Shown: piece by piece, positions 1 to 64,000 of the stretch
How the letters are laid out: the number at the start of each line of letters is the position of its first letter
How positions within the stretch are numbered: position 1 is the stretch's first letter
Assembly: GCA_026225395.1 (NCBI GenBank)
Contig: JAMFSR010000019.1
Span: 62,001 to 126,000 of the forward strand
DNA: 64,000 nt
Direction of reading: 5' to 3'
Source: Granulicella sapmiensis
GTDB taxonomy: Bacteria; Acidobacteriota; Terriglobia; Terriglobales; Acidobacteriaceae
Program-made: the position numbers and the translations under genes
Notes under the pieces: generated by a model
Seen by the model: the letters and a program-made list of their open reading frames with translations, nothing else
Told to the model about the DNA's origin: nothing
Database searches by the model: none

Positions 1-2
1 TG

Positions 3-1238
3 GCGCAGGGAACGGGAACCCTTGTTGACCCCACCCACGACGATAAGGCCGTCGTGAACGCCACGCCTGCGAGCAAAGACCGCTCGCAGGGGACCCCGGT
101 TGGGCCACCCAGTGTTGTGGATGGTGCTCCGCTGGAGGTTGTGGCGGCGCATGCGATAAAGACCGATGGGTTTGGGGCGCCGATCATTGCGAGTGTCGAG
201 GAGAAGCCGCCGGTGCTGGTGATTGTGCCGAAGAGCGATGCGGAGAAGGCGCGGGAGAAGGACCGGATTCGGCAGCAGTTGCGTGAGGGCAAGCTGGACG
301 ATCGGATGATCGAGATTGAGACGCGCGACCGGATGCAGCCGCAGATTGAGTTCATTGGCAATGCGCCGGGTGGGTCGGATGATGTGGAAGCTAGCGGTAT
401 GAAGGAGATGCTCGCCGGGATGTTTGGGCAGCGGACGCGGAAGAGGCCGATGAAGGTGGCCGATGCGTTCGATTACCTTTCGCAGGAAGAAGAAGGCCGG
501 TTGCTGGATATGGACCAGGTGACGCGGCTGGCGATTGAGCGGGTCGAGGATTCAGGGATGGTGTTTCTCGATGAGATCGACAAGATTGCCGGACGCGAGG
601 GCGGGCACGGGCCGGACATCAGCCGCGAGGGTGTGCAGCGGGATATTCTGCCGATCATTGAAGGCACGACCGTGAGCACGAAGTACGGCATGGTGACGAC
701 GGACCACATCTTGTTTATTGCGGCGGGTGCGTTCCATGTTTCGAAGCCGAGTGATCTGATTCCCGAACTGCAGGGACGTTTTCCGATTCGCGTGGAGTTG
801 TTGCCGTTGACAGTGGCGGACTTCCTGCGGATTTTGACGGAGCCGCGGGCTTCGCTGGTGAAGCAGGCGGTGGCACTGCTGGAGACGGAAGGGCTGACGC
901 TGGAGTTTGCTCCGGAGGCGCTGGAAGAGATGGCTACGTTTGCGTTCCAGGTGAATGAGACGACGGAGAACATCGGTGCGCGGCGGCTGCATACGATCAT
1001 GGAGAAGGTGCTGGATGAAATCAGCTTTGCAGCTCCGGACATGATGAAGGTTGGGGCGGGTGCTTCGCCTGTGACTGCTAGCGATGCAGAGAAGCCGCTG
1101 CCGGTGCTGGTGGAGCGGGCGATCGATCGCGAGGGTGTCAGCACGGTGCAGCGGGTGCTTCGTGTGGAGCGTGCCTATGTGCAGCAGCAGGTGGCGGATA
1201 TCGTGAAGAACCAGGACCTGAGCCGGTACATCCTTTAG
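3..1238 (+). CDS. hslU: ATP-dependent protease ATPase subunit HslU, 5' end outside window
   Basis: AAA+ unfoldase that feeds substrates to the HslV peptidase in the cytoplasm. The frame is open to the window edge, so the N-terminal half with Walker A lies upstream; the GTG at 54 is internal. Visible parts are the second half of the I-domain (REGKLDDRMIEIE), Walker B VFLDEID near 561-585, sensor 1 (ILFIAAGAFH), the sensor 2 stretch GARRLHTIMEKVLDE, and the C-terminal LSRYIL, which in this family docks into HslV. The I-domain loop is longer than in E. coli and its first part is encoded by a palindromic repeat (28-110). The identification is secure. Confidence 0.95.
   Translation, partial: AQGTGTLVDPTHDDKAVVNATPASKDRSQGTPVGPPSVVDGAPLEVVAAHAIKTDGFGAPIIASVEEKPPVLVIVPKSDAEKAREKDRIRQQLREGKLDDRMIEIETRDRMQPQIEFIGNAPGGSDDVEASGMKEMLAGMFGQRTRKRPMKVADAFDYLSQEEEGRLLDMDQVTRLAIERVEDSGMVFLDEIDKIAGREGGHGPDISREGVQRDILPIIEGTTVSTKYGMVTTDHILFIAAGAFHVSKPSDLIPELQGRFPIRVELLPLTVADFLRILTEPRASLVKQAVALLETEGLTLEFAPEALEEMATFAFQVNETTENIGARRLHTIMEKVLDEISFAAPDMMKVGAGASPVTASDAEKPLPVLVERAIDREGVSTVQRVLRVERAYVQQQVADIVKNQDLSRYIL
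28..110 (+). repeat. REP-like palindromic repeat inside hslU
   Basis: Begins ACCCCACCC and ends TGGGCCACCC, the same borders as the intergenic element at 3036-3076. It holds two inverted repeats: CACGAC/GTCGTG (36-56) and CCTGCGAG/CTCGCAGG (66-90). It is read in frame as part of the HslU I-domain loop. Confidence 0.6.
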
Positions 1239-1270
1239 ACATTAGAGGATAGACAATAGAGGATAGAGAC

Positions 1271-2980
1271 GTGGGTGTAGAGCTGCTGGCTTGGCGTAAG
1301 CGGTATGGGTTTGGCCGAGTCGACGCTTTTGTGCTGGCGCTGTATGCGGCCGTGCTGGCGGTGACGATTCCATTCCATGAGCCGTGGGCCGATGAAGCGC
1401 AGGCTTGGGTGCTGGCGCGGGATAGTTCGCTGTGGGAGATCTTTCGGTATCGGTTGCACTATGAAGGGACGCCGGCGCTGTGGCACTTTTTGCTGCGGGT
1501 GTTGATTGTCGCGCACGTGCCGTGGGTTGCGGTGGGGTGGGTCTGTGGCGTGATCGCGGTGGCAGGCGTTGCGGTGTGGCTGCGGTGGTCGCCGTTTCCG
1601 ATGGTGGTGCGCGTGTTGGTGCTGTTCACGTTCTTTGTGCTGTATCAGTATGGCGTGGTGGCGCGGAGCTATGTGCTGTTTCCGCTGTTGCTGTTTGGGT
1701 TGTGCGCGGTGTATTGCGCGCGGTCGCGACAGGTGCTTTGGTTTGCGGTGTTGGCGGGATTGCTGGCGAACCTTTGTCTGCAGGGCGCGATTGTTTCGGG
1801 GCTGTTCACGGTGTTGTATGTGTGGGAGCTTTGGCGCGGTCGTGTAAGAGCTCGGGGGATGCGGCGGGCGGTTGCTGTGCTGGTGGTGGCGTGGGGGATG
1901 TGTGCTTATGCGGCGATGCCGGCGCCGGATGTAGGGTTTGCGGTGCAGGATGCGGTTTCGGGTGGGGTGGTGCATCGGTTGCTGGTAAAGGTGATTGGGG
2001 AGACGCCACGGCATGTAGCGGTTAGGCCGGTGGATGCTGTGGTGTTGGGCATTGCGCGGCCTGTTGTGGATGCCGGATGGCGGGAGCGGTTGGCGATGAG
2101 GTTGCAACCGCCGGCTAAGAGTAGCGCACTGGATGCGGCTCCCGTGGCGCAGCAGGGGCCTTTGGCTGCATCTGCGGTGACGGTGGTGGAGTTGATGTCG
2201 GAGCTGCTGTGGCCTATTGCTGATTCAAGCTTGCTGGGTTGTGCTCTGCTCGTGCTGATATTGCTGTGGGCGCGGGCGCATGGTGGACTAATTTACTTTG
2301 TGCCGGCAGTGGTGCTGTGGCTGGTGGGGGAGTTTTTGTGGACGACGGATCATCATGCGGGGATGTTGTTGCTGACGTTGCTGGCGGGTGTGTGGCTCAC
2401 GGCTCGGCGGGCGGGTTTGGCGGGTGTGGAGTCGCGTGAGGGGATGCGGTGGCGTAAGGCTTCGTGGGTGGATGGTGGGTTTGTGGTGGTGCTGATGATC
2501 GTGCTGGCGGGGCAGGTGGTTTGGTCGGCTAGTGCGGTGTGGCGGGATCATCGTGGGGTCTATGATCCGGGACCGGAGTTGGCGCGGTATTTGAAGACGC
2601 TTCCGGCGGGCGAGCGGGTGGCGGCGTTTCATTACTGGAGCGTCGCGGCGCAGCCTTACTTTGCGCGGAATCCTTTTTTCAATCTGCCGACGGCGTACTG
2701 GCAGTGGAGTGCGAATGTGTTTCCCGATGCGCTGCATAAGCAGACGCTGGATGCGCGGCCGGATGTGGTGGTGTATACGCAAGAGGAGCCGCTGGCTAAC
2801 GAGATGCGAAATCAGATTCTGCCGCTGAATGTGCGGCGGGGTGGTGAGCCGGTGGATCCCGTGTTGGCGGATATCGAGGAGCGTGGGTATCGCGAGGCGC
2901 AGAGGTTTTGTGGGGAGAGGTTTTCGCGGTTGGGGGCTTCGTTTCGGGTTTGTGATGTGGTGTTTGTAAAGGGGAGGTAG
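1271..2980 (+). CDS. Polytopic membrane protein, GT-C glycosyltransferase-like
   Basis: Protein of 569 residues with many hydrophobic segments. The first extracytoplasmic loop carries an acidic motif (PWADEAQAW, about residues 38-46) of the kind that binds the metal and lipid-phosphate donor in GT-C transferases such as PMT and ArnT, so a role in transferring sugars from a polyprenyl carrier is plausible. The C-terminal 150 residues look soluble and periplasmic. The GTG start at 1271 follows GAGGATAGAG, which is part of a tandem repeat TAGAGGATAGA (1243-1253, 1257-1267). The family assignment rests on topology plus this motif; the substrate is unknown. Confidence 0.55.
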   Translation: MGVELLAWRKRYGFGRVDAFVLALYAAVLAVTIPFHEPWADEAQAWVLARDSSLWEIFRYRLHYEGTPALWHFLLRVLIVAHVPWVAVGWVCGVIAVAGVAVWLRWSPFPMVVRVLVLFTFFVLYQYGVVARSYVLFPLLLFGLCAVYCARSRQVLWFAVLAGLLANLCLQGAIVSGLFTVLYVWELWRGRVRARGMRRAVAVLVVAWGMCAYAAMPAPDVGFAVQDAVSGGVVHRLLVKVIGETPRHVAVRPVDAVVLGIARPVVDAGWRERLAMRLQPPAKSSALDAAPVAQQGPLAASAVTVVELMSELLWPIADSSLLGCALLVLILLWARAHGGLIYFVPAVVLWLVGEFLWTTDHHAGMLLLTLLAGVWLTARRAGLAGVESREGMRWRKASWVDGGFVVVLMIVLAGQVVWSASAVWRDHRGVYDPGPELARYLKTLPAGERVAAFHYWSVAAQPYFARNPFFNLPTAYWQWSANVFPDALHKQTLDARPDVVVYTQEEPLANEMRNQILPLNVRRGGEPVDPVLADIEERGYREAQRFCGERFSRLGASFRVCDVVFVKGR

Positions 2981-3035
2981 ATTTTTGACGTAACCGTGCG
3001 GGCTTGGGTTGAGTGCGGTCGCGCTTACGCGCGAT

Positions 3036-3076
3036 ACCCCACCCTTCCGCAAAAAGCGCGGAAGGATGGGCCACCC
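3036..3076. repeat. REP-like palindromic repeat
   Basis: ACCCCACCC, then the hairpin CCTTCCGC-N7-GCGGAAGG, then TGGGCCACCC. It has the same borders as the copy inside hslU (28-110) with a different hairpin in the middle. Confidence 0.6.
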
Positions 3077-3109
3077 GGATTGTCGCTCATCTTCAAAGGT
3101 GAGGCGACA

Positions 3110-3143
3110 GCAGATCCCCCGCGAGGATGACAGAAAGAAAAGC
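3110..3143. repeat. Diverged copy of a GATTCCC...GGAATGACA intergenic repeat
   Basis: CAGATCCCCCGCGAGGATGA followed by CAGAAAGAAAAG is similar to the element at 5995-6022. Just upstream (3081-3110) is another imperfect palindrome with TGTCGC/GCGACA ends, so three palindromic units sit side by side here. Confidence 0.4.
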
Positions 3144-3155
3144 AACACCAAATGC

Positions 3156-3198
3156 AAAGGCCGCCATCAACGATGGTGGCCTTTGTTGTTTGTTGTTT
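3156..3198. terminator. Bidirectional rho-independent terminator
   Basis: Stem AAAGGCCGCCATC/GATGGTGGCCTTT (3156-3184, one mismatch, 3-nt loop) followed by a T-rich tract on the + strand. It lies between the convergent membrane-protein gene and tal and probably serves both. Confidence 0.75.
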
Positions 3199-3202
3199 CG
3201 GC

Positions 3203-4192
3203 TTAGACGGTTGCTGGCTTGGGGAGCTCGCTGAGGCGCTTGGCCAGGAGCTTTTCGAGGTCTTCGAGGGCCTTGGAGAAGCCTTCAATACCTTCCTTCA
3301 GCTTGTCGTGGGCCATCGGGTTTTCGGCGTGCATCTTGTCGAAGGTGGCTTTGTCGACGGTGATCTTTTCGAGCTTGCTGTCCTTGGAAAGGCGCGGATC
3401 GAGCTTGCGGATGAGGACGCCCTGGTTGGTCTGGAGTTCTTCGAGCAGCTTCGGAGCGATGGTCAGCAGGTCGCAGCCGGCGAGTTCGATGATTTCGTTC
3501 GTGTTGCGGAAGCTGGCGCCCATGACGACAGTCTTGTAGCCGAACTTCTTGTAGTAGTGGTAGATCTCGGTGACGGACTTGACGCCGGGATCCTTGGGAC
3601 CGCTGTAGTCCTTGTCGTCGTGAGCCTTGTACCAGTCGAGAATGCGGCCGACGAAGGGCGAGATGAGTGTGACCTTGGCTTCGGCGCAGGCGACGGCCTG
3701 GTGGAGGCCGAAGAGGAGCGTCATGTTGCAGTGGATGCCTTCGGTTTCGAGGATCTCGGCGGCCTTGATGCCTTCCCAGGTGGAGGCGAGCTTGATGAGG
3801 ACGCGCTCGTTGCCGATGCCGGCTTCGTTGTACTGGTGGATGATGTCGCGGGCGGCGGCGAGGGATGCTTCGGTGTCGTAGCTGAGGCGGGCGTCGACTT
3901 CAGTGGAGACGCGCCCGGGGACGATTTCGAGGATCTTACGGCCGAAGGCTACGGCTAGGGTTTTGAAGGCAGCGGCAGCGACATCCTTGTCGTCGGCGTC
4001 GGGGTGCTTTTCGCGGGCGTTCTTGAGGACGTCGTCGACGATGTCCTGATACTCGGGCATGCCGGCAGCGGTGGCGATCAACGAGGGGTTGGTGGTGGCG
4101 TCGGTGGGCTTGTACTTTTTGATGGCGTTGATGTCGCCCGTGTCGGAGACCACGGTGGTCATCGTCTTGAGCTGATCTAGAAGATTCGGCAT
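3203..4192 (-). CDS. tal: Transaldolase, TalB type
   Basis: Pentose phosphate pathway enzyme that moves a dihydroxyacetone unit from sedoheptulose 7-phosphate to glyceraldehyde 3-phosphate. At 329 residues it matches the long TalB subfamily. It has [10 protein letters not shown] and DATTNPSLI near the N-terminus, the Schiff-base lysine K134 in [13 protein letters not shown], and the C-terminal [17 protein letters not shown] helix. The ATG at 4192 is chosen because GAGGAG lies about 10 nt upstream and the homology starts there; the frame stays open upstream to 4267 without a better ribosome site. It appears to be a single-gene unit. Confidence 0.95.
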
Positions 4193-4412
4193 TTCGGTAG
4201 GACTCCTCAGGCGGGAACTTTTGGGCGCATTGAAGCGCGTAGGAGTTCCATTATAGAGCGATTCCACTCACGTATTGGATGTTGTCAGGCAGGTTTGGGG
4301 TGCTGGTTCCGCATTCTGCAACAAAAATGGGGCGGTGCCGCGGTCCCTATTGCAGAGGAGACGCGGCTTCGGTCCCTTTGGTTTCGCATCGGTCGCTCCG
4401 GGCTGGCTGCGG

Positions 4413-5852
4413 CTAGTCTGCGGTTTTGAGGACCAGGACGGTCGCGATGGGGTCGAGAGCGGCGGAGGGGAGCTGGACGTCGATGCCGCTGTCGGTCTGG
4501 GTGAATTTGAGGAATTTGTGGGTTTTATCTGCCAGCAGATAAGCGCCTGTGACCTTGCGGGGGAGCTTGTCGAGGTGAAAGCTGGCGCCGGGCCAATGGA
4601 AGATTTCGATGTAGACCTTGTTGGGAGCGGTGGTGGAGCGCCAGTTCCAGGTGGGGACGAACTTGGGCTTGCCGGATTTCTCCTTTTCGGTGGCGCTCAA
4701 CTCGCCGGTGGGGGTGGTGAAGAGTGTGGGCGAGGTGCCGTAGATGGCTTCGCTGTTGACGTCCATCCACTTGCCGACCTCGCGGAGGCGCTCGGCTTCG
4801 GGCGGCGGAACGACGCCGTGGGAGTCGGGGCCGATGTTGAGCAGGTAGTTGCCGCCCTTGCTGGAGATGTCGATCAGGTTGCGGAGGATGGTTTCGGTGG
4901 ACTTGAAGTTGGTGTCGTAGGACTTGTAGCCCCAGGTGTCGTTCATGGTCATGCAGGACTCCCAGTCTTCGCCGGGGAAGCCGTTGGCGGGGATGTACTG
5001 CTCGGGGGTTTCGGTGTCGCCTTTGTAGGTGCCGCCGAGTCGGTTGTTCCAGATGAGATTGGGGTGCTGGTTCATGAGGGCTACGATCTCGGAGGCGAGC
5101 TCGGGGGTCATGTCTTTGGTGGGGGTGTCGAACCAGATGACGGCGGGGGAGTCGCCGTAGTTGGTGAGGAGCTCCTTGAGCTGCGGGATGGCCTTGGTGT
5201 GGAGGTAGGTGGCGAAGTCGCCGTCCTGGGCTTTATCCCAGTGGAAGGTTGGCGGCTGGTGGTCGCCGGTCTTGAGCGCGGCTGCGCCGGGGGCGGTCCA
5301 GTCCTGATCCTGCGAGTAGTAGAAGCCGAGCTTGATGCCCTGCTTGCGGCACTCTTCGGCGAGCTCTTTGAGAGGGTCGCGGTGGAAGGGTGTGGCGGCG
5401 ACGATGTTGAAGGGGTCGGCCTTGGAGTCGAACATGGCGAAGCCGTCGTGATGCTTGGAGGTGATGACGATGTACTTCATGCCGGCGGATTTGGCGAGGG
5501 CGACGATGTCGTGAGCGGAGAAGCCGGTGGGGTTGAACTGCGGGGCGAGGGCTTTGTAGTCGGCGACGGGGATGGAGGCGCGGTTCATGATCCACTCGCC
5601 GATGCCCGGGACCTGCTTGCCGTCCCAGGTGCCGGCGGGGATGGAGTAAAGGCCCCAGTGGATGAACATGCCGAAGCGCGCGGCGCGCCACCAGGCCATG
5701 CGCGCGTCGCGCTGGGCGGGGGTTTCGGTGTCCTGGATGGATTTGACGGGATGGTTGACGGGGGTGGTGTCGGGTTTAGAACCGGCGAGTTGCGCGTGGG
5801 CGAAGGAGGAGGCAAGGAGTGTGAGCGTGGCTGCGTAGTGGGTGAGCTTCAA
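4413..5852 (-). CDS. Secreted alpha-L-fucosidase, GH29
   Basis: Glycoside hydrolase family 29 exo-enzyme that releases L-fucose from glycans, probably in the periplasm or outside the cell. The 479-residue product starts with a signal peptide (about residues 1-20, ending SSFAHA). The catalytic TIM barrel shows RFGMFIHWGLYSIPAGTW, ITSKHHDGFAMFDS and VIWFDTPT; the Asp of WFD is the expected nucleophile. The start is TTG with GGAG 8 nt upstream. A short beta domain forms the C-terminus. No transporter or sugar-kinase genes adjoin it. Confidence 0.9.
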   Translation of the reverse strand: MKLTHYAATLTLLASSFAHAQLAGSKPDTTPVNHPVKSIQDTETPAQRDARMAWWRAARFGMFIHWGLYSIPAGTWDGKQVPGIGEWIMNRASIPVADYKALAPQFNPTGFSAHDIVALAKSAGMKYIVITSKHHDGFAMFDSKADPFNIVAATPFHRDPLKELAEECRKQGIKLGFYYSQDQDWTAPGAAALKTGDHQPPTFHWDKAQDGDFATYLHTKAIPQLKELLTNYGDSPAVIWFDTPTKDMTPELASEIVALMNQHPNLIWNNRLGGTYKGDTETPEQYIPANGFPGEDWESCMTMNDTWGYKSYDTNFKSTETILRNLIDISSKGGNYLLNIGPDSHGVVPPPEAERLREVGKWMDVNSEAIYGTSPTLFTTPTGELSATEKEKSGKPKFVPTWNWRSTTAPNKVYIEIFHWPGASFHLDKLPRKVTGAYLLADKTHKFLKFTQTDSGIDVQLPSAALDPIATVLVLKTAD

Positions 5853-5994
5853 GGGGGCGTCTCCGGCGAAAGTTGCGGCGGAGAAACTATATATGAATGA
5901 AGTGTTTTATGTACAAAAGCTGGTTTCCAAGCGGTGGGCGTTTGTTCAGGGGCGTGAAGGCCCCTGCTCCCTCCGTCGAAAGCAAAGGCAAACG

Positions 5995-6022
5995 CGGATT
6001 CCCTTCGGGAATGACAAACAAA
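5995..6022. repeat. GATTCCC-TTC-GGGAAT intergenic repeat
   Basis: Compact hairpin ATTCCC/GGGAAT with a 3-nt loop (5998-6012), preceded by GCGG and followed by GACAAACAAAGG. It resembles the element at 3110-3143. It sits in the gap between the fucosidase and the glycogen synthase and may also act as a transcription stop. Confidence 0.45.
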
Positions 6023-6055
6023 GGGGCGTGGCAACGGAGAGGTCGCAGGCGGTTC

Positions 6056-7390
6056 CTACTTCGCGATCAGCGAATCGTAGAGCTGGATGGTCTGGGCGGC
6101 GATGGCGGTCCAGGAGAAGTGGTCTTCTACGCGCTTGCGGCCGGCTTCGCCCATGGCCTTGGCTTTGGCGGGATCGTTGAGGAGGCCGGTGATGTGGGTG
6201 GCCAGGTCTTTTGAGAACTGCTCGGGATTTTTGGGGAAGGTGGTGACTTCGTCGGCTTCAAAGGGGACGAGGTGGCCGGTTTCTTTGTCGACGACGACTT
6301 CGAGGATGCCGCCGGTAGCTGAGGCGACGACGGGCGCGCGGCAGGCCATGGCTTCGAGGTTGATGATGCCGAAGGGCTCGTAGACCGAAGGGCAGCAGAA
6401 GACGGCGCAGTGGGAGTAGAGCTGGATGGCTTCTTCCTTGGAGACCATCTGCTCGATCCAGACGATGTTGTGGCCGGTGCCGGTGGGGTCTCCGGTGGCC
6501 TCGGCGTGGCCAGGAGGGTTGTTGATGCCGTCGGACTCGACCGAGATCATAGCCTGCATGCTGCCTGGTGTTTGTTTGCGGACGGCTTCTACCTTGTCGC
6601 GCATTTCCTTGGCGATCTCTGGAGTGTCCGGTGCGCCCGCGCAGAGGACGACCTGCGTGCCGGGCGGGAGATGTGGGATCGCTTCGACGAGGTGGGTGAC
6701 GCCTTTTTGACGCGTGATGCGGCCGACGAAGAGGACGTAGGGGCGCGTGGGGTCGACGCCGTATTTCAGGAGGGCGTCGGTGCGCGGCGTGTATTGGTAC
6801 TGCTGGAGGTCGATGCCGTTGTAGATGACGTGGATGCGGTTGGCGTCGACGTCGGGATAGGCCTTGAGGATGTCGGCCTTGGTGCCGTTGGAGACAGCGA
6901 CGATGGCGTCGGCGTCGAGGATGGCGGTGCGTTCCATCCAAGAGCTGAGGGCGTAGCCTGTACCGAGCTGTTCGGCCTTCCAGGCGCGGAGAGGTTCGAG
7001 CGAGTGCGTGGTGAGGACGAACGGGATGCCGTAGAGCTTTTTCGCGAGGAAGCCCGCCATGGCGACGTACCAGGTGTGGGTATGGATGATGTCGAGCTTG
7101 TCGAGGGTCAGGTTTTCGAGGAGGTTGAGCGAGAGGGCCTCGAGTGCGCCTTTGAACTTGGCCTGCGTGCCGTTGGAGATGAGCGGCCAGGGTTGCTCGT
7201 AGTGGATGTCGAGGTGGAGATGGTGATCGTCGCAGGAGTCAGGCTTGACGGGCTCGGCGGGGGTTTCGCCCCAGGCGTGGACTTCGACCTCGATGAGCCT
7301 GGCGAGCTCGCGGGAGAGGTATTCGACGTGGACGCCGGCGCCGCCGTAAACGTAGGGTGGGTACTCACGGGTCATCAGGCCTACACGCAT
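6056..7390 (-). CDS. Glycogen synthase-type GT4 glycosyltransferase (corynebacterial GlgA family)
   Basis: 444-residue glycosyltransferase. The N-terminal MRVGLMTREYPPYVYGGAGV and the following sequence are typical of the corynebacterial-type glycogen synthase family, which uses a nucleotide-glucose donor to extend alpha-1,4-glucan (or to make maltose 1-phosphate in GlgM-like members). The GT4 C-terminal domain has GRITRQKG and the E-x7-E motif in PSVYEPFGIINLEAMACR. The ATG at 7390 is preceded by AGGAGC, and homology starts exactly there. No glgB, glgC or glgE is adjacent. Confidence 0.88.
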   Translation of the reverse strand: MRVGLMTREYPPYVYGGAGVHVEYLSRELARLIEVEVHAWGETPAEPVKPDSCDDHHLHLDIHYEQPWPLISNGTQAKFKGALEALSLNLLENLTLDKLDIIHTHTWYVAMAGFLAKKLYGIPFVLTTHSLEPLRAWKAEQLGTGYALSSWMERTAILDADAIVAVSNGTKADILKAYPDVDANRIHVIYNGIDLQQYQYTPRTDALLKYGVDPTRPYVLFVGRITRQKGVTHLVEAIPHLPPGTQVVLCAGAPDTPEIAKEMRDKVEAVRKQTPGSMQAMISVESDGINNPPGHAEATGDPTGTGHNIVWIEQMVSKEEAIQLYSHCAVFCCPSVYEPFGIINLEAMACRAPVVASATGGILEVVVDKETGHLVPFEADEVTTFPKNPEQFSKDLATHITGLLNDPAKAKAMGEAGRKRVEDHFSWTAIAAQTIQLYDSLIAK

Positions 7391-7490
7391 TGTTGATTGC
7401 TCCTGCACACTTAAGATGCAGCGATAGGATAGCGCGGTGGTGAGAACACCGGCTGGCAAGGATTGGCCGCCTGGAAATGGGCGATGCAAA

Positions 7491-7928
7491 TTATCGTGCC
7501 GGGATGAGGCGGGGGTCGAATGGGAAGGCGATCGGCTTATCGTGCTTGATGGAGCGTAGATCAGGGTGCGCAGGGTTCAGCAGGAAGTTCCATTCGAGGC
7601 CGTTGACGGCCGCACTTGGAACCTGAAGGACCGGCGTTCGCGCTTCCGCGAGCCAGAGGTCGCCGAAGCGTTGTGAGGCTGAAAGCTCGGATGGGAGGAG
7701 CATCTTTTCGATGGCAATGGAATCGGGAAGGTGGATGCGGGTGAGGACTTTAGGAGGAAATTTCCTGCCGCCTGCGTGAACCAACACTTCCAGCGCGGCG
7801 AGGCTGATGTGCTGCGCGGTGTAGATGACGCGGGCCCCGCGCGTGTGCCAGCGACCATCGTACAGATAGGTGCCAGTGGTATCGAGCGCGTCATAAGCGG
7901 CTGCGTGGATGCGGTGGAGCTGGATCAA
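7491..7928 (-). CDS. RES-domain toxin
   Basis: 145-residue RES protein, the toxin of an Xre/RES type II system; characterised relatives degrade NAD+ and stop growth. The conserved core is present: YDGRWHTRG with R26, IYTA with Y36, and LAALEVLVHAG with E47, which correspond to the Arg, Tyr and Glu of the family active site. The usual Asn after GRW is His here. The start overlaps the antitoxin stop by 4 nt (ATGA), so the two are translationally coupled. Confidence 0.88.
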   Translation of the reverse strand: MIQLHRIHAAAYDALDTTGTYLYDGRWHTRGARVIYTAQHISLAALEVLVHAGGRKFPPKVLTRIHLPDSIAIEKMLLPSELSASQRFGDLWLAEARTPVLQVPSAAVNGLEWNFLLNPAHPDLRSIKHDKPIAFPFDPRLIPAR

Positions 7929-8356
7929 ACGGGGAATCCGTACTCGAGTGCGGCCATGAGCTGCTCAACGAGGCGGCCTCCGGTTTCGGTGCGCAGCATG
8001 GAGAATGGCGTTGCCCCGCCAAGCTGGATGTGCGGAGCGAGCAGCCAGTCGATCGCATCCGCTTCGCTTTGCCAGGTGCGCGTGGAAAAGGCAAGGGAGT
8101 TGGCGAGTCGTGCGACGGTTTGGGCGGCAGTGGGACGCAGTGCTTGTTCGGCGCGCTTCCAGGAGGAATCAGGGATGAGCTCTGCGCGCAGTTTGCCGAG
8201 CGGTAAAGGAGAGCGTGCGGCGAACTTCTGAAAAAGCCTGGTTGCCGCAGCTTTGGATGCTGTAGGAGATGTGGAGAGCAGGTGCAGGCTGCGGATCTTG
8301 CGTTGTGGTACCGGCGGAGTCTTTCGCGCGGGGAGTGAAACTGCGGGATGGGCCAT
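7925..8356 (-). CDS. Xre/MbcA/ParS-type antitoxin
   Basis: 143-residue antitoxin partner of the downstream RES toxin. The C-terminal toxin-binding domain shows LGGATPFSMLRTETGGRLV followed by EYGFPV at the very end, the usual tail that plugs the RES active site; the N-terminal half is expected to be the DNA-binding part. The ATG at 8356 is chosen because GGAGGTGATC, a full anti-Shine-Dalgarno complement, lies immediately before it. An in-frame ATG at 8383 lacks any ribosome site and falls in the proposed -10 region. Confidence 0.85.
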   Translation of the reverse strand: MAHPAVSLPARKTPPVPQRKIRSLHLLSTSPTASKAAATRLFQKFAARSPLPLGKLRAELIPDSSWKRAEQALRPTAAQTVARLANSLAFSTRTWQSEADAIDWLLAPHIQLGGATPFSMLRTETGGRLVEQLMAALEYGFPV

Positions 8357-8381
8357 GATCACCTCCGACGGCTCTTGATTC

Positions 8382-8411
8382 ATTGTAACCCATATTTTGG
8401 TGTCAGGTGAA
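8382..8411 (-). promoter_or_regulatory. Promoter of the Xre/RES operon
   Basis: On the minus strand TTCACC, an 18-nt spacer, then TACAAT. The predicted transcription start falls about 20 nt before the antitoxin ATG, leaving just enough leader for the strong ribosome site. No clear operator palindrome is visible. Confidence 0.5.
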
Positions 8412-8506
8412 CTATTCGGGTTATGAAGCCTGCGCGCATTTTATGGGTTGCTCCGAAGTAGATTGGATGGATGTTCTCGTAGAGTAGTCGCATCGGGAGA
8501 ATTGTG

Positions 8507-10273
8507 ATGCGGATGTTTTGGCTGGGAGCGATGGTGTTGGGTGTGGCACTGGCGGGTGCGCAGGTCCCGGCGCATCGTGGAGCTGCCGATGCGCGGTTGA
8601 AAACGATCTATAACGCTGAGGATGCCTGGCGGAAGGCGCAGCGGGGCGCTGAGGATGAGGACCATCCGGAGAAGATTCTGGCGGAGCTGCCGCGTGTGGA
8701 CGTGGCCACGCAGGAGGCGCAGTTGAAGCACTGGCAGGGGGTGCTGCGACAGTTGGATGGGGTGAGGGTTGCGGAGTTGTCGGCGGATGAGCGGGTGAAC
8801 TTTGAGGTGTTTCGGGCGCAGATTGTGGTGCTGGTGAATGCGCAGAAGTTCCGGGAGTATGAGCGACCGGCGAACTCGGACTCTACGTTCTGGTCGGATG
8901 AGGAAGAGGTAACGCGGCAGCCGTTCAAGACTCCGGACGACTATAGAAATTATGTGCAGCAGTTAACCGATATTCCGCGCTACTTTGCGGAGAGTGTCGA
9001 TGAGATGCGGGCAGGACTGGCGCGTGGTTTTACACCGCCGAAGGCGACGCTGATGGGCCGCGACGCATCGCTCGAGCCGATGGCTGAGGCGAAGAATGCC
9101 GAGAGCACGATCTACTTCAAGCTGCTGGAGAAGATGCCTGCGTCGATTTCTCCGGCAGAGCAGAAGAAGCTGCGGGATGAGGCTGCGGCGACGATCATGA
9201 ACGGGTTGGTCCCGGCGTATGCGTCGCTGCTGAAGTTCTGGCGAGACGAGTATGTGCCGCATGCGCAGGTATCGTTGGCGGCCGAGGCTCTGCCGGATGG
9301 CAAGGCGTACTACCAGTCGAAGATTCTGGAGTTCACGACGCTGACGCTAACGCCCGATGAGATTCATGCGATCGGGTTGAAGGAGATGGCGGGCATTCAT
9401 GCGGAGATGCTGACCGCGATGAAGGCCAGCGGGTTCAAGGGGGATCTGCCCGCGTTCCTGAAGTTCCTGCGCAGCGATCCGCAGTTTTATGCGAAGACCC
9501 CGGAAGAGTTGTTGATGCGGTCGGCGTGGGTCGCGAAGGAGTTCGATGGTGTGGCGGGGCAGTACTTTGGGTATCTGCCGCGGGAGCGGTTTGCGATCAA
9601 GCCGGTGGCGCCGGAGATTGCGCCGTTTTATACGTCGGCGCGTGGTGGGCCGGGGGAGTATCTGGTGAATACGTACGATCTGCCGTCGCGGGGGTTGTAC
9701 TCCATGCCGGCGCTGACGCTGCATGAGTCGGCGCCGGGGCATGCGTTCCAGTTGCCGATTGCGGAAGAAGTGATCAAGGCGCGGAAGCTGCCGAAGTTCC
9801 GCAACGTGTATATCTCAGCCTATGGCGAAGGTTGGGCGCTGTACTGCGAGCGGTTGGGCAGCGAGATGGGGATGTATCACACACCGTATGAGACGTTCGG
9901 GATGCTGAGCTACCAGGCATGGCGCGCGGCGAGGCTGGTTGTGGATACGGGCGTGCATGCGCAGGGATGGACGCGCGAGCAGGCACAGCAGTATCTGCGG
10001 GACAACACTGCGTTGAGCGACCATGAGATTGAGACGGAGGTGGATCGTTACATCTCGTGGCCGGGGCAGGCGCTGAGTTACTACCTGGGCGAGATGGCGA
10101 TTGAGAAGGCTCGACGTAAGGCCGAGGCCGCGCTGGGGCCGAAGTTCAATGTAAGGGCGTTCCACGATGCGGTGCTGGAACTGGGGTGTGTGCCGCTGCC
10201 GGTGCTTGAAGAGCATATTGAAGCGTTTATTGCGAAGGGTGGAGTGGGGCCTTATCCGGAGATGGAGCAGTAA
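8507..10273 (+). CDS. DUF885 family protein, putative secreted metallopeptidase
   Basis: 588-residue protein with a signal peptide ending AGAQ near residue 18. The family hallmark HESAPGH is at residues 406-412 and resembles a zinc-binding HExxH-type motif; DUF885 members are usually annotated as putative zinc peptidases, but few have been tested. The start at ATG 8507 has GGGAGA 6 nt upstream; the GTG at 8504 is too close to that site. It is a single gene, divergent from the toxin-antitoxin operon. Confidence 0.8.
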   Translation: MRMFWLGAMVLGVALAGAQVPAHRGAADARLKTIYNAEDAWRKAQRGAEDEDHPEKILAELPRVDVATQEAQLKHWQGVLRQLDGVRVAELSADERVNFEVFRAQIVVLVNAQKFREYERPANSDSTFWSDEEEVTRQPFKTPDDYRNYVQQLTDIPRYFAESVDEMRAGLARGFTPPKATLMGRDASLEPMAEAKNAESTIYFKLLEKMPASISPAEQKKLRDEAAATIMNGLVPAYASLLKFWRDEYVPHAQVSLAAEALPDGKAYYQSKILEFTTLTLTPDEIHAIGLKEMAGIHAEMLTAMKASGFKGDLPAFLKFLRSDPQFYAKTPEELLMRSAWVAKEFDGVAGQYFGYLPRERFAIKPVAPEIAPFYTSARGGPGEYLVNTYDLPSRGLYSMPALTLHESAPGHAFQLPIAEEVIKARKLPKFRNVYISAYGEGWALYCERLGSEMGMYHTPYETFGMLSYQAWRAARLVVDTGVHAQGWTREQAQQYLRDNTALSDHEIETEVDRYISWPGQALSYYLGEMAIEKARRKAEAALGPKFNVRAFHDAVLELGCVPLPVLEEHIEAFIAKGGVGPYPEMEQ

Positions 10274-10344
10274 GAGTGCGAGCGCTGCATTGCGTGATCC
10301 GTTGATTCTTGCGACAGTGGTTGGGTCGTAAAGGGTGATGGTGC

Positions 10345-11706
10345 ATGAGCAGCGAATGGAGCAGGCGGCGTTTTCTTGGTGGAGCAGTGGGGGCGGCAGC
10401 GCTCGCGCTTGGTAATGGGGTGCCCGTGCTTGCGGAAAGGCCTTCGCCTTTGCGCGGGCGGTTTCTGACACATGTGTCGATTGTGCGCGTGAACCAGATC
10501 GAGGTGAGGCCGGACCGGTCGATCGGGCTGGATGAGGCTGGGGACAATAGCTCGGATAAGATTCGGTCGCGGCGTGAGGCGTTTGCGCGGGGATGTCCTG
10601 ACGGCAAGATGACGTGGGCGATCAGCTGGCTGGCGTTGAACGACAGCCGCGCGGAGTACAAGGAAGCGCGGCGTTTGCTGGCGGAGTATCACGCACGCTA
10701 TGGCGATGAGATTACGTTTATCCCCGGTGGGTACTTTGCGCCGATGTTCAATACGCGTGACGAGATCCGGAAGAACATCCATGCGGCGCTGGCGATGATC
10801 TCAATCATGGTGGGTGGAGGGTATCGGCCGCAATGCCTTGTGGCCGGTTATATGGATGCGGAGAATCAGCGGCTGCTCGCGGCGGATGAAGGCATTCATG
10901 TGTGCCAGGGGCAGATATGGAGCCAACATGGGATCGATAACGGTGATGGCGATGGAGGGATTTGCTATCCGTACTATCCGAGCCGCGAGCATTATCTGAA
11001 GCCTGCGCAGGGGGCGGCGGACTTTATCGACTGCGTGTGTCTCGATGGATGGACGTGTGATTTTCTTACGGCGCGTCGCGAGGGGTTTCAGGGTGGGTTC
11101 AACAGCAGGCTAGGTGTCGGGCCGATTGAGTCGGTGGGCAACCTGGGTAAGGTTGTGGGCCGCAGGGAGATGATGGACACCACGGCGGTACACTTCGATG
11201 GTGGCCATGCGTTCAATAACTTTGGATGGGTGACGGCGATCTGGGAGGTTTCGATTGGGCATGATGAGGACCTGACTTATTGGCTCCAGGCTGTGCGGGA
11301 TCGATGGCCGGATACGCAGGTGATTACCGAAGGCGCGTTCGGCATGGAGTGGCGTGCGCATACGCCGAACAATGCTGCGCTCAACTATCGGTTCGATGCC
11401 AAGGGGACGGGTGCGCCGGGTTCTGAAGCGAACCTTGAGATTGAGTGGTTCATGAACCGTGAGTTTCGGCTGGCGCTGTTGCGTGACTGGACTAAGGACG
11501 GCGAGCCGGTTGCGATCGACTTTACGCGGTACGACCTGAAGGCGGAAGAGCCGCAGGGCTTGCAACGTGAGTGGAGTCTGATGAATGTGCTGAATCAGAA
11601 AGACCTGCGGCCGCAGGATAAGCCAACTCCACTGCAACAGCTCAGTGCTGACGACCAGCGGCGTATCTATAAGCGTTATCCGCAACTGAAACCTCGAACG
11701 GTGTAA
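10345..11706 (+). CDS. Tat-exported protein of unknown function
   Basis: 453 residues. The N-terminus has a twin-arginine signal (WSRRRFLGG) and a hydrophobic stretch ending VPVLA. The body has scattered acidic and aromatic motifs (MTWAISWLALND, FIPGGYFAPMFNTRDE, VHFDGGHAFNN, ITEGAFGMEW) that suggest a sugar-active barrel fold of the polysaccharide deacetylase or DUF3863 kind, but I cannot assign a family firmly. It lies 21 nt before the pectin-type esterase at 11728 and is probably co-transcribed with it, which supports a role in polysaccharide breakdown. Confidence 0.6.
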   Translation: MSSEWSRRRFLGGAVGAAALALGNGVPVLAERPSPLRGRFLTHVSIVRVNQIEVRPDRSIGLDEAGDNSSDKIRSRREAFARGCPDGKMTWAISWLALNDSRAEYKEARRLLAEYHARYGDEITFIPGGYFAPMFNTRDEIRKNIHAALAMISIMVGGGYRPQCLVAGYMDAENQRLLAADEGIHVCQGQIWSQHGIDNGDGDGGICYPYYPSREHYLKPAQGAADFIDCVCLDGWTCDFLTARREGFQGGFNSRLGVGPIESVGNLGKVVGRREMMDTTAVHFDGGHAFNNFGWVTAIWEVSIGHDEDLTYWLQAVRDRWPDTQVITEGAFGMEWRAHTPNNAALNYRFDAKGTGAPGSEANLEIEWFMNREFRLALLRDWTKDGEPVAIDFTRYDLKAEEPQGLQREWSLMNVLNQKDLRPQDKPTPLQQLSADDQRRIYKRYPQLKPRTV

Positions 11707-11727
11707 GAACGTATGGAGAGCATGCAA

Positions 11728-12468
11728 ATGTATGGGCGATGGTTGAGTGGTGTATGTGTAGGTGTGTTGATGGCCGGCGGCTGTGCGTTGGCGCAACAGG
11801 TGATCGACGACAAGACAGTGGCGTCGAAGACGCAGCGGATTGTGCTGGTGGGCGATTCGACGATGAATCATTCGACCGGGTGGGGCAGTGGGTTCTGCGA
11901 TGACCTGGCGGGTGACGTGGAGTGCATGAACTCGGCGCGGAACGGGCGGAGCTCCAAGAGCTACAGAACGGATGGTTTGTGGGCGCGTGCGCTGGCGTTG
12001 AAGCCCAACTATATGCTGATCAGCTTTGGCGCGAACGATACGCCAGGCAAAGGGCCGGAGCGGGAGACCGATCCGAAGACGACGTTCTACGCGAACATGA
12101 AGGCTTACGTGATGGAGGCAAGAGCCGCCGGTGCTACGCCGGTGCTGGTGACTCCGATGGAGAGCCGCAAGTATGACAAAGATGGCAAGCTGGTGCACAG
12201 CCTGGATGGCTATGCCGAGGCCATTCGAAAAGTGGGTGCGGATACGGGCGCGCCGGTGATCGATCTTTATGCCAAGAGCACGGAGTATCTGGAGACGCTG
12301 ACGCAGGAGCAGGCCGACGAGCTGGACCATGTCGATCCAACGATGCCGAAGGTGGTGGATCGGACGCACCTCAACCGCAAGGGGTCGGCGATGTTTGGTG
12401 CGCTGGTGGCGGAGGGGTTGACGACAGCGGTGCCGGGGCTGGCGAAGTCGGTGCGGGTGCAGCAGTAG
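11728..12468 (+). CDS. Rhamnogalacturonan acetylesterase-like SGNH hydrolase
   Basis: Secreted esterase of the CE12/RGAE group, expected to remove acetyl groups from pectic rhamnogalacturonan. SGNH blocks are clear: GDST with the nucleophile Ser, NSARNGRSS, FGANDTP, and a C-terminal DRTHLN with the Asp-His pair. A signal peptide ends GGCALAQ. In-frame ATGs occur at 11713, 11722 and 11728; only 11728 is well spaced from GGAGAG (11715-11720). It follows the Tat-exported protein in an apparent two-gene operon. Confidence 0.85.
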   Translation: MYGRWLSGVCVGVLMAGGCALAQQVIDDKTVASKTQRIVLVGDSTMNHSTGWGSGFCDDLAGDVECMNSARNGRSSKSYRTDGLWARALALKPNYMLISFGANDTPGKGPERETDPKTTFYANMKAYVMEARAAGATPVLVTPMESRKYDKDGKLVHSLDGYAEAIRKVGADTGAPVIDLYAKSTEYLETLTQEQADELDHVDPTMPKVVDRTHLNRKGSAMFGALVAEGLTTAVPGLAKSVRVQQ

Positions 12469-12510
12469 CGGGATCAACCCTTTAAGGACTGATGCCATCT
12501 TATTTCTTGT

Positions 12511-12546
12511 ATTCTGTAATTTCTGTATATACTGAAATTACAGAAT
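12511..12546. promoter_or_regulatory. 36-bp palindromic operator over the gbsR-like promoter
   Basis: Arms TTCTGTAATTTC (12512-12523) and GAAATTACAGAA (12534-12545) are exact inverse complements; the outer A/T pair and four inner pairs also match, leaving one mismatch in 18 pairs. A -10-like TATACT (12528-12533) lies in the centre. The site is 15 nt before the regulator ATG, as expected for autorepression by a dimer. Confidence 0.75.
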
Positions 12547-12560
12547 CGAGAGAATATGCT

Positions 12561-13103
12561 ATGACGCTGACGAAGGCAATGCGGGAGTTCATCCTTCACT
12601 GGGGGGAGATGGGTAGCCGATGGGGCGTGAATCGCACCGTGGCTCAGGTACATGCGCTGTTGTATTTGTCAGCGGAGCCGCTGACTGCTGAGGACATTGC
12701 AGAAGCGCTTTCCGTGGCGCGCTCCAACGTGAGCACCAGCCTGCGGGAGTTGCAGAACTGGCAGCTGGTTCAGGCGACTCACCAGATGGGCGATCGCCGC
12801 GATTTCTTTTCGACCTCGCACGATGTCTGGCAGTTGTTCCTGATTGTGATTCAGCAGCGGGTGGAGCGGGAGATTGAGCCGACCATTGCTGCGCTGGGCA
12901 GGCTTGCGGTGGAAGCACGTGCGGAGAAGCAGCCTGAGGTGACGGCACGGATCGTGGGTATGCACGCTTTTCTTGACGAGATGCATAGCTGGTATCAACA
13001 GATGACCAAGCTGCCGCCCAATACGCTGCGCAGGCTGGTGAACCTGGGTGCGGGTGTTACGAAGTGGTTGCCGGGCAAAGGCAAGCAAAAGGGGGAGAAA
13101 TGA
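12561..13103 (+). CDS. GbsR/MarR-type transcriptional regulator
   Basis: 180-residue winged-helix regulator. The N-terminal FILHWGEMGSRWGVNRTVAQ and LTAEDIAEALSVARSNVSTSLRELQ segment (about residues 9-75) matches the GbsR-type HTH; the C-terminal half is helical and probably mediates dimer formation or ligand binding. The ATG at 12561 is chosen over upstream possibilities because homology starts here and the upstream frame runs through the operator. Its stop overlaps the start of the methyltransferase (ATGA), so the regulator and enzyme form one unit under the palindromic operator at 12511-12546. Confidence 0.82.
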   Translation: MTLTKAMREFILHWGEMGSRWGVNRTVAQVHALLYLSAEPLTAEDIAEALSVARSNVSTSLRELQNWQLVQATHQMGDRRDFFSTSHDVWQLFLIVIQQRVEREIEPTIAALGRLAVEARAEKQPEVTARIVGMHAFLDEMHSWYQQMTKLPPNTLRRLVNLGAGVTKWLPGKGKQKGEK

Positions 13104-14023
13104 TTGCTACCGACGTTCATGGGTTGGAAGACGCTGGAGTGCAGACGGCTGCGAAGACGCAGGGTGTGCCGCGGATCGGGCTGGAACAGTATTACAGCGA
13201 AGCGGGTCCGGACTATGCAGCGTGGAGTCCAGAGTTCAATATGCACTTTGGCTACTACCGGGCCGGGACGAATCCGCTGAAGCGCGAGGCCATGCTGGAG
13301 CAGATGAATGCGGAGGTGCTGGCGCGGCTGCGAGTGGAGAAGCTCGCGGAGCCGAAGTTGCTCGATCTTGGCTGTGGTCTTGGCGGCACGTTGCGCAGCT
13401 TTGCGCGGCGTATGCCGAAGGTGCGGTTGCTGGGATTGACGCGTGTGCCGTGGCAGGTCAAGCGTGCTTCGACGTTGAATGAAGCAGCCGGGTGTGGGGC
13501 GCGTATGCGCGTGATCGAAGGCGACTACGAAGACACCATTTTGCCGCGCGGAAGCTATGACGGCGTGTACGCGCTGGAGAGCAGCTGTCATGCGCATGGA
13601 GCGGACAAGGGAGCGCTGCTCGCGGAGGCGTATCGTTTGCTGCGGCCCGGAGGGCGGCTTGTGGTTGCGGATGGGTTTCTTGGGGCAAGGCCGTTTGCAA
13701 GCGCGGTGCAGGAGCGCATCTATCGCAAGCTGTGCGAGTGCTGGGTGATCGAAGAGCTCGGCGAGCTCGACGCGTTTACGGTAAAGCTGGAGCAGCTAGG
13801 CTTTACGGATATCGCGGTGGAGCATCTGCAGTTGCGTGTGGCGCCATCGGTGGCGCATGTGCCTTGGGTGACGCTTAAGTTCCTGCTGACGGATGTTGTG
13901 TTCGGCAAAAAGAAGATGACACGTGCGCGATGGAACAACGTGCTGGCGCCGGTGCTGCTGCCGCTGGTGAGCGCGCCGCTGGGCCCGATGACGTACTGCA
14001 TGATTTCGGCGACGCGGCGATAA
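13100..14023 (+). CDS. SAM-dependent class I methyltransferase
   Basis: 307-residue methyltransferase. Motif I is LLDLGCGLGGTLRSFA; further blocks are VIEGDYED, YDGVYALESSCHA and LLRPGGRLVVADGF. The Y-Y-x-x-A-G start (QYYSEAGPDYAAWSPEFNMH) resembles enzymes that methylate tocopherol-like, sterol-like or small amine substrates, but the substrate cannot be read from sequence. The ATG overlaps the regulator stop by 4 nt and is preceded by GGGGGAG. GbsR-type regulators elsewhere respond to choline or betaine; whether this enzyme acts on such compounds is only a guess. Confidence 0.8.
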   Translation: MIATDVHGLEDAGVQTAAKTQGVPRIGLEQYYSEAGPDYAAWSPEFNMHFGYYRAGTNPLKREAMLEQMNAEVLARLRVEKLAEPKLLDLGCGLGGTLRSFARRMPKVRLLGLTRVPWQVKRASTLNEAAGCGARMRVIEGDYEDTILPRGSYDGVYALESSCHAHGADKGALLAEAYRLLRPGGRLVVADGFLGARPFASAVQERIYRKLCECWVIEELGELDAFTVKLEQLGFTDIAVEHLQLRVAPSVAHVPWVTLKFLLTDVVFGKKKMTRARWNNVLAPVLLPLVSAPLGPMTYCMISATRR

Positions 14024-14087
14024 AAGCAAGGCGATGATGAAATGCAGTCGGCCATTGGGTTCAGTTTGATCTGGATACACTGGACCC

Positions 14088-15110
14088 ATGAAGTATTTGA
14101 AGCTTCTTGCGGCGCTCCTCTTCGCCTGCTTTGCCATCGTTGCTGCAGGCGTGGCTTACAACGCGCTTAGTCTCAGACACTATCGCAAGCTTGCTGGCGT
14201 GCCGGGCAAGCTCTACAACGTGGATGGGTATGCGATGCACCTGTACTGCACGGGGCAAGGCGTTCCAACCATCGTTCTCGATACCGGACTTGGGGATGAC
14301 TTCACGATCTGGGCGAAGGTTCAGCCGGAGCTATCGAAGGTGACGCGTGTGTGCGCGTACGATCGAGCAGGCTTTGGCTGGAGCGAAACCAGACCCGGAG
14401 TGCAGGACGCGAATGCCATCGCGGCGCAGCTGCATCAACTCCTTGCGGTAGCCGATGTCCAGCGTCCCTTCATCCTTATGGGACATTCGATCGCGGGCCT
14501 TCATCTTCGGTCCTATGCGGCGCAGTATCCGGCCGATCTTGCAGGGCTGATTTTTGTGGATGGCGCCACGCCACTCCAGGACGACCGAGTGCCGCACGAG
14601 TTGGTGATGATCCAGGATGAGCAGCGCAAAGAGATGCCATGGCAGAAATTGCTCATGACGCTGGGCTGGTACCGGGCAAAAGGACTTTGTACAGACGTGC
14701 CTGCGGGGTTTGAGCGCGACAGTCTTTGGATCAAGGCGGACTCCTGCGTGCCTTCGCAGATGACGGCTATTGAACGCGAGCTGGACGCGGAGCGAGCGTC
14801 CGGAGAAGAGACGCTGCATGCAGGACCTTTCGGTTCGCTGCCGATTCTTATCTTCTCCCGCGACCCTGCGGTGCTTGCTCCTAACTGGCCGCCGGCAGTG
14901 TCGAAGGCGAACGCTGTCGTGTGGAACCAGATGCAGGAAGAAGCGAAGGGTCTTTCCAGCCAGAGCCGTCGCATTATCGCGAAGGGTAGCGACCACTATG
15001 TGCATATTGACCGTCCCGACCTGATTAATAAGGAAGTCCCGGCTTTCGTTCTGCAGATTCGGCAACACCTATTTCCGGCCGCCCAAAACCATACCACCAC
15101 CGTGGAGTAA
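14088..15110 (+). CDS. Alpha/beta hydrolase, membrane-anchored or exported
   Basis: 340 residues with an N-terminal hydrophobic segment (about residues 4-25) that may be a signal anchor. The fold is clear: VLDTGLGDD as oxyanion region, YDRAGFGWSE, nucleophile elbow GHSIAG, and a late His in KGSDHYVHID. The acid residue is probably the Asp of IFSRDP. It is complete, unlike the hydrolase remnant at 15141-15891. The substrate is unknown. It is followed by a convergent gene cluster. Confidence 0.8.
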   Translation: MKYLKLLAALLFACFAIVAAGVAYNALSLRHYRKLAGVPGKLYNVDGYAMHLYCTGQGVPTIVLDTGLGDDFTIWAKVQPELSKVTRVCAYDRAGFGWSETRPGVQDANAIAAQLHQLLAVADVQRPFILMGHSIAGLHLRSYAAQYPADLAGLIFVDGATPLQDDRVPHELVMIQDEQRKEMPWQKLLMTLGWYRAKGLCTDVPAGFERDSLWIKADSCVPSQMTAIERELDAERASGEETLHAGPFGSLPILIFSRDPAVLAPNWPPAVSKANAVVWNQMQEEAKGLSSQSRRIIAKGSDHYVHIDRPDLINKEVPAFVLQIRQHLFPAAQNHTTTVE

Positions 15111-15140
15111 GCTGCGCGAAAGCCTGCAGCCGATCGTTGC

Positions 15141-15891
15141 TTAGTCGCGAAGGAACATGGTGGTGTGTTCCACGAACAGCTCAGGGTATTGGAAGAGCGA
15201 GCCATGCGCGGCGTCGGGGTAGAGGATCAACTGCGCGTCCGGCAGGTTCTGCTCCAAATAGAACGAGTTGATGGTGTAGAAGATGATGTCGGATTTGCCG
15301 CCGACGATCAGGACCGACATTTTGATGTCCTTGAGATAGGCGAAACGTTCGCCGGCGGGTTTGCCCCATTCCTGGAGAGCGGCGAACTGCGCGGGCTGAA
15401 CCTTCTCATTGATGGGCGTGTCGCGATTTTCTACGCGTGCGTCCCGGCGCTTGAGGAAGGCGCGTCCGGCAGCCTGACTCGCGGGCGACGCGGTGAAGAA
15501 GCCATCGATCCAGAAGTCATCCAGATTGCCGTATTTGTTGGTGAAGATGACTTGCGACTCCGGCGTTGTTGAAGAGAATGACTTCACGGTCCTTCGCGAA
15601 GCCGTCGGTAACCGAGGGGTCCCAGCTATCCATGTTGCCGAGAATGTGCGGAATGAAGACCAGCGGAATGCCTTGCTTTTTGCCGAAGCGGCGATAGGCG
15701 AAGCGGACGCCGTTGGCTTCGACGAACTGGGTGGGTGCGGTGTGATGCGTATAGAGTTCCATATCTGTGTTCCTTGCTTGCGTGCCGGTAAATGAACTTG
15801 TAGGAGGAAGCTGCGACTGTGCTAAAGGGCCCAGCCAGGGGCTGGCGAAAATGAGAGCGCCAGTCGTTTTCAGAAAATTGCGTCGAAGCAT
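15141..15891 (-). pseudogene. Alpha/beta hydrolase remnant, core deleted and frameshifted
   Basis: The N-terminal piece (15891 to stop at 15517) has a Tat-like signal (RRNFLKTTG) and the hydrolase start FGKKQGIPLVFIPHILGNMD to NNAGVAS. The C-terminal piece, in another frame to the stop at 15141, has FFTASPASQAAGRAFLKRR, VLIVGGKSDIIF and the catalytic His region YPDAAHGSLFQYPE. The middle third, which should carry the G-x-S-x-G nucleophile elbow and cap, is absent, and the two pieces are out of frame. A product could not be an active hydrolase. It is downstream of the SDR gene in the TetR-linked cluster. Confidence 0.8.
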
Positions 15892-15935
15892 TATGTCTTT
15901 CTCGATCTCCGGTCCTGGAAGGCTTTCGCCGCCTA

Positions 15936-16676
15936 CTAAATTCCAGCGCCGCCGGAAACGTAGAGGGTTTCTCCGGTGATCCAGCGAGCATCTTCTGAGG
16001 CAAGGAAGACGACAGGCATCGCAATATCGTCCGGTCGGCCTGCGCGTCCCAGTGGGGTCAATGCGATCATCTGCGTCTCAAATCCGCTTCCTGTAAGTCC
16101 AGATGCCTGGAGGCCCTCGGTGATCACCATTCCCGGGTTCACTGCATTGACACGGATCTTTCGCGGCCCGAGTTCCTTGGCTAGGGTTTTCGTGATCGTG
16201 TCTATGGCGCCCTTTGTACCTGCGTAAACACTCGCTGTCGGAGGCGCCATGGTGCTTACCACCGAGCTGAGATTGACGATGCTTCCGCCGGTTTCAGGAA
16301 AGAGCGGCAGAGCCAACTTTGTTACCAGCAGCAGTCCGAGGACATTCGTATTGAATTCACGTGCGAATTCTTCCGCAGTCACGTTCTCAATCGGTGCAAA
16401 TGCATAAACCCCGGCATTGTTGATCAAGATGTCGACCTTGCCATAGGCTTTCGCTGTCTGCTCGAAGAGAGAAACAATCTCATTCTCCTGCGCGACGCTT
16501 GCCTGCACGGCTATAGCTTTACCGCCTGCTTCTACGATCGAAGTAACTACAAGATCCGCGCCTTTCTTATCTGTCGCGTAATTCACAACAACGGAGGCGC
16601 CCTCTGCTGCGAGATGCCTGGCGATGGACGCTCCGATACCTTTTGATGCTCCAGTAACGACTGCAACCTTACCCAT
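15936..16676 (-). CDS. Short-chain dehydrogenase/reductase (FabG-like SDR)
   Basis: 246-residue classical SDR with NAD(P) motif TGASKGIG (residues 8-15), NNAG, catalytic Ser in NLSSV, and YAGTK for the Tyr and Lys. The C-terminal SGGAGI is typical of 3-oxoacyl-ACP reductase-like members, but this position in a TetR-controlled cluster suggests oxidation or reduction of a small xenobiotic or metabolite rather than fatty acid synthesis. It is intact while both neighbours in the cluster are broken. Confidence 0.85.
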   Translation of the reverse strand: MGKVAVVTGASKGIGASIARHLAAEGASVVVNYATDKKGADLVVTSIVEAGGKAIAVQASVAQENEIVSLFEQTAKAYGKVDILINNAGVYAFAPIENVTAEEFAREFNTNVLGLLLVTKLALPLFPETGGSIVNLSSVVSTMAPPTASVYAGTKGAIDTITKTLAKELGPRKIRVNAVNPGMVITEGLQASGLTGSGFETQMIALTPLGRAGRPDDIAMPVVFLASEDARWITGETLYVSGGAGI

Positions 16677-16780
16677 GATGGTTCTCTTTCTGTACGTGCG
16701 AGCCGCTGCGGCTTAGTGGCCTGCGGAGTGTATGGAGCGTGAGTTGTGCTGTAGACCTGCTTGACTGCCTTATCTTTGCG

Positions 16781-17244
16781 TCAGGACACGAGAGCGACGG
16801 CGGAGATTGCCAACCCAAGGGTGACTGCATCCTCAATAAGGGCAGCGGGAAGGTCGCGCGCAAACAGCCTTGCGCCGGCTGCTCTTGCCTTCGCCCCGCC
16901 AAGCGTGCGGCGATGCTTCCGGCTGCTGCGGCAATGACGCAGATGAGGAGGTGTTCCGTTGAGCGTCCAAGAGCAAACCCGCAAAGCGTACCCGTGACTA
17001 CGCGGGTGATGAACTGCGGAGGGATAAGACGGCTTGGAGTCTTTGGCAGCTTGTCGTTGACCATCTCGCCGATCGCCATCAGGCTCAGGATGTAGGGCGT
17101 GAAGGCGTAGCCGAGAAAGGCAAGCCACGTGTGCTCCAGGGGAAGGTATCCGAGGCGTGCAGCCCAGCTGACGATGGCGAGACCTGCAAGAGCGCGTAGC
17201 CCTGAAGCGGTTCCCAGAAAAAAGGCATTGATGAGAACAAACAT
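16781..17244 (-). pseudogene. DUF4126 family membrane protein, frameshifted
   Basis: The ATG at 17244 (GGAAG upstream) begins FFLGTASGLRALAGLAIVSW, typical of DUF4126. Reading stays good to about AAAAGSIA, then jumps frame: the expected continuation LGGAKARAAGARLFARDLPA with AALIEDAVTLGLAISAV lies in the next frame and stops at 16781. Adding one G in GCCGCACG near 16908-16911 restores a family-like IAGTLGG. As written, translation would run on in the wrong frame into the start of the SDR gene (to about 16669). It may be a true mutation or a sequencing error. Confidence 0.7.
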
Positions 17245-17277
17245 TGCGCTCTTCCTTTCATAACTTTGCTTCTGTGA

Positions 17278-17297
17278 GATACGCAACGGTTCGTATC
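17278..17297. promoter_or_regulatory. Putative TetR operator 1
   Basis: Inverted repeat GATACG-N8-CGTATC in the divergent gap between the DUF4126/SDR cluster and its TetR gene. Confidence 0.55.
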
Positions 17298-17316
17298 GTT
17301 TTTAGACTGAGGATAA

Positions 17317-17336
17317 GATACGCTGCGTAGCGTTAC
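17317..17336. promoter_or_regulatory. Putative TetR operator 2
   Basis: GATACG-N8-CGTTAC, the same layout as operator 1 with an imperfect right arm, 39 bp downstream of it. A nested ACGCT-GCGT-AGCGT palindrome occupies its centre. Confidence 0.45.
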
Positions 17337-17386
17337 GGATGCAATAATAAGAAGAAAGTATTTGCAGAGCCGGTTTGAGGATCACC

Positions 17387-17992
17387 ATGAGCGGAGATGG
17401 CACACGAATTACGCGGGGCGGAAGACCAAGAAGCGAGCAGTTGCATCAGGCGATTTTGAAGGCGGCTCTTGATCTCGTGCTGGAGGTCGGTTTTCGCGCT
17501 GTCAGTATTGAAGGCATTGCGGCGAAGACAGGTGTGGGCAAGACGACGATCTACCGTCGATGGCCGAACAAGGCGGCTGTCATTATGGAAGCCTTCATTG
17601 CGCAGCTTGGTCCTGCATCGCGCTTTCCTGAAGATGAGCGCGCGGTAGAACGGTTGAGGCTGCAGATGCAAACGACTGCGAAGGCCTTTCGCGGCAGAGT
17701 TGGGGCGTTGGTGAAAGCGCTTCTGGCGGAAGCTCAGTTCGATCCTGAGTTGGCGAAGGCGTTTCGGGAAAACTGGACATTGCCGCGGCGCAAGCTGGTG
17801 TTCGAAGTTCTAGAAGAAGCCACCCAGCAGGGTGGGTTGCGAAAAGACCTGGATATCGAAGCCGCCATTGATGCGTTCTATGCCCCGATCTATTACCGGC
17901 TGCAGATGGGAACCGGGCCGATTTCAGAGGCCTATGTGGATAAGGTCTATGAACAGGCGATGGAAGGTCAGCGGCAACGGGTGAAGCGTTAG
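17387..17992 (+). CDS. TetR/AcrR family regulator
   Basis: 201-residue regulator. The N-terminal HTH is clear (VSIEGIAAKTGVGKTTIYRRW, about residues 37-57), followed by a helical ligand-binding domain. The ATG at 17387 is preceded by GAGG at suitable distance; the TTG at 17375 overlaps that site and is not used here. It is transcribed away from the DUF4126/SDR/hydrolase cluster, with paired palindromes in between, so it most likely represses that cluster and itself. Confidence 0.85.
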   Translation: MSGDGTRITRGGRPRSEQLHQAILKAALDLVLEVGFRAVSIEGIAAKTGVGKTTIYRRWPNKAAVIMEAFIAQLGPASRFPEDERAVERLRLQMQTTAKAFRGRVGALVKALLAEAQFDPELAKAFRENWTLPRRKLVFEVLEEATQQGGLRKDLDIEAAIDAFYAPIYYRLQMGTGPISEAYVDKVYEQAMEGQRQRVKR

Positions 17993-18055
17993 CACTCGCG
18001 CGTCCAATTGGCTGGAAGTTGGTATCCTACGTTCACTACGAAGGAGAGATGTCCG

Positions 18056-19717
18056 ATGAGTTCAAAGTTCGCTGCAGGGAAAGTCCCTGCCTATGCTGTA
18101 TGTCTGCTCGCACTGACGGCTTCGGCCATCGCACAGGATGCGCATACCGCACAGAAAACTACCACGACTACCACCGTTGCGGTTGAGCCGGAGAAGAGCC
18201 CTGCGGCGTTGCCCGCGGACTCTACGACCGAAGGGTCGGTGACAGTTAGCGGTAAGGTGATCGCGTATCGTGCGGTGGCTGGATTGATCACCGTGGGATC
18301 GAGTGATCATCAGGATGCGATGTTTGGGCTGGATGGCAAGCTGCTGCCCGATGCCGGCGTAGACCTGCCGGCGAAGCCGGAAGACCAGCCGGCGACTGCG
18401 CGGATGTTCTACACGGCGTACTTTGCGAAGGGCGAAACGCCGGGCACGCGGCCGATTACGTTTCTGTACAACGGCGGGCCGGGTTCGGCGACGATGTATC
18501 TGCACATGGGCAGCTTTGGGCCCAAGCGCATTGTGACTACCGACACGCAGCACATGGCGGGCGGGCCGTACAAGCTGGTGTCGAACCAGTACAGTTTGCT
18601 CGATGCAAGTGATCTCGTTTTTATCGATGCGCCGGGAACGGGCTTTAGCCGGGTTCTGGGCAAGGATGCGAACAAGGCGTTCTATGGAGTGGACGAAGAT
18701 GGTGCGGCGTTCGATCGCTTCATCCGCCGCTTTCTGACCAAGTACGATCGCTGGACTTCTCCGAAATTCTTGTTTGGGGAGAGCTATGGAACGACGCGTG
18801 ATGCGGTGCTGTCGCTTGATCTGGCGAACAGCGGTGTGGACTTGAACGGCGTTGTCTTTCTGAGCCAGGTGTTGAGCTTCGACGACTCGGCCGATGGCGA
18901 TGACTCCAATCCAGGGACGGAGAACGGGTATTTCCTGGGGTTGCCCAGCTTTGCAGCGACGGCGTGGTATCACCACAAAGTGCCGAACCAGTCTGGGGAT
19001 CTTGAGCCGTTTTTGAAGACCGTGGAGCAGTATGCGTTGGGCGACTATGCGAGCGCGCTGCTGCAGGGAGCGAATCTCGATGCGGGGAAGAAGGCCGAAG
19101 TCGCGGCGAAGCTCGAAAGCTTTACAGGGATCCCAGCAACACTGTGGATCAAGGCCAACCTGCGGCTGACCGGAGGCGAGTTTTCGAAGTACCTTCAGGA
19201 CAACGAAGGCGTCACGACGGGGCGGCTGGATTCACGCTACCAGGGGCCGGCATTCGATCCGCTTTCGCGCGATGCGGACTACGATCCGTTTACGCAGTCG
19301 ATCGGCGCGGCGTATCTGGCGGCGATCAATGCCTATGCGCGGAACGATTTGAAGTTCGGGCAGAACATGACCTACAAGGACAGTGCGCGCGAGCCGGGAT
19401 GGGACTGGAACATGAAGCACAGTGTCCCCGGTGGGGGATGGTCGGGTACCAGCGTGAATGTGGAGGCCGATATCGCAATGGCGATGAAGTCGAACCCGAA
19501 GATGAAGGTGCTGCTGATGGGCGGCTACTTCGACCTGGGAACACTGTACTTCGGGGCGACGTATGAGATGAAGCATCTGCCGATGCCTGCGGCATTGCAG
19601 AACAACATCGCGTACAAGTTTTTCCCGACCGGACACATGGTTTATGTGAACGAAGAAGCGCTGCACGGACTGCATGACCGGACGGCGGAGTTTATCAAGG
19701 AGAACTCGGGGCAGTAG
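18056..19717 (+). CDS. Secreted S10 family serine carboxypeptidase
   Basis: 553-residue exported peptidase. A signal peptide ends ASAIAQ, followed by a Thr-rich linker. S10 blocks are present: TFLYNGGPGSATMY (oxyanion), FGESYGTTRD (nucleophile Ser), and the later LLMGGYFDLGT and FFPTGHMVYVNE that carry the Asp and His. It would trim C-terminal residues from peptides outside the cytoplasm. The ATG at 18056 has AAGGAGAG about 9 nt upstream. It is a single gene ended by a hairpin at 19760. Confidence 0.9.
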   Translation: MSSKFAAGKVPAYAVCLLALTASAIAQDAHTAQKTTTTTTVAVEPEKSPAALPADSTTEGSVTVSGKVIAYRAVAGLITVGSSDHQDAMFGLDGKLLPDAGVDLPAKPEDQPATARMFYTAYFAKGETPGTRPITFLYNGGPGSATMYLHMGSFGPKRIVTTDTQHMAGGPYKLVSNQYSLLDASDLVFIDAPGTGFSRVLGKDANKAFYGVDEDGAAFDRFIRRFLTKYDRWTSPKFLFGESYGTTRDAVLSLDLANSGVDLNGVVFLSQVLSFDDSADGDDSNPGTENGYFLGLPSFAATAWYHHKVPNQSGDLEPFLKTVEQYALGDYASALLQGANLDAGKKAEVAAKLESFTGIPATLWIKANLRLTGGEFSKYLQDNEGVTTGRLDSRYQGPAFDPLSRDADYDPFTQSIGAAYLAAINAYARNDLKFGQNMTYKDSAREPGWDWNMKHSVPGGGWSGTSVNVEADIAMAMKSNPKMKVLLMGGYFDLGTLYFGATYEMKHLPMPAALQNNIAYKFFPTGHMVYVNEEALHGLHDRTAEFIKENSGQ

Positions 19718-19759
19718 AGGTATTGAATAGTTAGTAGTGAATCGTGAATAAAGACGGAG

Positions 19760-19786
19760 GCCGGGCGGTTGCCCGGCTTTTGTTTG
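19760..19786 (+). terminator. Rho-independent terminator after the S10 peptidase
   Basis: Stem GCCGGGC/GCCCGGC with a GGTT loop, then CTTTTGTTT-like tail. It overlaps the start of the 3' side of the convergent TetR gene. Confidence 0.8.
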
Positions 19787-19788
19787 CG

Positions 19789-20394
19789 CTATGGTTCGGT
19801 GAGCCCCAACCGTTGGAGCGCGATGCCGGTGATGTAGGTGGTGTCCTGTTGCGGGGTGTTGGGGTTCAGGTTGTCGAGGCGGCGCTCGTTGCAGCCGCGG
19901 ATCATGTCGAGGATAGCCCAGGCGAGGGCGTCGAAGGGTTGCGGCTGGATCTCGCCGGCCTGGACGGCTTCTTCGAAGATGGCGACGAAGCTGTCGTGGC
20001 CGGCGCGGAGGGTTTCGTGGGTTTGGCGGCGGTGCTTTTGTTCGCGGCCAACGGTGATGATCAGGCGGTAGAGGTTCTTCTGGTCCGTCCAGAACTCGAG
20101 GCGGGCAGCGACGATCAGGGAGAGCTTCTGGCGCAGGCCGTGGGCGGCGGCGAGGCGTTCGGCGATGAGGGCGTGGAGCTCGTGGATGGCCTGGCGGAGG
20201 GCGGTGGAGTAGATGTCTTCCTTGGAGCGGAAGTAGAGGTACAGTGTGCCTTTGGCGATCTTCGCGGCGGCGGCGACGTCGTCGACGGAAGTGTCGGCGA
20301 AACCCTTCTTTCCAAAGACCTTGATGGCGGCGGCGAGGATTTCGCGGCGGCGCAGGTCGGTGAGGGCTTGCTTACGAGTTTGGGTGGTGGCCAC
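19789..20394 (-). CDS. TetR/AcrR family regulator of the adjacent MFS pump
   Basis: About 201 residues from the GTG at 20394. HTH: TSVDDVAAAAKIAKGTLYLYF; the rest is helical. The start is uncertain: GTG codons at 20403 and 20394 are both possible and neither has a strong ribosome site; the frame is open further upstream but that part is Pro/Ser-rich and not family-like. It is divergent from the DHA2 transporter, with two identical-type operators between them (20535-20568), so it probably represses the pump. Confidence 0.8.
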   Translation of the reverse strand: MATTQTRKQALTDLRRREILAAAIKVFGKKGFADTSVDDVAAAAKIAKGTLYLYFRSKEDIYSTALRQAIHELHALIAERLAAAHGLRQKLSLIVAARLEFWTDQKNLYRLIITVGREQKHRRQTHETLRAGHDSFVAIFEEAVQAGEIQPQPFDALAWAILDMIRGCNERRLDNLNPNTPQQDTTYITGIALQRLGLTEP

Positions 20395-20534
20395 GGAATC
20401 CACGCTAGCACATGGGGTTGGCGGCTTGCGGGAGGGGAGAAGGCTTTGACGCAGAGCCTGGGGGAGGGAGCTGAGTTTCGCAGGGGGTGCGTGCAAGGGT
20501 AATGGTGAATCCTGGGGCGCGAAAGCTGCTCTAA

Positions 20535-20548
20535 TGACTGCGGAGTCA
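20535..20548. promoter_or_regulatory. TetR operator A (TGACT-N4-AGTCA)
   Basis: Perfect palindrome TGACTGCGGAGTCA in the divergent TetR/MFS gap. Confidence 0.75.
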
Positions 20549-20553
20549 TTTTT

Positions 20554-22242
20554 GTGACTGTTGAGTCAGTATTAGATCGGGCAGAAGAATCGCTGGCGCC
20601 CAGTGCGCCGGAGTTCGAGCCCGGGCAGCCGCTGGAGCCAACGCCTGCACCGCGACGGGAGTTGGAAGTGCTGGAAGTGCCGCGGGTGTTCAATCCGTGG
20701 ATTATCGCGCTGGTCGTCACGATGGGCACATTCATGGAGGTGTTGGACACCTCGATTGCGAACGTGGCGCTGCCGCATATTGCGGGAAGTTTGTCGGCTT
20801 CGCAGGATGAGAGTACGTGGGTGCTGACGAGTTATCTAGTTGCCAACGCGATCATCCTGCCGATTAGCGGCTGGATTTCCAGCGTGATGGGGCGGAAGAA
20901 TTTTTACCTGGTTTCGGTGGTGATGTTTACAGTGTTTTCGGCCTGCTGCGGGCTGGCGCCGACGCTGGCGATGCTGGTCGTGTTTCGCGTGCTGCAGGGG
21001 TTGGCGGGCGGTGGATTGCAGCCTTCGGTGCAGGCGATCCTGGCGGATGCGTTCCCGGGGGAGAAGCGTGGCATGGCGATGGCGGTGTATACCGTCGCGA
21101 TTTTGTGCGCGCCGGTGCTGGGGCCGACGCTGGGCGGATGGATCACGGACAACTACTCCTGGAGGTGGATTTTTTATATCAACATCCCGGTGGGTATTCT
21201 GTGTGCGTTCTTTACGCGGATGGTGCTGGTCGATCCGGTGGCGCTTACGGCGAAGCGGTTGGCAGCGAAGGGTAAGAAGCTGGTGGTCGACGGCATGGGG
21301 TTGGGGCTGATTGCAATTGGGCTGGCGGCGCTGGAGATCGTGCTCGATCGCGGGCAGGAGCTGGATTGGTTTGGGTCGAGCTTTATCGCATGGAGCGCGG
21401 CGATTGCGGTGTTTGCGATTGTGGGCGCGATTGCGTGGGAGCTGCATGTGAAGAACCCGGTGGTGAACCTTCGGCTGCTTAAGGAACGTAACTTTGCGAT
21501 CTGCTGCGCGATCATTCTGGGGCTGTATACGGCGCTGTACGCATGCACGTTCTTGCTGCCGCAGTTTATGCAGGAGTTGATGGGGTATAGCGCGACCGTT
21601 GCGGGGCTGGCGGTGTCTCCAGCAGGACTGGTGACGATGATCGAGGTGCCGATTGTGGGGTGGGCGCTGAGCAAAGGACTCGATGCACGGCGGCTGATCT
21701 TTGTGGGCCTTGTAACGATTACGGTGGCGACATGGTGGATGTCGCTGGGTAACCTGCAGATGGGCGAGCCGAACTTTGTATGGCCGCGCGTGCTGCAGAT
21801 CATGGGTCTCGGCATGACGACCGTGCCATTGAGCACAATCATGTTCCGGTTTCTGCCGGCGGACCAGAGCAGCAATGCGGCGGGTATTTATGCACTGGTG
21901 CGGAATGAAGGTGGGAGCATTGGGATTGCGCTGTCGTCGACGTTTTTGCAGCGCGCGGCGCAGACGCACCAGACCTACCTGGCGGCGAACCTGACGCAGA
22001 GCGATGGGATGGCGGTGAAGGCGAGCCATGTGATGGGCAGCGTTGTGGGTGGGGCGGCGTCCGATAAGGCGTATGCGGGGTTGGCATTGCTGTACGCGCG
22101 GGTGCAGGAGCAGGCGTCGCTGCTGGCGTACATGGATCAGTACCGGATGTTCGCGTATCTGCTGCTTTGCCTGCTTCCGCTGGTGTTCTTTTTGAAGCGG
22201 CCGCCGAAGGTGGTGGGGAAGATTGAGCTGGATGCGCATTAA
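20554..22242 (+). CDS. DHA2 family (EmrB/QacA-type) MFS drug efflux transporter
   Basis: Up to 562 residues with about 14 membrane segments. Family motifs include VLDTSIANVALPHIAGSLS in TM1, the GRK loop after TM2, and VLGPTLGGWITDNYSWRWIF (motif C region). It should export drugs or other hydrophobic compounds by proton antiport. The start is doubtful: GTG 20554 lies inside operator B and lacks a ribosome site, whereas GTG 20668 (preceded by GGGAGTTGGAA) would give a shorter N-terminus that still contains all membrane segments. It is controlled by the divergent TetR protein. Confidence 0.88.
   Translation: MTVESVLDRAEESLAPSAPEFEPGQPLEPTPAPRRELEVLEVPRVFNPWIIALVVTMGTFMEVLDTSIANVALPHIAGSLSASQDESTWVLTSYLVANAIILPISGWISSVMGRKNFYLVSVVMFTVFSACCGLAPTLAMLVVFRVLQGLAGGGLQPSVQAILADAFPGEKRGMAMAVYTVAILCAPVLGPTLGGWITDNYSWRWIFYINIPVGILCAFFTRMVLVDPVALTAKRLAAKGKKLVVDGMGLGLIAIGLAALEIVLDRGQELDWFGSSFIAWSAAIAVFAIVGAIAWELHVKNPVVNLRLLKERNFAICCAIILGLYTALYACTFLLPQFMQELMGYSATVAGLAVSPAGLVTMIEVPIVGWALSKGLDARRLIFVGLVTITVATWWMSLGNLQMGEPNFVWPRVLQIMGLGMTTVPLSTIMFRFLPADQSSNAAGIYALVRNEGGSIGIALSSTFLQRAAQTHQTYLAANLTQSDGMAVKASHVMGSVVGGAASDKAYAGLALLYARVQEQASLLAYMDQYRMFAYLLLCLLPLVFFLKRPPKVVGKIELDAH
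20555..20568. promoter_or_regulatory. TetR operator B (TGACT-N4-AGTCA)
   Basis: Perfect palindrome TGACTGTTGAGTCA, 20 bp (about two helical turns) after operator A, so two dimers would sit on the same face of the DNA. It overlaps the first possible start codon of the transporter. Confidence 0.75.
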
Positions 22243-22260
22243 GGGCAGAGAACACTCAAT

Positions 22261-22279
22261 AGGGAACAGGTAACAGAGG
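22261..22279. repeat. GGGAACAG/TAACAG repeat, copy 1
   Basis: AGGGAACAGGTAACAGAGG just after the MFS gene. Related copies lie at 22931, 35403 and 38556. Confidence 0.5.
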
Positions 22280-22313
22280 GTCGCCACGAGGTAATGGCGG
22301 CTCTTTGGTTTTG
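22278..22313 (+). terminator. Terminator after the MFS transporter
   Basis: GGGTCGCCA/TGGCGGCTC stem with two G-U pairs and an 8-nt loop, followed by TTTGGTTTTG. Confidence 0.6.
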
Positions 22314-22386
22314 GGGTCCAGAAATAAATTTGGGTTTTGATGAACGGTTTTCGTGTGGCCACGGTCTTGGTATGTGAAGGGCCGAG

Positions 22387-22962
22387 ATGCTGGGACGAAA
22401 AACGGTGGTTCTGGATGGGTCGGATGGCGAGGCAGGCGCGCGAGAAGCGGCGTTTGCGCGGATTGTGGAAGAGCATGCGCGGTTTCTGTATCGCGTGGCG
22501 CATAGTTTGCTGCGCCATCCGCAGGACGCGGAGGATGCGGTGCAGGACGCGCTGCTGAAGCTGTATCGCGGGGAGAGCTGGCGCGGGATGCTGGATGAGC
22601 GGGCGTTTCTGGCACGGGTGGTTTGGCGGGCGGCACTGGATCGTCGGAAGGCACGGGTGGTCGGCGTTGCGGAAGCTGGCGCGGAGCTGCGTGTGCAGGA
22701 TGCGCGGGCCACGCCCGAGTGGGCTGCTGCGGAGACCGATGAGCGGGAGCTGCTGCGGGAGTTGATCGAGGCGCTTCCAGGCGAACTGCGTGAGCCGCTA
22801 CTGCTTTCGGCCATTGAGGAGATGAGTTCGCGGGAGGTTGGTTTGGTGATGGGGATTCCCGAAGGCACCGTGAGGACGCGGTTGATGCGGGCCAGGGCGG
22901 AGCTGAAGCGGGCGTTTGAAGAGAGACAGCGAACAGGGAACAGAAAACAGGTAACAGCGTAG
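22387..22962 (+). CDS. ECF-type RNA polymerase sigma factor
   Basis: 191-residue sigma factor with only regions 2 and 4. Region 2: FLYRVAHSLLRHPQDAEDAVQDALLKLY; region 4: LPGELREPLLLSAIEEMSSREV with the HTH GIPEGTVRTRLMRARAELK. The last 12 residues (RQRTGNRKQVTA) are encoded by a copy of the GGGAACAG/TAACAG repeat, so the natural C-terminus has been extended or replaced. It is followed after 17 nt by a TonB-type protein whose N-terminus faces the cytoplasm, which may act with it. Confidence 0.85.
   Translation: MLGRKTVVLDGSDGEAGAREAAFARIVEEHARFLYRVAHSLLRHPQDAEDAVQDALLKLYRGESWRGMLDERAFLARVVWRAALDRRKARVVGVAEAGAELRVQDARATPEWAAAETDERELLRELIEALPGELREPLLLSAIEEMSSREVGLVMGIPEGTVRTRLMRARAELKRAFEERQRTGNRKQVTA
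22931..22957. repeat. GGGAACAG/TAACAG repeat, copy 2 (coding)
   Basis: GAACAGGGAACAGAAAACAG then GTAACAG, read as the C-terminus of the sigma factor. Confidence 0.5.
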
Positions 22963-22979
22963 GCCAGCGGAGGTTTGTG

Positions 22980-23921
22980 ATGAGCGATGTGTTGATGATG
23001 GACGGGTTTGGAAGCTTCGAAGGATTGTTGGCCGGGTTGTTGCGGGAGCGTGCGGAAGTTGAGGCACCGCGTGGGTTGGAGCAGCGGTTGCTGGCACGGC
23101 TGGCACAGGAGGAGGCGCAGACTGCGGCAGTGGTGAGTCCGTTTGCGTTCGCGGAGAGTGTGAAGACGCCGCGAAATGCGGGCTCTATGTGGGGGGCGGT
23201 TGTGGCGCATGTCATTGTGCTGGCGGTGGTGCTGGCTTTGGCGTCGGAGAGGACGGCTCCTTATAAGCGGGTGCTGGTGCCGGTGGCGACGGTGGAGCTG
23301 ACGCCTCCGCCCCAGTTGGCGCCACAGCCGAAGCTCGCAGGTGGGGGCGGAGGTCAGCCGGATCATGCACCGGTGACGGCGCGGCATCTGCCGAAGTTTT
23401 CAACCGAGCAGCTGCTGCCACCGAAGGCTCCGCCGGCGATCGATCCGAAGCTGGCGGTTGAGCCGACGGTGATCGCGCAGGATCTAAAGATGGCGGATAA
23501 CAAGATGCCGGATCTGGGTTCGCCGAGCTCTACCCTGAAGGGTTTTTCGATGGGTAATGGAACGGGCGGAGGGATTGGCAGCGGGAACGGCAATGGGATT
23601 GGGCCGGGGTCGGGTGGAAATGGCGGCGATGGCGTGATGGAGGTGGGCGGCGGGGTCTCGGCGCCGAAGGTGATTTATCAGGTCGATCCGGAGTTCTCCG
23701 AGGAGGCGCGGAAGGCAAAGTTCTCAGGCGATGTCTATGTTTCGGTGATCGTGGATGAACAGGGCCGGCCGACGCATGTACATGTGGAGCGAGGGGTTGG
23801 CATGGGTCTGGATGAGAAGGCTGTTGAAGCGGTGAAGCAGTACAAGTTCAAGCCGGCGATGTTGAAGGGAAAGCCAGTGAAGGTCGCCGTGGATGTGAAT
23901 GTGGTGTTCAACATCTACTGA
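22980..23921 (+). CDS. TonB-like energy transducer with long cytoplasmic N-terminus
   Basis: 313 residues. A charged cytoplasmic segment (about residues 1-65, with REEAE-type helices) precedes one membrane helix (AVVAHVIVLAVVLALA). The periplasmic part is Pro/Gly-rich, with a long Gly-Asn tract (about residues 185-215), and ends in a TonB C-terminal domain (PEFSEEARKAKFSGDVYVSV, VEAVKQYKFKPAMLKGKPV, ending NVVFNIY). It would pass proton-motive energy to outer-membrane receptors. The ATG at 22980 has CGGAGG upstream. The linkage to the ECF sigma gene suggests signalling as well as transport. Confidence 0.82.
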   Translation: MSDVLMMDGFGSFEGLLAGLLRERAEVEAPRGLEQRLLARLAQEEAQTAAVVSPFAFAESVKTPRNAGSMWGAVVAHVIVLAVVLALASERTAPYKRVLVPVATVELTPPPQLAPQPKLAGGGGGQPDHAPVTARHLPKFSTEQLLPPKAPPAIDPKLAVEPTVIAQDLKMADNKMPDLGSPSSTLKGFSMGNGTGGGIGSGNGNGIGPGSGGNGGDGVMEVGGGVSAPKVIYQVDPEFSEEARKAKFSGDVYVSVIVDEQGRPTHVHVERGVGMGLDEKAVEAVKQYKFKPAMLKGKPVKVAVDVNVVFNIY

Positions 23922-23982
23922 TTGCGGAGACTCCGGCGCGATAGAGTAGCGTTACGCGTCCAATCGGCGCGCCGGAGAGTGG

Positions 23983-26115
23983 ATGCGCGGACGTGGGTTG
24001 GGCTTGGGAGTTTTGGCGGTTGGGGTGGTCTTGGTGGTCGGGTTGCACCTGGCTGCGCAACAGGGTGTGGCCGCAACGGCTCCCGCTACGGACAAGTATG
24101 CGTGGCTGGAGGATGTTTCGGGCGACCGCTCGATGGCATGGGTGAAGGCCGAGAACGCTCGTTCGGCGAAGGTGCTGGAAACAGACCCGCGCTACGCGGA
24201 GTATCTGAGCGAGGCGACGAAGATTGCGGAAGACCCTCGGCGGCTGGCAACGCCGGACCTCGAAGGCGACGACGTTTACAACTTCTGGCAGGATGCGGAG
24301 CATGTGCGTGGCATCCTGCGCAAGACCTCGATTGCGGGCTACATGACAGCCGATCCGAAGTGGCATACGGTGCTGGACTACGACGCGTTGGCGGCGAAGG
24401 ACAATGTGAAGTGGGTGCGGGAAGGTATGGACTGCCTCTATCCCGAGGACATGGACTGCATGGCGAAGCTCTCCGCGGGTGGCGAAGATGCGGAAACCGA
24501 CCGCGAGTTTGATTTGAAGGCCGGTACGTTTGTGGAAGGTGGCTTTGTGCTGCCGCACAGCAAGCAGGATGTGGCGTGGGTCGATAAGAACACGCTGCTG
24601 GTCGGTCGCGACTGGGGCGCAGGGACGATGACGAAGTCCGGCTATCCGTTTGTGGTGAAGGAGTGGAAGCGTGGCACGCCGCTGGATTCTGCCAAAGAGG
24701 TTTTCCGTGGTCAGGATTCGGACATCAGCGCGGGCGCCTACACACTGAACGACGCTCAGGGACACTCGCTTACCGTGTTCTACCGCGGCGTGACGACTTT
24801 TGAGAGTGAAGAGTTCATTTCGACGCCCGGCGGGATGAAGCAGTTGGGGATTCCGAAGAAGACCGAAGGCGCGTTTCTGTTGGACGGCCGCGTGATCTTT
24901 ACGATCAACGAAGACTGGACACCCGCCGGGTTGTCGAAGACGTTCAAGCAGGGCTCGCTGGTGGAAGTAAAGCTGGCGAATGTCTTGAAAGACCCGGAGC
25001 ACCTGAAACCGCGCGTGGTGTTTGAGCCAACAGCGCAGGAGTTCCTGGCCAAGGTGGCCACAACGAAGACGCGGCTGCTCGTGACAACACTGGACCATGT
25101 GCAGGGCCGGGCGTATGTATACACGCCGAGCGCTGAAGGATGGACGCGCAAGCCGCTGCCGGTGCCGGAAAACGTGTCCGTCGATCTGGTTTCGACTAAC
25201 AATCTGGACGACCGCTTTGTGCTTTCGATCACGGGCTTCCTAACTCCGTCGTCTCTGTGGCTTGGCGACGCAGCGAAGGCGACGATGACGCTGGCGAAGA
25301 CGCAGCCGGCGCAGTTCGACGCGTCGCACGATGTGGTGGAGCAGAGGGAGGCGACGTCGAAGGATGGCACCAAGGTGCCGTATTTTGTTGTGCATCGCAA
25401 GGACCTGAAGTACGACGGAACAAATGCGACTCTGCTGAATGCATATGGCGGGTTTCAGGTTTCGGAGACGCCGAGCTATTCGGGCAACATCGGCAAGCTA
25501 TGGCTGGAGCATGGCGGGGTGTATGTGCTGGCGAACATCCGCGGTGGTGGCGAGTTTGGCCCGGCGTGGCATGAGGCCGGGCTGAAGACGCACCGGCAGC
25601 AGATCTATGACGACTTTGCGGCAGTCGGTGAAGATCTGATTGCAAGAAAGATTACGTCGCCGTCGCATCTCGGGATCATGGGCGGATCGAACGGTGGGCT
25701 GCTGATGGGTGTGGAGATGACGCAGCATCCGGAGCTTTGGAAGGCGGTGGTGATCCAGGTACCGCTGCTGGACATGCTTGGCTATGAGCACATTGCTGCC
25801 GGTGCGAGCTGGGTGGGCGAGTATGGCTCGGTGAGCGTACCTGCCGAACGGGCGTTTCTTGCGTCTATCTCTCCGTATGAGCAGTTGAAGCCGGGAGTGA
25901 AGTATCCGGAACCGCTGATCTTTACAACGACCAAGGACGATCGCGTAGGGCCACAACATGCGCGCAAGTTTGCAGCGAAGATGGAAGAGTTTGGCGATCC
26001 GTTTTTCTATGACGAGATTATTGAAGGCGGACATGCGGCAGGTGCTGACTTGAAGGAGAAGGCGAAGACCTGGGCGACGACGTATGTGTATCTTTCACGG
26101 AAGCTGATGGATTGA
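23983..26115 (+). CDS. Exported prolyl oligopeptidase family serine peptidase (S9A)
   Basis: 710-residue peptidase with a signal peptide (about residues 1-27, ending HLAAQ). A beta-propeller region (about 80-400) precedes the catalytic alpha/beta hydrolase domain. The triad is visible: S569 in GGSNGG, Asp in TKDDRVGP (652/653) and H684 in GGHAAG. YGGFQVSETPSYSG and ANIRGGGEFGPAWHEAG are typical S9A stretches. It cleaves short peptides, often after proline. It is followed after 7 nt by the TIGR03435 protein, probably in the same transcript. Confidence 0.9.
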   Translation: MRGRGLGLGVLAVGVVLVVGLHLAAQQGVAATAPATDKYAWLEDVSGDRSMAWVKAENARSAKVLETDPRYAEYLSEATKIAEDPRRLATPDLEGDDVYNFWQDAEHVRGILRKTSIAGYMTADPKWHTVLDYDALAAKDNVKWVREGMDCLYPEDMDCMAKLSAGGEDAETDREFDLKAGTFVEGGFVLPHSKQDVAWVDKNTLLVGRDWGAGTMTKSGYPFVVKEWKRGTPLDSAKEVFRGQDSDISAGAYTLNDAQGHSLTVFYRGVTTFESEEFISTPGGMKQLGIPKKTEGAFLLDGRVIFTINEDWTPAGLSKTFKQGSLVEVKLANVLKDPEHLKPRVVFEPTAQEFLAKVATTKTRLLVTTLDHVQGRAYVYTPSAEGWTRKPLPVPENVSVDLVSTNNLDDRFVLSITGFLTPSSLWLGDAAKATMTLAKTQPAQFDASHDVVEQREATSKDGTKVPYFVVHRKDLKYDGTNATLLNAYGGFQVSETPSYSGNIGKLWLEHGGVYVLANIRGGGEFGPAWHEAGLKTHRQQIYDDFAAVGEDLIARKITSPSHLGIMGGSNGGLLMGVEMTQHPELWKAVVIQVPLLDMLGYEHIAAGASWVGEYGSVSVPAERAFLASISPYEQLKPGVKYPEPLIFTTTKDDRVGPQHARKFAAKMEEFGDPFFYDEIIEGGHAAGADLKEKAKTWATTYVYLSRKLMD

Positions 26116-26122
26116 GGTGAGG

Positions 26123-26911
26123 ATGATTCGACGTGTGGCAGTGGTGGCTCTGGCTGTGTCAGTGATGAGCGCGCAAGCTCCTGCGCCTCGACCGAAGTTC
26201 GATGCGTTTGATGTGGCCACGATCAAGCCGGTGGAGTCGGAGGCGAAGCGTGGCCGGTTCATCACGATGCGGGGCAACAATCGCTTTGTGGGGCAGGATT
26301 ACACACTGAAGCTGCTGATCGCGGCGGCCTACAGCCTGAACCCGAAGACGATCTCCGGCGGCCCGGATTGGATGGACCAGCAGCATTACGATATTGCAGC
26401 CGTGACGCCGGGCGAGGTGCGGCCGAACCATGATGAGCAAATGTCGATGCTGCGCAGCCTGCTGACGGAACGCTTCAAGCTTTCGTTCCATCGCGAGTCG
26501 AAGGAGTTTTCGATCTATGCGCTGGAGGTCATCAAAGGCGGACCGAAGTTGAAGGCGAGCGCGGATGCGCCGGATGCACCTGCTGCCGTGCTCAGCACGG
26601 TCTATCCGGGGCGAATCGTGTTGCCGGCGCGCAATGCGACGATGGGCGATTTCACCTCCATGATGCAGCGCGCCATGCTGGACCGCCCGGTGGTTGACCG
26701 CACGGGATTGACGGGAAGGTACGACTTCGATCTGGAGTGGGCACCGGATGAGACGCAGTTCGGTGGCGAGATACCGGCAGCACCGGCGGATACGCCTTTG
26801 CCCCCACTCTTTGTGGCGATTCAGGAGCAGCTGGGGTTGAGGCTCGAAGCTACGCGAGGGCCGGTGCAGGGGTTGATCGTGGACAAGGCGGAGCGACCTA
26901 CAGCGGACTGA
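26123..26911 (+). CDS. TIGR03435 family soil-associated secreted protein
   Basis: 262 residues with a short signal peptide ending VMSAQ. The family pattern is present: FDVATIKPVES, a DYTLKLLIAAAYSL segment, GGPDWMDQQHYDIAA, LLTERFKLSFHRESKE and DRTGLTGRYDFDLEWAPD. The function is unknown; the family is strongly expanded in Acidobacteriota, often beside sensor peptidases. The ATG at 26123 follows GAGGTGAGG; the GTG at 26117 is inside that site. Confidence 0.85.
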   Translation: MIRRVAVVALAVSVMSAQAPAPRPKFDAFDVATIKPVESEAKRGRFITMRGNNRFVGQDYTLKLLIAAAYSLNPKTISGGPDWMDQQHYDIAAVTPGEVRPNHDEQMSMLRSLLTERFKLSFHRESKEFSIYALEVIKGGPKLKASADAPDAPAAVLSTVYPGRIVLPARNATMGDFTSMMQRAMLDRPVVDRTGLTGRYDFDLEWAPDETQFGGEIPAAPADTPLPPLFVAIQEQLGLRLEATRGPVQGLIVDKAERPTAD

Positions 26912-27027
26912 GGACGAGCGGTACACGGATTTCGGTGGTGCTCGTACAATCGAGATGGTCGTAAATCGGTTGGAGCGGCGCAGGTGGTCTCTTGCCAGCG
27001 CGGCGGCCTGATGGAGATAGTCCACGG

Positions 27028-28902
27028 ATGCAATTGAACTGGTTACCCCTGCGTGAGGATTGGGATGCGCTGCTGCGCTCGGTGAAGGGGATGGGACCCG
27101 CCGGGGTTGGGCTGGTGCTGCGGGATCTGGCTGGGAGCCGTATGGAGTTTTCGCAGATGGGCAAGCTGGACCGGGCGTTCACGCGGGCGGTGGAAGCCTG
27201 CGACGGGGCGATTCCGGGGTTGGAGCGCGTGAAGCTGGCCATTCTGGGGTCGGCGACGATCTCGCATTTGCCTCCTGGGATCCGTGTAGCCGGCCTGCGG
27301 CGCGGGTTGCAGATCGATGTCTATGAGGCGCCCTACGGCATGTACTGGCAGGAGTTGATCGATCAGGCTTCGGGGCTGCATGCGTTTGCACCGGATGTGC
27401 TGCTGCTGGCGCTCGATGCGCGGCACCTGGCCGGTGCGGAAGGTTCCACCGAAGCGGCAGCGATGGAGTTGATGCGGTCCTGCTGGCGGCAGGCGCGAAC
27501 GCAGTTTCAGTGCCAGGTGTTGCAGCAGACGGTGATGCCGGTTTTCCCGAACCTGATGGGCGACAACGAGGAGCGGCTGGCGCAATCGCCGGCGGCGATT
27601 GTGGCCAAGGTAAACGAGAGGCTGCGGGCTGAGTCTGAGGCTGAAGGCGTGGACCTGCTGGCGGTGGACCGCTTTGCGGCAGCCGAGGGCATGGAGTTCT
27701 GGTATGGCGCGGACTTCTGGCACCGCTCCAAGCATGAGGTGCATCCGAAGGCGACGGCGATCTATGGCGACCATGTGGCGCGGTTGATTGCGGCGGGGCG
27801 TGGGAAGTCGGCCAAGTGCCTGGTGCTCGACCTGGATAACACGCTGTGGGGCGGAGTGATCGGCGACGACGGCCTGAACGGCATTGTGCTTGGCCAGGGC
27901 AACGGCAACGGCGAAGCTTTCCTCGACTTTCAGCGGTATGCGCTGGGGCTGAGCCGGCGTGGCGTGATCCTTGCGGTGTGCTCGAAGAACGACGAGAAGA
28001 ATGCGCTGGAGCCTTTCGAACAGCATCCGGAGATGGTGCTGAAGCGCGGCGATATTTCCTGCTTTGTCGCCAACTGGACGGACAAGGCGGCGAACCTGCG
28101 GCATATCGCGAAGTCGTTGAACATCGGGCTTGATGCCCTGGTGTTTGCCGACGACAACCCGGTGGAGCGCGCGTTAATCCGGCAAGAACTGCCCATGGTC
28201 GCGGTGCCGGAGATGCCCGAAGACCCGGCAGGGTATGTGGCGACGGTTGCGGCAGCGGGCTACTTTGAAGGGCTGAAGATTACCGACGAAGATCGTGCGC
28301 GCGGACAGTTATACCAGGCGAATGCCGAGCGCGAGCGTCTGAAGGACACAGTCACCGACATGGGCAGCTACCTCGAGTCGCTCCGGATGCACCTGATCGC
28401 GCAGCCGTTCGATAGCGTAGGTCTGACGCGCGTGACGCAGCTGATCAACAAGACGAACCAGTTCAACCTGACCACGCAACGTCATACGGAAGCCGAGGTT
28501 ACGGCATTGATGCGTAATCCGAAGGTGGTGACGCTCCAGGTGCGGCTGCTGGATCGCTTCGGCGACAATGGCATCATTGCCATCCTGGTGGCGCGGGCCA
28601 ATGGGGCTGAGGCCGAAATTGAGACCTGGCTGATGAGCTGCCGCGTACTGGGCCGCAACGTAGAGGAAGCCTGCCTGAATGTGCTGGTGGAACAGGCCGG
28701 GGCGCTGAGGGTCCGCAGACTCGTGGGGATCTATCGTCCAACGGAGAAGAACGGCATGGTGCGAGAGATGTACCGCACACTGGGCTTTGAGCTGACGGAG
28801 ACGGAAGAGTCCGGAGCAACGCGCTGGACGCTGAACCTTGAGGACTACGAGCTCCGACCGGTGCCGATGCAGGTGGAAGTTGTGCGGGAAGCGGCAGTCT
28901 AG
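27028..28902 (+). CDS. FkbH-like HAD-IIIC / acyltransferase protein
   Basis: 624 residues in three parts: an N-terminal SGNH-like region (about 60-230, AILGSATISHLPP), a HAD-IIIC domain with DLDNT at D268-T272 (VLDLDNTLWGGVIGDDG), CSKNDE and FADDNPVER, and a C-terminal GNAT-like domain (about 470-610). Known FkbH-type enzymes take a glyceryl unit from 1,3-bisphosphoglycerate and load it on an acyl carrier protein. The next gene is an ACP, so loading of a C3 unit is the likely role. The start at 27028 is set by homology and GGAG 12 nt upstream. Confidence 0.88.
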   Translation: MQLNWLPLREDWDALLRSVKGMGPAGVGLVLRDLAGSRMEFSQMGKLDRAFTRAVEACDGAIPGLERVKLAILGSATISHLPPGIRVAGLRRGLQIDVYEAPYGMYWQELIDQASGLHAFAPDVLLLALDARHLAGAEGSTEAAAMELMRSCWRQARTQFQCQVLQQTVMPVFPNLMGDNEERLAQSPAAIVAKVNERLRAESEAEGVDLLAVDRFAAAEGMEFWYGADFWHRSKHEVHPKATAIYGDHVARLIAAGRGKSAKCLVLDLDNTLWGGVIGDDGLNGIVLGQGNGNGEAFLDFQRYALGLSRRGVILAVCSKNDEKNALEPFEQHPEMVLKRGDISCFVANWTDKAANLRHIAKSLNIGLDALVFADDNPVERALIRQELPMVAVPEMPEDPAGYVATVAAAGYFEGLKITDEDRARGQLYQANAERERLKDTVTDMGSYLESLRMHLIAQPFDSVGLTRVTQLINKTNQFNLTTQRHTEAEVTALMRNPKVVTLQVRLLDRFGDNGIIAILVARANGAEAEIETWLMSCRVLGRNVEEACLNVLVEQAGALRVRRLVGIYRPTEKNGMVREMYRTLGFELTETEESGATRWTLNLEDYELRPVPMQVEVVREAAV

Positions 28903-28949
28903 ACATTACGATAGATGCACGAAGCCAGACCAAGAGAAGAGGCCTGACC

Positions 28950-29195
28950 ATGCAGCAAGCAGAGATTTATGAACGATTGACGCAGACGCTTCGCGATGTG
29001 TTCGACGATGAAAGCCTGGTGGCGACGCCGGAGCTGACCGCGCACGACGTGAAGGAGTGGGACTCGGTGAATCACATCACGCTGGTGGTCGCCATCGAAG
29101 AGGAGTTCGGGGTGAAGTTCAAGACCGCGGAGCTTGAGAAGATGAAAAACGTGGGCCAGATGGCGGAAGCGATCGAAAAGAAAACAGCGGCGTAG
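28950..29195 (+). CDS. Acyl carrier protein
   Basis: 81-residue carrier protein of typical size. S39 in EWDSVNHITLVVAIEEEFG is the expected phosphopantetheine attachment site, and an acidic helix II follows. It lies 47 nt after the FkbH-like gene and 16 nt before the SGNH protein, so it is most likely the dedicated carrier of this cassette rather than the fatty acid ACP. Confidence 0.9.
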   Translation: MQQAEIYERLTQTLRDVFDDESLVATPELTAHDVKEWDSVNHITLVVAIEEEFGVKFKTAELEKMKNVGQMAEAIEKKTAA

Positions 29196-29211
29196 ACGGG
29201 GCAGAGACGCA

Positions 29212-30198
29212 TTGAGCGATGAATCAGCAGAAGACCGGCGGGAGTTCGGCCTGGACCTGGGTGAAGTGCGTTATGAACCGCAAAGCGGCGGTTCGCGGCT
29301 GCGCTGGTACGTGGCGGCGGTAGGCTTGTTTCCGTTCGCGCTGATCGTGTTTTCGTTCTACTGGATGTCCACCGGCGAGTACATACACCACTCCCGCAGC
29401 TTGTACCTGAGCCAGCTTGGCTATGGGGCAAAGCTGCGCGGGGCCGACTGCGATGTTGTGATCGATGGCGACTCCACCGCGATGGTGGACCTGATGCCGA
29501 AGGTGATCGCGGCGCGGACCGGGCTTTCCGCCTGCAACATTGCGGAGGTCGCGGGCGTGAAGCGCGTGAACGGCATGGCCGTTCTGACTACTTACCTCCA
29601 GCACAACCGCGCGCCGAAGTACCTGGTCTTTCAGTTCGCGCCGGAAGACCTCTCCGACCCCTGGCGCTGGCAGTGGGGTGGAACGTTTGAGGGTGTGCTC
29701 TACGGCATGCAGTTCGGGCACAAGGCAGATGTGATGCGGACACTCTGGCGGTATCCGGACTCAAGCCTGGGTAACGCGGAGCTCGGTTTCCGGTCCGGTC
29801 TGGTGTGGCATCTGACGAAGTCGCCGCCGGCCGAGGAGATGCACTCCCGCGACACGCAGCTTGGGCGAATGCCCGAGGGTGGCAAACCGCTGACGAAATG
29901 CGATGCGACCGACGATCGCAAGCTTGCCCCACAGCCGGACTGGCTCGCAAAGCTGCGCCAGACCTATGGCCAGGATGGGACGCGCGTGCTGATCGACGTC
30001 GTACCGCAGCCGACTTGCGACCCTACGGTGGGATACTACGCCGGAGCGCTGGCGGGGCTGATCGATAACAAAGTATCGACCCTGCCGCCGGAGATGTTTA
30101 TCGTAACCGGCCGTCTGCACATGAACGATGCCGGCGCTACGGTGGTGTCGGAGCGCGTGGCCACGCAAATTCTGCAAATGGAAAAGGGAGGGCGTTAG
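29212..30198 (+). CDS. Membrane-anchored SGNH-like protein (DltD/AlgX-like role)
   Basis: 328 residues with one N-terminal membrane helix (about 33-53) and an extracytoplasmic domain. IDGDSTAMV puts S88 at the SGNH block I position, and a late H303 in GRLHMNDAG stands where the catalytic His is expected, although the Asp of the usual DxxH is a Gly here. Similar single-span SGNH proteins (DltD, AlgX/AlgJ) help MBOAT acyltransferases pass acyl groups to cell-surface polymers. The start is TTG; no better in-frame start exists. It lies 4 nt before the MBOAT gene. Confidence 0.7.
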   Translation: MSDESAEDRREFGLDLGEVRYEPQSGGSRLRWYVAAVGLFPFALIVFSFYWMSTGEYIHHSRSLYLSQLGYGAKLRGADCDVVIDGDSTAMVDLMPKVIAARTGLSACNIAEVAGVKRVNGMAVLTTYLQHNRAPKYLVFQFAPEDLSDPWRWQWGGTFEGVLYGMQFGHKADVMRTLWRYPDSSLGNAELGFRSGLVWHLTKSPPAEEMHSRDTQLGRMPEGGKPLTKCDATDDRKLAPQPDWLAKLRQTYGQDGTRVLIDVVPQPTCDPTVGYYAGALAGLIDNKVSTLPPEMFIVTGRLHMNDAGATVVSERVATQILQMEKGGR

Positions 30199-30202
30199 CC
30201 AG

Positions 30203-31753
30203 ATGCTCTTCTCGTCGAACGTCTTCCTTTTCATGTTCCTCCCGGTGGCGCTGCTGGGGTATCACCTGCTGGGCCGGTTCGGTCGCGTACCTATGTTCTC
30301 GTGGCTGAGTCTGGTGTCGCTCTACTTCTACGGCTACTGGAACCCGAAGTATCTCTACCTGCTGGTGGGGTCCATCGTCTTCAACTTCGCGATGTCGCGG
30401 GTCATTGCGAAGGTGCAGCGTGACCGCGCCAAGTCAACGGCGTTGATCGCGGCAATCACGGGAAACCTGCTGCTGTTGTTCTGGTTCAAGTACTTGTTCC
30501 CGCTGCTGCATTTTGCGCTATCTGCCGGATGGGTTGGGCGGTCGTTTGGCAGCGTGCTGCTTCCGCTCGGCATTTCCTTCTTCACCTTCACGCAGATCGC
30601 CTATCTGATCGACCTGAAGCAGGAGGTGGCGGAGCCGCAGGATTTTCTTTCCTACGTGCTGTTTGTAACGTTCTTTCCGCACCTGATCGCGGGCCCGATC
30701 ATTCATCACTCGGAGATGATGCCGCAGTTTACGGCGACGAATCATCGCGGCCTGCGCGCCGACGATATGGCCGTCGGCACAACGTGGTTCCTGATGGGCC
30801 TGGGCAAAAAGGTGCTGCTGGCCGACCAGTTCGGACCAGTGGCGGATGCGCTCTACGCGAACCCTCATGGGTTCGGCGCGCAGGCCACCTGGGTGGGCCT
30901 GTTCTGCTACATGATGCAGCTGTACTTCGACTTCTCAGGCTACTCGGACATGGCGCTTGGCCTGGCGCGGATGTTCTCGCTGACGTTCCCGGTGAACTTC
31001 AACTCGCCGTACAAGGCGGCGAACATTATCGACTTCTGGCAGCGCTGGCACATGACACTGACCCGCTACCTGAACCTGTACCTCTATAACCCGTTGGCGA
31101 TGGCGATGAGCCGCCGCCGCATTCGCAAGGGCAAGAAAGCGACCAAGAAGGCGCAGCGCACACTGAGCGGCTTCTCGGAGATCATTGCCCTGCCGATGCT
31201 GTCGACGATGTTTTTGGCGGGTATATGGCACGGCGCCGGGATGCAGTTCATCCTGTTCGGGCTGGCGCACGCCGTGTACCTGACGGCGAACCATGCGTGG
31301 AGGATTTTCGTGCCGGAAGACGCGCCGGTGCAGAAGTTGCTGCCGAAGCCCGTTGGCGTGCTGCTGACGCTGGCCTGCGTGCTGGTGGGGCAGATCTTCT
31401 TCCGTGCCCATAGCGCGCGGGACGCCTTCTACGTGATGGGGACGCTGCTGCATCTGCATGGTGGCGGCGGCCTGGCGGCCTACGCCGCGCATGTGCCCGG
31501 AACTTCGAGCTTCGCGACCATCGGCTCGCAAGCCTGGGTGGTGATCGCGGCCGCGTTTGCGATTGTGTGGCTGCTGCCGAACACGCAGGAGATTCTCGGC
31601 CAGGTCGATCCGGGCGAACGGTCGCGGTCGCTGGTGGGTAACTGGATTCGGTGGAGGCCGACGGCGGCGTGGGGTTTGGTGATGATGGCGGTGACGTCGC
31701 TGACGCTGGCGATCCTGTACCTGAGCACGAGCTTTTTGTACTTCCAGTTTTGA
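30203..31753 (+). CDS. MBOAT family O-acyltransferase
   Basis: 516-residue polytopic membrane protein of the DltB/AlgI type. Family marks: LLPLGISFFTFTQIAYLID, YVLFVTFFPHLIAGPIIHH, NFNSPYKAANIIDFWQRWHM and IWHGAGMQFILFG, whose H343 is the predicted catalytic His. Such enzymes take an acyl group from a cytoplasmic carrier and move it to a polymer outside. The ATG at 30203 has GGGAGGG upstream. Last gene of the FkbH-ACP-SGNH-MBOAT cassette. Confidence 0.92.
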   Translation: MLFSSNVFLFMFLPVALLGYHLLGRFGRVPMFSWLSLVSLYFYGYWNPKYLYLLVGSIVFNFAMSRVIAKVQRDRAKSTALIAAITGNLLLLFWFKYLFPLLHFALSAGWVGRSFGSVLLPLGISFFTFTQIAYLIDLKQEVAEPQDFLSYVLFVTFFPHLIAGPIIHHSEMMPQFTATNHRGLRADDMAVGTTWFLMGLGKKVLLADQFGPVADALYANPHGFGAQATWVGLFCYMMQLYFDFSGYSDMALGLARMFSLTFPVNFNSPYKAANIIDFWQRWHMTLTRYLNLYLYNPLAMAMSRRRIRKGKKATKKAQRTLSGFSEIIALPMLSTMFLAGIWHGAGMQFILFGLAHAVYLTANHAWRIFVPEDAPVQKLLPKPVGVLLTLACVLVGQIFFRAHSARDAFYVMGTLLHLHGGGGLAAYAAHVPGTSSFATIGSQAWVVIAAAFAIVWLLPNTQEILGQVDPGERSRSLVGNWIRWRPTAAWGLVMMAVTSLTLAILYLSTSFLYFQF

Positions 31754-31819
31754 AGTTAATTGGGTTGATTCATCAATAGGAAGCTAGAAGAGTGGCCAGA
31801 CGGCCTGTATAATTGAAAC

Positions 31820-31879
31820 AACACACCCGCCACGCCTCTAGCCTTTTAGGCTATGCGCCACTTGGCGGGTTTTCCTTTT
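31820..31879 (+). ncRNA. Candidate abiF-type structured RNA upstream of the Abi_2 gene
   Basis: A perfect -10 TATAAT (31808-31813) predicts a start near 31820; the -35 is weak. The RNA folds into an outer 8-bp stem ACCCGCCA/TGGCGGGT (31825-31832 with 31863-31870), an inner CGC/GCG helix, and an apical TAGCCT-TTT-AGGCTA hairpin (31839-31853), with a one-sided CCACT bulge. It ends in TTTTCCTTTT directly before the Abi_2 ATG, so it looks like an intrinsic terminator as well. Structured RNAs in just this position are known for AbiF-type genes; identity with that class is inferred. Confidence 0.6.
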
Positions 31880-32779
31880 ATGCGGTATGCCAAACCAGCT
31901 TTGACGTTCGCGGATCAGGTAGCCCTGCTTCAGGCAAGGGGACTGATCGTAGAGAACCACGCTTACGCGGAGGAGGTGCTGAGCCACATCAGCTATTACC
32001 GGCTGAGCGCCTATTTTCGGCCTTTTAGGCAGGTTGGAACCGAACGCTTCGCCGGCGCCAGCTTCGCCGATGTGTTGGCACTCTATAAGTTCGATAAGGA
32101 TCTGCGTCTGCTTGTGAGCGACGCTCTGGAGATCATCGAAGTTCACTTTAGAACCAGGATTACGTATCACCTGGCCTTGCGCGGTGGTGCCTTTGCGTAT
32201 GCCGACCCCGTTTACTTTGTCCCAACATTCGACCATCAAGCATTTCTTACGCAGATAAGAGATCTCGAAAAGAAGCCCGCGGATAAATTTGTTGCCCACT
32301 TTAGAGGGAAATACTCGCAAGAAGCGTATCTGCCTATCTGGATGGCAACGGAACTCATGTCTTTTGGGTTCATCTCGCATATTTATAAAGCTCTTACGCT
32401 CGACCTTCAGAGGGAGGTTGCGGATTCTATTGGCGTTCATCAATCGGTGCTCAGGACGTGGCTTCATACTCTTTCCTACGTGAGGAACATTTGTGCGCAT
32501 CACGGTCGCCTCTGGAATCGTGAACTGGCCATTTCACCCAAGTTTCCAAATAAGCCTGATCGTTGGCCTTACCTTGGGGTTGATCCCAAGCGTATGTATG
32601 GAGTTATCGTTCTCATCTGTGACCTTTTGGAGAAGATCAATGTATCTACCAAATGCAGACATGCGTTGCGAGATCAACTTGCATCGGCAAACCAGATGCA
32701 GCTCGCGGGTATGTGGGTGCCAAAAAGCTGGATGACCTACGCTCCATGGACGGCAATGCAGAAAAAACAGGGGCTATAA
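31880..32779 (+). CDS. Abi_2 family (AbiD/AbiF-like) abortive infection protein
   Basis: 299 residues. The Abi_2 pattern is clear: LTFADQVALLQARGL, SHISYYRLSAYFRPFRQ, and a HEPN-type R-x4-H motif in VRNICAHHGRLWNR (R202, N203, H207) expected to cleave RNA. Known relatives protect against phage or act as RNA-regulated toxins. Codon use is less GC-rich than in flanking genes, suggesting transfer. The ATG at 31880 directly follows the U-rich end of the upstream RNA, so no normal ribosome site is free unless the RNA is read through. The end overlaps the upstream edge of ispE. Confidence 0.88.
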   Translation: MRYAKPALTFADQVALLQARGLIVENHAYAEEVLSHISYYRLSAYFRPFRQVGTERFAGASFADVLALYKFDKDLRLLVSDALEIIEVHFRTRITYHLALRGGAFAYADPVYFVPTFDHQAFLTQIRDLEKKPADKFVAHFRGKYSQEAYLPIWMATELMSFGFISHIYKALTLDLQREVADSIGVHQSVLRTWLHTLSYVRNICAHHGRLWNRELAISPKFPNKPDRWPYLGVDPKRMYGVIVLICDLLEKINVSTKCRHALRDQLASANQMQLAGMWVPKSWMTYAPWTAMQKKQGL

Positions 32780-32781
32780 CT

Positions 32782-33831
32782 TTGTCCACACGTGTTAAGT
32801 CGTTTGCAAAGATCAACCTGGGGCTGGTGGTGGGGCCGGTGCGGGTGGACGGGTTCCATGGCCTGACGACCATGTACCAGACAGTTGCGCTGCATGATTT
32901 TGTGACCGTTGAGGCGCGTGAAGCGGCGGAGACGCGGATCGTGCTGACGGCGGATCATTCAGGCGTCCCACGGACCGAGACCGGCGATGCGGAGAAGAAT
33001 ACGGCGTTTGCAATGGTCGCCGGGGCGCTCGAGCGGATGGGGCTGACTGCTGAGGTGGCGATTCATATCGAGAAAAAACTGCCGGTGCAGGGCGGCGTGG
33101 GGGCTGGATCGGCGAACGCGGTCGCGGCGCTGCTGGGGCTGGAGCGGGAGCTGGGCAAGGCTTTGCCGGGTGCGGAGCGGTTGCAGCTGGCAGCGGAGGT
33201 GGGGTCGGATGTGCCGCTGTTTTTGATCGGCGGAACGGTTTTGGGCCTCGGACGTGGCGAAGAGGTGTATCCGCTGCCGGAATTGCCGGCGATGCCATGT
33301 GTCATGGCGATTCCGAGCGTTGGGGTGTCGACGAAGCTTGCATTTCAGGCGCTGGACGCCCAAATGGCGGCCTCCGCGTTGACTTTTCCACATGCAGGCG
33401 ATAGACTAAGTGAGTTGAGCCGCGTTCTGGCAGCCGTCTGGAGTAGGGATGGCGCTGAATCTGGCCTCTCCGGTGTCAACCGCAGGACGGTTGACCTGGC
33501 CGAGATAACGGGGTCCCCAGCCAACTTGTTGGATGGGGTGTCTAATCCTCTTCTCGCGCTTGTCCGCACCGGGATCGAAAACGACTTCGAAGAAGTTGCG
33601 TTTTCACAGCATCCCTCCTTGCGTTCAACCAAGCGTGAATTAGTGGGTAGTGATCCCGGCGGTGCGGTTTTTGCGTGCCTATCTGGATCGGGTTCGGCGT
33701 TGTTTGGGCTTTATGCCAGCCAAACGGACGCACGCGCTGCTCAACAACGTGTTCTGGAAGCCGGAACGCAGGCGATTCTCACAGAGACCCTGCCAAGATC
33801 GGCGTACTGGGATACGATGTTCGCAGAGTAG
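32782..33831 (+). CDS. ispE: 4-diphosphocytidyl-2-C-methyl-D-erythritol kinase
   Basis: GHMP kinase of the MEP isoprenoid pathway; phosphorylates the 2-OH of CDP-ME. Typical start STRVKSFAKINLGLVVG, the ATP-binding loop KLPVQGGVGAGSANAVAALL and the late SGSGSALFGL. Length (349) is a little above average, with a less conserved 210-290 region. The TTG at 32782 is chosen because homology begins there and AGGGG lies about 10 nt upstream; an in-frame ATG at 32746 inside the Abi_2 gene is the alternative. It starts 2 nt after the Abi_2 stop. Confidence 0.9.
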   Translation: MSTRVKSFAKINLGLVVGPVRVDGFHGLTTMYQTVALHDFVTVEAREAAETRIVLTADHSGVPRTETGDAEKNTAFAMVAGALERMGLTAEVAIHIEKKLPVQGGVGAGSANAVAALLGLERELGKALPGAERLQLAAEVGSDVPLFLIGGTVLGLGRGEEVYPLPELPAMPCVMAIPSVGVSTKLAFQALDAQMAASALTFPHAGDRLSELSRVLAAVWSRDGAESGLSGVNRRTVDLAEITGSPANLLDGVSNPLLALVRTGIENDFEEVAFSQHPSLRSTKRELVGSDPGGAVFACLSGSGSALFGLYASQTDARAAQQRVLEAGTQAILTETLPRSAYWDTMFAE

Positions 33832-33868
33832 CTTTGCCGGCTTTCGAGAGAAGCGCGCCGGCAGGTAT

Positions 33869-33942
33869 TGGGCGATCGACTAATGGTAGGTCAACTGCCT
33901 TTGACGCAGTTTGTCTAGGTTCGAATCCTAGTCGCCCAGCCA
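33869..33942 (+). tRNA. tRNA-Gln (anticodon TTG)
   Basis: Acceptor TGGGCGA/TCGCCCA with the U1-A72 pair usual for tRNA-Gln, anticodon arm ACTGC-CTTTGAC-GCAGT giving anticodon TTG, T arm CTAGG-TTCGAAT-CCTAG, and an encoded GCCA end. Confidence 0.95.
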
Positions 33943-34280
33943 GTAGCCGCTCGCCAGGCTTGATCGCTCAGTTTGATAGCTGACCTATAAGTCCTCCGAA
34001 CAAATGAACCACAAGGGAACTTTTGATTTTTGGCGCTCGGAAACGTCGAGTGCCTAAGGATTGAGCAAGGCTCGCACTTGTCACTCAGCCTTTAAGCTGA
34101 AGCGCGGGAGTAGCAGGAAGTTTGCAGTGACTGCAACGGCAGAACAGGCCGAAGCAGGCAGTGATAGGGAACCGAAAGTCTTAGCCGTACGTTATGGTTC
34201 GGGAGAAACAGCCCGGGCCGCAAAGCAGTTAGACAAGCAGCAACGAAAACCAAAGGTCAACCAGCCTGGAGATTTTCAAC
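33943..34280 (+). other. Gap between tRNA-Gln and prs
   Basis: No convincing gene. It contains one hairpin, GGCGCTCG/CGAGTGCC (34032-34054, one G-U pair), and the leader of prs. No riboswitch was recognised. Confidence 0.4.
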
Positions 34281-35396
34281 GTGAAAGAAAAAGACACGAC
34301 TGCGGTTCCTTCCCCAAGTTCTATTCATCGTTCCGACGCGACGCCCCAGGGCGAGCCGGAACAGCCGAAACAAGCTGCCGAAGCGACTACGCCGGCAGCC
34401 TCTGGATCGGGAGCTAAGACGCCAGCGGAGAAAAAACGCTCCACGCGGCTTAGTGACGACAAGCGCTTCAAGATCTTCTCCGGCTCGGCGAACCGGCCTT
34501 TGACGGAGGAGATCTGTAAGTTTTTAGGTGTGCCTCTTGGCGAAACGCGTTTGCAGCGCTTCTCCGACGGAGAGACCCACTTTCAGCTCCTTGAAAATGT
34601 GCGTGGCGCAGATGTGTTTTTAGTCCAGCCCACTTGCTTCCCGGTCGACCAGAACCTGGTCGAACTGCTGATCATGATGGACGCGCTCCGGCGCGCCTCA
34701 GCCGGCAGAATCACCGTGGTGGTTCCGTACTACGGCTATGCGCGGCAGGATCGCAAAGATCGCCCGCGTGTCGCAATCACCTCGAAGCTGGTGGCAGACC
34801 TCTTAGTAACTGCTGGTGCAAATCGTGCTCTGTTTGTCGATTTGCACGCGGCGCAGATTCAGGGCTTCTTTAACATCCCGGTGGATCACCTGTTCGCGAG
34901 CCCGGTGCTCGTGGGCTACTTCCGCGATTTGAAGCTGCCGAACCTCACCGTGGTCAGCCCCGATGCAGGTGGCGTGGAGCGGGCAAGATTCTTTGCAAAG
35001 AAGCTCGAAGTTCCGCTCGCAATCGTCGACAAACGCAGGACCGATATCAACGTGACGGAAGTGATGAACGTGATCGGCGATGTGAAGGGCAGGACCTGTT
35101 TGATCCTGGACGACATTGTGGATACAGCGGGAACGTTGGTGAAGACGGCAGATGCGCTGCTTGCACAGGGAGCGGAAAAAGTTTATGCGTGCGCTTCGCA
35201 CGCGGTGCTCTCGGGCCCCGCGATCGATCGCATCCGCGACTCAGGTTTAGAGGAGCTGGTGGTAACCAACACCATTCCTCTTACTGAAGCCGCGCTGAAG
35301 GTTCCAAAGATCAAAGTGCTTTCGATTGCCGGTTTGTTAGGCAGGGCGATCGAAAGCATTCATATGGAAACTTCGGTTTCCACGTTGTTCAACTAA
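34281..35396 (+). CDS. prs: Ribose-phosphate pyrophosphokinase with N-terminal extension
   Basis: Makes PRPP from ribose 5-phosphate and ATP for nucleotide, His and Trp synthesis. The core begins near residue 60 (KIFSGSANRPLTEEICKFLG) and shows the flexible-loop and catalytic region YYGYARQDRKDRPR, FVDLHAAQIQGFF, and the PRPP loop LILDDIVDTAGTL. The first 60 residues are Ala/Pro/Thr/Lys-rich and unlike the usual enzyme of about 315 residues. The GTG at 34281 has GGAG 9 nt upstream, so the extension is probably real. Confidence 0.93.
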   Translation: MKEKDTTAVPSPSSIHRSDATPQGEPEQPKQAAEATTPAASGSGAKTPAEKKRSTRLSDDKRFKIFSGSANRPLTEEICKFLGVPLGETRLQRFSDGETHFQLLENVRGADVFLVQPTCFPVDQNLVELLIMMDALRRASAGRITVVVPYYGYARQDRKDRPRVAITSKLVADLLVTAGANRALFVDLHAAQIQGFFNIPVDHLFASPVLVGYFRDLKLPNLTVVSPDAGGVERARFFAKKLEVPLAIVDKRRTDINVTEVMNVIGDVKGRTCLILDDIVDTAGTLVKTADALLAQGAEKVYACASHAVLSGPAIDRIRDSGLEELVVTNTIPLTEAALKVPKIKVLSIAGLLGRAIESIHMETSVSTLFN

Positions 35397-35402
35397 GAGC
35401 GA

Positions 35403-35433
35403 GTTAACAGGGAACAGTTAACAGCCAACAGAG
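35403..35433. repeat. GGGAACAG/TAACAG repeat, copy 3
   Basis: GTTAACAGGGAACAGTTAAC then AGCCAACAGAG between prs and rplY. Confidence 0.5.
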
Positions 35434-35494
35434 TTTTGTAATTGCAGAAAGGGAGCGAGGCTCAACCTCGTGCCCGATAAAGGAAAAGTGATTT

Positions 35495-36175
35495 ATGGCA
35501 AGCACCACTGTTAGTTCGGTCGTCGCAACGCCCCGCACCGGGACGTTCAACAAGGGTTTTGCGCGCCGCGTGCGCATGCAGGGTTTGATTCCCGCCGTTG
35601 TGTATGGCGCGGGCAAGGAGTCGGTTGCGGTCACGGTTGACCCCAAGGTCATCACCAAGATTCTGTACTCTGATTCCGGTCACAACACCATCTTCGATCT
35701 CGCCATCGAAGGCGCTCCGGCGTCCAAGGGCATGATCGTCGAGTGGCAGAACGAGCCCATCAAGGGTCACCTGCTGCACATCGACATCAAGCGGATCGCG
35801 ATGGACAAGGCGATGCGCGTTTCGGTTCCCGTACAGCTGATCGGAACGCCCGCAGGCGTGAAGATGGGCGGCGGCGTTCTCGGCCAGGTGCTGCATGAGG
35901 TTGAAGTCGAGTGCCTCCCCGGCGATATCCCGAGCCACATCGACGTCGACGTTTCGGCGCTCGAGGTCAATGGCGCGATCCATATTTCCGACCTGCCGCA
36001 CTCCGACAAGATCAAGTTCCTCGGCGGCGAGCACGATCTCGTGGCTCACGTCACCGTGGCGAAGGAAGAAGCTGTTGCTGAGCCGGTTGCCGGCCCCGCG
36101 GAGCCTGAAGTTGCCAAGAAGGGCAAGCAGGATGCTGACGCTGCTGTTCCGGCTGCTGGCGATAAGAAGAAGTAG
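35495..36175 (+). CDS. rplY: 50S ribosomal protein L25 (CTC form)
   Basis: 226 residues: the N-terminal 5S rRNA-binding domain (GFARRVRMQGLIPAVVYGAG), then the long CTC/TL5-type C-terminal beta domain (VECLPGDIPSHIDVDVSALE) and a Lys/Ala-rich tail. It belongs to the general-stress form of bL25. It lies between prs and pth, an order conserved in many bacteria. Confidence 0.95.
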   Translation: MASTTVSSVVATPRTGTFNKGFARRVRMQGLIPAVVYGAGKESVAVTVDPKVITKILYSDSGHNTIFDLAIEGAPASKGMIVEWQNEPIKGHLLHIDIKRIAMDKAMRVSVPVQLIGTPAGVKMGGGVLGQVLHEVEVECLPGDIPSHIDVDVSALEVNGAIHISDLPHSDKIKFLGGEHDLVAHVTVAKEEAVAEPVAGPAEPEVAKKGKQDADAAVPAAGDKKK

Positions 36176-36181
36176 TTTTGA

Positions 36182-36213
36182 AGCTTCCAGCTCCTGGCCA
36201 GGAGCTGGAAGCT
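36182..36213. repeat. Perfect 32-bp palindrome between rplY and pth
   Basis: AGCTTCCAGCTCCTGG followed directly by its exact inverse complement, with no spacer. It starts 6 bp after the rplY stop and ends 15 bp before the pth start. Confidence 0.85.
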
Positions 36214-36228
36214 AGAGGCTTGTGCGAC

Positions 36229-36825
36229 GTGAAGCTGATTGTCGGTCTTGGGAATCCTGGTCCGGAGTACGCATTCACGCCGCACAATGCCGGGTTTCTG
36301 GCTATCGATCGCATCGCGGAGATTTGTGCGGTGCAGGTAGCCAACCGTCGCGGAAGAGCGCTGACGGGCAAGGCAAAGCTGATGGGACACGATGTCCTCT
36401 TAGCCAAGCCTGAGACTTTTATGAATTTGAGCGGGCTTTCGGTAGCCGCTTTGTTGAACGACCTTGGGCTCGGCATAGGAGACTTGATTGTCCTCTACGA
36501 CGAGCTGGCTTTTCCCCTCGGCACACTGCGGCTTGCAGAGCGTGGCTCACCGGGCGGGCACAACGGAGTGAAGTCGATCTCCGAAGTGCTCGGAACGCAG
36601 GACTGGCTTCGCATCCGCATCGGCGTCGGCAAACCGCCGCTCGAAACGGGACGCGTGATCAAGGCCGGCGGCAAGGAGTATCTGTTGGCTCCCATGCGCA
36701 AGCAGGAGTTGATGGTGATGGATGAAGTACTCGACCAGGCTGTACGCGCGGTCGAGGCTGTGCTGACAAAAGGTGTCGGGGCAGCAATGAATGAGTTCAA
36801 TCGGAAGCAGGAAAGTGAATCGTGA
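36229..36825 (+). CDS. pth: Peptidyl-tRNA hydrolase
   Basis: Releases tRNA from stalled peptidyl-tRNA. 198 residues from the GTG at 36229: KLIVGLGNPGPEY, catalytic H19 in TPHNAGF, KPETFMNLSG, YDELAFPLGTLR and GGHNGVKSI. The frame is open upstream to 36178, but that part is encoded by the 32-bp palindrome and homology begins at VKLIVGLGNPG. The Asp of YDEL completes the active site. Confidence 0.95.
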   Translation: MKLIVGLGNPGPEYAFTPHNAGFLAIDRIAEICAVQVANRRGRALTGKAKLMGHDVLLAKPETFMNLSGLSVAALLNDLGLGIGDLIVLYDELAFPLGTLRLAERGSPGGHNGVKSISEVLGTQDWLRIRIGVGKPPLETGRVIKAGGKEYLLAPMRKQELMVMDEVLDQAVRAVEAVLTKGVGAAMNEFNRKQESES

Positions 36826-36909
36826 TCGCTATTCACTCGTAACAACAACCTTCCACACCGACTCAAACGATCGAGCGGTGCGGGGCAGAACCCCGCAGAA
36901 AGAAACACT

Positions 36910-37365
36910 ATGAATCGCACTTACGAAATCATGTTTATCGTTCGCCCGGATGTTGAAGAAGCCGAGCAGGACAAGCTCATCGAGACGTTCTCGGGCTATG
37001 TTACCTCCGGTGGCGGAACGATCAAGTCGACCGAGAAGATGGGTCGCCGTCGCCTCGCTTACACGGTGAAGAAGTTCAACGACGGCTTCTACGTGCTGCT
37101 GATCGTTGAAGCGCCTGCCGCTCTCGTGGCTGAGCTCGAGCGCCGCCTTCGCGTCTCCGAGCCCGTCATCAAGTTCCTCACCGTCCGCATGGACGAGGAA
37201 GACAAGCGCGTGGCCAAGATCAAGAAGCATCGCGATGCGCACGTAAAGCGCAGCGCCCTGCCGACGCAGAGCGCCGAAGCGACTGCTCCTGCTGAGGCTC
37301 CCGCGGCTGTTGCCGAAGCTCCCGCTGCTGAAGTTGCAGCCGAGCCTGTTGCCGCAGCGGTCTAG
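36910..37365 (+). CDS. rpsF: 30S ribosomal protein S6
   Basis: 151 residues; the bS6 fold occupies the first 100 (RTYEIMFIVRPDVEEAE, MGRRRLAYTVKKFNDGFY). An Ala/Pro/Glu-rich tail of about 45 residues follows. It heads an rpsF-rpsR-rplI operon. A leader hairpin TGCGGGG/CCCCGCA (36879-36897) lies just before the start and could take part in S6:S18 feedback, but the conserved motif was not confirmed. Confidence 0.95.
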   Translation: MNRTYEIMFIVRPDVEEAEQDKLIETFSGYVTSGGGTIKSTEKMGRRRLAYTVKKFNDGFYVLLIVEAPAALVAELERRLRVSEPVIKFLTVRMDEEDKRVAKIKKHRDAHVKRSALPTQSAEATAPAEAPAAVAEAPAAEVAAEPVAAAV

Positions 37366-37542
37366 TTCAAGCTTTCGCTGGTTCTGCTTTGCAGGCCGGC
37401 TGATAAGGACAAACACTAACGCCGCACATCGCTCCCAGGTTTTCGCAAGAAGACCAAGTCCAGAGGCCCCAGCGCGGGTCTGGAGCGCGAGTGGCAGAAC
37501 CGCTGACAGCCAACGCTGGCAGCAGACAAAAGGATAAGCAAC

Positions 37543-37926
37543 ATGGCTGACGAGACAGTACCGGCAACACCCGCAGCATCTTCCGAAGGCAGCAGCACAC
37601 CGAGCACCGGTGGCGGCGCACCCCGCACCGGCGGCTACCAGGGATCGCGCCCTGCCGGCGCACGTCCTCCCCGTCCCGCGGGCGCGGGCGGTGGTCCTGG
37701 CGGACGCAAGTTCTTCCGCCGCAAGAAGGTTTGCAAGTTCACCGTGGAGAAGATCGACACGATCAGCTACCGCGATGTGCGCCTGCTTCAGCAGTTCGTT
37801 TCCGATCGCGGCAAGATCATCCCGCGCCGTCTTTCGGGCACCAGTGCACCGTTCCAGCGCAAGCTGACACGGGCGATCAAGCAGGCTCGCGCTATCGCGC
37901 TTCTGCCCTACGCCGCACGCTTCTAG
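37543..37926 (+). CDS. rpsR: 30S ribosomal protein S18 with long N-terminal extension
   Basis: 127 residues; the last 65 are standard bS18 ([37 protein letters not shown]). The first 60 are rich in Gly, Ala, Pro, Thr and Ser, roughly doubling the usual size. ATG with AAAGGATAAGCAAC upstream. The 177-nt gap to rpsF lacks ssb or priB. Confidence 0.95.
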
Positions 37927-38019
37927 TGATGAACTGCGCCGAGTGAGGCGCGCCTTGAGGCCTGCGTAGTAAATGCCCGCAGCCACAAGCAAGCTTGAGC
38001 AAGATATTGGAGAAGTGTC

Positions 38020-38550
38020 ATGGAAGTGATTCTCAAGGAAGACGTAAATAAGCTTGGCCACCGCGGCGACGTAGTCAAAGTCGCAGCTGGTTATGGCCGC
38101 AACTATCTACTGCCCGGTAAGCTGGCTATCGAAGCCACCGTGGCCAACAAAGCTGTCATCGAACAGATGAAGGCTTCGGCCATCCGCAAATCGGCCGGTG
38201 AGAAGGACGGCGCGGTCGCATTCGGCGAGCAGCTCAACAGTGCTGTTGTCGTGTTCGAGCGCAAGACCTCGGCTACGGGCCAGCTCTTCGGCTCCGTCAC
38301 CTCGCAGGACATCGCAGCCGCTCTCGAAGAGCAGGGCCTCAAGGTCGACCGTCGCAAGATCCACCTCGACGACCCCTTGAAGACCGTTGGCGAGTATCAC
38401 GTACCGGTTCGCATTCACCGCGAAGTCACCGCACACGTGCAGGTGACCATCAAGAGCGATGCGCCGGAAGGCGCGGATGCTCCGGTCGAAGACACGGACA
38501 CCGGGTTCGTTTCGCTCTACACGGGCGAGTTGGACGACGGCCGCGACTAA
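38020..38550 (+). CDS. rplI: 50S ribosomal protein L9
   Basis: 176 residues with the bL9 signature in EVILKEDVNKLGHRGDVVKV and the AAGYGRNYLLPGKLA region, a long connecting helix and the C-terminal domain (LFGSVTSQDIAAALEEQGLK). The C-terminal 25 residues go beyond the usual 150. Last gene of the S6-S18-L9 unit. Confidence 0.95.
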   Translation: MEVILKEDVNKLGHRGDVVKVAAGYGRNYLLPGKLAIEATVANKAVIEQMKASAIRKSAGEKDGAVAFGEQLNSAVVVFERKTSATGQLFGSVTSQDIAAALEEQGLKVDRRKIHLDDPLKTVGEYHVPVRIHREVTAHVQVTIKSDAPEGADAPVEDTDTGFVSLYTGELDDGRD

Positions 38551-38555
38551 GCAGC

Positions 38556-38577
38556 GAACGGGTAACAGCCAACAGAG
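38556..38577. repeat. GGGAACAG/TAACAG repeat, copy 4
   Basis: GAACGGGTAACAGCCAACAG plus AG directly before the rplI terminator; closest to copy 3. Confidence 0.5.
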
Positions 38578-38581
38578 AAAG

Positions 38582-38620
38582 CAACGCCCACATTCCGAGG
38601 AGTGTGGGCGTTGTTGTTTG
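38582..38620 (+). terminator. Terminator of the rpsF-rpsR-rplI operon
   Basis: Perfect 11-bp stem CAACGCCCACA/TGTGGGCGTTG followed by TTGTTTG. Confidence 0.85.
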
Positions 38621-38637
38621 TGCTCTCGTGCCGAAGC

Positions 38638-39282
38638 TTATGCTGCGGAGTGATGGATTGACTTCCACGAAGTCCCACCGTTCGCCAGCTTATCCTGCCA
38701 CTTACTTGCGATGCTCAAAAATCGACGGATAGCAAACGTTGTCACAAGGACCGCAGCGCACCCAACCGCCAACGACACCGGGATGAACGTATAGCCGGCC
38801 ACTTCATGCACCGGCACCGGCGGCGCACTCGCCTGCACTCCGATGCGGTAGAGATGGTGATGCACCACAAACACGCCGGTCCGGCCAGGAAAGAACGGCT
38901 TCACCAGCGCCGCGATAATGAAGCTGATGCCGGTCAGGTATCCCACCAGCCCGCAGAAGAACACGACAGCACCGGTAAAACCCCTGCTCGCAATACGCAG
39001 CGTAGCCCGCAGCAGCAGCATGGGTGAGACGCTGTAGCGTGCCTCGCGAACCAGCGCGCCATCGCGATAGTCAGCCGCAAGCTGCTGCGGCGTGCCCAGC
39101 CGCGCAATCACGGTGGCGGCGGGCAGGCCGTTGAGTTCCATCGAATCGTGGATGTGCGCGGCGATCTCGCGCAGGATATCTTCGCGCTCCGCGAGCGTCA
39201 TCGGCGCCAGGCGTGCGCGAAGGTCGGAAAGAAAGTCGCCGATGAGAAGTTGGTCGGGGTGCAGTTCAGGCGTCAATGTCAT
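38638..39282 (-). CDS. HAAS-domain membrane protein
   Basis: 214 residues. The N-terminal part (LRARLAPMTLAEREDILREI with AAHIHDSME) is the helical HAAS/DUF1700-type domain usually encoded next to PadR regulators; two or more membrane segments follow (AVVFFCGLVGYLTGISFIIA; SLAVGCAAVLVTTFAI). The function is unknown, probably a membrane-linked sensor partner. The start overlaps the PadR stop by 4 nt. Confidence 0.75.
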   Translation of the reverse strand: MTLTPELHPDQLLIGDFLSDLRARLAPMTLAEREDILREIAAHIHDSMELNGLPAATVIARLGTPQQLAADYRDGALVREARYSVSPMLLLRATLRIASRGFTGAVVFFCGLVGYLTGISFIIAALVKPFFPGRTGVFVVHHHLYRIGVQASAPPVPVHEVAGYTFIPVSLAVGCAAVLVTTFAIRRFLSIASKWQDKLANGGTSWKSIHHSAA

Positions 39283-39668
39283 TGGATCACCTCTTCAGAT
39301 TCGAGTACGGGTTCGAGAAGCTGTGTAAGGCCGCTGGAGAAATCCATCCAGGCGGCAGCCATCAGGCGAAGGCGCTCGCGGCCGGCGTCGGTCAGCGAGT
39401 AGTACTTGCGCGGATGCCCGGCGTCGGCTTCCACCCACTCTGAGGTGAGCAGCGCTTCTGTCCGCAGCCGGTTCAGGATGGGGTAGATGGTGCCCTCGGC
39501 GAGCACCAGCCGCGACTGTGCCTCAAGAAAGCGGATGATTTCCAGCCCGTAGAGCCGCCCACGCCACAGGCTGGCGAGCGCTGCCATCTCCAGAGCACCC
39601 TTGCGAAGCTGCGCCTCCCAGCGGTCGGGCTGGTCAGCTTCCGGGGCGGGGAATCGTTTTATCGCCAT
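39279..39668 (-). CDS. PadR family transcriptional regulator
   Basis: 129-residue winged-helix regulator: LRKGALEMAALASLWRGRLYG, EGTIYPILNRLRTEALL, and GHPRKYYSLTDAGRERL in the wing. The ATG at 39668 has GAGGT 9 nt upstream. It is the first gene of a PadR-HAAS pair and probably represses its own promoter. Confidence 0.88.
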   Translation of the reverse strand: MAIKRFPAPEADQPDRWEAQLRKGALEMAALASLWRGRLYGLEIIRFLEAQSRLVLAEGTIYPILNRLRTEALLTSEWVEADAGHPRKYYSLTDAGRERLRLMAAAWMDFSSGLTQLLEPVLESEEVIQ

Positions 39669-39690
39669 AGCAAAATACCTCGTATAGCAA

Positions 39691-39719
39691 TGTATATGGC
39701 GACGCTGAGACTTTGTCAA
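39691..39719 (-). promoter_or_regulatory. Sigma-70 type promoter of padR-HAAS
   Basis: Consensus TTGACA (39714-39719), exactly 17-nt spacer, then TATACA (39691-39696) on the minus strand. A TATAC-ATTGC-TATAC repeat spans the -10 and start region and may be the PadR site. Confidence 0.8.
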
Positions 39720-39733
39720 GAATCTTCTAAAGC

Positions 39734-41056
39734 TTATTCGTATTTCAGCGTGGAGACGGGATCGAGCTTGGCTGCGCGGTTGGCTGGCAGCGTGCCAAAA
39801 ATAATGCCGACGATCATTGACGTACTCAGAGCGATGATGGCGCTCCAGGGCAGGCCCATAGGAATCTGGAAGTCGGTGAAGATGCGCACACTGAACGGCA
39901 GCGCCAGTCCGAGCACGGTTCCCAGCACGCCGCCGCATAACGACAGGAATACGGCCTCGGTAAGGAACTGCATGCGGATCTCACGGCTGGTCGCGCCCAT
40001 GGCCTTGCGGATGCCGATCTCCTTGATGCGCGACTGCACATTCGCCAGCATGGAGTTCATGATGCCCACGCCCGAGACGATCAGCGTAATGCCGGAAGCC
40101 AGTACGAGCACGATCGTCAGCATGTCCGCAACCTTGCCCATGGTCTGCAGGATATCGGTCAGCGTCTGCGCCTTGTAAACGCTGGTGGCACGGTGGCGGC
40201 TCTGGATGATCTCGGTGATGTGCCTTGCGGCGGGCTCGACTTCCGCCGTGGTCGCCATGCTGAAGAAGATCTCTTTTAGCTGGTCGGTTCCAGTGAAGTA
40301 GCGGGCCACTTCATAAGGAACCAGCAGCGTGTGCTCGGAGATTTCCGACTGCCCATAGGTGTCGATGCTTTCCATGAAGACGCCGATCACCGTAAATGGA
40401 ATGCCATTCACGGTAATGGTGCGGCCGACGGCGGACTGATAGCTTCCGTAAAGCTCGGTAGCCATAGGGCCGACCAGAACGGCGACGTGCCCGTGGGTGA
40501 TGGCGTCCTGGTCGTCGAAGAAGCGGCCGGCCTTGATCTTCAGGTTGCGCACCTGTTTGTACTGTGGGCTCACGCCGAGCAGCATCGCGTCTTTTGTCTG
40601 GCCGCTGCCCACCGAGATGTTGTCGTGAAATTCCAGCATGGGCGACATCGCCACAATACCCGGCACCTGCTCATGCACGGCCAGCATGTCTTCCCGCGTC
40701 ATGTAATCGGGCGTGCTCACGTTGTTCGGCCCCATCACCAGGCCGCCCGAGTACTGCATCTCCACCTTATTGGGACCGAGGCCGGAGATCGTGTCGATCG
40801 CATACTGTTTGCCGGTCAGGCCCACCGTCACTACCAGCACAATCGAAGCCGAACCGATCACCATGCCGAGCATCGTCAGCAGGAAGCGCGTCTTGCTGGC
40901 GCAGAAGCTTTCATACGCCAGACGGAGGGTCTCCCCGAAGGCTACGGTGGTGCGCGCGCTTCTCAGCGTGAGGTCGAAGGTGGATGTTCCGCGCGGACGC
41001 TTGCGGCGCTCTGCCCGAGGTGCTTCGCTTGCCGGATTCGTGATGGTGGAGGACAT
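39734..41056 (-). CDS. ABC transporter permease, MacB/FtsX type
   Basis: 440 residues with four membrane helices: one near residue 55-80 (FLLTMLGMVIGSASIVLVV), a large periplasmic MacB-like domain, and three C-terminal helices containing IKEIGIRKAMGATSREI, the coupling region of FtsX-type permeases. It would work with an ABC ATPase and a membrane fusion protein, but neither is next to it. The ATG at 41056 is used; a start 7 codons upstream is possible. Confidence 0.87.
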   Translation of the reverse strand: MSSTITNPASEAPRAERRKRPRGTSTFDLTLRSARTTVAFGETLRLAYESFCASKTRFLLTMLGMVIGSASIVLVVTVGLTGKQYAIDTISGLGPNKVEMQYSGGLVMGPNNVSTPDYMTREDMLAVHEQVPGIVAMSPMLEFHDNISVGSGQTKDAMLLGVSPQYKQVRNLKIKAGRFFDDQDAITHGHVAVLVGPMATELYGSYQSAVGRTITVNGIPFTVIGVFMESIDTYGQSEISEHTLLVPYEVARYFTGTDQLKEIFFSMATTAEVEPAARHITEIIQSRHRATSVYKAQTLTDILQTMGKVADMLTIVLVLASGITLIVSGVGIMNSMLANVQSRIKEIGIRKAMGATSREIRMQFLTEAVFLSLCGGVLGTVLGLALPFSVRIFTDFQIPMGLPWSAIIALSTSMIVGIIFGTLPANRAAKLDPVSTLKYE

Positions 41057-41288
41057 ACGCCTGGCCGCCCGCTCCAAATAGTGTCTTCAGTATCGCAGCC
41101 CGGCCGTGCTTTGGGAGGCTGCAAGGGCCTAGAATGTGATGCAACCGCAGGAATCCAAAGTATTGCGAATAGCTTCTTAAGAGCAGATGCAATTGGCGGC
41201 ACGATCGCTTCATCAGGATGAGGTTCGGCACGAAGTGCTCCTGCGAATGCAAGCCCCCGAAACACATGCCTAGGATGTTGGTTCGAGG

Positions 41289-42659
41289 ATGAAACCAGAG
41301 AGTTTGTTCCGATTTCCCATTGAGCTCGACCCCGGTCTGCTGGAATATCTGGGCGTGGTTCAGCGCGTCTGCCTGTCAGTAGCCTTGGCGATCGCAGTAA
41401 TGGTGCTCACGGCCTGGTTTGCCCCTTCGCTAGGCAGGTTTCTTCCGGCCGGCTGGAGCGTGATGAGAGCCAACACGGCGCTGTTGGCGCTCTGCTCGGT
41501 GCTGAGCCTCCTCTGCTCTCAGCCGCGGCGTTCCCAGAGCATGGTCACAGCCGGCCGACTAATCGCTGTGTTCGTCGGGTTGATGGGTACGGCCACGCTG
41601 CTGGAGTATGCGACCGGTGCAGACCTGCGAATCGATGCTCTTTTGCCGGTTAACCCCCTCAATGGGCCCGTGGGACGAATGTCCCCGCAAACGGCGTTTT
41701 GCTTTGCCCTGCTTTCGGTGGTGCTGTTCCTCTTGCGTGAGCGGAAGCGGATCGGGTCAATTGTGGCCGATATCTTCGTCTGTGGGTTCTGCGTAATGGT
41801 GCTGGTCATCGCCTCCGGCTACCTGTACGGTGCGCTGCGGCTGTTTGGCATTTCCAGCGACAGCCGCACCGCGCTGCAGACGATGACCTGCCTCCTCCTG
41901 CTGGCGTTTGTGGCCCTTGGCCGGCGGGCTGAGTTTGGCATGTTCGGCATCCTGCTGGGAACGGGTATCGGCAGCAAGATCGCCCGGTTCGCGTTTCCGA
42001 TCGTGCTTGTGCTGCCCTTTGTCCTGGAAGCCGGGCGAGGTCTCTCCGTACGGACCGGCCTGTTCGGCGTCGAGTATGCCACCGCAGTAGAGACCGCGCT
42101 TTCGGTTCTGCTGGCATTTGGGCTGATCCTCGGTCTGGCGTGGCGGATCGACAGCCTTGAGCGCGATATTCGCGATCTTTCCCTGCGCGACGAACTCACC
42201 AGGCTCTACAACCGGCGCGGTTTTTACCTGCTGGCGGAGCAGGCCCTGCGGCTGGCGCAGCGCTCACGCACGCCGTTTTCGGTACTCTTTATCGACCTCG
42301 ACAACCTCAAGCAGATCAACGACACGCTCGGCCATGAGATGGGGTCGGAGTTTCTTCGCGAAGTCGCGGAGCTGCTGTACAACTTTGTGCGCCGCTCGGA
42401 CGTCGTGGGACGGGTCGGTGGCGATGAGTTTGTGGTGGCTGGGCAATCGAGCGAGACTGCGATGCGCAACATGGCCCAGCGCCTGGAAGAGGCCGTGGAG
42501 CTCAGAGATTCGCAGCCCGGACGCCTGTATCCATTCAGCTTTAGCCTGGGTTTGGCGACGACGAATGAAGACGCCCCGGAGTCGCTCGAAGACCTGCTGC
42601 ATCGTGCGGACGGTGCCATGTACAGGAGCAAGCGGCTCAAGAAGCAGCTCGTTTCCTAA
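41289..42659 (+). CDS. Membrane diguanylate cyclase (GGDEF)
   Basis: 456 residues: about eight membrane helices form an N-terminal sensor (residues 25-285), then a GGDEF domain starting LSLRDELTRLYNRRGFYLL. The active site is intact (GRVGGDEFVV) and the RxxD inhibition site is present five residues before it (RRSD), so it should make c-di-GMP and be product-inhibited. No EAL domain. Its ligand is unknown. Confidence 0.92.
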   Translation: MKPESLFRFPIELDPGLLEYLGVVQRVCLSVALAIAVMVLTAWFAPSLGRFLPAGWSVMRANTALLALCSVLSLLCSQPRRSQSMVTAGRLIAVFVGLMGTATLLEYATGADLRIDALLPVNPLNGPVGRMSPQTAFCFALLSVVLFLLRERKRIGSIVADIFVCGFCVMVLVIASGYLYGALRLFGISSDSRTALQTMTCLLLLAFVALGRRAEFGMFGILLGTGIGSKIARFAFPIVLVLPFVLEAGRGLSVRTGLFGVEYATAVETALSVLLAFGLILGLAWRIDSLERDIRDLSLRDELTRLYNRRGFYLLAEQALRLAQRSRTPFSVLFIDLDNLKQINDTLGHEMGSEFLREVAELLYNFVRRSDVVGRVGGDEFVVAGQSSETAMRNMAQRLEEAVELRDSQPGRLYPFSFSLGLATTNEDAPESLEDLLHRADGAMYRSKRLKKQLVS

Positions 42660-42670
42660 AACACCGGAGC

Positions 42671-43429
42671 CTACCGCGCCGGCCCTTCGCTGTAGCGAAG
42701 CAAGAGGCAGGTGATGTTGTCGATGCCGCCAGACTCCTTCGCGGAGTCGATCAGCCGCTGGCAGGAGCTTTCAAGGTCACTGGTGTCGATCAGGATGTTG
42801 AACTCCGGGGAATCCAGGTAGCGCGTCAGGCCGTCGCTGCACAGCAGCACCGTGTCGCCGTCGCTCAGATCGACCGGAAAAAACTCCGGATGCACTTCTT
42901 CCGCGGCGCCAATGGCGCGGGTGATGGTGGAAGCAAAGCGCGCGAGCTCCGGTGCGTTCGCGTCTTCGGCGCGAATGCTGCCCGTGCGTATGAGCTCGTT
43001 GATGTAGGAGTGATCGCTCGTGACCTGCCCCCAGCCTTCCTGCTGCAGTACATAGGCGCGACTGTCGCCCACATTGCCGATCAGCAGCGTATTGCCCGCG
43101 ATGGCTGCAGCTACGAGCGTGGTGCCCATGTTGTGATGCTCGTCGCCGCGTCCGGCGCGATAGACGGCAGCGTTGGCGGCGCGGATGGAGGCCGAAAGCC
43201 GATCCTCGAACGCGGAGAGCGTGAAGCCCTCGGAGTGATCGGCCTGCACTGCAAAGGACTCCATGGCGGTGCTGCAAGCCATGCCGCTGGCGACTTCCCC
43301 TGCGGCTGCTCCGCCCATGCCGTCGCAGACGAGATAGAGACCATGCTCGGAGTCGATGCCGAAGGTGTCCTCGTTGTTGGTGCGAACACGCCCAACGTCA
43401 GTGAGCGCAGCTACTTGAATCGAGGACAA
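42671..43429 (-). CDS. PP2C-type protein phosphatase
   Basis: 252 residues with full PP2C metal-site motifs: GRVRTNNEDTF, CDGMGG, IGNVGDSRAYVL, TSDHSYI, CSDGLTRYL and GGIDNITCL. It should dephosphorylate Ser/Thr on proteins in the cytoplasm, opposing Hanks-type kinases; no kinase is adjacent. The TTG at 43429 has GGAG 8 nt upstream and gives the usual N-terminus; starts at 43483/43480 lack such a site. Confidence 0.88.
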   Translation of the reverse strand: MSSIQVAALTDVGRVRTNNEDTFGIDSEHGLYLVCDGMGGAAAGEVASGMACSTAMESFAVQADHSEGFTLSAFEDRLSASIRAANAAVYRAGRGDEHHNMGTTLVAAAIAGNTLLIGNVGDSRAYVLQQEGWGQVTSDHSYINELIRTGSIRAEDANAPELARFASTITRAIGAAEEVHPEFFPVDLSDGDTVLLCSDGLTRYLDSPEFNILIDTSDLESSCQRLIDSAKESGGIDNITCLLLRYSEGPAR

Positions 43430-43508
43430 GAAAGGACTCCGGTATGTTGCAAAGTGCGGTGGCGGGAATATCTGATTCATCAAGGGCCCAAAGGTTGGAC
43501 GAGCCGGT

Positions 43509-44804
43509 TCAGGTATCGGCGCCCGTCAGTAAGATGCGGATGTCTCTTAGATTATTGCCCGAAGGCCCGGTAACGATAGTGTCTCCCAGCGCGGCCAGCA
43601 GCGTAGAGGCATCAAAACGAGCTAGCGCGTCGGCTGGGTCGAGGGTTTTCTCTTGTGCGCGGAGGGTTGTGCTGTCGTCAACGACGGCACCCGCAGCCAC
43701 GCTGTTGCCGTCGATGCCATCCGACCCGGCGCTTAGCAAGGTCGTGCCCAGGGGCAGCGAGGCCGTGGCAAAAAGAGCAAGCTGCTGGTTGCGTCCGCCT
43801 GCTCCGGAGACAGCCGGAAGCCGAACGGTGACCTCGCCTCCGGAAAGCAGGCAGGATTTCCCATGCAGGCGGCTAAGCCGTTCGAGCAGATAGGCCGCGG
43901 CCTGTTCGTAGTCCCAGTCATCGCACCCGTTGTCGATCGTGACGGTAAAGCCCATGCGCTCGGCAGACTCCTTGGCCGCTTCAAGCAGCGCCGTGTTGTC
44001 GAGCAGGACAACGTGTTCGGCGCCCTTGAAGGCCGTGTCGTCTGGCTTGGGTGTTTCTTCAAGCTTAGGGATCACTGCCCGGATAGAAGCTGGCAGTGAA
44101 GGCAGAAACTCCTCAATAAGCTCCCGCGTCTGTTCGAGCGTGGTGGAATCCGGCAGCGTCGGGCCCGAAGCCAGAGCATCGAGCGCATCGGCAGGCACGT
44201 CCGAGATCAGCAGTGTCAGCTTCGCCGCTGCGGAAGCCGCCGCAGCCAGCCGTCCGCCTTTGACGGCGGAAAAATGCTTCCGCACCGTGTTCACCTGCCG
44301 AATCGTCGCGCCGGAAGCTACAAGCTGCCGGTAGAACTCGATCAGGTCATCCAGCGGGATCGATGGGTCGATCGGCTCCTCGAACATCGCTGATGCACCG
44401 CCGGAGATCAGGAACAGCACCAGCGTCTTCGTATCGGCGCTTCGCAGCATCGCAAGCGCGGCCTTCGCAGCTTCAAGGGAAGCCGCATTCGGCAGCGGGT
44501 GCCCACCCGCAAAGTAAAGGTCGGATGCGGCGAGCGTTTGCGGCGGAAACGGCGCACAGATCACCGAACGCACCTGCAGGCCTGCTGGAAGAATCCGCCG
44601 CACAGCCTCAAACAGCGTCGCGCCAGCCTTGCCGATGGAGACGATTTGCACGCTGGCAAAGGCCGCCAGATCGTACTCATACGCACCAGCTCGCAGCACG
44701 CCGTCCCGAACGTGTAACAGCCGTTCGCAGGCCGCCTCTACCGTCGTCGCAGCCATAGCTTCGGAGAAGATCTGGCGTGCGATCTGGCGGCTGGCTTCGG
44801 ACAT
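43509..44804 (-). CDS. Glycerate 2-kinase (DUF4147/MOFRL type)
   Basis: 431-residue class II glycerate kinase that phosphorylates D-glycerate to 2-phosphoglycerate. N-terminal DUF4147 part: IVSIGKAGATLF, FLISGGASAMFEEP, RKHFSAVKGGRLA and SDVPADALDALASGPT; C-terminal MOFRL part: LLSGGEVTVRL, GGRNQQLALF and SAGSDGIDGNS. No glyoxylate or serine-cycle genes are adjacent. Confidence 0.9.
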   Translation of the reverse strand: MSEASRQIARQIFSEAMAATTVEAACERLLHVRDGVLRAGAYEYDLAAFASVQIVSIGKAGATLFEAVRRILPAGLQVRSVICAPFPPQTLAASDLYFAGGHPLPNAASLEAAKAALAMLRSADTKTLVLFLISGGASAMFEEPIDPSIPLDDLIEFYRQLVASGATIRQVNTVRKHFSAVKGGRLAAAASAAAKLTLLISDVPADALDALASGPTLPDSTTLEQTRELIEEFLPSLPASIRAVIPKLEETPKPDDTAFKGAEHVVLLDNTALLEAAKESAERMGFTVTIDNGCDDWDYEQAAAYLLERLSRLHGKSCLLSGGEVTVRLPAVSGAGGRNQQLALFATASLPLGTTLLSAGSDGIDGNSVAAGAVVDDSTTLRAQEKTLDPADALARFDASTLLAALGDTIVTGPSGNNLRDIRILLTGADT

Positions 44805-44826
44805 CAGGGAAGTATTTCATGCGCAC

Positions 44827-44862
44827 AAACGAAAACCCGGCACCGAAATCGGCAACCGGGTT
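44827..44862 (-). terminator. Terminator after the DUF882 gene
   Basis: On the minus strand AACCCGG-N15-CCGGGTT followed by TTCGTTTG. It separates the DUF882 gene from the glycerate kinase. Confidence 0.7.
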
Positions 44863-44883
44863 CGTTCTGTTTCAACGAGGTGA

Positions 44884-45543
44884 TTAATCGCTGTTCGCGC
44901 CGGCGAACGTCCACTGCCGCACCGGGCCGACGTCTACATGGACGAACTGGCTCACGGGATAATAGCCGACGCCGCCTTCGTGCAGGCTCAGCGCCGTGTC
45001 GCGAAGTCTTGCCGTGGTCACGCCCGGAACGCGGATATCGATCGCCTTGGCCTGCATGTGCTGCGAGTTCTTCGCCACACCGGTCTGTGCCGGCGAAGCC
45101 GTCCCGCCGCGCGTGCGAAGGAAGTTGTTCGACCACGGCGTCCGGTAGCCGCAGACCACGTCGATCACGCTATCGTTCTTGCCCAGCTTGGCCATCAGCT
45201 GGTGCAGCAGGTCAAACTCTTTGGGGTCGTAATGGCTCTGGTCTTCCGTCCGATGGTCGCGCAGAAAGTGGTTGAGCTTGTCCATCGCGTCCGGCAGGTA
45301 GGTATTGCCCACGCGGTAGACAACATCGATGCTTTCGCCGGTATGCAGGTGATGGAGCTTCAGCTCATACTTCTGGCCTGTAGGCGTGGCTGCGACAGTC
45401 TGGGTCGCTTCCATGGTGGTTTCTCGCATGCCACATCCGGGCATCAGCAGGCAGGCGGCGGAAAGTGCTGTGAGGGCAAGGCCGGTCGTGAGAGTGCGCT
45501 TCAGAAACAGGGGCCTAGTTACAGAGGGAAGACGCAGGTTCAA
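44884..45543 (-). CDS. DUF882 / YcbK-like M15 family protein, putative lipoprotein
   Basis: 219 residues. A hydrophobic leader ends LLMPGC, a possible lipobox. The mature part is DUF882: LHTGESIDVVYR, DVVCGYRTPWSNN, SQHMQAKAIDIRVPG and FVHVDVGPVRQW; the His and Asp residues in these motifs match the zinc site of M15 D,D-peptidase-like proteins, so peptidoglycan trimming is likely. The TTG at 45543 has GGAG upstream; a TTG at 45615 would put extra residues before the signal. Confidence 0.82.
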   Translation of the reverse strand: MNLRLPSVTRPLFLKRTLTTGLALTALSAACLLMPGCGMRETTMEATQTVAATPTGQKYELKLHHLHTGESIDVVYRVGNTYLPDAMDKLNHFLRDHRTEDQSHYDPKEFDLLHQLMAKLGKNDSVIDVVCGYRTPWSNNFLRTRGGTASPAQTGVAKNSQHMQAKAIDIRVPGVTTARLRDTALSLHEGGVGYYPVSQFVHVDVGPVRQWTFAGANSD

Positions 45544-45844
45544 GGGTTCGGATCTCCGGAAAGCGGGATATCGTACTTGGAGAGAAATTAGCCAGAGGCG
45601 AATGCTATTCGCCAATCTTCATTTCCCTTCCTCTATTCTAACGCTGAACTTCGCTCTAGGTTGCGGACGATAGTTGTAAACGATTTGTCACACCAGATAC
45701 CCCGGATGGCCCATTTGCGAAGGAAGTTTGGGTTTCCAGCGGATCACCCCCGGTCGCCGCGTTCGTCCCTTACATTTGTCACTCGTTTTGTCCCCCGGCC
45801 CCGTCGTACTCTACTGCTAACCCATGCTGCACCAGAGGTTATCG

Positions 45845-47041
45845 ATGTCGACTGCTGCAAATCCTCCATTTTTCGCTCCGCCCCCGAACAAAACCCACGA
45901 GCAACCGCGCAACGCCTCGGTTCCCTGGTACATCTGGGCTGGCGCGTTCGCCGTCACCTCGGCGACCATCGGCGGAGCGTGGGACGTCTCCTGGCACCGC
46001 TCCATCGGCCGCGACAGCTTCTGGACCCCCGCGCACATGGCGATTTATGCCTGCGGGGTTCTCGCCGGCATCATCGGCCTCTACCTGGTCGCGCGCGCCA
46101 CCTTCGGTTCGGATGCCGAAATGCGCGCCAACTCGGTCAGCATCTTCGGCCTGCGCGCCCCGCTTGGCGTCTTCCTCGCCGGCTGGGGCGGCGTGGCGAT
46201 GCTCACCTCCGCGCCCTTCGACAACTGGTGGCACAACGCTTATGGGCTTGACGTCAAGATCGTCAGCCCGCCGCACACGCTGCTCATCCTCGGCATTCGC
46301 GCTATCGGCGTCGGCATCCTGTTCCTCATCCTCGCCGCCATGAACCGCGCGGAGGAAAACGGTGCCACTAACTACAAGGCCCTGCAGTGGCTCTACCTCT
46401 ACACCGGCGGCCTCATGGTTGGCGGCCAGATGTTCTTCCTGCAGGAGTTCACCGAACAATCCAAGCTGCATCGCGCCTCCTGCTACATTGCGCTCGCGAT
46501 TGCGGTACCCATCATCTTTGCGTTGTTTTCGCAGTCCGCTCGCTACCGCTGGGCTGCCACAGTCACGGCCGCGGTCTACATGGCGTTCATCATCGGCGAA
46601 ATCCTGATCCTTCCGCTCTTTCCCGCGCAGCCCAAGCTTGGCCCGGTCTTCTATCCGGTCACGCATTTTGTCCCGGCAGAGTTTCCCAAGCTCATCATCT
46701 TCCCAGCCCTGGCACTTGACCTGCTCTGGACCAGGACCAAAAGCTGGAAGCTATGGCAGATCGCCATCGTCTCCGGTGTTCTTTTCACGGTGGTCATGGT
46801 TGCCGTCGAGTGGCCGTTCGGCAACTTCCTCATGTCGCATGCCAGCCAGAACCGCTTCTTTGGCACGATGTACTTCGACTACAACGCGCGCCCCACCAGC
46901 TATGGATTCCGCCGCCTCTTCTTCCACCCGCAGTACGGTATGGAGCTCGTCCGCGGTCTCTTCATCGCCGTCCTCTGCGGCATAGCTTCTACCTGGGTCG
47001 GTCTTGCATTTGGCAAGTGGATGCGTGGGGTGCAGCGATGA
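45845..47041 (+). CDS. Polytopic membrane protein with paired Trp-His motifs, unknown function
   Basis: 398 residues with roughly 9-10 membrane helices. Two similar segments stand out: GAWDVSWHRSIGRDSFWTPA followed by HM, and FDNWWHNAYGLDVKIVSPPH. Both have an acidic residue, WH, and a Pro-x-His or Pro-His at the start of the next helix, as if duplicated, and could bind metal at the outer face. The stop overlaps the start of the His/Met-rich protein (ATGA), so the two are made together. I do not recognise the family. Confidence 0.65.
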   Translation: MSTAANPPFFAPPPNKTHEQPRNASVPWYIWAGAFAVTSATIGGAWDVSWHRSIGRDSFWTPAHMAIYACGVLAGIIGLYLVARATFGSDAEMRANSVSIFGLRAPLGVFLAGWGGVAMLTSAPFDNWWHNAYGLDVKIVSPPHTLLILGIRAIGVGILFLILAAMNRAEENGATNYKALQWLYLYTGGLMVGGQMFFLQEFTEQSKLHRASCYIALAIAVPIIFALFSQSARYRWAATVTAAVYMAFIIGEILILPLFPAQPKLGPVFYPVTHFVPAEFPKLIIFPALALDLLWTRTKSWKLWQIAIVSGVLFTVVMVAVEWPFGNFLMSHASQNRFFGTMYFDYNARPTSYGFRRLFFHPQYGMELVRGLFIAVLCGIASTWVGLAFGKWMRGVQR

Positions 47042-48546
47042 GGACAGGGTTCAGGTTCCAGGGCCCAGGGCTCAGGGTTGTTCTGCTTGCGTGGCTCGCC
47101 GTGTTCTGCAGCGCCGCACCCGCATGGGCGCACATTGGTAACAAGGATGTCTTCGAGCAGGTGAACGTCGGCCCCTACACGCTTTTTGTCACAATCCGCA
47201 CTCCCACGGTCATCCCCGGCGTCGCCATCATCGAAGTCCGCAGCTCCGGCGCGCCCATCGACTCCCTCACCATCACGCCGCTGCTCCTCACCGGCGAAGC
47301 TTCCAAGCATCCGCCGACGCCGGACGCGATGAAGCGCTCCAAAGACGACCCGCAGTTCTTCACCGGCTCCCTCTGGCTCATGGGTACGGGCTCGTGGCAG
47401 GTTCGCTTCGGCATTCAGGGCGCGGCCGGCCCTGAGGCCACCAGCGTTCCCGTCGCCGCCGCTGCTACGGCGCTGCTCCACATGCAGCGGCCCATGGGCA
47501 TCATGCTTGGTGTGCTGGGATTCGTTCTGGTGCTGGGCATCGTCGGTATCGTCTCCGGCGCTGTCCGCGAGTCGCGACTGCAGCCCGGCCTCGCGCCCGA
47601 CGCGAACCGCCGCCAGAAAGCCCTCGCCGCCGGCGCCTTTGCTCTTGTCCTCGCGGTCGCCGCTGTCTACCTCGGCGGCAAGTGGTGGAACGTGGAAGCC
47701 GCCGACTATGCAGAGGAGATGCACAAAAACTCGGAGCTCAAACCAACGATCACCGGTAGCACGCTCAACCTGCATCTCGGCGATCCGGACAAAGATGCGC
47801 CCAACGGCTGGCTCGAAGTCACGAACAGCCAGTTGCTCCTCGATCACGGCCACCTCATGCACCTCTACGCCATCCGCTCACCCGAGATGGACGCTGTCTT
47901 CCACCTCCACCCCGAACCCACCGGCGACAAGGGTCTCGCGATGACGCTTCCCGCCATGCCCCCGGGCACCTACAAGCTCTACGGCGACGTGGTCTTCCCC
48001 AGCGGCTTTCCCGAAACCGAAACCGCGACCATCACCATCCCCGCCAACGTCTCCACCGCACCGCTCGGATCAGAAGACGCCAGCGCCACACCCGCGCCAC
48101 TTTCCGCCGGCGAACTCGGCCCCACCTACAAGCTCCCCGACGGCTACACCATGGTCTGGAACAAGCCCGCGTCCATCACCGCGAGCACGCCTTACGCTTT
48201 CCAGTTCACGCTGCTCGACGCTAGCGGCCTTCCAGCATCCGACATGCAGCCGTACCTCGGTATGGCCGGCCACGCGGCGTTCGTGAAAACGGACGGCACC
48301 ACCTTCGCCCACACGCACCCGGAAGGCTCCGCCGCCATGCCCGCCATGATGCTCGCCGACGCCAGCACCATGTCCACCGGCGATATGCACGACATGAGCG
48401 GCATGGCCGGTATGAACAACGACCCCATCAAGCCCACCGTCGACTTCCCCTACGGCTTCCCCTCATCCGGCCGTTACCGCATCTTCATCCAGATGAAGCA
48501 CGGCTCGACGGTGGAAACAGGAGTCTTTGATGCCGAGGTGAAATAG
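47038..48546 (+). CDS. Exported His/Met-rich protein with YtkA-like domains
   Basis: 502 residues. A signal peptide ends PAWA, which would leave His as the first mature residue (HIGNKDVFEQ), as in CopC-like copper proteins. A beta domain follows, then two membrane helices (about residues 155-180 and 198-218), then a second extracytoplasmic part with LMHLYAIRSPEMDAVFHLHP, FAHTHPEGSAAM and the Met-rich MSTGDMHDMSGMAGM. A role in metal, probably copper, handling is inferred. The signal-peptide n-region is encoded by a GGTTCAGGTTCCAGG-like repeat. Coupled to the preceding gene by ATGA. Confidence 0.65.
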   Translation: MRTGFRFQGPGLRVVLLAWLAVFCSAAPAWAHIGNKDVFEQVNVGPYTLFVTIRTPTVIPGVAIIEVRSSGAPIDSLTITPLLLTGEASKHPPTPDAMKRSKDDPQFFTGSLWLMGTGSWQVRFGIQGAAGPEATSVPVAAAATALLHMQRPMGIMLGVLGFVLVLGIVGIVSGAVRESRLQPGLAPDANRRQKALAAGAFALVLAVAAVYLGGKWWNVEAADYAEEMHKNSELKPTITGSTLNLHLGDPDKDAPNGWLEVTNSQLLLDHGHLMHLYAIRSPEMDAVFHLHPEPTGDKGLAMTLPAMPPGTYKLYGDVVFPSGFPETETATITIPANVSTAPLGSEDASATPAPLSAGELGPTYKLPDGYTMVWNKPASITASTPYAFQFTLLDASGLPASDMQPYLGMAGHAAFVKTDGTTFAHTHPEGSAAMPAMMLADASTMSTGDMHDMSGMAGMNNDPIKPTVDFPYGFPSSGRYRIFIQMKHGSTVETGVFDAEVK

Positions 48547-48578
48547 TAGGCACTATAAAGCGAAGCTCTGCTTTTGCC

Positions 48579-50561
48579 CTATTCACTACTCACCGCCTCT
48601 TCCGGCCTATCCGGCTGCGACAGATAAACCTCTTCCACCCGCTCCAGCGTATCGATCTCCTCCAACGGCTTGTCATCCCGTATCCGGATAATCCGCGGAA
48701 ACCGCAGCGCAAACCCGCTCGCATGCCGCGTGCTGCGCATGATGTTGTTGAACGCAACCTCCAGAATCCGAATCGGCTCGACAGTCCGAAAATGCCCATG
48801 GTCCTCCAGCGTATGCGCCTTCAGCCACGCCGTTAGCTCCAGGATCTCCGCATCTGTCACCCCCGAATACGCCTTGCCCACATTCAACAACTTACCGCGT
48901 GGTCCCTGCACGGCAAACGTGTAATCACTCAGCAACCCAGCACGCTTGCCATGCCCATACTCAGCGCCCGTGATTACGACATCCAGCGTAGCCAGTTCAC
49001 GCTTCAGCTTCACCCAGCTCAACCCACGGCGCCCGGGCAGATACACCGAGTCCGCCGCCTTGATCATCACGCCTTCATTGGCCCGCGCCCGCGCATCGGC
49101 ATACGCCTGGTCAATCGCCTCAGCCGACTCCACCAGCTTCGCAGGCGACAACAAGAGTCGTGCAACCGCGGGCTCTGCATTCGCGGCAGCCGTATCGAAC
49201 ATACTGAACTGCGATCGATCCCTATCCTCCGGCGCATCGATCGTCGAGACAGCAACCTCTGCCAAAGACGCAGCCAACGTTTCCAACCGAGCACGCCTTT
49301 CACGCAGCGGCAGGTCGAGCAGCAACACGTCATCCTGGAACAGCAGATCAAACGCCATAAATACCACCGGAATCTGCCGCCGCAGTTCGTCATCTACTTT
49401 CTTCCGCCCGATCCGTTGCCCCAACGTTGCAAACGGCAGAGCCTTGCCTGCAGCCAGATCCCATCCAAGGATCTCGCCATCCAGAATCAGCGGCCCACTC
49501 TCTGGCGCGGACACATTCGCAAACGCTTCCGCCAGTTCCGGAAAGCTCTGCGTAATGTCCTCGCGATTGCGTGAGTAGATCGCCACGCGTCCCGGCTGGC
49601 CGGGATCGCCGCAATGCAGCTGCGCCCGCATGCCGTCGTACTTGTCCTCGAGATAAGCCTGCACCTCGACGCCCACCGCAATCCCCTCGCTCGCTTCAAC
49701 GACCACCGCAGGCTCAATCGCCTCCATCACCGGCAGGTCAACGAACTCCTCTGCAACCTCTTCCGGCTCACCCTTCTTCCGCCGAACCTTCTTCGCCGCC
49801 TTCGGCTTCTCCACCTTCGGCGGCTTCGGCGTAAACCGTTCGACGGCTTCCTCCGGCGTCTCTACCGGCGACGCCAGCATGAACCCCAGCGGATGAAACA
49901 GCCGCATGTGCGCCTCGTCCAGCGTGTTCGTAAAGGCCATCGTGACGGCGCGCGCCAGATCGGCCTCCAGCATTACCGCATGTCGAACCTCCACCGCTCC
50001 CGTACCTGATGCCACAGCAATCGCCTCTTCAATCAACGACTGCTTCACCCCGATCCGCATGTCGTTCAGCATCAGCTTCAACAGGTACTTCGCTTCTATC
50101 GCCGTTGCTCGCTGCAGTAAGCCGATCAACGTCGCAGATCGAGCAGCCGTCGACCGCGCCGTAGCCATCGCATCGAAGGACACCGAAAGCTCGTCGAGCG
50201 TCAACGTGGCGTGCGCCGGCGCGTTCGTGTAGAGCACGTCAAAGGCGGCAGCCCCAAGATCCCCATGTCGCCGGTAAGCAGCTGTCAGCGCGGCGTCCGT
50301 GCAATGCGAAACCTCCTTCAGCGCCCGTGTCAGGAGCGCGCCGCCGACATTAAGTTTCCGTGGGTCGGCCTCGGGAAACGGTAGCCCCGCCAGATACAGA
50401 CAGAACAGCCCTGCATCCGCAAGCGCATGTTCCGCGATAGCGTCCTCGCGTGGCGCTGCGATAGACCCGATGGCCTCAGCAATCGCGGCGCGTTTTTTCA
50501 ATCGGCTTGGCTCGGTGGCCAGTTGATCGGCCAAAGCTGCCAGGAGTGCGAACTGCGCCAT
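48579..50561 (-). CDS. ATP-dependent DNA ligase
   Basis: 660 residues. An N-terminal DNA-binding domain (about 1-240), a Lys/Glu-rich linker (about 245-290, PKPPKVEKPKAAKKVRRKK), then the nucleotidyltransferase core with catalytic K307 in LEDKYDGMRAQLH, IYSRNRED, LILDGEILGWD, VFMAFDLL and EGVMIKAADS, and an OB domain. It resembles archaeal/LigB-type ligases rather than LigD; no Ku gene is adjacent. The ATG at 50561 has GAGGAT upstream; the start is 7 codons inside the open frame. Confidence 0.9.
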   Translation of the reverse strand: MAQFALLAALADQLATEPSRLKKRAAIAEAIGSIAAPREDAIAEHALADAGLFCLYLAGLPFPEADPRKLNVGGALLTRALKEVSHCTDAALTAAYRRHGDLGAAAFDVLYTNAPAHATLTLDELSVSFDAMATARSTAARSATLIGLLQRATAIEAKYLLKLMLNDMRIGVKQSLIEEAIAVASGTGAVEVRHAVMLEADLARAVTMAFTNTLDEAHMRLFHPLGFMLASPVETPEEAVERFTPKPPKVEKPKAAKKVRRKKGEPEEVAEEFVDLPVMEAIEPAVVVEASEGIAVGVEVQAYLEDKYDGMRAQLHCGDPGQPGRVAIYSRNREDITQSFPELAEAFANVSAPESGPLILDGEILGWDLAAGKALPFATLGQRIGRKKVDDELRRQIPVVFMAFDLLFQDDVLLLDLPLRERRARLETLAASLAEVAVSTIDAPEDRDRSQFSMFDTAAANAEPAVARLLLSPAKLVESAEAIDQAYADARARANEGVMIKAADSVYLPGRRGLSWVKLKRELATLDVVITGAEYGHGKRAGLLSDYTFAVQGPRGKLLNVGKAYSGVTDAEILELTAWLKAHTLEDHGHFRTVEPIRILEVAFNNIMRSTRHASGFALRFPRIIRIRDDKPLEEIDTLERVEEVYLSQPDRPEEAVSSE

Positions 50562-50714
50562 GCGGGGTATCCTCGTCTTCAACAGTCATCCACAAGGATG
50601 CACCCGGAGGATTCCGGGTCGTTTCTGAAGTCGAATTTTATGATGTGCGCTCAAACAGACACCAGAACGCGACCGTTTCCCCAGATGGAATCGCATCGTC
50701 ACGCCAGAACCATA

Positions 50715-51443
50715 ATGCTCAGGCGGCTGCTGGCACCGGCGATGCTGGCGAGCAGTGTACTCGCCGGCGCGCAGACTACCGGCGCCGACACCTTGCTGGA
50801 TCGAATAGCATCAGCCAGCGCAGCCTACCGCAAGTCGCTACCGGACTTCACCTGTGACGAAAGCGTCGTCAGCGCCGCCAAAGAACGCTTCAAACGTAAG
50901 GTGCAGGTCGACTTCACCGCCACTCTCCGCGTCACGCGCGGCCTGGACGGTTCGCTCGCCGAAACCTACTCGACTACCAGCTACATGGGGCATCCCACGC
51001 CCAACGGCGGGCGGTTTCCCCTGCCGTCATACATCGAAGGAGGCTTCGGCCGCGGCGTGCCGCTCTTCTTCACTGCGGAAAACCAGCGCTGCTTCGACTA
51101 CACGGTCAAAGCGCAGCAGATAACTTTCCAGTCTCGGCCCGGTGTTCGTGGCTGTCAGGAGCCGCCCAGCACCCACGGTCTTGTACGTGTTGACGCCGAC
51201 GGCAATCTCCTCCACGGCGAAACCCACCGCGACCCCGAACAGGCGCATGCCCTCGCCATGACCACCCTCACGGTTGAGGACTACGGCCCTGTCCCGCTCG
51301 ACGGCAAGGAGTTCCGCCTGCCCATCCACCTCTACGCCGAAGTCAAGGACGGCGACCACGAGCGCACCTTCACGGCGACCTACTCCAACTGCCGCCTCTT
51401 CAAGGTCTCAGCCACCATCCGCCCCGGCGACACCACCCCATAA
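50715..51443 (+). CDS. Secreted hypothetical protein
   Basis: 242 residues with a signal peptide (LLAPAMLASSVLAGAQ). No family recognised. It has four Cys (FTCDES, QRCFDY, RGCQEP, SNCRLF) that could form two disulfides and a beta-rich pattern. The ATG at 50715 is chosen to place the signal peptide at the N-terminus; in-frame ATGs at 50640 and 50685 would add hydrophilic residues before it. It is divergent from the DNA ligase. Confidence 0.6.
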   Translation: MLRRLLAPAMLASSVLAGAQTTGADTLLDRIASASAAYRKSLPDFTCDESVVSAAKERFKRKVQVDFTATLRVTRGLDGSLAETYSTTSYMGHPTPNGGRFPLPSYIEGGFGRGVPLFFTAENQRCFDYTVKAQQITFQSRPGVRGCQEPPSTHGLVRVDADGNLLHGETHRDPEQAHALAMTTLTVEDYGPVPLDGKEFRLPIHLYAEVKDGDHERTFTATYSNCRLFKVSATIRPGDTTP

Positions 51444-51579
51444 CGCCCCACGTTCCAGATCGGGAAACCGAACCCAACCCGTCATCCACCGAACAGGCTA
51501 AAGCGGCCTCGCACAATGCGATACTGCCAGAACTTCTGCGGGCTGGCTCGCACAGGGATCGCACTCCAACGGCAAGTTT

Positions 51580-51622
51580 CGCCCTGAAAAGCGAAACGCC
51601 TCGGGGTAGCAGCCCCGAGGCG
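51580..51622 (-). terminator. Strong minus-strand terminator
   Basis: Perfect 10-bp stem CGCCTCGGGG/CCCCGAGGCG with a 6-nt loop, then TTTCGCTTTT on the minus strand. No ordinary minus-strand gene lies upstream, so it must end a transcript from the 51.6-51.9 kb gap. Confidence 0.8.
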
Positions 51623-51833
51623 ATTTCCCGTAGAAGGAGGTGGTGCCTCTGCGATCCGTACGGATTCGCTTTGGTAAGCTCTCGATGACCATTCCAGGAG
51701 AAATCCTGGTCCTGTTGTTATCGAAAGTTTTGTGGTTAGTGCTGCTTCTGCTGCGCTAACCGTTACAACCTGCTCCTCTGCGTGCCAGACGTAGGGAAGC
51801 ACTTACGATTGGACGCCATCTCAGCTTTCCAAG

Positions 51834-51905
51834 TCAATCGGAATCAACGCAATCAATGGCTTCCGCACCGTTTTGGGCCACAAAGGGCCGCGAATCCTTA
51901 GCCAT
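51834..51905 (-). CDS. Possible 23-residue peptide
   Basis: Short frame MAKDSRPFVAQNGAEAIDC plus four residues, with a good ribosome site (AGAGGAT, 8 nt before the ATG) and a nearby promoter-like sequence. One Cys near the end. No family known. It could be a leader peptide of the candidate minus-strand RNA. Confidence 0.35.
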   Translation of the reverse strand: MAKDSRPFVAQNGAEAIDCVDSD

Positions 51906-52072
51906 AGTTGTATCCTCTAATAAGTGATGAAGTTTGTAAGCGCAAATTCGGTGTCCGTATCCCGCGTGGCTGACCGCCACGATTTTGCCTAGCTGCGCCT
52001 CGTCCTGTTGCGCGCAGCCGCTGTAACTTCCCCAAAATCCAACTTCCAAGCCTTTGTTTTAGAAGGACCTAT

Positions 52073-53146
52073 ATGTTCGATCGTCTTGATCAAATTGAAG
52101 AGCGTTATGAAGAACTGGGCCGGCAGCTCTCGGACCCCAACATCGTCAGCGACCAGGCCAACTACCGCAAGGTCTCCAAGCAGCACCGCGACCTCGAAGA
52201 CACCGTCGAAAAGTTTCGCGAGTACCGCAAGCTGAAAGACGGCGTCTCGGAAGCCAAGGCCATGCTCGGCGAAAGCGACGCCGACATGCGTTCCATGGCC
52301 GAAGAAGAGCTCTCCACGCTCGAACCCAAACTCGCGCAGGTCGAAGAAGAGCTCAAAGTCCTTCTGCTCCCCAAGGACCCTAACGACGACAAAAACATCA
52401 TCATCGAACTCCGCGCCGGCACCGGCGGCGACGAAGCCTCGCTCTTCGTAGCCGAGATGTTCCGCATGTACATGAAGTTCGCCGAGCAGCATCGCTGGAA
52501 GGTCGAAGTCCTCTCGCAGACCGACTCCGACGTAGGCGGCCTCAAGGACATCACCGCCATCTTCGAAGGCGATAAGGTCTACTCGCAGATGAAGTACGAG
52601 TCCGGCGTACACCGCGTGCAGCGCGTTCCGGCTACTGAAACCCAGGGCCGCGTCCACACCTCCGCCATCACGGTAGCCGTGCTTCCCGAAGTTGAAGACG
52701 TCGACATCAAGATCGAAAACAAAGACCTCCGCATCGACACCTTCTGCTCCTCAGGCCCCGGCGGTCAGTCGGTGAACACGACTTACTCTGCCATCCGCAT
52801 CACGCATCTTCCGACGAACACCGTCGTCAGCTGCCAGGACGAGAAGTCCCAGATCAAGAACCGCGAGAAGGCCATGCGCGTCCTCCGCGCCCGTTTGTAT
52901 GAGGTTGAAGCCGAGCGCGTCCACCAGATCCAGGCCAAGGAGCGCAAACAGCAGGTCGGCACCGGCGATCGCAGCGAAAAGATCCGCACCTACAACTTCC
53001 CGCAGAACCGCCTCACCGACCACCGCATCGGCCTCACGAACCACCAACTGGCCATGGTCATGGAAGGCCTCCTGCAACCCACAGTCGACGCCCTCATAGC
53101 CCACGCTACAGCCGAGCGTCTCAAGGCCGAAGCCATAGCAGCGTAA
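52073..53146 (+). CDS. prfA: Peptide chain release factor 1
   Basis: Recognises UAA/UAG stop codons and triggers peptide release. 357 residues with the PAT codon-recognition motif ([15 protein letters not shown]) and GGQ at 230-232 ([14 protein letters not shown]). AAGGA lies 8 nt before the ATG. No prmC or hemA is adjacent. It is followed by a nested hairpin. Confidence 0.97.
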
Positions 53147-53147
53147 A

Positions 53148-53254
53148 AAGCAGGTTTCAGGTTCGAGGTTTCAGCAGAAAGGCGTGAGCTTACAAGCTCA
53201 CGCCTTCGCTCTTGCCGTTCCCAAAACCTAAAACCTCGAACCTAAAACCTGCTT
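53148..53254. terminator. Nested inverted repeat / terminator between prfA and DUF1003
   Basis: Outer arms of 24 bp (53148-53171 and 53231-53254, one mismatch; AAGCAGGTTT...) enclose an inner perfect 13-bp hairpin AAGGCGTGAGCTT/AAGCTCACGCCTT (53179-53206) followed by CGCTCTTGCC. It lies between convergent genes and can stop transcription from both sides. Confidence 0.75.
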
Positions 53255-53256
53255 CT

Positions 53257-53751
53257 CTACTCCATCGTCTCCTTGATGTTCTGCGCCACATCCTCAATCG
53301 AGGTCTCCTGCGAAAGCTCCCTCACCTCCGGATTATTCGCCGCGCGGCTAAGCCCCATCTCGGTAGCCACATGCCGCTCCAGGTCCAGTACGGCGGTGAT
53401 TTCCTTCTCCGTGAGGATCAGAATCTGCAACATCAGGTGGTCGCGCTCATCGCTCCGCCGCCCCAGCCGCGACTGTCGTATCAGGATGAAGCTGGCGACG
53501 AGAATCGACTCCATCGCCACAATCGTCTGCAGCAGCCCAAACGGATGCGGGTCGAAGTGATGCATCCCCGGCCACACGTTGTAAATGATCCAGCATGCAA
53601 ACGCGCACAGATGCGCCCCTACAAACGTCAACGAGCCCACAAATCCCGCGATGCCATCGGCAATGCGCTCCGGCTTCGTGCGCTGTGCCAGAAACTCCTG
53701 CTCGTGCTTGGCGATCAGCTCAATGTGCGACTGGATGTGGGTCTGTGCCAT
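53257..53751 (-). CDS. DUF1003 family membrane protein
   Basis: 164 residues with two membrane helices (IAGFVGSLTFVGAHLCAFAC and the QTIVAMESILVASFILIRQS region) and the RADGIA/GS start pattern typical of DUF1003, which is of unknown function. It ends in an acidic tail. The ATG at 53751 has GAGGA 6 nt upstream. Confidence 0.85.
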   Translation of the reverse strand: MAQTHIQSHIELIAKHEQEFLAQRTKPERIADGIAGFVGSLTFVGAHLCAFACWIIYNVWPGMHHFDPHPFGLLQTIVAMESILVASFILIRQSRLGRRSDERDHLMLQILILTEKEITAVLDLERHVATEMGLSRAANNPEVRELSQETSIEDVAQNIKETME

Positions 53752-54071
53752 GAATCGTCCTCGGCTGACATACTCGCCTGCGGGGTTGGATGCAGAACAG
53801 CTCATCCCGCGAGCCTTAGATCGCCGCGACCTGCCGTAGAGGGAGGCGTCCGTGATGGGAAAACCTAAAGGCGTTCTCGGTCTAGCTGACGGACGAGCCG
53901 TTTTGCATGATCCGAAGTTCTGCGATCCATGGCCGGCAGAGCGCGTGCGTACACAGCGGTAGATAAATGGCTTGTCGTATAGCGATTGTCCGCTAGGATG
54001 GAAAACGAATCACATCCTGCCTTATGCGGCCCAGCGATCCACCCGGGACGCGGTTTCTCCCATGGAGTGCC

Positions 54072-56900
54072 ATGACGCAGCGCGCTAAGCTTTCTATCTC
54101 CATATTGTCCCTCGCAGTTTCCCTGCTGACCGGCTGCTCGACCAAGCCGGCGCAGCCTGTGATGACGCCGGGTTTGACCGGCAACATATCGGGAGGTGTC
54201 CACGGCGGCCAGCAGCCGATCTCCAATGCCGTGATCCAGCTCTACACGGTGGGGACGAGTGGGGACGGCAGCTCCGCGACTCCGCTGCTGACGCAGATCG
54301 TGAAGACGGACCAGAATGGCAACTTCTCGCTGTCGCCCGGTGGAGTGCCTTTGTACTCCTGTACGAGTGCGACGATGGTTTACGTGACCGCGATCGGCGG
54401 CGATCCGTCACCGGGGATCTCGAACCCCAATATCGCGCAGATGACAGCCCTGGGCCCATGCGCGGCACTCACCACCGGCACGTTTATCTGGGTGAATGAG
54501 GTAACGACGGTGGCGGCTGTTTCGGCGCTTGCCCCATATATGACTTCGTTTTCGGCGATCGGCTCGGCAACCGGCGACGCGGCGGCATTGAGCTCGGCGT
54601 TCACGCTGGCGACGCAGCTGGCGAACACGTCTACAGGGACTTCGCCGGGGCCAAATATACCGGCAGGGATGATTGTGCCTTCGACCCAGATCTATACCCT
54701 GGCGGATATTCTTGCGAACTGCGTGAACTCCGCTGGTGGGACGGCGGGGGATGGCAGCGGGTGTGGGACTTTGTTTTCGCTGACGACACCAGGTTCTACC
54801 GCGCCGACGGATACGGTCGCTGCGCTGCTAAACCTGGCGAATAACCCAACCCTAAATACGCAGCAGTTGTTCAATACGGTGTCCGGGACAGTGCCGTTCC
54901 AGCCAACGCTGACGGTGACGCCGCCGAGCTTCCAGACGCAGCTGCTGCCGTCCACAAGTGCGGGATATCCGCTGCAGATTACGCTGGCGAGCAATGACTT
55001 CGGCACAGTTGTGGTGGGAACAACGACTGCCTATACGCAGTTTACGGTACTGAATACCGGAGCGGCGGCGGTGACGGTGCACACTCCGGTGATGGTTGGG
55101 GCGGATGCGGCGGACTACATGACGTACGGCTGTGGGTCCGTTGTTAATCCGGGCAGTTCGTGCATCTTCTATGTGGCGTTTCAGCCATCGACGGTTGGTG
55201 CTCGCCCAGCCTATGTCGAGCTGGACTCGACTGCGCGATTTTCGCCGCAGTTTATTCCCGTTTATGGAACAGGAACGGCGCAAACGTTTAGTGCATCCAC
55301 GCTGAGCTTCACCATCGGTGGGACAATCCAGGACCTGACAGTGACGAACTTCGCCAGTACGCCCATCACGATCTCTTCTGTAACTTATGCGGATACAGGA
55401 ACGGGCACGAACAATTTCGCGGTGGTTGGCAATACGTGTGGAAGCCTGCTGGCGGCGGAGTCCGTCTGCACCATCTCGGTGGTGTCGCTGGCAACGTCGG
55501 GCGATCGGTACGGCAATGCGGTGACTTACACGGGGACATTGACGATCACGGATAGCGCACAAGCCAACCCTCAGGTGATCTCCCTGACCTCGACCAACAT
55601 GTCCTATTTCTCCGGGGGTTTCGTTGAGGGATCTGAAGCGTTTGCCGCGGAACAGCTTGGCGTAAGCGAGGCCGGATCGACGACGGTATACAGCCCCTAC
55701 AACTTTTACAGCAGCACCCAGCCGCCAGCCTTCGCGATGGGTGGAACAAACCCGGGCGACTTCGCGTTTACTGTAAGCCAGAACGGGTCGCCGGGCTGTG
55801 ATGTCAGTCCCCCGGAATCTGCCGCCAGCCAATTGTGTAACTATACGTTTACGTTTACTCCAACCGTCGCCGGAGCGCGTTCGGCACATGCTTCGCTGGG
55901 AGGCGGACAGTATCTGCTTCTGACGGGTACGGGAGTCGGCCCGGGGCCGTTTATCCGCGCAAACCCAGCTTCGCTCTCATTTGCGGTTGCCTTGCCGGAT
56001 ACGGTCGATCCCAACAGCGGCAGTACTACAACACTTACGATGACCAATATCGGAACGACGACCTACGGGTTCGCGTCCATGTTCACGGGCGCGAACCCGT
56101 CGCTGCTAACGGTCGATGGCAGCAGTTGTCCTTCCCTGGCTCCTCAGGCGACCTGTACCGTCACGGTGACCTTTACGGGCACCACCATAGGAACCTATAC
56201 GGCGAACCTTGTACTGAAGGACACGAACTCCACGTTCTCCGTTTCGGTTCCTATCGCGGTGAATGCCATTTATTGGCCCGCTTCGCCGTTTCCTCAAAGT
56301 ATTACCTTCCCGGCCCAAGCCCTGGGGACGACGAGCGCGGCGAAGACCTTCAATATCGGTGACCTCAATGACTATCCGCTGGATCACGCCTTCAGTGTTG
56401 TTCTACCGAGTTCCAGTAATTTTGTGCTGCCTGAAGGGTCGACATGCGTGGCCAGTACCAGCCTATGCACGCTGAGCGTCGCCTTTGCACCACATGTTAC
56501 CGGACTTATCTCCGAGACGGCGGTTGTTACCGATCAGGTGACGGGCCTTACAAGTCACCTGTACCTGTACGGCAGCGGAGGCGCTCCCGTGGTCTCTCTT
56601 TCGCCGTCGCCCCTGGTGTTTCCAAACCGCGCAGTAGGAACGACATCCGTCCCAGACAACATTATCCTGACAAATACCGGGACGCTGGCGTTGACGGTCA
56701 ATGCCGTCAGTCTCGTGGGAGCGGTGAATAATAATTTTACGGAAACCAATAACTGTACTAGCGTCGCCCCGAACACGACATGCGCAATTGCGGTTACGTT
56801 TGCTCCAACGGAGGCTGGACCTCAATCGGCGATGATCCACGTCGTAAGTAATGCGGCGAGTTCTCCGGATACTGTTGGAGTTTCAGGTACTGCGCAGTAA
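54072..56900 (+). CDS. Large lipoprotein with ASH/choice-of-anchor D repeats
   Basis: 942 residues. The N-terminal signal has lipobox SLLTGC. After a Thr/Ser-rich region (to about 280), several Ig-like ASH (HYDIN-type, choice-of-anchor D) repeats follow, each with an F.TV..TTT....V.NTG pattern and a CTI.V.F.PT end (for example DFGTVVVGTTTAYTQFTVLN and TCAIAVTFAPTEAG). Probably a surface-exposed or adhesion-type protein. GGAG stands 4 nt before the ATG at 54072. Confidence 0.82.
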   Translation: MTQRAKLSISILSLAVSLLTGCSTKPAQPVMTPGLTGNISGGVHGGQQPISNAVIQLYTVGTSGDGSSATPLLTQIVKTDQNGNFSLSPGGVPLYSCTSATMVYVTAIGGDPSPGISNPNIAQMTALGPCAALTTGTFIWVNEVTTVAAVSALAPYMTSFSAIGSATGDAAALSSAFTLATQLANTSTGTSPGPNIPAGMIVPSTQIYTLADILANCVNSAGGTAGDGSGCGTLFSLTTPGSTAPTDTVAALLNLANNPTLNTQQLFNTVSGTVPFQPTLTVTPPSFQTQLLPSTSAGYPLQITLASNDFGTVVVGTTTAYTQFTVLNTGAAAVTVHTPVMVGADAADYMTYGCGSVVNPGSSCIFYVAFQPSTVGARPAYVELDSTARFSPQFIPVYGTGTAQTFSASTLSFTIGGTIQDLTVTNFASTPITISSVTYADTGTGTNNFAVVGNTCGSLLAAESVCTISVVSLATSGDRYGNAVTYTGTLTITDSAQANPQVISLTSTNMSYFSGGFVEGSEAFAAEQLGVSEAGSTTVYSPYNFYSSTQPPAFAMGGTNPGDFAFTVSQNGSPGCDVSPPESAASQLCNYTFTFTPTVAGARSAHASLGGGQYLLLTGTGVGPGPFIRANPASLSFAVALPDTVDPNSGSTTTLTMTNIGTTTYGFASMFTGANPSLLTVDGSSCPSLAPQATCTVTVTFTGTTIGTYTANLVLKDTNSTFSVSVPIAVNAIYWPASPFPQSITFPAQALGTTSAAKTFNIGDLNDYPLDHAFSVVLPSSSNFVLPEGSTCVASTSLCTLSVAFAPHVTGLISETAVVTDQVTGLTSHLYLYGSGGAPVVSLSPSPLVFPNRAVGTTSVPDNIILTNTGTLALTVNAVSLVGAVNNNFTETNNCTSVAPNTTCAIAVTFAPTEAGPQSAMIHVVSNAASSPDTVGVSGTAQ

Positions 56901-56912
56901 GGTTTCTGAGCT

Positions 56913-57644
56913 TCACCTTGCTTCGGTAAGTGCCGCTTCGAGGAGTTCGCGGCCGCCTTCGATCACGCGGCCGTGTCCGGCGGCGATGCGGCGGATGGGC
57001 GTTTCCGCAGGGATGGTGTCCCAGAGGCGCTGGATGCTGGCGCGGGGCGTGGGACGGTGCCAGGTGCCGAAGTTCGGCAGCGGGAAGAACCACGGCGCCC
57101 AGCCGGCTATATGAGGCTTGCCGCCGACTGTCGTGAGCGCATCGCCGACATAGAGTGTGCCGTCGCGTTCGTCAAGGAAGCTGAAGTGTCCGGGTGTATG
57201 GCCGGGCGTCGCAAAACAGCGCAGTGAGCCATAGAGCTCGCCGTCGGTGACGAAGTGTGTGGGTTTGGTGACCGCACCGGGAAGACTGCCTTTGATCTTG
57301 CACTGCGGTTCGTTCGCATCGAGCGAGCGGTCCTGCGCGGGCGGCTTGGGCAGCAGGCGGCCGTCACGATGTGAGATGGCAGAAAGCGCATTGCCGAGCA
57401 GACGCGAGAGTTTGTCGAAGGAGCCGATGTGGTCGCCGTGCGCGTGCGTGAGCAGAATGCGGCAGAGCTGGTAGCCGTTTTGCTGGCTTCCGCAATGGCG
57501 CGCGGCGTCGAGGATGGCATCGGCCGAGCCGGGAAGGCCGGTATCGATGAGGGTGAAGCCGTCGCTTTCACGAACGAAGTAACAGTTGACGAGACCAAGC
57601 CGTGTGAGTTGGTAGCCGTATGTTGAGAGTTGAGTAATCTTCAA
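56913..57644 (-). CDS. MBL-fold metallo-hydrolase
   Basis: 243 residues with the metal motif LLTHAHGDHIGS, a later ATPGHTPGHFSF, YVGDALTT and AAGHGRVIEGG, so all metal ligands are present. The substrate is unknown; the family includes glyoxalase II-like and lactonase-like enzymes. The start is TTG with GGAG 8 nt upstream. It converges on the lipoprotein gene. Confidence 0.87.
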   Translation of the reverse strand: MKITQLSTYGYQLTRLGLVNCYFVRESDGFTLIDTGLPGSADAILDAARHCGSQQNGYQLCRILLTHAHGDHIGSFDKLSRLLGNALSAISHRDGRLLPKPPAQDRSLDANEPQCKIKGSLPGAVTKPTHFVTDGELYGSLRCFATPGHTPGHFSFLDERDGTLYVGDALTTVGGKPHIAGWAPWFFPLPNFGTWHRPTPRASIQRLWDTIPAETPIRRIAAGHGRVIEGGRELLEAALTEAR

Positions 57645-57731
57645 AGCGGAAGCTCCAGAGCGAAACCGGCTTACAGGTTGCTCAAGGGCTTGGATGCCGA
57701 TTGAGTCACAAGTGGGCCGTACTAAGTATCG

Positions 57732-60362
57732 TTAGAAAGCCGGAACCCCTTCTTCGACGACGAGGTCGTCTACGGCGATGTTGAGGGCCAGGCCCAGCTT
57801 GCGAAAGCCTTCGCGCCATTCAGGCGACCAATAGCGTCTCTCACTTGTGCTGTAGCTTGCGTCCACGGCAGCGCTGCGGCGGAGCAGGTCGTTCCAGATG
57901 TTCTGAGCCTGCCAGAGGTTGAACTCCACGGGCAGCGTGCGCAGGCTTTCGGCCAGGCCCACCGTCTCGTTCAGGACGTTGATGTTGGGCTGGAGCACGG
58001 GCTGCAGTGCCAGCGTTTGCTGGGCCTGGTTGTGCTGGATGCCCATCGACTCTTCAAGTCGCACCATGGCTCGTTTCATGCGCTTGTCGGCGGTGAAGCT
58101 GAGCAGCGGAGCGTCGAGAGCGACGTTGTCGATCTCCGCACGACGGAGCAGCCGGGCCACTTCGGCAGTGTCGTAGACGTCGGATTCAAGAGCACGGCGC
58201 AGTCCGGCGTTGATGGCAAAGCCGGCCGTGAGAGCGAGCGCGGGTGGTGTGGCTATGCTGGTCTCAGACAGAAAATGCAGCAGTGTAGCGTGCTCTTCGT
58301 AGATGCGGATGAGCGAGCTCTCTACTTCAGAGAGTGTCTGGTCGAGGATGTTCTTGAGGATGCGGTGCTGCTCGTCGGCGAAGAGCGAAGTGAGCGAGTA
58401 GAGCGTGCCGCCGAAGAACGCATCGATGAGACGGATGAGGTCAGGAAGATTGGCGCGGCGGATGGCGGTGCGAGCGTCTTCCTGGAACACGGCCCAGGCA
58501 AGTTCATCCTCGGGCGTGTAGCGTTTTACCGCGGCGGAGAGGTTCTGGTCGCCTAGGTGGAGCACCGCGAAGCAGATCTCCTCGGTCTCTTCGGTGATGC
58601 GGGAGCGAAGAGCGGCGCAGCCCAGGGCAACACGTCCGCGTCCGGAGGTGAGCAGCTCGTAGCTGTGACGGTTGACGTCGAAGCAGAAGAGATCGCCGGA
58701 CTCCGCCGAGGTGCGGAACATGGAGCTGATGGCGTAATGCGCACCCACATGCTCGAGGTCGAGTCTGGCGCCGGTAACGAAGCGGCGATAAACCTCGGCG
58801 CCGTCGCCGATGTCCGGCGCGTTGGACTTAGCCTGCGAGAGCAGCGCCAGAAAGTCGGTTTCGAGTGTGGCGGCTGCTTTGCCGAAGAGGTTCTGCGCGA
58901 GCTGGATGACACGGCCGGCGTACGCGATGATCTGCACGGTCTCGATGCCGGAAATCTCGTCGAAGAACCAGCCGCAGGAGGTGTACATGAGCTGCGTGTG
59001 GCGTTCGAGCTCAAGCAGCTCCAGCACGATCACGCGTTCTTCGGTGCTGAGTTCATGGGTGGCGTGCGTTGCGAGGAAGCGGTCGATGTTGGCCGGCGTT
59101 CGGTTGAGTACGACCTGGATGTAGGCATCGCGTGCTGCCCATAGATCTTTGAGCAGCCCCTTGGCGACGGTTTCAGCCAGCGGCGCGGTGCGGTCGCGGA
59201 GCAGGTCGAGCGAGGCACGCAGCGGACCGCGCCACGCCTGGTTCCATCCCGGCTTGCCGCCATTGCAGCCGCAGTCCGAGCGCCAGCGCTCGACGCCGTG
59301 AACGCAGCTCCAGGAGCTGTCGTCGACGACTTCGGCTTCGTATTGCGGAGGGAACTTTGCCAGGAACTCGCCGTAGTTGGTCAAAGTGGCGAGCTGATTT
59401 TCTTCGATCCAGTGCATGGCGTAGCTGAGGGCCATTTCGCCGTGCTTGTGGTGGTGGCCGTAGCTTTCTCCGTCGGTCGCGACGTGAGCGAGTTGCGGCT
59501 CGGTGGAATCTGCTTTCAGGCCGGCGACGAGGCGGCGGCCGAAGTTTTCGCCGGAGTTCAGCAGGCCTTCAAAGGCGATGGCGCGGGAACCTGGGCCGTC
59601 GTAGAAGAAGACGTCGATGGAGCGGCCTTTGTCGAGGCTGACCTTGTAGGGGTGGGTGGGGTCGACGGTGGCGTTGGTGGTCTCCATCCAGTCCAGTTCA
59701 GAGGCTGAAGCGTCCTTCGAGGACTCGGCAACCGGATTGGAAAGCTTGCGGACGCGCGCGCACTGGTGCGGCGCAAGAATGGTGTACTTGATGCCCTCCT
59801 GCGCGAGCAGGTCAAGCACGGAGCGGGAGACCGCGGTTTCTGCCAGCCACATGCCTTCGGGACGGCGGCCGAAGCGGTGCTCGAAATCGGCGATGCCCCA
59901 GCGGATCTGCGTGCGTGCATCGCGCTCGGAGGCCAGCGGCATGATGATGTGGTTGTAGACCTGCGCCAGGGCGGAGCCGTGACCGGAGTAGCGCTCTGCC
60001 GAAGCGCGGTCGGCTTCTTGGATCATCCGGTAGGTGCGCGGGGCGAAGTCCTCCAGCCAGCTCAGCAGCGTGGGGCCGAAGTTAAAGCTCATGCGGGCGT
60101 AGTTGTTCAGGATCCGCGTGATTTTGCCGGCCTTGTTCTGGATGCGGGAGGCGCCATTGGGGGCGTAGCACTCGGAGGTAATGCGTTCATTCCAGTCGTG
60201 GTACGGCGCGGCTGAGTCCTGCACCTCAACGGTCTCCAGCCACGGATTTTCCCGTGGGGGCTGGTAGAAGTGTCCGTGAACGCAGATGTAGCGCGTGGCC
60301 GGGGTAATGGCCTGGGCCGAAAGAACCGCGCGGCGTACACGAGAGAGGTGTTGAGTGCTCAT
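57732..60362 (-). CDS. GH57 family glycoside hydrolase with DUF3536 domain
   Basis: 876 residues. The N-terminal GH57 barrel has YICVHGHFYQPPRENPWLE (motif 1), FNFGPTLLSWLE (motif 2), GMWLAETAVSRSVLD with the expected nucleophile Glu (motif 3) and THVATDGESYGHHH-like HVATDGESYGHHHKHGE (motif 4). The long helical C-terminal half is DUF3536. Such proteins are thought to act on alpha-glucans, in keeping with glycogen metabolism genes in the window. The ATG at 60362 is chosen by homology. Confidence 0.87.
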   Translation of the reverse strand: MSTQHLSRVRRAVLSAQAITPATRYICVHGHFYQPPRENPWLETVEVQDSAAPYHDWNERITSECYAPNGASRIQNKAGKITRILNNYARMSFNFGPTLLSWLEDFAPRTYRMIQEADRASAERYSGHGSALAQVYNHIIMPLASERDARTQIRWGIADFEHRFGRRPEGMWLAETAVSRSVLDLLAQEGIKYTILAPHQCARVRKLSNPVAESSKDASASELDWMETTNATVDPTHPYKVSLDKGRSIDVFFYDGPGSRAIAFEGLLNSGENFGRRLVAGLKADSTEPQLAHVATDGESYGHHHKHGEMALSYAMHWIEENQLATLTNYGEFLAKFPPQYEAEVVDDSSWSCVHGVERWRSDCGCNGGKPGWNQAWRGPLRASLDLLRDRTAPLAETVAKGLLKDLWAARDAYIQVVLNRTPANIDRFLATHATHELSTEERVIVLELLELERHTQLMYTSCGWFFDEISGIETVQIIAYAGRVIQLAQNLFGKAAATLETDFLALLSQAKSNAPDIGDGAEVYRRFVTGARLDLEHVGAHYAISSMFRTSAESGDLFCFDVNRHSYELLTSGRGRVALGCAALRSRITEETEEICFAVLHLGDQNLSAAVKRYTPEDELAWAVFQEDARTAIRRANLPDLIRLIDAFFGGTLYSLTSLFADEQHRILKNILDQTLSEVESSLIRIYEEHATLLHFLSETSIATPPALALTAGFAINAGLRRALESDVYDTAEVARLLRRAEIDNVALDAPLLSFTADKRMKRAMVRLEESMGIQHNQAQQTLALQPVLQPNINVLNETVGLAESLRTLPVEFNLWQAQNIWNDLLRRSAAVDASYSTSERRYWSPEWREGFRKLGLALNIAVDDLVVEEGVPAF

Positions 60363-60437
60363 GGGGTTATTAAAGCATTGCAGCTCCGAGCTCACGGGAT
60401 GGGGAAGGTCTGCAAGCGGTTTTGTATAGTGGAGCGC

Positions 60438-62435
60438 ATGAACAGACGGTCGTTTTTAGCTGCTGGTGTGGGGATTGTAGGAACAAGGGCAGCGCGTGCC
60501 AGGATGCCGTCGTGGGCGGCGGTGTCAGCCGATGCGGGCGTAAGTGGACCGCCCATAAGCCTGCTCGAAAAAACGTTTGTGCCAATGGCAGCTTCTCTGC
60601 TGAGCGCGGATGCGTGGCGGCCGATACCAAAGTTCGCGGACCGTACCGCATGGATGGCCGTTCCACAGGATGTGCGCGATGTGCTGGTGCAGCGGGCCGA
60701 GGCGGCCAACAACGATGCCTGGCCCATCATGCTCGCGACCGAAGAGCTGGAGTACCAACGCAACGGCAACCGCACGCGCTTTGAGGCCATTACATTCGGC
60801 CGGCGTGGACGGCTATCGGATCTGGTGCTGGGCGAGTGCATCACGGGTGAAGGCAAGTATCTGGATCAGATTGCGAACGGCCTCTGGCTGATCTGCGAAG
60901 AAAGCTTCTGGGGCGTTCCCGCGCACCTCGGAGCGCAGAAAGCCGGCGTGGGATTGGCCGATGAGGCAGAGCCGGTCATCGAGCTATTTGGAGCCGAAAC
61001 GGCGGCAACGCTGGCGTGGGTGGTCTATCTGCTGGGCGACCGGCTGGGCAGCGTATCGAAGCTGCTGGTTTCACGCATCCAGATGGAAACGAAGCGGCGA
61101 ATTCTGGATGTGTACTTCGAGCGCAGCCAGTTTGGATGGATGGGCCTCGGTGGCGGCGGTCACGTAAACAACTGGAACCCGTGGATCAACTCGAACATAT
61201 TGACGGCGACAATGGTGCTGGAGCCGGATGCGCAGCAGCGCGCGCAACTGGTAGCGAAGGTCTGCAAGAGCGTGGATGTATTCCTGGCCGAGTACTCGCC
61301 GGACGCCGGTTGCGAAGAAGGGCCGAACTACTGGTCGCGCTCTGCGGCGAGTTTTTTCGACTGCTGTACAACGCTTGTCTCGGCACACGGAGGCAAGGGC
61401 GGTGCAGTGCTCACGCATCCGTTTACACGCGCAATGGGACATTACATTGCCGACGTCCACATCGCGAAGAACCTGTATGTGAACTACGGAGACGCGCATG
61501 TGGACTCGGCTCCGGAGCCGGAGGTTGTGTACGCGTACGGCAAGGCGTGTGGGGATGCGAAGCTGGCGGAGTTCGGCGCGTTCGATGCCGCGTGGCGTGG
61601 GTCAGCCGCCGAAGGAGCGGTGCTACGTGGAACATTTTCCAATGGCGGTGGCCCGGTTTCGCTGTCGCGCGAGTTGGCGAAGGTGTTTGCCGCGGCTCCG
61701 ATACGCGTGGCGCCGAAGCGCGATGCGCTGGTCCGAGACGCATGGTATCCGCGGCTGGGACTGATGACCGCGCGACAGACGGAAGGCTCAAGCGACGGGT
61801 TTTATGTGGCATTGCAGGCGGCGAGCAACGGCCGCTCGCATGGGCACAACGACTCCGGAAGCTTCATCGTGTTCCAGGGGGGCGAGCCGGTGTTCATCGA
61901 CGTAGGCGTGGAGGCGTACACCGCGAAGACGTTCAGCAAAGAGCGCTACGACATCTGGACAATGCAGTCCGCGTTCCACAACTTGCCGACCATCGGCGGC
62001 GTGATGCAACATGATGGCGATGCCTTCCAGGCCAGCGAAGTGAAGTACGAGAAGACTGACGCGCGGACGACCGTACGCACGAATCTGGCCACAGCGTATC
62101 CGAAGCAGGCGGGTGTGAAGCGGTGGATGCGGACGGTGGTGCTGGATCGCGCATCGCGTCGCGTAGAAATTGAAGAAGAGTTCGCATTGGCAAACACTGT
62201 ACCTGTGGAGCTTTCGTTGATGACGGCGCGGGAGCCGTCGCTTACCAGCGGGAGCGTTAAAGTCGGCGGCGCAGTGCTGGCGTTCGATGCAACGCAGCTA
62301 ACGGCGACGAGCGAGAAGATTGTGCTCACGGATGCCTCGCTGCGACATTGTTGGGGCGAGGCCGTGTGGCGGGTGAAGCTGACGTCGAAAGCGGTGGAGG
62401 GTGGGAGTTGGAAGATGATGCTCACCGCAGGGTAA
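60438..62435 (+). CDS. Tat-exported heparinase II/III-like polysaccharide lyase
   Basis: 665 residues. A twin-arginine signal (MNRRSFLAAGVGIVG) leads to an (alpha/alpha) toroid domain (about 40-400, WMGLGGGGHVNNWNPWINSN, CEEGPNYWSRSA) and a beta-sandwich domain with SHGHNDSGSFIVFQGGEPVF and SAFHNLPTIGGVMQ, typical of heparinase II/III-type lyases (PL15/17/21-like) for uronic-acid polymers. GGAG sits 3 nt before the ATG. It is divergent from the GH57 gene. Confidence 0.87.
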   Translation: MNRRSFLAAGVGIVGTRAARARMPSWAAVSADAGVSGPPISLLEKTFVPMAASLLSADAWRPIPKFADRTAWMAVPQDVRDVLVQRAEAANNDAWPIMLATEELEYQRNGNRTRFEAITFGRRGRLSDLVLGECITGEGKYLDQIANGLWLICEESFWGVPAHLGAQKAGVGLADEAEPVIELFGAETAATLAWVVYLLGDRLGSVSKLLVSRIQMETKRRILDVYFERSQFGWMGLGGGGHVNNWNPWINSNILTATMVLEPDAQQRAQLVAKVCKSVDVFLAEYSPDAGCEEGPNYWSRSAASFFDCCTTLVSAHGGKGGAVLTHPFTRAMGHYIADVHIAKNLYVNYGDAHVDSAPEPEVVYAYGKACGDAKLAEFGAFDAAWRGSAAEGAVLRGTFSNGGGPVSLSRELAKVFAAAPIRVAPKRDALVRDAWYPRLGLMTARQTEGSSDGFYVALQAASNGRSHGHNDSGSFIVFQGGEPVFIDVGVEAYTAKTFSKERYDIWTMQSAFHNLPTIGGVMQHDGDAFQASEVKYEKTDARTTVRTNLATAYPKQAGVKRWMRTVVLDRASRRVEIEEEFALANTVPVELSLMTAREPSLTSGSVKVGGAVLAFDATQLTATSEKIVLTDASLRHCWGEAVWRVKLTSKAVEGGSWKMMLTAG

Positions 62436-62439
62436 GACT

Positions 62440-62802
62440 TCACTGGTCGAGCCACGCGGTGAAGGCGACAGCCAGCCAGTATGCTGCGATGTTCTTGAGG
62501 GAGAAGAAGCGTCCGAGTAGGAGACGTCCGGCAAGCGTGAGGCGGAAGGCATCGGAAGCTGGGGTGTGCCACAACCGGCTGAACTCGACCACCGCCGCGA
62601 CAACGGCTGCGATCACTGCAATGCGGGCTGATGTGAAATGCGGCAGGATCGCAGCGATGAGCCAGTAGAGCGCGACCGCCCAAAGCATCGCCCCGCCGTA
62701 CTTATAGAAAAACCAGGGCAGATGCAGCGGAGCCAGACGCCAGATGAGGCCGGCGACGGTCGCCGCGAGCATGAGGGCTAAGCTGATCAACGTGCGTCGC
62801 AA
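62440..62802 (-). CDS. DUF2809-like small membrane protein
   Basis: 120 residues with about four membrane helices. APLHLPWFFYKYGGAMLWAV and VVEFSRLWHTPASDAFRLTL match DUF2809, of unknown function. The start is TTG with only a weak GGA ribosome site. It converges tightly on the heparinase gene (4 nt apart). Confidence 0.75.
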   Translation of the reverse strand: MRRTLISLALMLAATVAGLIWRLAPLHLPWFFYKYGGAMLWAVALYWLIAAILPHFTSARIAVIAAVVAAVVEFSRLWHTPASDAFRLTLAGRLLLGRFFSLKNIAAYWLAVAFTAWLDQ

Positions 62803-62973
62803 GGCGCGTCCAATCCTTCTCGCGGAGGTATACAGGAAAGACTACCCCTGCGCTTTCAATATTTTCTACGCAAATACTGGTACTCGAGGGGGGTACTTCC
62901 ACAAGTCCGCGGTCAAGCCCTTTCGATCGAAGACTTTAGGTCGAAAAGTCAGGGAGGGGAGGGGGTGGAGGGG

Positions 62974-63705
62974 CTACTCCGGCTGCACGACCTTGCCGGC
63001 GGCAAGGTCGCAGGCCCTCCACATGTACCAACTCGCCACCGAGCACCACGGTTGCCATTTTTTGGCTCTCTTTTCGATCTGTGCGGGAGTAGCTAGCAAG
63101 TCCGGGGTGAGTTTCGTGGTCGGTTTGAGGCCGAGGAAGGTAAGGGCGAAGCCTTTGCGGATGCCGAAATCCGAAGTAGGAAGCACGTTCGGCCGGCCGA
63201 TACGGAAGATCAGGAGCATTTCGACGGTCCATTTGCCGATGCCCCTCACCTGGGTGAGGTGCTCGATGATGTCGGCGTCGGACATGCGGCGGATCTGGGC
63301 CAGCGTAGGCACTGTACCGTCAAGCGTTTTGGCGGCGAGGTCGCGAATGGCGAGGGCCTTGTTGGCGGAAAGGCCGGCTGCGCGGAGCGACTCCTTGGGA
63401 GCATCGAGAAGCTGCTCAGGGGAGGGATGGGGGAACAGGTTCGCCGGGGTATTGGGTGGCAGATGTGGCGAAAACGACGCGATAAGACGCGTGTGGATGG
63501 CAAGCGCCGCGTTGCCGTGGATCTGCTGATAGACGATCGCACGCAGCAGAGCTTCAAACGGGGACTGCTGCCGCGGCAGCCGCACGGTGAATGGCCCAGC
63601 CCTCGCGATCAGCCTAGCCAGCTTAGGGTCAGCCACCGAAAGCGCGGCCACGGCGGCAACGGGGTCATAAGGGAGCTTGCGGGTTGGGCCGGTGGCGCGG
63701 GGCAT
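62974..63705 (-). CDS. DNA-3-methyladenine glycosylase (AlkA-like, HhH-GPD)
   Basis: 243 residues. Base-excision repair enzyme that removes alkylated bases. The helix-hairpin-helix is LTQVRGIGKWTVEMLLIF, followed by the catalytic Asp in NVLPTSDFGIRKGF and a SVASWYMWRA C-terminus. FEALLRAIVYQQIHGNAA is the family's N-terminal stretch. The ATG at 63705 is set by homology; an ATG 25 codons upstream (63780) would add an unlikely leader. Confidence 0.88.
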   Translation of the reverse strand: MPRATGPTRKLPYDPVAAVAALSVADPKLARLIARAGPFTVRLPRQQSPFEALLRAIVYQQIHGNAALAIHTRLIASFSPHLPPNTPANLFPHPSPEQLLDAPKESLRAAGLSANKALAIRDLAAKTLDGTVPTLAQIRRMSDADIIEHLTQVRGIGKWTVEMLLIFRIGRPNVLPTSDFGIRKGFALTFLGLKPTTKLTPDLLATPAQIEKRAKKWQPWCSVASWYMWRACDLAAGKVVQPE

Positions 63706-64000
63706 GGGGATGAGTGTATCTGGCTCGAGGGGAGCTGTGATCGTCAAGTGATAAGGGAAGCCGAAAGGCTGAACCGGCAACTGGCCGGCCTTTTCCGTGT
63801 CGACCTGCAGGTGATTTTCTGCTGAAGAAGGTTCGCCACAGAGTGAGATTGTGAGGAGTGAGGATCAGATTGTCTTGTTAAAACTCATCGTTGAACTCGG
63901 ACTAATGTGGACGGAATTGGCTAGTTGAATTCCTCTGATGAGAAGGGAGCGGACTGCGAAAAGCCGCGTCGATTGCGGGTTTGCGACGGCGGGGCGCATA

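What the first reader, a model, noticed from the sequence alone, without database searches (positions are those of the whole stretch)
31801..32779. AbiF-like HEPN protein with its own upstream structured RNA
A perfect TATAAT, a 60-nt RNA with an 8-bp outer stem and apical hairpin, a U-rich end and then the Abi_2 ATG directly follow one another. Position and shape match the RNA elements known upstream of AbiF-type genes, which are thought to restrain or guide the HEPN RNase and have been discussed as relatives of Cas13 ancestors. The gene is less GC-rich than its neighbours and lies between unrelated operons, as expected for a mobile defence unit.
Basis: partly seen in the sequence, partly recalled or inferred. 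Interest (0 to 1): 0.78.

Follow-up and report, generated by a model that had tools for sequence, protein, structure and literature searches.

The report
AbiF toxin with its antitoxin RNA
A bacterium carries a known kind of self-poisoning RNA-cutting enzyme together with the small folded RNA that in relatives keeps it quiet; the pair itself is ordinary, but some related genomes keep the RNA without the enzyme, which hints that the RNA may be useful on its own.

Summary
Window 31880-32779 encodes a full-length Abi_2/AbiF protein (PF07751, E 1.6e-55; solved relative 8vz6, E 9.5e-43) with the HEPN motif RNICAH. Directly upstream, 31822-31876 is an abiF-family RNA. Rfam's model finds it only below its cut-off (26.2 bits against 37). 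A covariance model built from ten homologous loci without the window finds it at 50.7 bits, E 2e-14. Both stems covary (26 sequences). This is a new member of a described kind: AbiF held down by a cognate RNA, as in type III toxin-antitoxin systems (shown for C. difficile, PMC12373285). Restraint is the likely role of the RNA; nothing here supports guiding. The outer stem ends 9 nt before the start codon, so one hairpin may act as antitoxin, terminator and translation lock (inference). The more surprising result lies outside the window: of 11 strong RNA loci in two sampled genome sets, 3 have no AbiF gene beside them and no convincing one in the genome, and one more RNA is encoded on the opposite strand, converging on its toxin gene.

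The parts
31808..31813 (+). -10 element TATAAT; predicted transcript start near 31820; -35 weak
   Evidence: sequence; no full consensus promoter
31822..31876 (+). abiF-family RNA (predicted antitoxin), core with U-rich end
   Evidence: RF03085 26.2 bits, below cut-off; model R3 built without the window 50.7 bits, E 2e-14; fold z -4.91
31825..31832 (+). 5' arm of outer stem (pairs with 31863-31870)
   Evidence: covariation in this helix
31833..31835 (+). 5' arm of inner stem CGC (pairs with 31855-31857 GCG)
   Evidence: changes on both sides at all three pairs
31839..31853 (+). apical hairpin, 6 bp with 3-nt loop; longer than in the Rfam consensus
   Evidence: longer variants in Rhizobium, Ensifer, Agrobacterium and Actibacterium loci
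31863..31870 (+). 3' arm of outer stem; occupies the position of a ribosome-binding site, 9 nt before the start codon
31871..31879 (+). U-rich stretch UUUCCUUUU, terminator-like tail and whole remaining leader
31880..32779 (+). AbiF / Abi_2 HEPN protein, 299 aa
   Evidence: PF07751 E 1.6e-55 and PADLOC AbiD E 6.6e-72 (scanned with 9 extra residues from 31853); PDB 8vz6_A E 9.5e-43; no NCBIfam match at E 0.001
32483..32500 (+). HEPN catalytic motif R-N-I-C-A-H (aa 202-207)
   Evidence: aligned with RNSCCH of 8vz6
32782..33831 (+). neighbour ispE, TTG start 2 nt after the abiF stop
   Evidence: TIGR00154 E 1.8e-43; relatives whose start is printed have ATG there

Best explanation
A two-part AbiF module of the type III toxin-antitoxin kind. 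A promoter with TATAAT at 31808 makes a roughly 55-nt RNA from about 31820 to 31876. It folds into one abiF motif, binds the AbiF homodimer one RNA per monomer and blocks its HEPN RNase. Because the same hairpin ends in a U-rich tail and its 3' arm lies 9 nt before the AbiF start codon, I infer that it also ends most transcripts and hides the start region of those that read through, so RNA is made in excess over toxin. When the balance breaks (phage takeover of transcription is the usual idea, recalled), freed AbiF cuts RNA and stops growth. Shown here: family, motif, position, covariation. Shown by others in relatives: toxicity, RNA-protein binding, neutralisation in trans. Inferred: transcript ends, translation lock, trigger, phage defence in this organism.
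For: Protein: PF07751 E 1.6e-55, PADLOC AbiD E 6.6e-72, 8vz6 E 9.5e-43 with aligned RNxxxH. RNA: leave-window-out model E 2e-14, next best in the window 17.1 bits; RF03085 is sub-threshold, but its single match in the 5-Mb genome at E up to 10 lies at AbiF. Covariation: 99.6% of 260 cells paired, 29 double-sided cells against a shuffle mean of 6.1, score 0.388 against 0.113, every slid version under 47% paired; same direction on 11 rows not fitted to the structure. In a 398-genome family scan 8 of the 10 best RNA loci lie beside AbiF. Published: RCd22 neutralises AbiFCd in cis and trans and binds it; stem-breaking changes abolish this, compensated ones do not; R202/H207 are needed for toxicity (PMC12373285, Results and Discussion read).
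Against: No expression data. Rfam's own cut-off is not met, and at the loose limit RF03085 also rings in 6 of 14 control genomes (none over the cut-off), so that weak match alone would prove nothing. The -35 element is weak. RCd22 has two motifs and a separate terminator; here there is one motif, so dose and stoichiometry may differ. ispE starts 2 nt after abiF, so termination cannot be complete unless ispE has another promoter. The C. difficile authors call anti-phage activity challenging to demonstrate.
Confidence: 0.85

Rival explanations
1. The hairpin acts only in cis, as a leader that attenuates transcription or translation of abiF, and does not bind the protein.
For: U-rich tail and 9-nt spacing to ATG 31880; predicted unpaired probability 0.0 at 31864-31869.
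Against: The core and both stems are shared with loci whose spacing is tens of nt. One RNA (G562) is encoded on the opposite strand beyond the toxin's 3' end, and three RNAs exist without the gene, so a leader role is unlikely to be the whole story.
Confidence: 0.1
2. The RNA is a guide that directs AbiF to target transcripts, as crRNA does for Cas13.
For: AbiD/F forms a clade with the HEPN domains of the ancestral Cas13an (PMC12165695, passages read).
Against: No spacer-like stretch: after the stem only 9 nt remain before the ATG. In the C. difficile work gel shifts showed no RNA-RNA complex with RCd22 except one weak one (PMC12373285).
Confidence: 0.03
3. The hairpin is an ordinary rho-independent terminator (of the MBOAT operon) that happens to resemble abiF RNA.
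For: GC-rich stem with a U tail; plain short hairpins reach 21-30 bits with my models in several genomes.
Against: 50.7 bits with a model that never saw the window, covering the conserved core as well as the stem; conserved position and covariation.
Confidence: 0.02

Closest known systems
RCd22-AbiFCd of Clostridioides difficile prophage phi027 (PMC12373285)
   Same: Abi_2 protein with RNxxxH, abiF RNA directly upstream in the same direction, RNA expected to be both leader and antitoxin
   Different: RCd22 has two motifs, a separate terminator, an RBS of its own and 168 nt from transcript start to ATG; the window has one motif and 9 nt between stem and ATG
PbAbiF-AbiFr complex, PDB 8vz6 (known to me from PMC12373285 and passages of the review PMC12737573; primary paper not held)
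   Same: sequence match over query residues 3-290, E 9.5e-43, catalytic motif aligned; one RNA per monomer would fit the single motif here
Rfam RF03085 abiF RNA
   Same: outer stem, GCCUCU core, inner 3-bp stem
   Different: 15 nt in the apical part where the model has 7, and C-G in place of A-U in the inner stem; below the gathering score
ToxIN type III toxin-antitoxin (as described in PMC12373285)
   Same: RNA antitoxin co-transcribed ahead of an RNase toxin
   Different: different toxin and RNA structures, repeat array, hexameric assembly

Membership tests
Abi_2 / AbiD-F proteins (PF07751) | full-length profile match above cut-off | tested here: met
   188.7 bits against 25.6, profile positions 1-184 of 184
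Abi_2 / AbiD-F proteins (PF07751) | HEPN R-polar-xxx-H motif aligned with a characterised member | tested here: met
   RNICAH aligned with RNSCCH of 8vz6
abiF RNA (RF03085) | Rfam gathering score | tested here: not met
   26.2 bits against 37
abiF RNA (RF03085) | conserved core and two-stem structure with covariation among loci beside AbiF | tested here: met
   model without the window E 2e-14; pair counts
abiF RNA (RF03085) | position upstream of an abi_2 gene, same strand | tested here: met
Type III toxin-antitoxin system | RNA antitoxin binds and neutralises the toxin protein | not testable with these tools
   shown for RCd22-AbiFCd (PMC12373285), not for this pair
Type III toxin-antitoxin system | antitoxin made of tandem repeats | tested here: not met
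   one motif at this locus
Cas13-like RNA-guided nuclease | variable guide segment joined to the conserved RNA | tested here: not met
   stem end to ATG is 9 nt; a guide on another transcript was not sought

The most novel reading that the evidence does not exclude
The abiF RNA can live as a free-standing genetic element. Some bacteria lack the AbiF toxin but keep its antitoxin RNA with its promoter region, because the RNA protects them from AbiF carried by incoming plasmids and phages or from a relative's AbiF. In the window's genus, G001 and G017 hold RNAs that share a 68-nt run without a difference while their upstream flanks differ by 19-30% and their downstream flanks do not align; in G987 the RNA is followed by a 9-codon stump of the toxin gene.
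Probability: 0.3. Interest if true: 0.65.

Novelty: new member of a known kind. Interest (0 to 1): 0.38.

Why it matters
It extends a recently understood toxin-RNA pair, the proposed ancestor of Cas13, to a lineage where Rfam's cut-off misses part of the RNAs, and gives a very compact form in which one hairpin may do three jobs. If the toxin-less RNAs are functional, they would be RNA counterparts of the orphan antitoxins described for protein systems, and would make RNA-only immunity against AbiF directly testable.

Tried and rejected
Rfam at gathering threshold gave no abiF hit in the window. The genome-contig scan gave two distant loci, the viral-contig scan one. Several hits of my first model in relatives are short plain hairpins without the core (L069, L070, L072, L076, and L086 in the window's own genome, 21.4-30.3 bits). 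Of the 15 genomes hit, the 5 weakest (G583, G672, G495, G754, G673; E 2e-6 to 6e-4) have no AbiF match in their loci and were set aside as chance; G583 is a 27-nt hit on a short contig. G206 (24.3 bits) is not among the Abi_2 matches and was set aside. A second match in the window at 61291-61358 (17.1 bits) does have a 7-bp outer stem and a T run but not the GCCUC core, and lies inside a 721-aa reading frame, 60270-62435; rejected. The second, weak Abi_2-like gene of this genome (C31, L004) has no match to the RNA model in its 3.4-kb locus. Rfam at E up to 2 did not find the RNA of G012 (L006), which my models find.

Rows left out of the pair counts: L032 (same RNA as L028); L019 (18.9 bits, cut by the E limits); L007, L008, L033, L035, L001, L002 (AbiF relatives with no model match) and L024 (12.9 bits). 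The counts therefore come from loci that already fit the model. A first test of the MBOAT neighbour used a query translated one base out of frame; it was repeated in frame. GC at third positions had the same slip for MBOAT and is not used. No protein structure prediction was run.

Full report
What is there. The window encodes, at 31880-32779, a 299-residue Abi_2 protein (PF07751, 188.7 bits, whole profile; PADLOC AbiD) whose only match among solved structures at E up to 1 is 8vz6, an Abi family protein, E 9.5e-43 over residues 3-290. The HEPN motif RNICAH lies at residues 202-207 and aligns with RNSCCH of 8vz6. PMC12373285 (Discussion read) says that the PbAbiF variant R210A+H215A is inactive and that R202 and H207 of AbiFCd align with these residues; that 8vz6 is the PbAbiF-RNA structure is stated in a figure legend of the review PMC12737573 (passages read).

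The RNA. Directly upstream, the + strand folds at -24.7 kcal/mol (z -4.91) into an 8-bp outer stem, a 3-bp inner stem and a 6-bp apical hairpin. Rfam's abiF model aligns end to end at 31826-31870 with 26.2 bits, under its gathering score of 37. In the whole 5-Mb genome it is the one match at E up to 10, itself at E 0.039; at that loose limit 6 of 14 control genomes also show a match, none over the cut-off, so this alone is weak. The apical part has 15 nt where the model has 7; Rhizobium, Ensifer, Agrobacterium and Actibacterium plasmid loci have still longer hairpins in the same place.

Independent test. I aligned ten RNAs from AbiF loci of other bacteria without the window, built a covariance model and searched the window: 50.7 bits, E 2e-14, the next best being 17.1 bits. 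Counting pairs on 26 aligned RNAs gave 99.6% of 260 cells paired, 6 of 10 pairs with changes on both sides, 29 such cells (shuffle mean 6.1, reached by 0 of 500), and under 47% paired for every slid register. On 11 MAFFT rows not fitted to the structure: 99.1% of 110 cells, 5 pairs, 7 cells, 0 of 500, though one measure, the number of further pair types, was reached by 61 of 500 shuffles. Searches use alignments fitted to the structure, which favours it. Pairs that never vary: 5 of 10, 4 of 10, 2 of 10.

Distribution. Of 28 genomes of the genus, 5 have a PF07751 match over the cut-off. The window protein finds the other four at 35-41% identity, one of them (G004) a partial match with a stop inside, and in none of these four does the gene lie next to ispE (positions). 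In the phylum sample PF07751 matches 5 of 396 genomes (4 over the cut-off) and RF03085 4 of 396 at E 0.1 (1 over the cut-off). The closest relatives I saw are still distant: 43.6% in G638, 46% over 221 residues in a Legionella plasmid record. This patchiness and the GC content fit horizontal gain. In G012 a homologue of the MBOAT protein (60% identity over 492 residues) is followed by ispE after 36 nt, with no abiF between; it is the only one of the 22 relatives' ispE loci tested with MBOAT in the fetched flank (some of those loci are cut short). In the window the abiF unit fills that gap, ending 2 nt before a TTG start of ispE. G012 is not a close strain, so this is a comparable site rather than a strict empty site.

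How it most likely works. In C. difficile the upstream RNA RCd22 represses abiF in cis, binds the AbiF protein, and neutralises it in trans; breaking stems abolishes this, compensated changes do not (PMC12373285, Results read). I apply this to the window by homology. The particular feature here is compactness: one motif, a U-rich end, and 9 nt between stem and ATG, so the 3' arm GGCGGG occupies the ribosome-binding position and is predicted paired. Spacings of 7, 8 and 13 nt occur in G616, G667 and G563; G012 has 19 and no start was found for G638. Thirteen plasmid homologues with the RNA range from 6 nt (Phyllobacterium) to 87 nt by annotated starts, most between 22 and 52 (my arithmetic). 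A translation lock is therefore plausible for the compact loci but is inference, and not a family-wide feature.

RNAs away from the toxin. A model from 19 RNAs matched 15 of 398 genomes of the family at E 0.001. The ten best (E up to 3.4e-8): seven lie upstream of AbiF on the same strand (window, G012, G563, G667, G793, G616, G638); in G562 the RNA is on the opposite strand beyond the 3' end of abiF, preceded by TTGACA, 17 nt and TATCTT; in G001 and G017 there is no AbiF within the 3-kb locus. A class scan (4 of 399, three of them already seen) added G987, whose RNA passes Rfam's cut-off at 44.8 bits and is followed by ATG and eight sense codons like the AbiF start, then a stop. PF07751 finds nothing in G001 and G987 at E up to 1 and only an E 0.066 match, on another contig, in G017; completeness is listed as 99, 97 and 100%. 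So 3 of these 11 strong RNA loci lack the toxin; G320 and G138, found with RF03085 in the phylum sample, both have it. The G001 and G017 RNAs share a 68-nt run without difference, against 81% identity over 112 nt and 70% over 141 nt upstream and no alignment downstream. Selection on the RNA explains this best, but recent transfer or recombination of the short stretch is not excluded, and G987 may be recent decay.

What is in print. Searches for 'abiF RNA' or RF03085 found three papers; none of the parts I read describes toxin-less abiF RNAs in bacteria. A cyanophage paper (PMC9964418, passages) reports an abiF RNA in lytic phage S-CREM1, and the passages name no AbiF protein gene. In one search no record whose name begins with Synechococcus was among the 83 phage records with an AbiF relative, though I did not check that S-CREM1 is in that collection. 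A search for orphan or solitary antitoxins with AbiF or type III systems was seen as a listing only. The Cell paper on AbiF and Cas13 and the original abiF RNA paper were not held, so prior notice there is possible.

Verdict. A sound observation and a correct identification of a known system, in a member that the standard library cut-off misses. The pair is not new; the free-standing RNAs deserve a follow-up.

Noticed in passing
L067 1501-1551 (G017) and L068 1501-1551, - strand (G001): abiF-type RNAs without an AbiF gene in the same genus, identical over 68 nt including the upstream stretch; further upstream both share sequence that looks like a decayed gene.
   Followed up: partly
L103 1501-1555, - strand (G987): abiF RNA above Rfam's cut-off followed by only a 9-codon stump of the AbiF reading frame; no PF07751 match in that genome.
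   Followed up: partly
L097 1501-1557, - strand (G562): abiF RNA encoded on the opposite strand, converging on the 3' end of an abiF gene, with a consensus-like promoter of its own.
   Followed up: partly
window 32777-32784: ispE (recalled as usually essential) starts with TTG 2 nt after the abiF stop; relatives have ATG and other upstream DNA, so its transcription may now depend on read-through of the abiF hairpin.
   Followed up: partly
L007 2496-2540 (- strand), L008 1429-1473, L033 930-986: A second hairpin type upstream of AbiF relatives (GGCCG outer stem, another core) that RF03085 (L007 and L008 scanned) and model R3 do not match; possibly another abiF RNA class.
   Followed up: no
L025 765-815 and 938-984: Two abiF-type motifs in tandem upstream of AbiF in a Synechococcus plasmid, with two different core types.
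   Followed up: no
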